A stretch of DNA of 32,982 nucleotides from Chthonomonadaceae bacterium. Lineage in GTDB: Bacteria > Armatimonadota > Chthonomonadetes > Chthonomonadales > Chthonomonadaceae. Each line of letters begins with the position of its first letter. Position 1 is the first letter of the stretch. A program made the position numbers and the translations under genes. The stretch spans positions 1-32,982 of the forward strand of contig DAIDKH010000048.1 of the NCBI GenBank assembly GCA_027450145.1. The letters run 5' to 3'. This document shows positions 1 to 32,982 of this stretch, one piece after another. The notes under the pieces were generated by a model. The model was not told the origin of the DNA. It did no database searches and saw only the letters and a list, made by a program, of their open reading frames with translations.

Positions 1-2
1 AG

Positions 3-413
3 ACCGTCCAACCATTAACGCATCATCAAGTGCAAGCATGCAACGTTCTGATCGCAGGCACGGGCTACCCAGAGCTATGGCAAATTCGTAAAAGCATCTC
101 GGAACCGCTGCTTGATAAGATCTGGTTTCTAGGGAATTCATCAACCATACCAGTTCTCGAGGAATACATCTCAAAACAGCATAAGGAGCAATTGCGATTA
201 AAGGCACAGCTCGCGTTGGCAAAACTTCGCGACCGGCTTGGAGACACCTTACTGTTACGCGAAGCTATAGCGCCGCAAATCGCAGTTCGGTCTACGGATT
301 TACTACATGGCATACACGACGGCCCGAGGTTGACTAAGGTGACAAACACGGAGGCAGGAGAGGTGCCCACTGCGACTGAACCGCGCGAAACCGGGCACCA
401 TTCTGCGTCGTAA
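3..413 (+). CDS. HEAT-like repeat protein, C-terminal end (5' partial)
   Basis: The reading frame is open from the left edge of the window, so the gene begins upstream; the GTG at 30 is only the first start-like codon inside the window. About 137 residues are visible. The stretch around 'LDKIWFLGNSSTIPVLEEYI' followed by 'LRLKAQLALAKLRDRLGD' has the paired-helix pattern of a HEAT/PBS-lyase-type repeat, in which one helix carries 'xxIPVLEEY' and the next 'LRxxAxLALAKL'. After that the tail (about 50 residues, ending HHSAS) is low in hydrophobics and shows no recognisable domain. HEAT repeats are protein-binding scaffolds; no enzymatic function can be inferred. It lies directly upstream of an RHS remnant on the same strand, so the non-HEAT tail could be read-through into foreign sequence. 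The family call is moderately weak because only one repeat unit is visible. Confidence 0.45.
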   Translation, partial: TVQPLTHHQVQACNVLIAGTGYPELWQIRKSISEPLLDKIWFLGNSSTIPVLEEYISKQHKEQLRLKAQLALAKLRDRLGDTLLLREAIAPQIAVRSTDLLHGIHDGPRLTKVTNTEAGEVPTATEPRETGHHSAS

Positions 414-420
414 TCACCGC

Positions 421-770
421 ATGCGCGACCCAACCGCGGCGAGCGACCCGTACGCGGGGTATGGCGGGCTTCACGGGTACCATACCGACTGGGAGACGGG
501 TCTGCAGCTTTGCGGCCTGCGGTACTACGACAGCGCGGCGCGCCGGTAGGCATGGGCGAGCCAGTATCGTATGCCGGCGGCGTGAACGTTTAGGAGTACT
601 GTGGCAACGGGCCGGTAGGCAGGAGCGACGCCAGCGGGCTGTGGGGACTGCACTTGTACTTCGCGAAGAAGCGTGCTGGTCACTGTTGCTGTTGCGGTTT
701 AATTCCTTGTGGCCTCGGTTTTGCTTGCGAGGTCTTGCAGACCCAGGTGGTTGGTGCTAATGGAGTTTAA
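421..770 (+). pseudogene. RHS/YD-repeat core remnant, frameshifted and with stop codons
   Basis: Frame 1 from 421 reads 'YGGLHGYHTDWETGLQLCG' and then 'LRYYDSAARR', ending at the stop at 547-549. This matches the end of an RHS core ('G..GYYTD.ETGL...RYYDP..GR'). The expected continuation is found in another frame (pos 570 onward) as 'YAGGVNV*EYCGNGPVG' and 'RSDASGLW', interrupted by TAG at 591-593. It corresponds to the 'GYAGGVNLYEYCGNNPV...DPSGL' that closes RHS cores. That frame then stays open to TAA at 768-770 with no recognisable toxin domain. At least one frameshift and two stops therefore disrupt the core. RHS proteins are large secreted or surface polymorphic-toxin carriers; this copy cannot encode one. 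No start, signal or shell region is present, so it is a C-terminal fragment, perhaps left by recombination. Confidence 0.75.
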
Positions 771-1228
771 GGTATTTTGAGTTAGGTAGTTACCTGCGGT
801 ATCCACGGACAAGCGGTATTTTTATCGTTCATTTTGCGGCAATGGCGACCATATAGCGGAATAATTCGGAACTCGACGTTTCACCTACCGCAACCTGGTT
901 GCTGCGTTTCCTCGTACAAACTTGTTGAGAAAGTTGGGTAAACGGTCATGGCTTAGTTATATGTGATCGGTTGGAATGTAGTAAACTAGACATTCTAAGT
1001 GATGCCAGTTATTCGCTCTAGTCACTCCTGCAATGGTTTAGCACAGATGTGGTAAATGACTCGGCTTGGCCACCTTTAGCTTGGTTCAACAACGATTGTC
1101 AGAAATGCCCTCAAAGTAAGGCAGATTATTAAATTTGCGATCGCCGATATTAACGCGCGAGTTTGGCACGCCACTGTAGGTGAGGCTGCAAATGTTTCGC
1201 GGTGAGTTGCTGTGATGGTGACGGCGCA
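771..1228. other. 458-bp stretch without recognisable genes
   Basis: No reading frame of credible length or protein-like composition runs through this stretch on either strand. I see no tRNA-like cloverleaf, transposon end or clear terminator hairpin for the minus-strand operon that stops at 1229. It is somewhat AT-richer than its surroundings, with a palindromic GCGATCGC near 1138-1145. It lies between the RHS remnant and the PP2C gene, so it may be further decayed coding sequence. Confidence 0.4.
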
Positions 1229-2191
1229 TTAACGACCAAAGAAGCGTCCCAATCCCTTTTTTTGAACAGCGTCGTCGCTAGCTTGACGATTTTCGACAGG
1301 TGGGCTTGATTCCACGGCTGGTACCTGGGGTGTTGCGTGAGAGGTGAAGCCCTCTATCGAGACTACCATAACCGTAATGTTGTCACGGCCGCCTCTCGCA
1401 TTTGCAAGGTGGATGAGCTGGCGCGTAACCTCGGAGGGCGTTTCGTGCTGCACTATATGGGCAATTTCCTGATCAGCGACGTGTCCAGTAAGTCCGTCGG
1501 AGCACAGCACCCAGGTGTCTCCCACTTGCGAATTGCACCACTGCATGTCGGGTATTACGGTGGCGGAAGCCCCTACGGACCTGGTGATGACGTTGCGAAA
1601 TGGTGAGAGTTCTGCATCCGAACGACTCATCGCACCAAGGCTTACCTGTTCCTCTACCCAGCTGTGGTCAGTTGTTATTTGCGAAATCTCCCCGTCACGA
1701 ACGAGGTAGGCGCGGCTATCACCCACATGAACTACCAGGACGCGGTTCTCAACAACGGCTAGCGCAACGAGCGTAGTGCCCATACCTCGGCGTTCCGGTA
1801 CCATCTGCGCCAGCGTATGTATTCTGCTGTTAGCTTCTGCAATCGCTTCCTCCATCGCGTGTTCGGCATGCTCGAGTGGGGAGTTGTAATACCCCAGTAT
1901 AAGGTTCTTAAGCAGCATTTCGCTTGCGATCTGCCCAGCCAGCGCACCACCCATTCCATCGGCGACGGCGTATAGCGATCCTCGCTGTGCTAGTATGACC
2001 GGGTCAGTGGGTTCATAGACATCGAATTTATCCTCGTTGTTCTCTCGAACCTGGCCCATGTCTGTTCGCCCGGAGTATTTTATCAGCGAAGTGACTTCTG
2101 CCGGGGCGCCTGTATACGTACGCCATCCCAGTACCAGTTCGTCCCGGTCGAAACCTGCCGTTGGTTCCAGCGACTGGTTTACGTCATTCAT
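1229..2191 (-). CDS. PP2C-family Ser/Thr protein phosphatase
   Basis: This is a metal-dependent (PPM/PP2C) phosphatase of the PrpC/Stp1 type, removing phosphate from Ser/Thr residues in the cytoplasm. The 320-residue protein has a ~35-residue N-terminal leader, then the full catalytic fold: RENNED (49-54), VADGMGG (76-82), GTT (138-140), VGDSRAY (156-162), SDGLT (231-235) and GGRDN (267-271). These include the Asp residues that bind the two Mn/Mg ions. A short Pro/Ser-rich tail ends in a basic GLGRFFGR. It has no signal peptide or membrane helix. ATG 2191 overlaps the stop of the upstream FHA gene by 8 bp and has AGGAG 13 nt upstream; ATG 2203 is also possible but sits only 1 nt from the same AGGAG. 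It is the last gene of the FHA/vWA operon and so is probably the phospho-eraser for phospho-threonine sites read by the FHA proteins. No cognate kinase is in the window. Confidence 0.93.
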   Translation of the reverse strand: MNDVNQSLEPTAGFDRDELVLGWRTYTGAPAEVTSLIKYSGRTDMGQVRENNEDKFDVYEPTDPVILAQRGSLYAVADGMGGALAGQIASEMLLKNLILGYYNSPLEHAEHAMEEAIAEANSRIHTLAQMVPERRGMGTTLVALAVVENRVLVVHVGDSRAYLVRDGEISQITTDHSWVEEQVSLGAMSRSDAELSPFRNVITRSVGASATVIPDMQWCNSQVGDTWVLCSDGLTGHVADQEIAHIVQHETPSEVTRQLIHLANARGGRDNITVMVVSIEGFTSHATPQVPAVESSPPVENRQASDDAVQKKGLGRFFGR

Positions 2192-3170
2192 AGGGCGAGG
2201 CATTCTCCTGAGTAGATTTGCTCGTAGGAACAAACGCCAGTTGATAGGTTGTTTGACCTATTTTAACGGTGTCACCAGTTGCGAGTTCAATGGGTTGGTG
2301 CTCCTGCTGACGTTCACCGTTTACGAAGGTACCATTTCGACTTCCATCGTCCGTCAAGATGACTCTATTCTCGCTTGCGGAGATCGATGCGTGTCGACCC
2401 GATACGTATTGATCGCCAGTGAGTACTACCGTGTTCTCCGGACGTCGACCTAAGGTAACATTTCCTGCCGGAATGAGAATATCGATACCGGGGCCATCCA
2501 TCCAGCGTAAAACAGCTACGGGGTCTGCCTGCGGTTCTGCGGTCACATCCGGAGAGGAGCTATCGTGAACGTCCGTATCTCCTTGTTCAACTAGCGGAGC
2601 AGCGATGGCAATGGTTGGGTCTGTGCTAACTTTTTGTTCAAGAATGGTCAGGTTAAGTTTCCAGTTACCAAATCGAATGTTAGCACCATTGGATAACTCT
2701 ACGGGAGTATTGGTTTCAATGCGCGCATTATCCACGCGTGTACCGTTCGAGCTTCCTAAATCCTCGACGGTGATCCGACCATTCGCTACAGTGATTTGGG
2801 CATGAAGCCTGGATACCGTACCTTCAGCTGTTATAATATCCGCACCCTGGCGCCCAACCGTATTTACGCCCTCACGTAAGGGGTACGTCCTACCGTCGGT
2901 AGTATCCGTTAACTTAGCGGGTATTGCGCGTTCGGTTGTCACTGCAAGGTCAAGGCCCGCTGGTTCCCCGCCTTCGAGTAGGTATCCGCAATCCGAGCAG
3001 TATTTCTCAAGCGCTGGTACGGTAGTTTTGCATACAGGGCATGTTGTAACCGCACCCATCTGAGTTTTCATAGGATCAACTGACAGCATCTGCGTGCTAT
3101 TCAGGTCGGATTCACCTACCATAGTCCGCTCGGATACAGTCGGCATCACTCTTGTAGAATCGTTACTCAT
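2184..3170 (-). CDS. zinc-ribbon protein with two FHA domains
   Basis: A 328-residue soluble protein. Its N-terminal ~40 residues contain four Thr-x-Met/Val motifs (STRVM, RTMVG, STQML, KTQMG). A zinc ribbon follows (Cys44, Cys47, Cys58, Cys61: CPVC...CSDC). FHA domain 1 (about 90-178) has the GR turn at 106-107, SRLH at 120-123 and SSNGT at 140-144. FHA domain 2 (about 228-315) has GR at 241-242, SGRH at 257-260 and SRNGT at 277-281. FHA domains bind phospho-threonine peptides, and both copies keep the usual Arg, Ser, His and Asn-Gly contact positions. ATG 3170 lies 18 bp after the vWA gene stop and its end overlaps the PP2C gene, so the genes are co-transcribed. By analogy with GarA/FHA adaptors, the Thr motifs may be phosphorylated and bound by its own or partner FHA domains; that is inference. 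Confidence 0.9.
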   Translation of the reverse strand: MSNDSTRVMPTVSERTMVGESDLNSTQMLSVDPMKTQMGAVTTCPVCKTTVPALEKYCSDCGYLLEGGEPAGLDLAVTTERAIPAKLTDTTDGRTYPLREGVNTVGRQGADIITAEGTVSRLHAQITVANGRITVEDLGSSNGTRVDNARIETNTPVELSNGANIRFGNWKLNLTILEQKVSTDPTIAIAAPLVEQGDTDVHDSSSPDVTAEPQADPVAVLRWMDGPGIDILIPAGNVTLGRRPENTVVLTGDQYVSGRHASISASENRVILTDDGSRNGTFVNGERQQEHQPIELATGDTVKIGQTTYQLAFVPTSKSTQENASPYE

Positions 3171-3188
3171 TGCGTGGTGATTACCTTT

Positions 3189-4556
3189 CTATTTGCGGGT
3201 ACCCTGGTCTAGTTGCAGAGCAGCGCCCATCAATGTTTTGTCAACGTCCCCGGTGCCACGCTGCAGTCCGGTAATGGCTGCGTCCACCTGCTTAGCCTGG
3301 TCTGTCTGTCCGGCCTGCATGAGGATCGTCCGCGTTTTTTGAAGTTCCGACAGTGCGCCCATTGCCGTGAGCTGTTGCGTTTTAAGGCCCATCATCGTAC
3401 GCTGCAGGTTAATGGAAGCCTGAGCGATTTCTAGTTCGGTGGCGACTGTTCGGTTTACACCGCTCGGCAAGAGTGAGCGGTCATTCGTGAATTGGAACAC
3501 GCAATCGGCCGATAGGGTGGAGGGACGATTGAAAATTACATCGTCGAATGATACCTCAGCTCGCGCCACACGGTACGTTCCTGCTGGATGTTTGTCCAGT
3601 TCTACATCGACTAGAATAGTACGTGTTGTTCCCCGCTCAATATCCGGTACGGCGACCTCAACAGTTCTGGGGCCAAACGTGGGTTGGTGCCCGTACACCT
3701 GACGCATTTGTACCCAACGCGAGAGGTGGAATTTCACCTTGACGTTCTTGGCAACGACATGCATTAGACTCTCTAACTCACGGCGAAATACCTCTGGCAA
3801 CAAATCTGGTCGTTGAATGTAGTAGTAGTTTCCCCCCGAACGGCGGGCGATACCCGACATTAGCTCCTCGCGGTAATCTGGTCCAAAGCCAAGCGCTGTT
3901 ACCGTGATTCCGCGTGCCTTCTGCTCTGCCACCTGCTGCACGATGGATGTGTAATCCTTTAGGCCTACAGTAGGTTCACCGTCTGTAAGAAGCAGTACCC
4001 GGTTTACATAGCCTTGGCTCACCTGCTGTACGGATGCAATTTGCATACAGCCGGCAATTAGTCCGTCATAAAGGTTGGTTGTATTTCCAACGCTCAGTCG
4101 GTGAATATGCTCCTTTACAAGTGCCTTATTTAGCACCTTGCGCGCGGGCATTAACACATCAGCCTGTTCTTCAAACGTGACAATTGACAGGATATCATCT
4201 GGTTCCAGCATATCTACTACGTAATCACATGCACGCTTTACGTACTCTAGCGGTTCACCTTCCATGCTGCCAGACCTGTCGATACACAAGCAAACATTGA
4301 TTGGCGCTCGTCTACCAGCCTGCACATCGCCCGCAGTTAGCACCAGGAGGCCATGGTCTCTGGTAACTTCAGGTGCCATAGCATACTTGTTGCCAGCAAG
4401 AAACTCTAACTGCAAGGTGCTTCCCGCGTTTCCCATTACCGTCTTGAGCGGGCCACCCAGCATCTGAGTGCGCATTCCGCCCATCTGTGTAGCCCCAGCA
4501 TTCATTTGGGTAACGTTGGGGTTTGACGACGGTATTATCTGAGTACGATCTTCCAT
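3189..4556 (-). CDS. von Willebrand factor A domain protein with Thr-x-Met tail
   Basis: A 455-residue protein with no signal peptide or membrane segment. The first ~45 residues are a flexible tail with five Thr motifs at T5, T16, T23, T30 and T39 (RTQII, VTQMN, ATQMG, RTQML, KTVMG). After a beta-rich segment, the vWA domain spans about 85-275 with a complete MIDAS: DRSGS at 93-97, Thr in GNTTN (about 159), and TDGEP at 191-195. It should bind a divalent cation and a ligand protein. The C-terminal half resembles the beta-sandwich and helical extension of YfbK/Ca-activated-channel-like vWA proteins. I chose ATG 4556 because GGAG lies 8 nt upstream; an in-frame GTG at 4598, overlapping the previous stop, lacks a ribosome binding site. 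Its position between FHA genes and the shared tail motif suggest it is a phosphorylated partner of those FHA proteins. Its ligand is unknown. Confidence 0.9.
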   Translation of the reverse strand: MEDRTQIIPSSNPNVTQMNAGATQMGGMRTQMLGGPLKTVMGNAGSTLQLEFLAGNKYAMAPEVTRDHGLLVLTAGDVQAGRRAPINVCLCIDRSGSMEGEPLEYVKRACDYVVDMLEPDDILSIVTFEEQADVLMPARKVLNKALVKEHIHRLSVGNTTNLYDGLIAGCMQIASVQQVSQGYVNRVLLLTDGEPTVGLKDYTSIVQQVAEQKARGITVTALGFGPDYREELMSGIARRSGGNYYYIQRPDLLPEVFRRELESLMHVVAKNVKVKFHLSRWVQMRQVYGHQPTFGPRTVEVAVPDIERGTTRTILVDVELDKHPAGTYRVARAEVSFDDVIFNRPSTLSADCVFQFTNDRSLLPSGVNRTVATELEIAQASINLQRTMMGLKTQQLTAMGALSELQKTRTILMQAGQTDQAKQVDAAITGLQRGTGDVDKTLMGAALQLDQGTRK

Positions 4557-4594
4557 ATGTGATGCTCCATGAAAGGGGACAATGTTAGACTGGT

Positions 4595-6112
4595 TCACTC
4601 GAACCGAAAACTGCTGTTACCGAATTTGATTTCATCTCCAGGGTTCAGCGCAATTGATGTAATGCGGTGCCCGTTCACAAAAGTGCCGTTCGCAGATTGG
4701 CAATCGGTTATCTGGTAATTGCCACCTGATGCTGTGATTTTGGCATGGTTCCGGGAAACAGTCGAATCACCCGAAACGACAATAGTTCGATCTGAGTCGC
4801 GGCCAATCGTAACATTAGGCGAAGTAATGCTAAATACCTGCCCCACGGTTGGGCCGTCTAGCGCAATCAGTCGTCCAGAAGGGATGCTTAATGCAGGATT
4901 AACCGCAACCGCTGGTGCCATGCCGCTGTTTGCAGGAACGGAGTAGCCTGTCAACTGCACGCTTTGAGGCGCAGCTGAGCTAGTCGAAAACTCGACGTTA
5001 ACACCGCCAGGCGTGCATTTACAATTCCCCAGTGCGTCGCGAGGTCCACCGCAAAACGGACAGATGTTGCCGGGTATGGGAGTGGCGCTTAAAGGAGTGC
5101 TGCGCGGAGACTCCGTTGTTGGTTTTCGATTTGCTTTTGCGGTCGCCTTTTCCCGAAAGAGAATATTGTGGTGACCTATAAGAATTATGTCGCCGTCCTG
5201 CAGCAGAGTGCGACCGCCAGGGGCCAGGCGCTGCCCATTTACAGCAGTACCTACCGGTGTGCCGGCATCAACCAGGGTGCGCCGACCCGTTTTGGCGTCC
5301 AGCTGAATAGCAGCATGTTGGATACCAACGGAGGCGTCGCCGAACAAAGGTACCGCACACCGTTCATCACGGCCCAAAAGGTTAATTGGGCGCTCAAGCT
5401 GATAATTTCTACCTTCGTTTCGCCCAACTAGTACCTTGACCCATGCATCCTTGGTGAGCTCCTGAACAAGGCCAATAAAGAGACCCGTTAAAGCTCCAAT
5501 GGCTGTAAAGCCAATGGCACGGCCCGGAGCACCAACGTCAACTGGCCGGTTTGTAGTTGCGACTTGGCTTGCGGCCAGCAGCAAACTTGCAAAGTTAAAA
5601 ATAATGCCACCAAAGAAGCCGCCTAGGAATCCACCAGCTGCACCCTGCCCAATCCTTTTCGATGACATGGTACTAAGTGCCGCACCGGCACCGATACCCA
5701 ATCCCATAGGCGCCCACCCGAAGGCGCGGGCAATTACATTTTGAGCAAATGTTACCGCTGTAGGATTATCTGAACCGCCAAGCGCGTTGAATAGGCTAGA
5801 ACCTAGATGGTAGCCAATATTCCCGAGAATTGTTCCGCCAAAGAAACCAACGAGAGCGCCAAGGGCTGCCTTTTTATGGTCGCCAATTACGAGGCCATCT
5901 ACCGTGCCGAGCAGTAGCCCTGTGATACCCCCCACGCACGCCATTAGAATGTTGACCTGTAATGCGGTCATTGCGTAAAGTACGGGCGGCTGCCCAGGAA
6001 GAGCACTAGGTCGTATAAGCGAGTTATAGTTTATAAGGCTTTCCTGCATGAACCAGCCGATTGCGCCACCCGCGGTGCCGGCGATTATGCTAAGGAGCAT
6101 CCTTGATCTCAT
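4595..6112 (-). CDS. polytopic membrane protein with zinc ribbon and two FHA domains
   Basis: A 505-residue protein. Residues 1-216 are Gly/Ala-rich and contain about five or six hydrophobic helices (near 3-22, 46-75, 82-104, 130-150, 157-182, 197-216) with repeated glycine-zipper patterns such as GGFLGGFFGG. FHA domain 1 (about 223-320) has GR at 247-248, but the usual SRxH reads VGIQH and SNGT reads PVGT, so it has probably lost phospho-threonine binding. A compact zinc ribbon follows (Cys351, 354, 364, 366). FHA domain 2 (about 412-505) is canonical: GR 437-438, SRNH 453-456, SANGT 473-477. ATG 6112 has GAGG 8 nt upstream and starts 10 bp after the preceding stop; a longer frame back to 6202 would overlap that gene and lacks such support. 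It likely places FHA readers at the cytoplasmic membrane face. Confidence 0.87.
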   Translation of the reverse strand: MRSRMLLSIIAGTAGGAIGWFMQESLINYNSLIRPSALPGQPPVLYAMTALQVNILMACVGGITGLLLGTVDGLVIGDHKKAALGALVGFFGGTILGNIGYHLGSSLFNALGGSDNPTAVTFAQNVIARAFGWAPMGLGIGAGAALSTMSSKRIGQGAAGGFLGGFFGGIIFNFASLLLAASQVATTNRPVDVGAPGRAIGFTAIGALTGLFIGLVQELTKDAWVKVLVGRNEGRNYQLERPINLLGRDERCAVPLFGDASVGIQHAAIQLDAKTGRRTLVDAGTPVGTAVNGQRLAPGGRTLLQDGDIILIGHHNILFREKATAKANRKPTTESPRSTPLSATPIPGNICPFCGGPRDALGNCKCTPGGVNVEFSTSSAAPQSVQLTGYSVPANSGMAPAVAVNPALSIPSGRLIALDGPTVGQVFSITSPNVTIGRDSDRTIVVSGDSTVSRNHAKITASGGNYQITDCQSANGTFVNGHRITSIALNPGDEIKFGNSSFRFE

Positions 6113-6122
6113 GCGTTGTACC

Positions 6123-7454
6123 TCACAACTCGAACCTAAATCGGGTATTGCCGATGTGTACTTCATCACCAGGTGTGAGTTGCGTTGCCTCGTTTGGCAC
6201 AAGCCGCGTGCCGTTTACGAATGTGCCATTAGATGACCCATTATCTGTGATATTGTACGTACCACCTGCAGAAGAAATAGTAGCATGCTTCCTGGAAACG
6301 TTGGCGTCTGTTGCGAGGGAAATGTCGCATGAAGCCTCACGCCCAATCTGAATTATTGAACCACCCAGTGGATAACTAGAACCTGAATAGGAGCCTGCTT
6401 TGGCTATTAGCCTGGGTGATGGCGTACCGGAATACGAAGGCGTTGCATTTGACTGCGCACCAGCGAGAGGGTCTACAACCCCCTCTGTTATGGGAATAAT
6501 GGGACTGCGTTCCCGAGGATCGAATGGGCTTACCTGCGGTGTAGAATTGGCGGTATCTGGCGGGGGTAGCACCACGCCCATACCCTCCAGCACCTTCTTT
6601 ATATGACCACGTTGATAGCCAATGTAGAGTCCCCATCCCAGGAGTCCAAGAAGGCCAACGCTTACGACCATAGATACTAGACGGTTAAGTGACGAGCCTA
6701 CCGGAGCGGAAGACCCTGAGGCTGGCGTTGGCACAGGAGTAGTTGTACCCGTCGCTGGTGCTGCGACCGCGGAGCGAAGTGGCACAGTATGCGCATCCGC
6801 CCAGGTGACATAAATCACCGGCCATTGGTAACCATCTGCAGGTGGGTTGGATGGAAGTGTTTGTGTTTGCACAACCGGAGGATCCGTTCCATTCACTATC
6901 TTTACCGTTACGGGATCTGTAAGCGGTACGTTGGTGAACTGGGCAACTCCCGCATCGGCAGGTTTGAGAGTCCATTGTTGTTGATATGTTGGCGGGCCGC
7001 TTGTGAGCGTTACTGTTGCATCCGTAAGGCCTCCCTTATTCTGCACCTCTACCGGGACTAATACGGTCTGCACGAGTGTGAAACTGCTATCACTAACAGT
7101 TGTTACGCTTTTGGTTTGTACAGGTAAGCGGGCTATTTTGCCTGTGCTGCGATCTATTAGCTCTAGTATGGTTCCGCGGGCCGGCATATTGGACGGCAGC
7201 GGGATGGCAGCAACAGGCGCGGCGCTGCTTGCAGCAGGAACGGGGATTGGGACGGTAGCAACGCCAGTTTTTGGAATGAGCCTATAGAGTAGACTGCCTG
7301 TAATTGTCACCCGGATCTGCATGGTGACGGATCGCTGTGGCGAAGTTTGCAGTGCAGGTGCAGAAGATCGCTTGGGTGCCTGCGCCTGAGCAATGCTACC
7401 CATCATTACAAATGAACAGACAGCGACTGCCGCGGCGCGTACTGACCTTAGCAT
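6123..7454 (-). CDS. exported, membrane-anchored protein with cytoplasmic FHA domain
   Basis: A 443-residue protein. It begins with a signal peptide (about 1-24, cleavage after AQA), followed by a ~230-residue Thr/Val/Pro-rich extracytoplasmic part likely made of beta-sandwich modules. A single transmembrane helix (about 259-280) precedes a basic GYQRGHIKK stop-transfer. After a Pro-rich linker, the C-terminal FHA domain (about 348-443) has GR 371-372, SRKH 387-390 and SSNGT 407-411, all intact. The topology puts a sensor or adhesion-like domain outside and a phospho-threonine reader inside. ATG 7454 has GGAGG 4 nt upstream and overlaps the nnrE-nnrD stop by 7 bp. The external domain is not recognised. 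It may link an extracytoplasmic signal to the Thr-phosphorylation module, but no ligand can be named. Confidence 0.87.
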   Translation of the reverse strand: MLRSVRAAAVAVCSFVMMGSIAQAQAPKRSSAPALQTSPQRSVTMQIRVTITGSLLYRLIPKTGVATVPIPVPAASSAAPVAAIPLPSNMPARGTILELIDRSTGKIARLPVQTKSVTTVSDSSFTLVQTVLVPVEVQNKGGLTDATVTLTSGPPTYQQQWTLKPADAGVAQFTNVPLTDPVTVKIVNGTDPPVVQTQTLPSNPPADGYQWPVIYVTWADAHTVPLRSAVAAPATGTTTPVPTPASGSSAPVGSSLNRLVSMVVSVGLLGLLGWGLYIGYQRGHIKKVLEGMGVVLPPPDTANSTPQVSPFDPRERSPIIPITEGVVDPLAGAQSNATPSYSGTPSPRLIAKAGSYSGSSYPLGGSIIQIGREASCDISLATDANVSRKHATISSAGGTYNITDNGSSNGTFVNGTRLVPNEATQLTPGDEVHIGNTRFRFEL

Positions 7455-9052
7455 GTTGCCTCCAATTGGTTAAATGCAGAATGAAGATGCGCGATGATAT
7501 CGCCAGCGATAAGTGATGTTTGTCCGATGTGATTGGCGGCAAGATCACCAGCCAATCCGTGAACTAGGGCGGAGAGAGCAACGACGTCCTCGGGTTGGCA
7601 CAAGATCTCTTTCTGGATGTGCCGGAGTGCTGCACTACGACAAAGCAATGCACCGGTGATGCCAGTAAGCACGTCGCCAGCGCCCCCAGTCGCCATGCCC
7701 GCATTGCCAGTGCCGTTGATTGTAACCGCTCCTTCTGGATTTGCTATAAGTGTATACGCTCCCTTAAGTAACACTATTGCCTGGTATTTGCTTGCGATAG
7801 AGCGAATGGCGCCAACCCGGTCTGCCTGAACCTCCTGTGTAGTACACTGGAGCAATCTGGCGGCTTCAGTAGGGTGCGGCGTCAATACCGCGGTGCGGCC
7901 GGGTTTCCGAAGGACCTCAGGGTCCATTTCTGCTAGGCAGTTCAACGCATCCGCATCTAAAACAATGGAGCACGTCAGGTGATGAAGCATGGCCTCTATT
8001 AACGGCGCTGCGGCGCGCGTAAGACCTGGTCCCATGGCAACGGTGGTGGCGCGGTCGACGTGTTTTAATATTATCGGTAGCGCGTCTAGAGAGACGACCC
8101 CATCACCGTTTTCTGGCAGGCCAATTGTCATCTGTTCGTCCAACTTTACCGCAATAGCTGGCTGGCATGAAACCGGTGTAAGGACCGTAACCAGGCCGAC
8201 GCCGGAGCGTTGCGCTGCGCGAGCAGCCATTGCTGCAGCACCAGCCATTCCTCTGCTGCCGGCTAAAATGAAAAGATGCCCGTAGCTTCCTTTGTTTGTC
8301 TGCTGTCCGCGCCTACGCAGAAGTGGGCTGGCAGTAGCCGGCCAGAATTGAAACATTCCATTGGAGGTTAACCCGTTTAAGCGGCACTTGGTGTCCATCT
8401 CCATACGGTTCCAGTCAAAACCGATGTGAGAAATCGCCAGGCTACCCACATAATCCGAACCGGGTGGGAGGAAGTGGGCTAATTTAGGAGCAGCGAACGT
8501 CACTGTGCTCGTTGCGTGAACCGCCTCTGTCTCAACACTGCCAGTGTTCGTGCAAACACCGCTTGGTATATCCGCGCAGATTACCGGTACACTGCAGCGA
8601 TTTATCGCGTCAATGGCGGCCTGAACATCGTACCTGGGAGTCCCCTGCAATCCAGTACCGAGTAAGGCATCCACAATTATTTCTGCCTGCCGAAGCTCTG
8701 CGTCCCATTCCGTTGGTGCGAGGCCCAACCTGTGAGGTAACCCCATCTGGATGTAAACGTCGGCGAACACAAGCACGTCACCTCTCAGCCGTTCGGGAAG
8801 GAACGGGGAGCATACCGTAACCTCAGCACCCATGTTATGAAGCCACCGCGCGGCCACCCACCCGTCGCCGCCGTTATTACCGCCGCCACAGCAGACGACA
8901 ACTTTCCTGCCTGCGGTGCTGCCGTACCGTTCACCAATGTGCTGGGCTATAGCTGCTCCAGCATTCTCCATGAGCGAAGCACTGGGAATACCGAACTCCT
9001 GAATTGCACGGCGATCCATTTCGCGAACCTGTTCTGCATTAACGACGCGCAA
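7448..9052 (-). CDS. nnrDE: bifunctional NAD(P)HX epimerase / ADP-dependent NAD(P)HX dehydratase
   Basis: This metabolite-repair enzyme converts the hydrated, damaged cofactors NADHX/NADPHX back to NADH/NADPH. The N-terminal YjeF_N domain (about 1-215) epimerises R- to S-NAD(P)HX and carries GGGNNGGDGW (56-65) and DIPSG (161-165). The C-terminal ribokinase-like dehydratase (about 245-530) has KGSYGH (254-259), DADALN (366-371), HPTEAARL (393-400) and the nucleotide motif around GNAGMATGGAGD (449-460). The length of 534 residues is typical of bacterial fusions. The start is TTG 9052, supported by AAGGAG 7 nt upstream. It overlaps the following FHA gene, so it heads the FHA/vWA/PP2C group transcriptionally. 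A functional link is not obvious. Confidence 0.96.
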   Translation of the reverse strand: MRVVNAEQVREMDRRAIQEFGIPSASLMENAGAAIAQHIGERYGSTAGRKVVVCCGGGNNGGDGWVAARWLHNMGAEVTVCSPFLPERLRGDVLVFADVYIQMGLPHRLGLAPTEWDAELRQAEIIVDALLGTGLQGTPRYDVQAAIDAINRCSVPVICADIPSGVCTNTGSVETEAVHATSTVTFAAPKLAHFLPPGSDYVGSLAISHIGFDWNRMEMDTKCRLNGLTSNGMFQFWPATASPLLRRRGQQTNKGSYGHLFILAGSRGMAGAAAMAARAAQRSGVGLVTVLTPVSCQPAIAVKLDEQMTIGLPENGDGVVSLDALPIILKHVDRATTVAMGPGLTRAAAPLIEAMLHHLTCSIVLDADALNCLAEMDPEVLRKPGRTAVLTPHPTEAARLLQCTTQEVQADRVGAIRSIASKYQAIVLLKGAYTLIANPEGAVTINGTGNAGMATGGAGDVLTGITGALLCRSAALRHIQKEILCQPEDVVALSALVHGLAGDLAANHIGQTSLIAGDIIAHLHSAFNQLEATC

Positions 9053-9078
9053 TACACCGCTCCTTCAATACTTTGTAC

Positions 9079-9141
9079 CCTCGTATATCCCACGAGGTAA
9101 CGATTTGAACCCAAGGGAATGTGTTACCAGAAACTGGTAAC
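9079..9141. other. two small hairpins between the deacetylase and nnrDE genes
   Basis: The 103-bp gap holds a perfect 8-bp inverted repeat GTTACCAG-AAA-CTGGTAAC (9123-9141) and a 6-bp one, CCTCGT...ACGAGG (9079-9084 / 9092-9097). Read on the minus strand they lie after the deacetylase stop and before the nnrDE ribosome binding site. There is no U-tract, so they are poor intrinsic terminators. They could attenuate or process the mRNA and separate the upstream carbohydrate genes from the FHA operon. Confidence 0.4.
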
Positions 9142-9155
9142 TAACTGCCAACTCG

Positions 9156-10064
9156 CTAGCCGCTTGATTGCAGCCTTGACTGAGCTCCAGCATATGTTGT
9201 CAGCTGGATGTCGGGTTTTGATATTCTAGCCCGTAATTCAGGATTAAGCAGCGCATGGAGTTCAACGTCGAATACGTCATCTATAGAGTTAGACGCACGA
9301 AGTGGGCGTGCGTATTCGGTTCCTGGGTGCAGGTAAACTTCGTTGCAAGCACCCTTAAGACGGTCCATGGTGTGTAGTACGTATTGGGAATGCATGTTTC
9401 CGCTTTGAAATGTGCCGTACGATCTATCGGGAACGAACCAACAGACTCCGTCCCCACGTGCGCGTAGAGCAGATAAATTCCGACGGCTCATGGTCCGCAG
9501 GATGAGGCCAGCGATAGCAAGAAATGGCGATCGGTCCCCGCCAGACTTCAAGTGGTTGCTGCATTCCTCAATTGGGATGCGTAACCTGGAAATACCATAT
9601 TCCTTGCACAAGTACAGAAAGTGCTGCCAAACTACGGGATGCATGTGAAAATGTTGATGTCCATCGACATGAGACCATTCCAGGCCGGTGTTACTAAATG
9701 CGGCAAATTGGGCTTCCATTTCGCGGCGTAGCTGCTCTTGTACGTGCGTTGAAAATCGGTAAGCCAACCCAGCAGCGAGCGGGTTCGTGCGCAGGCGCCT
9801 ATCGGAGTTCACCAACAGGGAATTAATGTCGTGCGAAAGCACCGCATGGTCGGCTGTGACAGTTACGTGCAAACCAACTGCGAGCATAGGATTACGTCGT
9901 GCAACAGTAATCGCGTTGTTGCACGCGGCTTCGCCCATCATCAGGCTGGTACTCGAAAGCGTCCCAAATTGGTGTGCCCGCTCAACAGCGGAATTGACCA
10001 TCTCTGTCATGCCGAAGTCGTCGGCATTTATTATTAGTAGTTTCGGCGTTGCATCGTTATTCAA
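9156..10064 (-). CDS. YdjC/ChbG/HpnK-type polysaccharide deacetylase-like protein
   Basis: A 302-residue TIM-barrel-like amidohydrolase of the YdjC family. Members remove acetyl groups from N-acetylated sugars (ChbG on chitooligosaccharides; HpnK is associated with hopanoid biosynthesis). The signature NADDFG is at 13-18, GLHVT at 64-68, and the metal/catalytic segment HVDGHQHFHMHP at 132-143; these supply the Asp and His ligands of the family. It has no signal peptide, so it is cytoplasmic. The only plausible start is TTG 10064, which overlaps the stop of the preceding glycosidase-like gene (TTGA), indicating translational coupling. A ribosome binding site is weak, consistent with coupling. 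The neighbouring glycosidase-like and TPR-glycosyltransferase-like genes fit carbohydrate modification. Which sugar it acts on cannot be told from the sequence. Confidence 0.88.
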   Translation of the reverse strand: MNNDATPKLLIINADDFGMTEMVNSAVERAHQFGTLSSTSLMMGEAACNNAITVARRNPMLAVGLHVTVTADHAVLSHDINSLLVNSDRRLRTNPLAAGLAYRFSTHVQEQLRREMEAQFAAFSNTGLEWSHVDGHQHFHMHPVVWQHFLYLCKEYGISRLRIPIEECSNHLKSGGDRSPFLAIAGLILRTMSRRNLSALRARGDGVCWFVPDRSYGTFQSGNMHSQYVLHTMDRLKGACNEVYLHPGTEYARPLRASNSIDDVFDVELHALLNPELRARISKPDIQLTTYAGAQSRLQSSG

Positions 10065-12283
10065 AGCTCTATTGTGACTCTCGTTCTCTCCTTCGAGGCG
10101 TGGACCTCTCGGCGGTTTAAAAGCACCCTAAAACCGTTGGCTGCGTCCCAAATCACACCAACATGTTGCCCGCGGATCACCATATTCTCTACGGTGAACC
10201 AGCTGACGTTTATGGGTAGGGGATCTATAACTAAGGTACCACGTGGATCTGGAAGACCTATGCCCGCAAGTGCGTCTACCAAGAGAGACGTAAGTGACCA
10301 AGCCGCCGGAATCTTACAACCTAGACCGGTATTCATCGCACCTGTGAGTGGGTTCCAGCACGTTGGAAGGAACGTACCCACACTCATACCAGAGGCAGCG
10401 ATGATTAGTTTATCAAACAGGCTCACGGCAGTTGGAGCAAGGGTGTCATCCATGGTGCGAATATGGGTAAGCAGGCATTTCATTATCTCCGTGTTCTGGA
10501 GAGCCCAGGCCGGTCCACTGTGGCAGGCGCGCCGCTTAATTCCGGCCACAATGCCTTCCTCGGTAAAATCCGAATTATTTCGTGCCGCTGAAGGAATACC
10601 GTATGGTGCGCCAAACGTCTCACTGTTTGAGATGTGATCCCAGGCAATACCTTGCCTTGGCAATGGAATATCCGTGCCTAGAGGCAGAAACCCGTCAGCA
10701 TACAGATTTGAAGCAGGGGACGAATTGACTTCGTTGTAGTCGGCAAAAATTGCGCGGTCTCTATCCCACATCAATGTTCTGACGGAGGCAGAAGTTGTTG
10801 CAGCAAGTTCATTCCATGCATCGCGGTCTGCGCGTCGTTCGAGGTACTCGGCAGTCAGCGCCAACGATTGAATGAGTTGGTAACAGCGCGTGGTGGAACC
10901 CACGCTGTACACGTCGCGCTGGCGAATGAACTCTTGCGGAATCGATACACCAGCCGGCGATTGACGGTAGAGACCTGTGATAGGTGAACGGCACGCCTTA
11001 TTAAGGTAGTGCGCATAGCGGCTCAATGCAAGATAAAACTCCTGAACGACGGGTTTTGGTGCACCCCAGCCAAGTAGATAACGAAGTATCGTACCGCCGT
11101 CGCATACCGCGTCTCCAACGGTGCCGCGAAATGGTGCGACAAATTCCGGCAGGCTACCGTCGTGCCTCTGATGATAAAGAAACGCGCGCACCGTTTCAAT
11201 TGCAAGTTCAGTGTTGTTAAGAGCGAGCGCTTCTTGAATGAGCGGCGTCACATGCGCTGCCAGCTGAAACCGCCGTCCCAGCCATTCACTCGCCAGTTGA
11301 GGCTTAGAAGAGCCACTGAAGCCGCCGTGAACACAATATCTCTTCAGTAGGTCAGCCTGTATGGTGAAAAGATTTTCGTGTCTTGCATCGCTCGCCCGAA
11401 TGAGGAGTGGCACCGGGGCCTCAATCGCGTCTTCGTTCAGGGCGCCGCGTGATGCCAGTGTTAAATCCTCTCTCACCGTGCTTGCAGCCATCTCATCGTT
11501 TGCTGCAACGCACGCACCTACAGCAAGAAAATCTCGTTCGCCTGCGAGTACTTCAATATTATAATGGAATGCGATGTGCGATTGCACGCCGCGTGCTACA
11601 GCTAGCTCATGAGAAATTGAGTTGAACTTGCGCGCAGTGAAACTCTCACAGAGTGGGGATGCGTTCCAATCTCCTGTTTCGGACCACGGCTCAGACAGTA
11701 AACACCGTCGTGAATCCGGCAGGCGAGTAGCGCCCATAGCTAGCCAAAAGGTATTTCCTTCACACGTCGTTTTGTGATCATTAAGACTTCCCGATGGAAA
11801 AAGCACCGAATTATCGGCACCTATGTCAACACTAATCTCCCACTGTGCAATGTCGTGTTCCAGTCGTGGTTGGGAGTGGCGGATATGTTTGTCGTCCTGC
11901 AACAACGTGCGAAGGATTAGGTCCACATTAACTGGAGATTGGGAAGTGTTAAACACCTCAATGAGCGAAATTAATGTTCCATTCGTGGTAGCGAACCTTG
12001 CCTCCTGGATGCGGACGCCAGGTAGTTGATCCGATGTGTATATGGTTGAAATCTTTTCGTGATCGCAGGTTATGAAAGCAGGCGAAAGGTGCGCGTGTCG
12101 TCCAGTGTCGGTAAGCACATCAAAAGTGTAAATTCGGGGAAGCGGAGCATCTGCGAAACTACCGTAGTTCCAGAAACCGGGTTTTGGAACCCCGCCGAGC
12201 TGACATAGTGCGTAGCTGAGCCATCTGTTTTGCACCACTAGATTCTCTAGAACTGGCATTTTCTGATTTGGTGTCCATTCCAC
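10061..12283 (-). CDS. six-hairpin glycosidase-like protein
   Basis: A 740-residue protein without signal peptide. Residues ~1-300 are beta-rich and Trp/Phe-rich, like the N-terminal beta-sandwich of GH63/GH116/GH94-type enzymes. About 310-690 reads as an alpha/alpha toroid, with helical segments such as 'LAAHVTPLIQEALALNN' followed by loops with conserved-looking acidic and aromatic residues (HQRHDGSLPEF, VCDGGT, AIWD/IAWDH, TEEGIV, CWNPLTG). A short beta domain closes the protein. This order suggests a glycoside hydrolase or phosphorylase of the six-hairpin superfamily, but I cannot assign a GH family, catalytic acid or substrate. The start is GTG 12283, the first start-type codon after an in-frame stop; the ribosome binding site is poor and the start is uncertain. 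It is translationally coupled to the YdjC-type gene, so the two may process the same glycan. Confidence 0.68.
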   Translation of the reverse strand: MEWTPNQKMPVLENLVVQNRWLSYALCQLGGVPKPGFWNYGSFADAPLPRIYTFDVLTDTGRHAHLSPAFITCDHEKISTIYTSDQLPGVRIQEARFATTNGTLISLIEVFNTSQSPVNVDLILRTLLQDDKHIRHSQPRLEHDIAQWEISVDIGADNSVLFPSGSLNDHKTTCEGNTFWLAMGATRLPDSRRCLLSEPWSETGDWNASPLCESFTARKFNSISHELAVARGVQSHIAFHYNIEVLAGERDFLAVGACVAANDEMAASTVREDLTLASRGALNEDAIEAPVPLLIRASDARHENLFTIQADLLKRYCVHGGFSGSSKPQLASEWLGRRFQLAAHVTPLIQEALALNNTELAIETVRAFLYHQRHDGSLPEFVAPFRGTVGDAVCDGGTILRYLLGWGAPKPVVQEFYLALSRYAHYLNKACRSPITGLYRQSPAGVSIPQEFIRQRDVYSVGSTTRCYQLIQSLALTAEYLERRADRDAWNELAATTSASVRTLMWDRDRAIFADYNEVNSSPASNLYADGFLPLGTDIPLPRQGIAWDHISNSETFGAPYGIPSAARNNSDFTEEGIVAGIKRRACHSGPAWALQNTEIMKCLLTHIRTMDDTLAPTAVSLFDKLIIAASGMSVGTFLPTCWNPLTGAMNTGLGCKIPAAWSLTSLLVDALAGIGLPDPRGTLVIDPLPINVSWFTVENMVIRGQHVGVIWDAANGFRVLLNRREVHASKERTRVTIEL

Positions 12284-12401
12284 GAATGCACGCCACGCAC
12301 GTCCGGTGGCAGCATGTTCCCACGGTAGAGTTCGTGGTTAATTCGCTAATGAGAATACCGTAAAGTGGATAATATTCGCCCACCGTTCGAGGGATACCCT
12401 G

Positions 12402-12419
12402 GGTTCTTTGATCAGAACC
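12402..12419. terminator. small hairpin at the 3' end of the TPR/glycosyltransferase-like gene
   Basis: GGTTCT-TTGATC-AGAACC forms a 6-bp stem with a 6-nt loop, starting 3 nt beyond the stop of the minus-strand gene. There is no U-run, so termination is uncertain; it may only be an mRNA-end structure within the 139-bp gap before the glycosidase-like gene. Confidence 0.25.
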
Positions 12420-12422
12420 AGC

Positions 12423-14468
12423 CTACGCGGCATTCTCAGCGCAATGGAGACACTTGCGTGAAGCTTCCTGGCTAATGATCTCCGCGGCGAATGCTACTGC
12501 GGTGCCCCATTCGCGGTTTTTCGCCGCTCGGATAAGTCGCATAGTTGGATACCAAGTGGTGGTGTCGCCATCGTGAAGCCATCGCCAATCTGGCAGAGGT
12601 GGCAGCAGAACGACAGTCGGTAACCCCAGGCTTCCCGCCATATGAACCACAGAGGTGTCAACAGATAGCAGCATATCAAGCTGACCCAGGCACTGGCTGG
12701 TAGCGATCCAGTCCGTGAGAAAGGGATCTGCGTCGTACGGCTTCGTCGTCATATCGAGCTCCGATAGTTGTGCGGCAGCCTCACCCTTCTGGAAACTATA
12801 ACAGCGAACCGAACGAAGACCTAAAATAGGTTCGAGCGTTCGAATGTGCATGGACCTGTTGGCGTCGTTGAAGTGGTGTGGGCTTCCAGCCCAGACGATC
12901 CCAACGTTAAGGCTATCGTGCGACACTGGAAGTGGCCCGGTTCCAACACCGCGATCTATTTGGCCAGGAATGCCGGGGTCAATAAGAGTTGCGTAACCAG
13001 CGGAAAGTGTGTGGGGTAGGCTCATCATGCTTATTTGTACGTCCCAATCTGGTCCGCCGTAAACGTCGCCGCGGTCACATTCTACGATTGTGCAGTGCGG
13101 GTACCACTTGCGGAAGACGGCTCCTAAACCGTGAGAACATTGCACAACGATACGACCCTGCAGCTCTTTGAGCAGATTAAGATAGCGGGAAAACTGAATC
13201 TGGTCACCAAGGCCCTGCTCACCCCATACAAGTAACGTTCTACCTTCAAGAGGCTCGCCGTTCCAGCGGTAATCCATGTATGCTCTGGGGTTGTATTTTG
13301 GGAATGCAAGCCTGTGTTCATAATGGGCAAGGCCCGCTTTTAGATCTCCTCGCGTAAGCAGCGAAATGGCGAGGTTAGTGTGTGCTGCACTGTGCTCCGG
13401 GGATAGGACGATCGCTCTGGTGTGTGCTTCTTCCGCCTGTTGATATCTTCCCATTGCGAGGAGTTCGATACCCAGGTTAGTTAAAACGTCAGCGTTTGAT
13501 GGATCAAGTTGGGTGGCCTTTGTATACGCCTCAATAGCACCCACCGAGTCGCCGCATTCCCGTAGTGCGTTTCCAAGGTGGAACCACGTGGAAGCAGAGG
13601 CATCCGCGCACTTAGCCGCTTGTTTCCACGCACTCAAAGATTCCTCACGACAACCGCCAGCCCACATGGTTATTGCGAGGTTCTGCCAACATTCTGCAAG
13701 GTGCGGGTGGCCCGTGCAGAGAGCCTGATGATGTTTTACGGCTTCCAAGGGGCGACCCATACCGTGAAGGATGATCGCCGCATTAGAATGTGCCTCCCAA
13801 CAGGTTGGTATCGCTGCTGCCAGCGCTTGAAAAAGTGCCAGAGCGTCTATGTGGCTATCTTTTGCTGCCAATTCGGCGGCAATCTGCAGAACAGGCTGCA
13901 GGAGGGTATGGTCCTGAGTAGCAGCTAGAGTGAGTTGCTGAATGGCTGGTAACTTGCGTCCGGTGTCCAGGTAAATTAGCCCTAAATGATACTTCACCAC
14001 TGAGGCGTCTGGAATTAACTTGGCGGCTGTTTCAATGTGCTGCACGGCATCCTCGGTGGTGGCTGTTTGCCGCAGCAGGCATCCCAAATTAAAGTGTGCT
14101 GCGCCAAAACCTGGCGCTTTCGAAACGGCGTTGCGATACAATCTCTCTGCCTCGCCCGTTTCGCCTAACGCGGCGAATGAGTTGGCGAGATTATACATTG
14201 TAAGTTCGTTTTCAGGATCTGTATCCAGTGCGTTACGAAACTCTTTTGCTGCGGCCTCGTGGCGGTTCAGAGCAGCTAGCACTTCTCCCAACATGGCATG
14301 GGCAACCGCACTTCGTGGGTTTTTTAATAATGACTGTCGCAAAACACTCTCGGCCTCGTTATCCTTACCACATCTTATAAGTTCTGCAGCTTTTGCCAGC
14401 AGGAATTGAAAGCTCGCGGCTGGTTTTGTGTTAGCTTTGGTAACGGGAGGGTAAGAAGGGCGTCTCAA
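12423..14468 (-). CDS. TPR protein with GT9/GT41-like glycosyltransferase domain
   Basis: A 681-residue protein. About residues 20-395 are tandem tetratricopeptide repeats, with typical units such as 'AVAHAMLGEVLAALNRHEAA', 'ELTMYNLANSFAALGETGEA' and 'ADVLTNLGIELLAMGRYQQA'. The C-terminal ~270 residues (about 405-670) contain WGEQGLGDQIQF, VGIVWAGSPHH and SVDTSVVHMAGSLGLPTVVL followed by PDWRW and WYP. These are the signatures of heptosyltransferase/OGT-like GT-B domains often fused to TPRs in bacteria. Such enzymes transfer a sugar to a protein or glycan; donor and acceptor are not predictable. The start is TTG 14468, with CCAGGAG 10 nt upstream. The gene is divergent from the amidase gene and is the first of nine same-strand genes ending at 1229, though a 139-bp gap follows it. 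Confidence 0.87.
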   Translation of the reverse strand: MRRPSYPPVTKANTKPAASFQFLLAKAAELIRCGKDNEAESVLRQSLLKNPRSAVAHAMLGEVLAALNRHEAAAKEFRNALDTDPENELTMYNLANSFAALGETGEAERLYRNAVSKAPGFGAAHFNLGCLLRQTATTEDAVQHIETAAKLIPDASVVKYHLGLIYLDTGRKLPAIQQLTLAATQDHTLLQPVLQIAAELAAKDSHIDALALFQALAAAIPTCWEAHSNAAIILHGMGRPLEAVKHHQALCTGHPHLAECWQNLAITMWAGGCREESLSAWKQAAKCADASASTWFHLGNALRECGDSVGAIEAYTKATQLDPSNADVLTNLGIELLAMGRYQQAEEAHTRAIVLSPEHSAAHTNLAISLLTRGDLKAGLAHYEHRLAFPKYNPRAYMDYRWNGEPLEGRTLLVWGEQGLGDQIQFSRYLNLLKELQGRIVVQCSHGLGAVFRKWYPHCTIVECDRGDVYGGPDWDVQISMMSLPHTLSAGYATLIDPGIPGQIDRGVGTGPLPVSHDSLNVGIVWAGSPHHFNDANRSMHIRTLEPILGLRSVRCYSFQKGEAAAQLSELDMTTKPYDADPFLTDWIATSQCLGQLDMLLSVDTSVVHMAGSLGLPTVVLLPPLPDWRWLHDGDTTTWYPTMRLIRAAKNREWGTAVAFAAEIISQEASRKCLHCAENAA

Positions 14469-14553
14469 TGGTTGTGAACTCCTGGCAAGTTGAACAGGTA
14501 AATATTATTCACGTATATTATCGGCAACTACCGAAACTATACTGAACCATTTG

Positions 14554-14582
14554 TAGACAGATACACGAAAAACCGCTATACT
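14554..14582 (+). promoter_or_regulatory. sigma70-type promoter for the amidase-gerM-murI unit
   Basis: TAGACA (14554-14559) and TATACT (14577-14582) are each one mismatch from the -35 and -10 consensus and are separated by exactly 17 bp. The predicted transcript start is near 14589, about 55 nt before the amidase start codon. It lies in the divergent region between the TPR/glycosyltransferase-like gene and the amidase. Confidence 0.65.
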
Positions 14583-14645
14583 GCGTCAATTATCAGGTTG
14601 TATACCATTCACAGGGATGGGGAGACGCGCGCAAGGAGATTTAGG

Positions 14646-16655
14646 GTGATGGTAAGGAAGCTGACTGTTCTCTGTGCATTTGTGTTGTGCCTGCGCGGTG
14701 TTGCCGCTCGTGCAGACAGGTCAAACCAACTGGTACCAGTGAATGTCAATATAGGCGGAGTACGCCTTCAATCTGCCAGCCAAGCCCTTTCTAATGGCCA
14801 TGACACGTTCGTCCCAATTGACGCACTAAAGTTATTCGGTGCGACCTGGAAGATTGATAAGCGTGACGAGACAGTGGCTGCATCCTGGAATCCTGGCGGC
14901 CAGCACGCCACATTTGCGATCGTTCGGCCAGACCATCATGCAATGTTGTCGCTGAACGATTTAGCTCGGACGTTTGATGGCATCGTTGTGAGGCCTGGAA
15001 ATACGGCGTCTCGGAAACCTGATACCGTGAACTCAGTCTACCTGTTGTCAATCGTGAAAAGCATCGTCGCGACCAAGCGGTCTCTCACCATTACTACCAG
15101 CTTCCCCGTGACTGCCAACGTCTGGATGATCGAAGACGCACCTCCGCGAAGAGGCATAGTCGATTTGTACGGCTGCTACCTCCCCGATACAGTTGTACCG
15201 AAAACACAGCCAGCGTCACTCGCTGCGACCCTGCCCGTGCGTGCGGCGCAGAGGAATTTCTCTACCACTAGAGTGGTTGCCCAAGTTGACGCAGGTGTCT
15301 ATTTTAGGGTGGGTGAGCGCGCTGCCGTTCAGGGCGTCGACGCGGTTATTGCTGCATTCCACACTCGCTCTACTACCAACAGCACGCAGGTAGTCATTAA
15401 TGTTCCAGTTAGCCACAATCCAATAGCATCCGTGCAGCCTTCCGGCCCGCTGTCGGCTTCGACGACTGGCACGCACAATGCAACAGCAGCCTCAAGCGGC
15501 GGCACAAGTAACCCAATGTTGGGTTCGCCGCGTACCACAACTTCCGGAACAGGAGCGCCATCGCAGTCTACCGCAAATGCACAGCAAGGAACCTCTGGCG
15601 TTTCACCAGCCACCCAAGCACCGGCCAACATTGGATCGACAACACAGCCGTCGCCGGCCGTACCAGGACCCGCAGCGGTAACTGCCATTCAGTACAATGA
15701 GCTCTCTCCGACGGAAGCGTCCATAGTGATTGATGCTGGGGGCTCGGTCTATCCCGTGGTCCATTACTTGACTGGAGGCAACCTGGAAATTGTTCTTCAC
15801 GGGTTACCGCTCAATCTTACGGTACCCTCCCAAAACAGTATAGTATTGAATAATGCGATCATTAGTCGTATCGAGTCGATACAAACTCCAGAAATAGGGA
15901 GTAATGGTGACATTACGAAAGTCGCGGATACCCGGATTAAGATCGTATCGCAAAGATTCCTGGGGTTTGCACTAGACCGAACCGCTAACCAGGTTATTAT
16001 GAATCTGCGCGTTCCGGATAACGCAGACGGCGATCTCGCGGGTAAACTAATTGTGGTTGATCCCGGTCATGGAGGCGCAGATACAGGCGCACAAGCCGGT
16101 GGGTATTCCGAGAAGAACATCGTGCTTCTTATCGCAAGAAAGCTTCGAACGGATTTGGAACAAGCTGGCGCACGGGTTGTAATGACTAGGGATCGGGATG
16201 TTACGGTGCCCCTTGCCTCCCGTCCGGCCTTAGCAAACCAAATTCATGCGGATTTCTACGTAAGCATTCACAATGATTGTTGCAGTGTACCAAATTCAGC
16301 GAGTGGTACCACTACCTACTACCACATGCATGACGCGAGTAGCCGAGCCCTAGCGAACAGTGTTCAACAGGCCATTGCGGCAGTTAGTGGATTGCCTAGT
16401 AGAGGTGCCCGATCGGATGGAATGCTGTACCAGCATGGGCTAGAAGTGCTGCGTGATAGCAATATGCCCGCCATCCTAATTGAAGTGGCCTACATTAACA
16501 ACGAGCATGACAGAAGTTACCTCATCAATCCTGCGTTTCAGAGTACCGTCGCCTCTGCAATCGTGGCAGGATTAAAGGGGTATGTCCAGGGAATGCCCCA
16601 GGCTGCTGATGCTGTTCAACCTAACTCAAAAATACAAATTGCTCAGGGACATTAG
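14646..16655 (+). CDS. exported N-acetylmuramoyl-L-alanine amidase with AMIN domain
   Basis: A zinc amidase (Amidase_3 family) that cleaves the bond between muramic acid and the stem peptide of peptidoglycan in the periplasm or outside. In order: signal peptide (about 1-23, ending AARA); an N-terminal ~90-residue module like the copper-amine-oxidase N-terminal domain; a beta region; a Ser/Thr/Gly/Pro/Gln-rich linker (about 265-345); an AMIN-like wall-targeting domain (about 345-450); and the catalytic domain (about 465-655). Zinc ligands His475 (PGHGG), Glu489 (SEKN) and His542 (SIHND) and catalytic Glu613 (LIEVAY) are all present. I chose GTG 14646 (followed at once by ATG 14649) because AAGGAG lies 7 nt upstream; a TTG at 14598 would add 16 residues before the signal peptide. 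A gerM-like gene and murI follow within 3 bp. Confidence 0.95.
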   Translation: MMVRKLTVLCAFVLCLRGVAARADRSNQLVPVNVNIGGVRLQSASQALSNGHDTFVPIDALKLFGATWKIDKRDETVAASWNPGGQHATFAIVRPDHHAMLSLNDLARTFDGIVVRPGNTASRKPDTVNSVYLLSIVKSIVATKRSLTITTSFPVTANVWMIEDAPPRRGIVDLYGCYLPDTVVPKTQPASLAATLPVRAAQRNFSTTRVVAQVDAGVYFRVGERAAVQGVDAVIAAFHTRSTTNSTQVVINVPVSHNPIASVQPSGPLSASTTGTHNATAASSGGTSNPMLGSPRTTTSGTGAPSQSTANAQQGTSGVSPATQAPANIGSTTQPSPAVPGPAAVTAIQYNELSPTEASIVIDAGGSVYPVVHYLTGGNLEIVLHGLPLNLTVPSQNSIVLNNAIISRIESIQTPEIGSNGDITKVADTRIKIVSQRFLGFALDRTANQVIMNLRVPDNADGDLAGKLIVVDPGHGGADTGAQAGGYSEKNIVLLIARKLRTDLEQAGARVVMTRDRDVTVPLASRPALANQIHADFYVSIHNDCCSVPNSASGTTTYYHMHDASSRALANSVQQAIAAVSGLPSRGARSDGMLYQHGLEVLRDSNMPAILIEVAYINNEHDRSYLINPAFQSTVASAIVAGLKGYVQGMPQAADAVQPNSKIQIAQGH

Positions 16656-16658
16656 ACT

Positions 16659-17204
16659 TTGAACCGGAATGCTACCGCGGTTATCCTACTTGCAACCATC
16701 GTTTCACTTACTGGCTGCCAAAAGGGAGGGGCACCAACGCAGCCCCAATCCTCACCTTCGCCACCGCAGGTTGCCGCACCAAATACCAGCCAGGTGCCAC
16801 CAGTGACCGGTGCCACTACACCCAACGCGCGGACCATCGTCGCGCAGGTGACATCTGCGGTTGATGCGCTGCTCGCACAACAGGCGACTTCCAAGTATCC
16901 GGTGTTGCCAAAAGCAGTAAAGTTGCAAACGGTTACAATAAAAAACGACGTCGCGACTCTCGATTTCAACGAGAAGTTTAATGCACTGGCGAACATGGGA
17001 GACACCACTGAGGCCGAGGCACAGAAAGCCTTACGAACCGCGGTTGGAACAGTAAAAGGCGTGACCAAGATGAATGTAACAGTTAACGGTAAACCTTTTA
17101 ACAGCCAGATGACGGATTGGAGCACACCCTTTGATGTGCATTATCAGCCTGACGATGAAGGTGATTCCTCCTCGCAAGACTCTACTGAAACTGGATCAAA
17201 TTAG
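16659..17204 (+). CDS. GerMN-domain lipoprotein
   Basis: A 181-residue protein with a lipoprotein signal peptide whose lipobox LTGC puts the lipidated Cys at residue 20. A Pro/Gln/Thr-rich linker (about 22-58) leads into a GerMN domain (about 60-155), recognisable by the alternating strands 'LQTVTIKNDVATLDFNEKF', the helix 'EAQKALRTAVGTV' and 'VTVNGKP'. The tail is acidic and Ser-rich. GerMN domains occur in the spore protein GerM and in many cell-envelope lipoproteins near amidases; they probably bind wall material. The start is TTG 16659, 3 bp after the amidase stop, with only a weak AGGG upstream. The end overlaps the murI start by one base, so the three genes form one operon. Confidence 0.88.
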   Translation: MNRNATAVILLATIVSLTGCQKGGAPTQPQSSPSPPQVAAPNTSQVPPVTGATTPNARTIVAQVTSAVDALLAQQATSKYPVLPKAVKLQTVTIKNDVATLDFNEKFNALANMGDTTEAEAQKALRTAVGTVKGVTKMNVTVNGKPFNSQMTDWSTPFDVHYQPDDEGDSSSQDSTETGSN

Positions 17205-18064
17205 TGGTAGTAAGACCTGACGCGCCAATAGGCGTTTTCGATAGTGGTTATGGCGGTTTGAGCGTAACCATAGAGATTCTACAGCGACTAGAACACGATA
17301 ACATAGTATTCGTTGCAGATCAGGCACACGTTCCCTATGGAACCAGGACGCTGAATCAGGTTGCGGGTTTCGCCTCGGCAATTACTGAGACGCTTGCTGT
17401 AGGCGGATGCAAGGCCGTGGTCATGGCGTGCAACATCTCGTCAGCCACTGCTCTGCCAGCTATGGTGCAGGAATATAAGGAGATTCCTATCCTGGGCGTT
17501 ATTGGCCCAGGTGCAGAGTCGGCCTCCATCGCCACGATTTCCGGTAGAGTGGGTGTACTTGCAACTGAGGGCACGGTCTCCAGCGAAGCCTACGTGCGCG
17601 CACTGGAGCAGCTACCGCGCGTCGCTAGTGTTGTGCAGGTTGCGTGCCCAAAACTGGTCCCGTTAGTTGAGGCAGGTACTATTTCAGGAGCCGAGGTTGA
17701 TAGTGCAGTTCGAGAGTACCTTCAACCACTCCGGGATGCTTCAGTCGACGCCGTCATCCTGGGTTGTACGCACTACCCATTCTTATTGAAGGCACTGCAG
17801 AAGGAGTGGTCGTTACCCGTATATGTCAATCCAGCATACGCAACAGTGACGAAGCTCATCGCAGAATTAGGCGGCAAACGGCTGAATAGAAGCGGTCACG
17901 TGGGAGCACGAAAGCATCTTGCGGTCACTACCGGCGATGTTGAGGAATTTCGATCTGGTCTTCGTTGGTATTTGGGCGACAAGGCAAAGGAGTTTACGGT
18001 AAAGCCGGCAACATGGCGCAAAGGAAAACTGGTCATACCGGCTCTACCGCCTAGTTCAAAATAG
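17204..18064 (+). CDS. murI: glutamate racemase
   Basis: It converts L-glutamate to the D-glutamate needed for the peptidoglycan stem peptide, in the cytoplasm. The 286-residue protein has the family motifs VFDSGYGGLS (11-20, with Asp13), HVPYGTR (42-48), ACNISSA (75-81, catalytic Cys76) and GCTHYPFL (187-194, catalytic Cys188). The usual 'ACNTASA' reads ACNISSA here, a conservative but uncommon variant in the substrate pocket. The length is slightly above average owing to a short basic C-terminal extension. The start is GTG 17204, overlapping the TAG of the GerMN gene by one base. It is the third gene of a wall-synthesis and remodelling operon. Confidence 0.96.
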   Translation: MVVRPDAPIGVFDSGYGGLSVTIEILQRLEHDNIVFVADQAHVPYGTRTLNQVAGFASAITETLAVGGCKAVVMACNISSATALPAMVQEYKEIPILGVIGPGAESASIATISGRVGVLATEGTVSSEAYVRALEQLPRVASVVQVACPKLVPLVEAGTISGAEVDSAVREYLQPLRDASVDAVILGCTHYPFLLKALQKEWSLPVYVNPAYATVTKLIAELGGKRLNRSGHVGARKHLAVTTGDVEEFRSGLRWYLGDKAKEFTVKPATWRKGKLVIPALPPSSK

Positions 18065-18075
18065 CTAGCTCCTAC

Positions 18076-18555
18076 CTACTTTAGTAGATTTAACTGGCCC
18101 GGTGACCTAAGAACGATCTGCGGATGGTTTGAACCGTATTTACTAAACATTCCGGTTACGACCACTTTGTGGTGGAGTAACGTTCGCAGGTCGGGGAACC
18201 TAGCTCCATCCGTTACCTTTACAGCGGCACTAATGGCGTTTTTCCACTGCCGATTGAAATCAATGTAGAAATATCCAGTGCCGTTGTGGGGAATGAATAC
18301 CGATACAACATCACCGGCGAATGAACCGTGTTTACCTAGCAGCTTACGTGCACCCGTCAAATCAGCCGAGGAAAGGCAACCCTTAGGGGTGGATGTAACG
18401 GTATTGAAATGAGCTGTTTTGGAAAATTTTAGCGTAACCTGCTTCTGGCGACCAGGTACCTGTCCAGCAACTTTCCTTGGCGCCGAGGCGGCTGGTAGGG
18501 CAGCCACCGATAAACACAGCATTGCGACACATGTCCATCGTCTTGAAAAGATCAA
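18076..18555 (-). CDS. small secreted protein with OB-fold-like domain
   Basis: A 159-residue protein with a signal peptide (about 1-25, MIFSRRWTC...PAASA). The mature part has a pattern of beta strands (FAGDVVSVFIP, GYFYIDFN, KVVVTGMFSKYG, PQIVLRSPGQLNLL) like the small OB-fold domains found in secreted bacterial proteins; the last segment resembles 'G.p.I.l.dP.QI.i'. No catalytic residues are evident and no function is known to me. The start is TTG 18555 with AAGGAG 11 nt upstream. It converges with murI, with 11 bp between the stops, and lies downstream of the groESL hairpin, so it is probably transcribed separately. Confidence 0.68.
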   Translation of the reverse strand: MIFSRRWTCVAMLCLSVAALPAASAPRKVAGQVPGRQKQVTLKFSKTAHFNTVTSTPKGCLSSADLTGARKLLGKHGSFAGDVVSVFIPHNGTGYFYIDFNRQWKNAISAAVKVTDGARFPDLRTLLHHKVVVTGMFSKYGSNHPQIVLRSPGQLNLLK

Positions 18556-18736
18556 TTGAGTGATTTCTCCTTAAGCAGCAATTTATCGAGTAGTCTCATC
18601 TTGGAACGATTTATATTGCCGCACGCAAATGCGCGATTTGATGATACCCTTTACGAGGGCTTTGGTAACCATGGAACACGCTTTGGCAAACGACGCTGTT
18701 GTTATCTAGTAAATTAAAGGCCCCATGCGCTCATAG

Positions 18737-18778
18737 AATCAAGGAGCCCCGCAGGTAAACCTGCGGGGCTCCTTGATT
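18737..18778 (-). terminator. very strong hairpin after groEL
   Basis: This is a perfect inverted repeat with 20-bp arms (18737-18756 and 18759-18778) and only 2 nt (AA) between them. It is GC-rich in the centre (GAGCCCCGCAGG / CCTGCGGGGCTC) and lies 22 nt beyond the groEL stop. Neither side has a clear U-tract, although 'CTTGATT' ends each arm. The likely role is termination or 3'-end protection of the groES-groEL mRNA. Confidence 0.75.
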
Positions 18779-18800
18779 AATCCACCATTTTGGCGGAAGG

Positions 18801-20438
<1,638 letters not shown>

Positions 20439-20475
20439 TTATCTCCTGTGGCTATACTATAATCTTGGAATTTGT

Positions 20476-20766
20476 CTAGTGTTCAATAATCGCGAAAATC
20501 TGGTCTTCGTCCAGCAATACATAGTCGGTGCCTTCGAGCTTGACCTCGGTACCACCATACTTGGAGTAGACCACCACATCGTCAACTTTAACAGTGAGCG
20601 GTTTGACCTCGCCATTTTCCAGAATGCGGCCAGAGCCTACCGCAACCACACGTCCCTCCTGGGGCTTCTTTTTGGCAGAGTCCGGAAGGAAAATACCGCC
20701 GGAGCTCTTTTCCTCTTCGTCGCTCGGTTTCACGACCACTTTGTCGCGCAGAGGTCGCAAATTCAT
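20476..20766 (-). CDS. groES: 10-kDa co-chaperonin GroES
   Basis: The lid of the GroEL chamber. The 96-residue length is normal; it begins [13 protein letters not shown] and contains the mobile loop ([15 protein letters not shown], about 18-32) that binds GroEL, the roof-loop region [10 protein letters not shown], and the closing strand [17 protein letters not shown] 20766 has a perfect AAGGAGG 6 nt upstream. It is the first gene of the operon, directly downstream of the CIRCE element. Confidence 0.99.
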
Positions 20767-20809
20767 AGGGTTGCCTCCTTGACACGGATGTTGCGCGATT
20801 TGCGCAAAT

Positions 20810-20836
20810 TTGGCGCTCGTACATATCGAGTGCTAA
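20810..20836 (-). promoter_or_regulatory. CIRCE operator (HrcA binding site)
   Basis: On the minus strand this reads TTAGCACTC-N9-GAGCGCCAA. The first half-site is a perfect match to CIRCE (TTAGCACTC-N9-GAGTGCTAA) and the second has two mismatches, with the exact 9-bp spacer. It lies 44 bp upstream of the groES start and just downstream of the predicted -10, where bound HrcA would block transcription until heat stress. hrcA itself is not in the window. Confidence 0.93.
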
Positions 20837-20839
20837 TAA

Positions 20840-20869
20840 AGATTACTATAACGAAGCCCGCCGTGTCAA
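20840..20869 (-). promoter_or_regulatory. sigma70-type promoter of groES-groEL
   Basis: On the minus strand a perfect -35 TTGACA (20864-20869) is followed by an 18-bp spacer and a -10-like TAATCT (20840-20845). Transcription would start within or at the edge of the CIRCE element, the usual HrcA arrangement. An overlapping TATAGT at 20845-20850 is an alternative -10 but is too close to this -35. Confidence 0.65.
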
Positions 20870-21056
20870 GCGGAGGACCGTCAAAATTTCAATTGGAACA
20901 ACCTGTTTTGCCTAATAATTTGTGGCTGGGCCTAACTGCATTCTGACTAGGCGCCGTTAGCCAGACGTGTTAATTATAACCTGGCTGCAGTGGCAATGTT
21001 CGAGAGCGCGATGCACTCGTTGCTGTCTTTTGGCGGCAGATATAGAATTACGCCGA

Positions 21057-22145
21057 TTAGCTGTCTGCGCCAATAATCTGCGACACTGATTTGATGCCGT
21101 CACGCTCCATAAGCTTAAGTAGCCCGAGGTTGATCGATTTTGCAGCATATGGACCGTTGTAAATCATTGCTGTGTAGATTTGCACAAGAGATGCCCCTGC
21201 GCGAATACGTTCATAGGCGTCCTCGGCATTACTAATTCCTCCCACGCCAATGAGTGGTATGGATCCACCACAATGGCTGTAGAGAGTTCGAAGAACAGTT
21301 AGCGAACGTTCCTTCAATGGCCGGCCACTAAGACCACCTGCTTCACCAAAGTCACTTAGAGAGTCCGGGCGGGTTATGGTGGTATTTGTGGCCACAATGC
21401 CCGCCATTCCGCATGCTATTGCAGTATCTGCCGCGGCTTTAAGATCGTCAGGTTCCATGTCTGGTGACACCTTCACCATTAGCGGCACCGGTGTGCCACC
21501 CTTTTGCAGCGCAATGGCATTCGCTTCATTTTTAAGGGCACTCAGTAAGTCGTGTAGACGGCTGCTTTGAAGCCAGTCACGTAACCCAGGTGTGTTGGGT
21601 GACGAAACGTTCACGACGATAAAATCAGCAAGTCGAGCAAACCTTCTCAGACTTTCTTTATAGTCATTAAGCACTGCAGTGTCACCAGAAATTCGTCGGG
21701 TTTTACCAATGTTCACAGCCAATGGCGTTGGCAACGATCTACCTCGTCGCAGTGCGGCTATTCGGTGTGCTACAACCTCGCAGCCGTCGTTATTGAATCC
21801 CAGTCGATTAACGATTGCTTCCTCGCGAGGAATTCGAAAGACGCGAGGCTTTGGGTTACCTGGTTGAGCTTCGGCGGTTATCGTGCCGACTTCAACGAAG
21901 CCAAATCCGAACCGAGGCCACACACGTATTGCTACAGCATTCTTATCACAGCCAGCAGCGAGGCCAACGGGGTTCGGGAATTTAATCCCCGCTACTTCGG
22001 TCTGTAAGGCTTTGTGTGTCACCACAGGCCCACCTAGTCTGGCCGCGGCAGACGGGATGTGGCGTAGCATTTCTAGTGTGTATTCGTGTGCCCATTCTGC
22101 ATCTCTGGAAAAGAGTAGGGGACGTAGCGCTCGTTTGTAGATCAT
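21057..22145 (-). CDS. pyrD: dihydroorotate dehydrogenase (quinone), class 2
   Basis: A flavoenzyme that oxidises dihydroorotate to orotate in pyrimidine synthesis, passing electrons to membrane quinones. The 362-residue length and the N-terminal helical extension (IYKRALRPLLFSRDAEWAHE) mark class 2, which associates with the membrane. Motifs include NPVGLAAGCDKN (58-69), FNNDG (117-121), NVSSPNTPGLR (179-189, catalytic Ser182), KVSPD, ATNTT, and the FMN phosphate loop GVGGISNAEDA with YTAMIYNGP. ATG 22145 lies 34 bp after the upstream gene's stop on the same strand, so the two are probably co-transcribed. Confidence 0.98.
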   Translation of the reverse strand: MIYKRALRPLLFSRDAEWAHEYTLEMLRHIPSAAARLGGPVVTHKALQTEVAGIKFPNPVGLAAGCDKNAVAIRVWPRFGFGFVEVGTITAEAQPGNPKPRVFRIPREEAIVNRLGFNNDGCEVVAHRIAALRRGRSLPTPLAVNIGKTRRISGDTAVLNDYKESLRRFARLADFIVVNVSSPNTPGLRDWLQSSRLHDLLSALKNEANAIALQKGGTPVPLMVKVSPDMEPDDLKAAADTAIACGMAGIVATNTTITRPDSLSDFGEAGGLSGRPLKERSLTVLRTLYSHCGGSIPLIGVGGISNAEDAYERIRAGASLVQIYTAMIYNGPYAAKSINLGLLKLMERDGIKSVSQIIGADS

Positions 22146-22179
22146 TGGGTAAAGGTCCTGCTCCGGAAGGCCGCTGGCA

Positions 22180-22962
22180 TCATGACGGGTTTGCCATTTG
22201 AAGCGCGTGCTTTAACTGCGACAGTGAGACGGCCGCCTGTTCTTGAAGTCTGCCTTGCCAGTTGCATTCTATAGAGAGTCGAGCATCATACCTAGCGGCC
22301 AGCATCGCACGGAACATAGCGGCGTGGTCGTAGGTACCGGTGCCAGGCGCATATCGACCTGTATCGGCTGTGTGCACGTGCCTAAGGACGTCGGCGGCAT
22401 CAGTAATAGCCGTAATCGGTTCGCCCTCGGCTTCCATATGGTATGTGTCCGCAAGAGCCATCAGGTGGGACTTTGCTGTAGCCCTTGCTAGAGCAGCCCC
22501 TTGAGAAACAAGATTAATTGAGTTGCACTCGGCGGAACAGAGCGGCTCAATGACGATTGTTATGTCGTGACGAGCGCCATGGTCGCCACAAAGGCTAAGA
22601 AAATCAGCCAGTTGCAGCGCCGCCCGATCGTGACTAAAGCCTGTGGGAATTTGGCGAGCGCCTCCACTTCCAAATACAATGATGTGGCCGCCCACGCTGG
22701 CTGCTCGAGCGGTTGCAATCGCCACATATCTCGCGAGATATGCAGAGTCCACGTTAGGTCCCACAATATGTGCAGATCGAACAAAGCTGTTGAACGCTTC
22801 TGGGCGTAGCGGCATCTTTTCAATAGTTCGTGCGATAGGAGCCCATTCGACGTCCGACAAGTCTGGGTTGAGGTCACCCGCTACTGATAGTTCAATGTAA
22901 TCAAAACCTGCATCGGAAAGCAGAGACGCAGTGTCGATAGCGGAACACACGCCAAATCTCAT
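22180..22962 (-). CDS. sugar phosphate isomerase/epimerase-like TIM-barrel protein
   Basis: A 260-residue protein of the xylose-isomerase-like/AP-endonuclease-2 family. It begins MRFGVCSAIDTASLLSDAGF and contains the strand FDYIELSV, the metal-ligand segments IVIEPL and LMALADTYHM, then RHVHTADTGR and LSIECNW. The Glu, Asp, His and Glu at these strand ends are the usual divalent-metal ligands. Members isomerise or epimerise small sugars or inositol derivatives, and the exact substrate cannot be inferred. It has no signal peptide. ATG 22962 is the first gene of a two-gene unit with pyrD and is divergent from flhA. Confidence 0.88.
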   Translation of the reverse strand: MRFGVCSAIDTASLLSDAGFDYIELSVAGDLNPDLSDVEWAPIARTIEKMPLRPEAFNSFVRSAHIVGPNVDSAYLARYVAIATARAASVGGHIIVFGSGGARQIPTGFSHDRAALQLADFLSLCGDHGARHDITIVIEPLCSAECNSINLVSQGAALARATAKSHLMALADTYHMEAEGEPITAITDAADVLRHVHTADTGRYAPGTGTYDHAAMFRAMLAARYDARLSIECNWQGRLQEQAAVSLSQLKHALQMANPS

Positions 22963-23080
22963 AGTTCTATTCCGTTCTTAATCGAAAACTTCAAAATCCT
23001 ATTAAGTCTACCCCCTTGAAATGGTGGAGTTTGTAAGCCGATCTACCGATATTAATGATAACCGTCGGTACATACTTTTT

Positions 23081-23094
23081 TGAGATCGATCTCA
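23081..23094. promoter_or_regulatory. 14-bp perfect palindrome abutting the flhA ribosome binding site
   Basis: TGAGATCGATCTCA is a perfect palindrome whose last base is the first base of AGGAG (23094-23098), the ribosome binding site of flhA. It could be an operator for a dimeric regulator or an mRNA element; there is no further evidence. A spaced pair TACCGA (23044-23049) / TCGGTA (23065-23070) lies just upstream. Confidence 0.4.
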
Positions 23095-23106
23095 GGAGCT
23101 TTGAAC

Positions 23107-25218
23107 TTGCCAACATCCAAATCCAGTACACCAATAATGGCTCAAATCACTCGCCGTCTTGCAGCGAGTACGGATATGTTGTTTGCGGTGCTATTGATTG
23201 TCGTGGTGGGAATGCTTATCGTACCACTTCCTGACTGGCTGCTGGACACCATGCTAGTCGTCAATATCAGTGCATCGGCAACAGTTCTACTGGTGGCTCT
23301 CTATAACACCGAGCCGCTGCAGTTCAGCATATTTCCTTCACTGCTCCTCGTTATGACGCTGTTTCGTTTGTCCTTAGACGTTGCGGCAACCAAGCTTATC
23401 CTTAGCAGCGGCCAAGCCGGGCAGGTGATCACTGCGTTTGGTAAGTTTGTAGTTGGCGGTAACTACATTGTAGGTATCATCGCATTCCTTATCCTGGTCG
23501 TTGTGCAATTTGTGGTCATAACCAACGGTGCGGGTCGCGTAGCCGAAGTGGCAGCAAGGTTCACACTTGATGCCATGCCGGGGAAGCAGATGTCGATAGA
23601 CGCCGACCTAAATGCGGGCTTGATCAATGAAGAGATTGCTCGAGCACGGCGCAAGCAAATTGAGAGCGAAGCTGATTTCTATGGTGCAATGGATGGCGCT
23701 AGCAAATTTGTACGGGGCGACGCCATAGCTGCAATTCTGATCATTATAATTAATATCGTTGGTGGTTTTGCATTGGGTCTGTCTCGAGGTGGAGACGTGA
23801 TGAGTGTTCTACAAACGTACACACTCCTCACGATTGGCGAAGGTTTGGTGAGCCAAATTCCGGCGCTATTAATCTCCACTGCAACGGGACTCATTGTCAC
23901 CCGCGCCGGTGCCGAAAAGTCTCTAGGGCAGGATTTCCTTGGTCAGCTATTCGGAAGTTCGCGACCCCTGGCTGTTGTATCTGGTTTACTGGTATTTCTC
24001 ACCGTATTACCAGGTTTTCCTAAAATCCAGCTCCTCATTGGCGCAGCGCTCATGGGGGGCGGTGCATGGTTCCTCGCAAAGCGAGATAAAGAATCGGCGA
24101 AATCAAAGACTGAGCAGGAAATTAAGGCAGCCCAATCAGTTCATCAGGCACCCACCGGGCCAGAAGCGGTCATGCCATTGTTGGGGCTAGAAACCATTGA
24201 GCTCGAGCTTGGCAGTAACCTGGTACCGTTGGCGCTTCCCGAAGAGGGCGGCGACCTTGCTGAGCGAGTGGGGAATATACGGAAACAGATCGCATTAGAG
24301 CTTGGTATCGTGCTGCCAACGGTACGTATTCGGGATAACCTGCAGCTGAAGACCAATCAGTACCAGATTAAGATCCGCGGTGCAGTTGTGGCACAGCACG
24401 AGCTTCTCATGCAGTGCGTGCTGGCCCTAGACTCCGGGATGGTACGCCAACCATTTCAGGGCACCGCAACCGTAGAGCCTGCATTAGGTACGCCTGCCCT
24501 GTGGTTGCCACGTGCCATGAAAGAACGGGCAGAGATGGCTGGTTATGTTATTGTAGAACCTTCAACCGTGCTGGTGACGCACCTAACAGAGGTCATCAAA
24601 AATCACGCCGCAGAGATGCTTACTCGGCAAGAGACCCAGAAGCTGCTGGAGCATGTAAAACGCACGGATGAGGCGGCAGTAAACGAGCTGGTGCCAAACC
24701 TCCTTACATTGGGTGAGGTGCAAAAGGTACTTCAAAGCCTTTTGCGGGAACGAGTAGGTATTAGGGATCTCACAACTATCCTTGAGACCCTGGCAGATTA
24801 TTCACCCAAAACCCGCGAGATGGATGCGCTATCTGAGTTTGCGCGGGCCGCTCTGGCTCGTCAAATCTGTCACCAGTACATCGACGAAGACGGAATGCTG
24901 CGTGTGTTGACTTTAGCGCCTGCGCTGGAGCAGGAGCTGCGTGGGGCAGTACAAATGACCCCAACTGGGCAGATGTTAGCCATTGAGCCCGGTTTAGCTC
25001 AGAGCATCATCAAGAACCTTAGCGAGGAGATGGAGCTCTGGTCAGATCAGGGGTACCATCCCGTCCTATTGTGCAGTGGGCAGATACGCCTGCCCGTACG
25101 GCGCCTGGTAGAACGCGCGCTACCAACATTGGTTGTTATGGCATACACGGAGATCGTAGCCGGGGTTGAGGTGGAAGCACTGGGAACCGTTCAGGCAGAG
25201 GTATCTATGGTGGCGTAG
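23107..25218 (+). CDS. flhA: FlhA-type export gate protein of the flagellar/type III secretion system
   Basis: FlhA forms the nonameric ring of the flagellar export gate in the inner membrane and uses the proton-motive force to export substrates. The ~703-residue protein has about eight membrane helices in its first ~330 residues, the FHIPEP-family segment AARFTLDAMPGKQMSIDADLNAG, and a large cytoplasmic domain ending in PVLLCSGQIRLPVRRLVER and AYTEI. The spacing and 'ETLADYSPKTREMD' favour FlhA over the virulence homologue SctV, but the two are close. I chose TTG 23107 because AGGAG is 8 nt upstream; TTG 23080 and ATG 23137 lack a well-placed site. No flhB, fliPQR or flhF lies beside it. A strong terminator follows at once, so it is a monocistronic, orphan copy. 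Confidence 0.9.
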   Translation: MPTSKSSTPIMAQITRRLAASTDMLFAVLLIVVVGMLIVPLPDWLLDTMLVVNISASATVLLVALYNTEPLQFSIFPSLLLVMTLFRLSLDVAATKLILSSGQAGQVITAFGKFVVGGNYIVGIIAFLILVVVQFVVITNGAGRVAEVAARFTLDAMPGKQMSIDADLNAGLINEEIARARRKQIESEADFYGAMDGASKFVRGDAIAAILIIIINIVGGFALGLSRGGDVMSVLQTYTLLTIGEGLVSQIPALLISTATGLIVTRAGAEKSLGQDFLGQLFGSSRPLAVVSGLLVFLTVLPGFPKIQLLIGAALMGGGAWFLAKRDKESAKSKTEQEIKAAQSVHQAPTGPEAVMPLLGLETIELELGSNLVPLALPEEGGDLAERVGNIRKQIALELGIVLPTVRIRDNLQLKTNQYQIKIRGAVVAQHELLMQCVLALDSGMVRQPFQGTATVEPALGTPALWLPRAMKERAEMAGYVIVEPSTVLVTHLTEVIKNHAAEMLTRQETQKLLEHVKRTDEAAVNELVPNLLTLGEVQKVLQSLLRERVGIRDLTTILETLADYSPKTREMDALSEFARAALARQICHQYIDEDGMLRVLTLAPALEQELRGAVQMTPTGQMLAIEPGLAQSIIKNLSEEMELWSDQGYHPVLLCSGQIRLPVRRLVERALPTLVVMAYTEIVAGVEVEALGTVQAEVSMVA

Positions 25219-25258
25219 AGCAAGTGTTTCATGCCCCTCGTTGTGACATAGAGTTAGA

Positions 25259-25290
25259 AAGCCTGGCCCCTAGGGGCCAGGCTTGTTTTG
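25259..25290 (+). terminator. rho-independent terminator of flhA
   Basis: Perfect 13-bp arms AAGCCTGGCCCCT (25259-25271) and AGGGGCCAGGCTT (25272-25284) are followed by GTTTTG and a T-rich stretch. It lies 40 nt after the flhA stop. This is a classical strong intrinsic terminator on the plus strand. Confidence 0.9.
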
Positions 25291-25371
25291 TAAATTTCTG
25301 GGAATGGCGCTCACCACGGAAGACCTAAGACAATTCGCTAGCGACGAAACGGCAAAGTAGTTTAGAAATAT

Positions 25372-25417
25372 TAGCGCATACAGGCGGTCGCTCTATCGTG
25401 ACCATCTGTATGCGCTA
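25372..25417 (-). terminator. long hairpin downstream of the Cys4 small gene
   Basis: Perfect 12-bp arms TAGCGCATACAG (25372-25383) and CTGTATGCGCTA (25406-25417) enclose 22 nt that can pair further (GGTC...GACC). It lies 26 nt after the stop of the minus-strand gene at 25444 and is followed on that strand by ATATTT, so it may be its terminator. The long structured loop also fits a small structured RNA end. Confidence 0.5.
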
Positions 25418-25443
25418 GCGTGCGTTACATGTTGTGAAAGTAT

Positions 25444-25647
25444 TTATTCTACGTCCTGAATGTTCGTGGGTTTCTCTGACGTTTCTTCCGTTTGCCAGTT
25501 GTCGCAATCTAGCCTCTTGCAGTGCAGCATCCTTCTACTGGACCCGTTGGACATTTCAACGGTGGCAATGCTCGCGTGCCTGCATGATAGGCACAGCGAC
25601 GGCTCAATGAGCCGGACAATTCTTAATTTTGTGTCTTCGTTATTCAT
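25444..25647 (-). CDS. small four-cysteine, zinc-ribbon-like protein
   Basis: A 67-residue protein with Cys19, Cys22, Cys43 and Cys48 (CLSC ... HCKRLDC), a spacing suited to binding one zinc ion, flanked by polar tails. I do not recognise a named family. ATG 25647 has AAGGA 9 nt upstream, and a hairpin follows the stop, both supporting a real gene. It shares its strand with the STAS-like gene 68 bp upstream and may be co-transcribed with it. Confidence 0.6.
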   Translation of the reverse strand: MNNEDTKLRIVRLIEPSLCLSCRHASIATVEMSNGSSRRMLHCKRLDCDNWQTEETSEKPTNIQDVE

Positions 25648-25715
25648 TCCATTGAGTCCTTAGCTGCTTTGCTGCACGAGTGCTATCCTGCGACTCGAAA
25701 ACTGCAGTCTTAATG

Positions 25716-26123
25716 TTACTCATCAAACCAAGCGCGGCTTTTAATACCCGCAGAACCTAGCATAACACCACGAATTCGGCAAACGGCTTCCTCTTCGCTA
25801 GTAGACCATCGCAAACTGCGAACCAGCCAGTTTCGCGATGCCAACTGCAATTGAGCGTCTGTACCAACGATATTGACGGTGGCATGATGGGCAATAAGGC
25901 ATTGTAGGTTTGCCTCAAGCGTCTTCCACCACGAAGGATCCGACACTGGCACCAGCATTGTCCTCGAAATATTGACAATGACCTCAAGATGAGCTGATTT
26001 TGCGAGCGCAAGCAGCATCTCCCGCATTCGCTGCTGCATTTCGTCACTCCACTCACCAACAAGGTTTAAAATTGTAACTCCACTGTGCTGGCAAATATTA
26101 ACGTCTGCCGATAAAATAGCCAC
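25716..26123 (-). CDS. STAS-like domain protein (possible anti-sigma antagonist type)
   Basis: A ~135-residue protein. The order strand ('GVTILNLVGEWSD'), helix ('MQQRMREMLLALAKSA'), strand ('LEVIVNIS'), helix ('PSWWKTLEANLQCLIAHHA'), strand ('TVNIVGT') is the STAS pattern. However, the usual phosphorylatable Ser/Thr and Gly context (DxSxxD) is not clearly kept, so the call is tentative. STAS proteins bind switch kinases or sigma regulators. I chose GTG 26123, with AGGAG 7 nt upstream, over the ATG at 26141 that overlaps that site. It is divergent from the large outer-membrane-like gene; no partner kinase lies nearby. Confidence 0.55.
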   Translation of the reverse strand: MAILSADVNICQHSGVTILNLVGEWSDEMQQRMREMLLALAKSAHLEVIVNISRTMLVPVSDPSWWKTLEANLQCLIAHHATVNIVGTDAQLQLASRNWLVRSLRWSTSEEEAVCRIRGVMLGSAGIKSRAWFDE

Positions 26124-26200
26124 GGTACTTCTCCTCAACATGAGTAAGATGACACGCAGTTAATTATCGGCCTTACCGGTGCAAAACATGAGAACTGTCT

Positions 26201-26229
26201 TATCAGGTCAGCACCAGGTATCACCAGGT
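26201..26229. repeat. three direct repeats at helical-turn spacing in a divergent intergenic region
   Basis: TATCAGGT (26201-26208), CACCAGGT (26212-26219) and CACCAGGT (26222-26229) recur every 11 and 10 bp, placing them on the same DNA face. They lie between the divergent STAS-like and outer-membrane-like genes, as expected for a regulator binding array. No regulator gene is adjacent. Confidence 0.45.
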
Positions 26230-26462
26230 TGTTCCATAATGAACATAGTTTGCAACACGGATATTTTGGTCACATCGGGATCGCGACTGCGTATTAATAT
26301 TAGATACGAAACGATATCATCGCGAATGAGCCGCTGCATATGCTGAGATTAAAAACGAGCCATTCTACAGATTTAGACGGGTGTGCCATATGGGCAGATT
26401 GCCGTCTTAACGGTCGCATGGGTGCCGGAATACCTGGTATCCGCCTCTGGAGCGCCCGTCAC

Positions 26463-28400
26463 GTGGGCCTGCCAGCCACAAAGGGTCTCCGTGCAATCGC
26501 AGCTGCAATATTCGTGTCAACCTGTGTACCGGCGCTTGGTCAAAACATTGCGCCCGGGCAATCGCTTTATTCGCCTGGGATTTCAAGCTCTGTAGGTACC
26601 GCGTCGGCTGCGTTCTCTAACAGAGATTCTGCTACCGGCGTAATCACGGATGTCTTCATGGGGACTGGTTCCACTGGTCCTTTTGTATTAAGCTACAGTC
26701 AACCGCAGGTGGGCAGCCAACTGGTCGTTGTAAATGGGCGGTTGCTGGTTGAGGGCAACGACTACAATGTAAACTACACCACGGGGCAGATTTCGCTTGC
26801 ACAGCCGTTACCTACCGGTTCGCTTCTACGGGTAACGTACAAAAGTTTTGGAGGCAAACAACAGAATACCGGAATCCCTTCTGCGGTACCACTACAATGG
26901 CAGCTGGCAGGGAACCAACACGGCTGGCTCCGACTAAATTCCATGCTTCAGCGCAATACAAGTGGTGGCGGTCTCCCTGCAGTTCAAACAGACCTTCAAC
27001 TGCACGGAATTACCGCGTTGGGATCTGCGAGCCAGTTAACTGCCGGTATGTTTGTAGACCTTCACGGCGGCAACTGGCTGCGCCGTTCCGGCGTTGTCCT
27101 CGGCGATAAATCCGCGTGGAAGGGCGGTGATTTTGCGCTGCAACTCAACCGCGCCGGAACGCAATTCAATCAATCAGATGTTGCGGGAATTAGTGCTGGC
27201 CAGCAAAATATGCAGGCGGCACTCAATCTGCAGCCCCTAAAGCAGCTTAGCTTCTCGCTTAACGCTCAGGATTTTCAGCAGTTGGGTGCGCCAACAAGCG
27301 GGAGAGGGTCGTCTGACGTTGTAAGCTCCACGAGGGAGCAGTTTTCTGGGGGCATGAATTTGCAATTAGGTGGTGGAACACATGTACAGGGGCAGCGCAA
27401 TGTCAGTACTACGGCTCCAGCAGGAGGCAAATCTGAAACCGTTGTACAGGATAATGTTAACCTCGTTCAACAATTGCCCGGCCATACCACAGCTACAGCC
27501 GCATATGCAGCAACCAATGCTAGCGGAGCGGCTGGGAACACCTACTCCCAATCATCTTCGCTATCTCTCACTTCACAGCCAACGGCGCAGATGCAGCTGC
27601 ATGGCGTGTTTGAAAACGTGGTAGGTTCCACTCCGCAAAATCAGGAGTCATTGGCGGTAGGTTATACACCAGTCGCAAAGATTCCTGGTTTAAACCTAAA
27701 TCTTTCGGATAGCGAGCAGTTTATGCAAACCGGCGTTGTTGCTACTCGAGCGTTCAATGTGAACGCGCCGTTGCTTCACAATCGCGTTAAACTCGCCGCG
27801 GGTGTTAATCAATTCCTCTCGCCGGGACAGAGCCTCTATGGTAGTTCCGTAAGTGCAAGCGCCCAGATTAACCGAGCTGTTTCACTGCAGGGTGACATGC
27901 AACTTCGGTGGCAGCAACTCACCTCATCGGCCTCATCGGGCACAATGCCAACGGTTAATACCTACGGCGTAAATCTGGCTGTTCAGCCGATACAAAATGT
28001 CAAATTGACCGGAGGGTTTACTCGCAATCCCGTTACGAACGGACAAGTGGTGCGCGCGCTGCAGGAAAATGTAGGACTAAATGCGACAGTGGGGGCGCTT
28101 AGCCTCAACACCAATGTCAGCATGCAGGATCTTTATAACGGTGCGGCTTCCGACGTAGACTCGTTCTCACTTTCACTGAAGTTGTCGCCATACGACAGCC
28201 TGCAAACTGGGCTACAGGCCAATAATCTCTTTGGCGGCCTGTCGGGTGGGCAGCAGACTTATCAATTGGGCTTTACACACTCTCTCGGGAACATTTTTGA
28301 CTTCTCTCTTGCAGCGACGCTCACCGTTCACAACGGGATGGGACAGTTAAATAATCAGCCAGATTACGGTGCGCAGGCGCAGCTCGGCCTGCACTTTTAG
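26463..28400 (+). CDS. large secreted, beta-strand-rich protein, probably an outer-membrane beta-barrel
   Basis: A ~645-residue protein with a signal peptide (KGLRAIAAAIFVSTCVPALGQ) and a mature part rich in Gln, Asn, Gly, Ser and Thr. It has long runs of alternating hydrophobic and polar residues and few Cys or Lys. Near residue 75-125 is a compact unit, 'VVNGRLLVEGNDYNVNYTTG' plus 'LRVTYKSF', resembling a repeated surface-protein module. The rest looks like many amphipathic strands, and the protein ends QLGLHF; a terminal Phe is typical of outer-membrane barrels recognised by BamA. No family is recognised. GTG 26463 has GGAG 10 nt upstream and gives a clean signal peptide; the frame is open back to ATG 26340, but that extra stretch does not look coding. 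Its stop overlaps the convergent gene by 4 nt. Confidence 0.72.
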   Translation: MGLPATKGLRAIAAAIFVSTCVPALGQNIAPGQSLYSPGISSSVGTASAAFSNRDSATGVITDVFMGTGSTGPFVLSYSQPQVGSQLVVVNGRLLVEGNDYNVNYTTGQISLAQPLPTGSLLRVTYKSFGGKQQNTGIPSAVPLQWQLAGNQHGWLRLNSMLQRNTSGGGLPAVQTDLQLHGITALGSASQLTAGMFVDLHGGNWLRRSGVVLGDKSAWKGGDFALQLNRAGTQFNQSDVAGISAGQQNMQAALNLQPLKQLSFSLNAQDFQQLGAPTSGRGSSDVVSSTREQFSGGMNLQLGGGTHVQGQRNVSTTAPAGGKSETVVQDNVNLVQQLPGHTTATAAYAATNASGAAGNTYSQSSSLSLTSQPTAQMQLHGVFENVVGSTPQNQESLAVGYTPVAKIPGLNLNLSDSEQFMQTGVVATRAFNVNAPLLHNRVKLAAGVNQFLSPGQSLYGSSVSASAQINRAVSLQGDMQLRWQQLTSSASSGTMPTVNTYGVNLAVQPIQNVKLTGGFTRNPVTNGQVVRALQENVGLNATVGALSLNTNVSMQDLYNGAASDVDSFSLSLKLSPYDSLQTGLQANNLFGGLSGGQQTYQLGFTHSLGNIFDFSLAATLTVHNGMGQLNNQPDYGAQAQLGLHF

Positions 28401-29233
28401 TCTGGGGTTGCTTGCCGTTGGACAGCGGGGTGGGCGCGTAAGTCTAGCATACGCATGTCGCCGACATAGCCCGTACTTACCGGGTCGAGCATCGACGAGA
28501 TTGTTTGCACAACTTCCGATATTCTGTCGGCTCCCACCAGGATGCGCCGCAGTGCGCCACGTACGTCGTCGGAATTCTCTGCGCCTGCGGCTTCTAGCCG
28601 ACGTGCCAAACTTTGGGCACTTCCCGAGATGGCGAACAACGGGTTGTTGATTTCATGCCGTAAGGCGGCTGCCGCCTGGGCGATAACATCACGGCGTACC
28701 ATTTGGAGGCGTTCCTGCTCCAGCTGAGAGTTGCGTGCTATTTCTGCATGAAGCTGCGCTGCCATCTCCACTAGCTCGGCTGTGGCATCTATTAATTGCC
28801 TGTCGCTATTGTCTAGTTGATCGTGAAGGTTAAGGTTCTCATTGGTCGTGTGGTGCAGTGCGTTGTAGGCACGTGCGGTTCTTAAGGCAGCAGTAATCCT
28901 CCACCGCCATTCATCGTCATCACCGTTAACCGGCAGCCACTCGTCTGGGGTAAATCGTTCTCCAATAGGTGGCTTTACCGCGGCGATCATAAGCCGGGTT
29001 TCTGACAATGATGGCTCTAACCGCATCCGCTCAACCAGCTCCAGGCCTGTCATATCTGGTAGCTGTTCCTGCGCTATCATGAGGAGTGGGGGTTCCATTC
29101 TCGCCATTGAAAGAGCAGTTGTGCCAGTTTCAATCGTCTGAATTGCTGTGCCGCAGCAGCAACATGTCCGCTTAAGACGGGTTTTCTCATCCTGGCCAGC
29201 CACGATATACGTCAGGGTACTTACGAAATCCAC
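28397..29233 (-). CDS. degenerate receiver fused to a histidine-kinase DHp domain, no ATPase domain
   Basis: A 278-residue protein. Residues ~5-118 resemble a response-regulator receiver (LPDMTGLELVERMR at 58-71), but the phospho-acceptor Asp is replaced by Gln55, one of the N-terminal acidic residues is Gln, and the conserved Lys is not evident. A helical, probably coiled-coil segment (about 130-180) leads to a DHp domain (about 180-250) with the intact H-box ALRHEINNPLFAISGSAQS (phospho-acceptor His193). After that the protein ends at ~278 with no N, G1 or G2 boxes, so it cannot bind ATP as a kinase. It may act as a phosphotransfer or dimerisation partner, like Spo0B or ChpT. Four consecutive Cys (24-27) are odd. 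GTG 29233 has AGGAG 6 nt upstream. Confidence 0.78.
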   Translation of the reverse strand: MDFVSTLTYIVAGQDEKTRLKRTCCCCGTAIQTIETGTTALSMARMEPPLLMIAQEQLPDMTGLELVERMRLEPSLSETRLMIAAVKPPIGERFTPDEWLPVNGDDDEWRWRITAALRTARAYNALHHTTNENLNLHDQLDNSDRQLIDATAELVEMAAQLHAEIARNSQLEQERLQMVRRDVIAQAAAALRHEINNPLFAISGSAQSLARRLEAAGAENSDDVRGALRRILVGADRISEVVQTISSMLDPVSTGYVGDMRMLDLRAHPAVQRQATPD

Positions 29234-29336
29234 GCAACACTCCTATGGGTTCCCTAATGAATAGATTATTGGCAAAAGTTCAAATTACATCAGGGTTTGC
29301 TCGCTCGATAATCTGAAGGTGTACAGTTTGGTGATC

Positions 29337-31253
29337 TCACCGTTGACCATAATCCGACAGCTGCTTAGGTGGAAAGGCGGCTCGCAATGAGTTGACCACG
29401 GCTAGAACGTCGATTGCTTCCTGTGCGATTGCACCCTCGACCGGAGTGAGATGACCGATTGCTGCTATCCCCATCGCGGTTAGGCTCAATGCGATACCGC
29501 CGACGGCACTTTGCAGCGCGATCGTACGCATACGTCTCCCGATATGAATTAAATCGTCTACCTTCGTTAGCGAACTATCAAGTATTACAGCGTCGGCGGC
29601 TTCACCAGTTATTTCGCTGTTATTGCCAAATGCAATACCAACTGTGGCCGCAGTGAGCGCTGGCGCGTCGTTAATACCATCGCCCAGGAAAACAGTTGGC
29701 AGTGCCGCGGTTTCTCTGCGCACCAGCTCCAGTTTCTGTTCGGGGCTTTGAGAGGCAAATACTTCCGTTATCCCAACCTGCTCCGCCAAATGCTTCACCT
29801 CGGCATCCCTGTCGCCGGATACGAGCATTACACGAGAGACGCCATGTTTCGGACTGAGATGCTCAATAAACTTCGCGCCATCGGGCCTTGGTTCATCCCG
29901 AAACCTGAGCGTCGCACCTATTTTGCCATCAATCATCACGACACACTCCATGCCGGCAACGGGTGGTGGTAGCTCTGTGGCTAGCAATGGTTCGCGGTCA
30001 TTAAGCTGTTTGCGGCCAGTGACATGTATTTCTGATCCGTTAATAGTGGCATGTAGTCCCATGCCAGGTACCTCAGAAACAGCTTCAGCTTCATACGTAG
30101 GTACGGCTGCCTCGGTAGCGGCATCTAAAATTGCACTGGCGAGAGGATGTTTGCTGTAGTGCTCAAGGCTTGCTACCAGGGCTAAAACGTGCTTCGTGTC
30201 GCGGCCTATGGCAGGGACTATCTCAGTTAGTTTCGGTTTGCCGTAGGTGAGCGTGCCAGTTTTATCAAAGATTGCCACGCGACACGAACTAATATTCTCC
30301 AGGACAGAAGGGTCTTTGATGATTATTCCCATACGAGCCGCCAGTGATATGGAACCGATGATCGATATAGGTATTGCGATGAGAAGTGGGCAGGGCGTGG
30401 CGGCCACCAGCACAGCGAGGAACCTTAAAGGCTGCCCTGAGTATGCCCAAGCCGAAAGTGCAAGTGCGAGGGCAAGGGGTGTGTAGGCAGCCCCCAGCTT
30501 ATCCGCCAAGCGCCGCATTTGAGGCTTCCTCTCCTCAGCATCTCGCATCACTTGCATTATTTTTGAATATCGGGAATCTTGAGCCGGTCGATCGCATCGA
30601 ATGTTGAGTGCTGCTTCTCCATTGATAGATCCAGATAGCACGGCTGTACCGGGTGCCTTCGAAACGCGATAGGGTTCTCCCGTAAGATAGGACTCATCCA
30701 TTGTTCCATGCCCGGATATAACGGTACCATCGACCGGACAAAGAGCGTGTGGGAATACTGCAACAATGTCGCCGACCTTTACATCAAGAAGCGGAATCTG
30801 TTTAAGCTCGTGCCCTTTTACCAGCGTGGCCATGTTTGGCATTCGCTTGGCCAAAGCTTTTAGCACTGAAGACGCATTGCTCGCCGCATACTCCTCAAGG
30901 GCTTGTCCGCCCGAGAGCATCAGTACAACCAGAGCTCCTGCAAGATACTGATGGAGCAAGAACGATGCAACAATGGATATTCCGGCTAGTAGGTCGGAGC
31001 CAAAAATTCCTTTGAACAGGTTCCTTAGCAGCTCATAAACTAAGGGCAGACCGCCAAAGGCGAGTACGACGAGCAGAGGCACGTTCGGCGCGGGAACCCC
31101 GCGAATACTTACGTCGTGCAACGAGGAAAGATGCAAAATTCCAGTTGTAGCCATGCCCAGCAGGGCGAGGGCTGCTATTAACGCCTGCAACGGAACCCGC
31201 CGCTTTGGTTGATTTGCTGTGTCCTGAGCATCGACCGTTTGTTGGTGGATCAT
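29337..31253 (-). CDS. P1B-type heavy-metal-transporting ATPase with TPC motif
   Basis: A 638-residue ATP-driven metal pump in the cytoplasmic membrane. It has six to eight membrane helices; the transport motif is TPCP (286-289) instead of CPC, CPH or SPC. The actuator TGEP is at 191-194, phosphorylation site DKTGT at 330-334, nucleotide-binding HP at 369-370 and GDGIND at 524-529. There is no N-terminal CxxC metal-binding domain. The last membrane helix carries 'QEAIDVLAVVNSLRA' instead of a Cu, Zn or Co signature. TPC pumps form a small subgroup (P1B-5-like, with Ni/Fe/Co reported in some), so I name no metal. I chose ATG 31253 (GTG 31256 is the alternative, 7 nt from AAGGA); an upstream extension to 31349 is not supported. 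Confidence 0.93.
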   Translation of the reverse strand: MIHQQTVDAQDTANQPKRRVPLQALIAALALLGMATTGILHLSSLHDVSIRGVPAPNVPLLVVLAFGGLPLVYELLRNLFKGIFGSDLLAGISIVASFLLHQYLAGALVVLMLSGGQALEEYAASNASSVLKALAKRMPNMATLVKGHELKQIPLLDVKVGDIVAVFPHALCPVDGTVISGHGTMDESYLTGEPYRVSKAPGTAVLSGSINGEAALNIRCDRPAQDSRYSKIMQVMRDAEERKPQMRRLADKLGAAYTPLALALALSAWAYSGQPLRFLAVLVAATPCPLLIAIPISIIGSISLAARMGIIIKDPSVLENISSCRVAIFDKTGTLTYGKPKLTEIVPAIGRDTKHVLALVASLEHYSKHPLASAILDAATEAAVPTYEAEAVSEVPGMGLHATINGSEIHVTGRKQLNDREPLLATELPPPVAGMECVVMIDGKIGATLRFRDEPRPDGAKFIEHLSPKHGVSRVMLVSGDRDAEVKHLAEQVGITEVFASQSPEQKLELVRRETAALPTVFLGDGINDAPALTAATVGIAFGNNSEITGEAADAVILDSSLTKVDDLIHIGRRMRTIALQSAVGGIALSLTAMGIAAIGHLTPVEGAIAQEAIDVLAVVNSLRAAFPPKQLSDYGQR

Positions 31254-31256
31254 CAC

Positions 31257-31595
31257 CTTAAATTCCTTCAATTTCACAATACCATAGCATGCACAACCAC
31301 CATCACTCATCGCTAGATTAGGGGCGTTGGCAAATAATTGCGCTCTCATAATGCTATTCGGCCAGACTAGTGTGGCGCCAATAACTTCAATCTACATCGT
31401 CTATTGGGCGTATTTACCACTAATCGTTGATACCTACTTCAATGCGGGGTAAATCTCGAGCTTTTAGCGTTTCTCATAGTGAACAACAGTAGCTTTAAAG
31501 CCGATACTTTGATGTACACTTTTACTAGCGGGTTGCATTTACCCAACGACCCCAGTACCCACGGAAGTATAGATTTGACCAGGAGATTCGCTTTT
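31257..31595. other. 339-bp divergent intergenic region
   Basis: This lies between the divergent metal-ATPase and phosphomannomutase genes and should hold both promoters. I see AAGGA (31266-31262, minus) and AGGAG (near 31581-31585, plus) as ribosome binding sites. No convincing -35/-10 pair, metal-regulator operator or RNA gene stands out. Confidence 0.5.
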
Positions 31596-32982
31596 ATGGC
31601 AGTGCCAGATCCCAAGGTGTTTCGGAATTATGACATTCGCGCGCTTGTTCCTGAACTAGTTGACGAGAGCAGTGAGTATTTCGGAAAGGTCGGAGCCAAA
31701 GATACCTATCAGGCTCCACTAACGCCGGACGAGGTGGAGCAAATAGGCCGGGGATTGGCTCATTTTTTTGGTGAACGGCAGGTCGCGATTGGCTACGATG
31801 CGCGAACGTCTGGACCATCGTGGTCGCGTGCGCTTTCAAGTGGTCTCACTAGTCAGGGAGTGGACGTGTTGGACATAGGACGTGCCACCACGGATACCAT
31901 CTATTTCGTTTCTGGAAAGTACCAGATACCCGCTGTCGAAATAACCGCCTCGCACAGCCCCAAAGAGCTAAATGGCATGAAAATCGTGCGGTCCGGTGCG
32001 CGGGTCGTTGGTATGGGGTCTGGTATGGAGGAACTTCGTGACCTCGTGATCGGCGGCAATTTCAATCCTGTAGATACTCCCGGAACAATAGTGCACAAGG
32101 ATGTGCTTGGGGAGTATCTTGACCATCTCATGGCCTTTATTGATGTTGGTTCCATCAAACCATTCAAAATAGTAGCGGATGCAGGCAACGGGGTTGGCGG
32201 TCTTCCTGCTTCTGGAATTTTTGAGCGAATGCACCAACTTCATGTGACGAAGCTGTTTTTCGAACCAGATGGTACGTTTCCGAATCACGGACCAAACCCC
32301 TTTGAACGGGAAAACATCGAGCAGTTGGTTGCGGCTGTTATTGAGCAGAAGGCAGACTTCGGAGTTGCGTGGGATGGTGATGCAGATCGTGTCTTTTTTG
32401 TCGATGAGCTCGGTAATCCCATTCCGGGTGATTTTATTACTACTCTTGTGGCGAGGCACTTTCTCGCGCTTCACCCTGGTGCAGCTATAGTATATGATCT
32501 GCGAGCCTCCTGGGCCGTAGCAGACTGGGTTAAGCGCCTTGGTGGCAAACCAATTCCTGAAAGAGTCGGTCACTCATACATCAAGCAGACTATGCGGGCC
32601 GAAAACGGTGTGTTTGGCGGTGAGGTTTCTGGGCATTACTACTTCCGCGACCATTTTTACGCCGACAATGGCTTTATACCGCTCCTATCCGTGTTGCAAA
32701 TGCTTACCGAACAAAACATCCCGATGAGTCAACTTGTCGCAAGTTTAGGTGCGTATTATGTGTCCGGCGAAATAAACTCTACAGTTAAGGATACCCAGGC
32801 GGTTATTGCACGGTTAAAAGAGACGTACCACGATGCTGATCAGCATTTCAAGGATGGAATTTCTGTGGAGTATCCGGACTGGCATTTCAACGTACGCCCG
32901 TCTGCAAACGATCCTCTAGTGCGCTTAAACCTGGAAGCCCGTAGTCAGGCAGACATGGAACATAAGCGTGATGAAGTGTTGG
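31596..32982 (+). CDS. phosphomannomutase/phosphoglucomutase (3' partial)
   Basis: It belongs to the alpha-D-phosphohexomutase family and interconverts hexose 1- and 6-phosphates (mannose or glucose) for nucleotide-sugar and envelope synthesis, in the cytoplasm. About 462 residues are visible before the window ends. The phosphoserine loop TASHSPKELNGMK carries the catalytic Ser, the metal loop is DGDADR, the sugar-binding loop is GEVSGHYYF, and the phosphate-binding RPSANDPLVR is near the end, so nearly the whole protein is present. ATG 31596 has AGGAG 10 nt upstream. The GEVSG loop and length favour ManB/AlgC-type dual specificity over GlmM, whose loop reads GEQSGH. It is divergent from the metal pump with no operon partner visible. 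Confidence 0.95.
   Translation, partial: MAVPDPKVFRNYDIRALVPELVDESSEYFGKVGAKDTYQAPLTPDEVEQIGRGLAHFFGERQVAIGYDARTSGPSWSRALSSGLTSQGVDVLDIGRATTDTIYFVSGKYQIPAVEITASHSPKELNGMKIVRSGARVVGMGSGMEELRDLVIGGNFNPVDTPGTIVHKDVLGEYLDHLMAFIDVGSIKPFKIVADAGNGVGGLPASGIFERMHQLHVTKLFFEPDGTFPNHGPNPFERENIEQLVAAVIEQKADFGVAWDGDADRVFFVDELGNPIPGDFITTLVARHFLALHPGAAIVYDLRASWAVADWVKRLGGKPIPERVGHSYIKQTMRAENGVFGGEVSGHYYFRDHFYADNGFIPLLSVLQMLTEQNIPMSQLVASLGAYYVSGEINSTVKDTQAVIARLKETYHDADQHFKDGISVEYPDWHFNVRPSANDPLVRLNLEARSQADMEHKRDEVL

Follow-up and report, generated by a model that had tools for sequence, protein, structure and literature searches.

A run of five closely packed minus-strand genes in the genome of a Chthonomonadaceae bacterium raises the question of how a PP2C phosphatase, a vWA protein, and three FHA proteins could form a phospho-threonine (pThr) system with no kinase among them. 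The window, by which we mean the whole 32,982-nucleotide stretch analyzed (contig C48 of a 4.14-Mb genome in 168 contigs), carries these genes at positions 1229 to 7454. The original prediction, made from the sequence alone, had read them as one membrane-associated unit. All five open reading frames lie at that location, with Pfam matches far above cutoff: E values are 2.8e-17 for PP2C, 3e-37 for the two FHA domains of the soluble protein, 6.7e-19 for the vWA domain, 1.3e-32 for the two FHA domains of the polytopic protein, and 2.4e-20 for the single FHA domain of the signal-peptide protein, making five FHA domains spread over three proteins. The tight spacing was confirmed (gaps of no more than 38 bp, plus small overlaps), as were the three FHA topologies: soluble with a zinc ribbon, four or five hydrophobic segments, and a signal peptide with one transmembrane (TM) segment.

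Likely start sites were taken from orthologs (position 2203 for PP2C, 4556 for the vWA protein [MEDRTQII], and 6112 for the polytopic FHA protein), and because the starts were set in this way, the large overlap between the frames at 4595 to 6202 and 6123 to 7454 vanishes. Upstream of the five genes lies an NnrD/NnrE gene, the first member of the conserved run described below and probably a housekeeping passenger of the module. It had been left out of the original prediction, as had a sixth gene (the kinase that adjoins PP2C in relatives) and the threonine motif tails.

Table 1. Features of the phospho-threonine locus and its borders in the window
Feature	Position	Strand	Basis or remark
Rhs-core-like debris (GYHTDWETGLQLCGLRYYDSAARR*), beyond PP2C	421..640	+	Similar stretch on contig C131 upstream of kinase
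PP2C phosphatase, Stp1/IreP-type (eraser)	1229..2203	-	Pfam PP2C; NCBIfam NF033484; ORF 1229-2233
Soluble zinc-ribbon and two-FHA protein (Zn-FHA2), ArnA-like layout, N-terminal Thr-motif tail	2184..3170	-	Pfam FHA x2
ArnB-like vWA protein	3189..4556	-	Pfam VWA, AF2 model, fold comparison; ORF reaches 4598
Polytopic membrane protein, FHA1, zinc-ribbon-like linker, FHA2	4595..6112	-	Pfam FHA x2; ORF reaches 6202
Signal-peptide protein with exported beta domain, single TM, and GarA/OdhI-like FHA in the cytosol	6123..7454	-	Pfam FHA x1, AF2 model
NnrD/NnrE (YjeF) NAD(P)H-hydrate repair enzyme	7448..9052	-	Pfam; adjacent in most relatives

Comparison of the neighborhood in relatives bore out the view of the five genes as one functional unit: gene order is conserved, and a Ser/Thr kinase is linked to PP2C. 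The recurrent order in Armatimonadota is NnrD/E, FHA (signal peptide-TM), FHA2 (polytopic), vWA, Zn-FHA2, PP2C, Hanks kinase, and it was found in nearly every family sampled (about 50 neighborhoods inspected). Given this recurrence in the phylum, the arrangement is not due to chance. The vWA profile matched in all 17 genomes of the family and in 213 of 291 genomes of the phylum at an E value of 1e-20; matches were strong in 191 of the 291, strong meaning below about 1e-60, a dividing line that was our own choice and was applied to lists that we transcribed. Kinase matches were obtained in 187 of the 291 (E value of 1e-95). Both the kinase and a strong vWA match occurred in 177 genomes, vWA alone in 14, the kinase alone in 10, and neither in 90, counts that are inflated by shared ancestry and in which several of the discordant genomes are fragmentary assemblies.

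In genomes with a split operon, the components looked for were mostly retained at other loci. The Fimbriimonadia have the set divided three ways (NnrDE-FHA-FHA2-vWA, Zn-FHA2-PP2C, and kinase), with Zn-FHA2 and PP2C together at a third locus in most of the complete Fimbriimonadia checked. Similarly, a strong kinase match was found elsewhere in 18 of 18 genomes checked in which the kinase did not adjoin the retrieved vWA locus; the ARSND string that marks this kinase was matched in 14 of these, the other four loci being incomplete or outside the search pattern. A scan of 84,980 species with strict peptide patterns gave matches only in the Armatimonadota group, and the literature searched gave no description of such a module for Armatimonadetes. 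Two public metagenome-assembled genomes titled Actinomycetota (L033 and L035) also carry the module; their titles look wrong, since contigs that agree with theirs in length and match position belong to the same-phylum genomes G211 and G210. The five window genes are five sixths of a probable phospho-threonine switch kit that is found across most of Armatimonadota.

The missing sixth bears directly on the opening question. A kinase-free module, which the original prediction had described, is ruled out by two observations. In relatives retrieved through the vWA protein, a kinase beginning GKYxIIREIARSNDIVYEA comes after PP2C and closes the operon. An ortholog is present in the window genome on the 4-kb contig C131, its only strong match to the module kinase. 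The accompanying expectation that a Hanks-type writer would be encoded elsewhere in the genome held true, with at least six Hanks kinases found. The C131 gene is cut at its 3' side by the contig end. Upstream of it, C131 has an Rhs-core-like stretch that is also present within the window's first 640 bases, with 80% identity over 178 bp. Rhs-core-like fragments with stops sit at both broken contig ends (window 421-640 and L023:2386-2561), and small plus-strand ORFs adjoining them look like cassette remnants. Most simply, debris of an Rhs cassette would lie between PP2C and the kinase in this genome and would have broken the assembly; because no end overlap between C131 and C48 was found, their adjacency is unproven, and the interruption is one that we infer.

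The kinases form a Hanks kinase family (L023:3-1676 and orthologs), with an N-terminal kinase domain followed by one TM segment and TPR repeats. The catalytic residues are intact and invariant (VAIK Lys K37, helix-C Glu E60, H133-R-D135, and D153-F-G), and the glycine-rich loop GxGxxG is replaced by an ARSND loop, within an invariant IARSNDIVYEA, in all 41 readable sequences of 44. The module brings to light kinases whose nucleotide loop is invariant yet not of the glycine type. A threonine in the activation segment (LTxxGQ) is invariant in seven aligned kinases and recurs in the wider set. The one ortholog tested (L028) falls short of the PASTA kinase cutoff NF033483 (292.6 of 450 bits) and has no PASTA repeats, Pfam giving kinase and TPR only.

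Other candidate phospho-threonine loci were seen in the same genome. A second module (L019:4031-9736) comprises a kinase, a small FHA protein, an FHA-TM-trypsin-like protease, PP2C, and an FHA-TM protein. At L020:131-2873, an FhaA-like protein (FhaA_N plus two FHA domains) adjoins a PP2C with a C-terminal extension, and contig C95 (L027:386-4250) carries a separate TerY-P-like triad of vWA, PP2C_2, and kinase-like/WD40 proteins beside rod-shape (Mre) genes.

The central protein of the set, the vWA protein, looks like the archaeal motility regulator ArnB. Its AF2 model consists of a disordered tail (residues 1 to 43), a vWA domain with an intact MIDAS (DxSxS, T, D), a beta-sandwich, and a C-terminal four-helix bundle. 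In VIA-align, the full-length model placed the archaeal protein ArnB first (8S05, entry 8s05_B; Z = 35.3, root mean square deviation 3.3, 372 residues), followed by the ArnB paralog vWA2 (5A8J, Z = 31.4); the Catenulispora acidiphila vWA protein 4FX5, which has the same three-domain fold and is likened here by fold alone, ties with 8S05 (Z = 35.1). Foldseek agreed on ArnB (7.6e-26), and the vWA sequence profile reaches both 8S05 (7.8e-13) and 5A8J. Many proteins have this three-domain fold, however, and according to the authors of the ArnAB work most of them are not multiply phosphorylated (PMC12852372). In the module, T39 in the tail and T387, T408, and T441 in the helical bundle are invariant in 35 vWA orthologs, down to 42% identity.

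The remaining proteins retain most of the residues expected of readers and an eraser. The PP2C scores 245.3 bits against the curated NF033484 cutoff of 230, which places it in the Stp1/IreP family. Zn-FHA2 combines a CxxC...CxxC ribbon with two FHA domains, both containing GR, S-x-x-H, and NG, and its tail carries the motifs RTMVG, STQM, and KTQMG. Across the module, these FHA residues are kept in four of five domains. The exception is FHA1 of the polytopic protein, whose FHA2 is intact: its pThr site is degenerate, the Ser/Arg pThr-binding pair being lost across the phylum with the fold signature retained, and it is probably not a pThr reader. The AF2 model of the signal-peptide protein has an ecto beta domain (residues 44 to 224), a TM segment (255 to 282), and an FHA domain (348 to 442), in support of the predicted membrane association with the exported domain out and FHA in. 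The exported domain may act as the sensory arm that the original prediction proposed, and the five proteins may form one physical assembly.

Two of the soluble components share a short threonine motif. DP[NM][RK]TQM(G) is repeated in the disordered N-terminal tails of the vWA protein and Zn-FHA2 and is found essentially nowhere else examined; the enriched context of the tail threonine is D-P-[ND]-[RK]-T-Q-M-[GI]. The pattern [RK]T.[MILV] occurs 91 times in 52 vWA tails versus 4.7 ± 2.1 times in shuffles, a count that shared ancestry again inflates. Per 1,000 residues, [RK]TQM occurs 13.8 times in vWA tails, 6.2 times in Zn-FHA2 tails, 2.0 times in the C-terminal 90 residues of the vWA protein, and 0.01 times in 410 flanking proteins, and it is absent from the kinase, PP2C, and the two membrane FHA proteins. 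The wording of the tails is lineage specific (DPNRTQ/DPNKTQL in Fimbriimonadia, DPxRTQMG in the window family) and common to the vWA protein and Zn-FHA2 even where their genes are unlinked. Loss of the motif where the kinase is not adjacent, as expected if linkage mattered, was not observed; the motif persists, and in those genomes the kinase is elsewhere. A genome-wide strict-pattern search for other RTQMG proteins gave only 4 DNA matches and no convincing further substrate. The tail threonine motifs are probably the on/off switch.

On balance, we lean toward a phospho-threonine switch in which the kinase would write on the tails and the bundle, the FHA proteins would read at the membrane, and PP2C would erase. 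The single-pass Hanks kinase, with its ARSND-loop kinase domain inside and its TPR domain outside, would be controlled through the outer domain. It would phosphorylate the threonines of the DP-x-[RK]-T-Q-M motifs in the disordered vWA and Zn-FHA2 tails and may also phosphorylate T387, T408, and T441 in the ArnB-like bundle. The intact FHA domains would read the resulting pThr, Zn-FHA2 and the vWA protein would form a pair like ArnA and ArnB, both membrane-bound FHA proteins would bring the vWA hub to the envelope, and the Stp1-type PP2C would reset the system. We infer the phosphosites, the protein pairings, the signal, and the output; no output gene was found linked to the module.

The same components could be put together differently. 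The tails might serve in docking without being phosphorylated, binding for instance to a vWA MIDAS or the zinc ribbon, with the FHA domains reading the activation loop of a kinase that mainly autophosphorylates to recruit the complex. In the GarA/PknB pair, the FHA domain docks on the kinase activation loop, and this precedent, together with the conserved LTxxGQ threonine noted above, favors such an arrangement. We nevertheless consider it unlikely, since threonine is the fixed letter in the repeated core [RK]TQ[MI] and the four threonines of the vWA protein are invariant whereas neighboring tail residues drift.

A GarA/OdhI-like metabolic control, in which the phosphorylated N-terminal tail of Zn-FHA2 folds back on its own FHA domain and releases a metabolic enzyme, would fit the position of the threonine tail ahead of the FHA domains and the finding that the module FHA domains are closest to GarA/OdhI/FhaB in fold and profile. 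The vWA protein would then be secondary, but genomes with the Zn-FHA2 gene at another locus still conserve the vWA gene and the tail it encodes, and the NCBIfam cutoffs for OdhI (74.6 of 200 bits) and FhaB (110.4 of 125 bits) are missed, making this quite improbable. Least probable among the readings weighed is a membrane assembly of structural or secretion type (T6SS Fha/PppA/PpkA-like or YscD-like) in which the FHA proteins would be scaffold parts and phosphorylation would set assembly. In its favor, in many lineages the vWA protein has no more constant linked partners than the two FHA proteins of the membrane, but no secretion genes were seen beside the module among the neighbors annotated (a non-exhaustive set), the T6SS TagH/Fha profile TIGR03354 (78.2 of 120 bits) and the YscD profile (E value of about 0.001) are both below cutoff, and the Pfam match to Yop-YscD_cpl is no more than an overlap with FHA.

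The switch that we prefer can be cast in a more specific form as a bacterial counterpart of ArnAB, near-core in Armatimonadota, whose dedicated Gly-loop-less kinase would write on disordered tails, in a repeated DP-x-[RK]-TQM code, and so create a multivalent pThr hub gathering several FHA proteins at the membrane. We hold this version tentatively, as a serious possibility rather than an expectation. Assigning substrates to Ser/Thr kinases is notoriously difficult in bacteria. In this module, because kinase, phosphatase, readers, and candidate substrates form a conserved set and the motif of the candidate substrates predicts sites, writer, reader, and eraser are testable with purified parts.

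Among known systems, TerY-P type triads likewise join vWA, PP2C, and kinase classes in one operon, but the window vWA protein has no TerY model among its NCBIfam matches and has FHA partners. The mycobacterial and corynebacterial PknB-PstP-GarA/OdhI/FhaA/FhaB system shares a PknB-like kinase domain, a Stp1/PstP-like PP2C, and FHA readers with an N-terminal threonine tail; the module differs in lacking PASTA repeats, in its vWA hub, in having ARSND for the Gly loop, and in FHA proteins that fall below the OdhI/FhaB cutoffs. The closest likeness is to the ArnA-ArnB-ArnC/ArnD-PP2A motility switch of Sulfolobus, where threonines in the helical bundle of ArnB are phosphorylated by the Hanks kinase ArnC and then bound by the FHA domain of the zinc-finger protein ArnA (PMC12852372, PMC6509490). 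Both have a protein made of vWA, an inserted beta-sandwich, and a C-terminal helical bundle, a zinc-finger and FHA partner (a putative one in the module), a Hanks kinase and a phosphatase, and several threonines available as redundant sites. Unlike the Arn switch, the module is bacterial, with a single operon holding every component in most lineages and no archaellum; its putative partner protein has two FHA domains where ArnA has one, it includes two extra membrane FHA proteins, and its long N-terminal Thr-motif tails have no ArnB counterpart shown. The module would work like ArnAB, yet we do not class it as a member, because PP2C replaces PP2A as the eraser and the kinase architecture differs (TM and TPR in the module, OB-TPR-kinase in ArnC). 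It would carry the logic of the archaeal ArnAB switch over to a phylum of bacteria that has been little studied.
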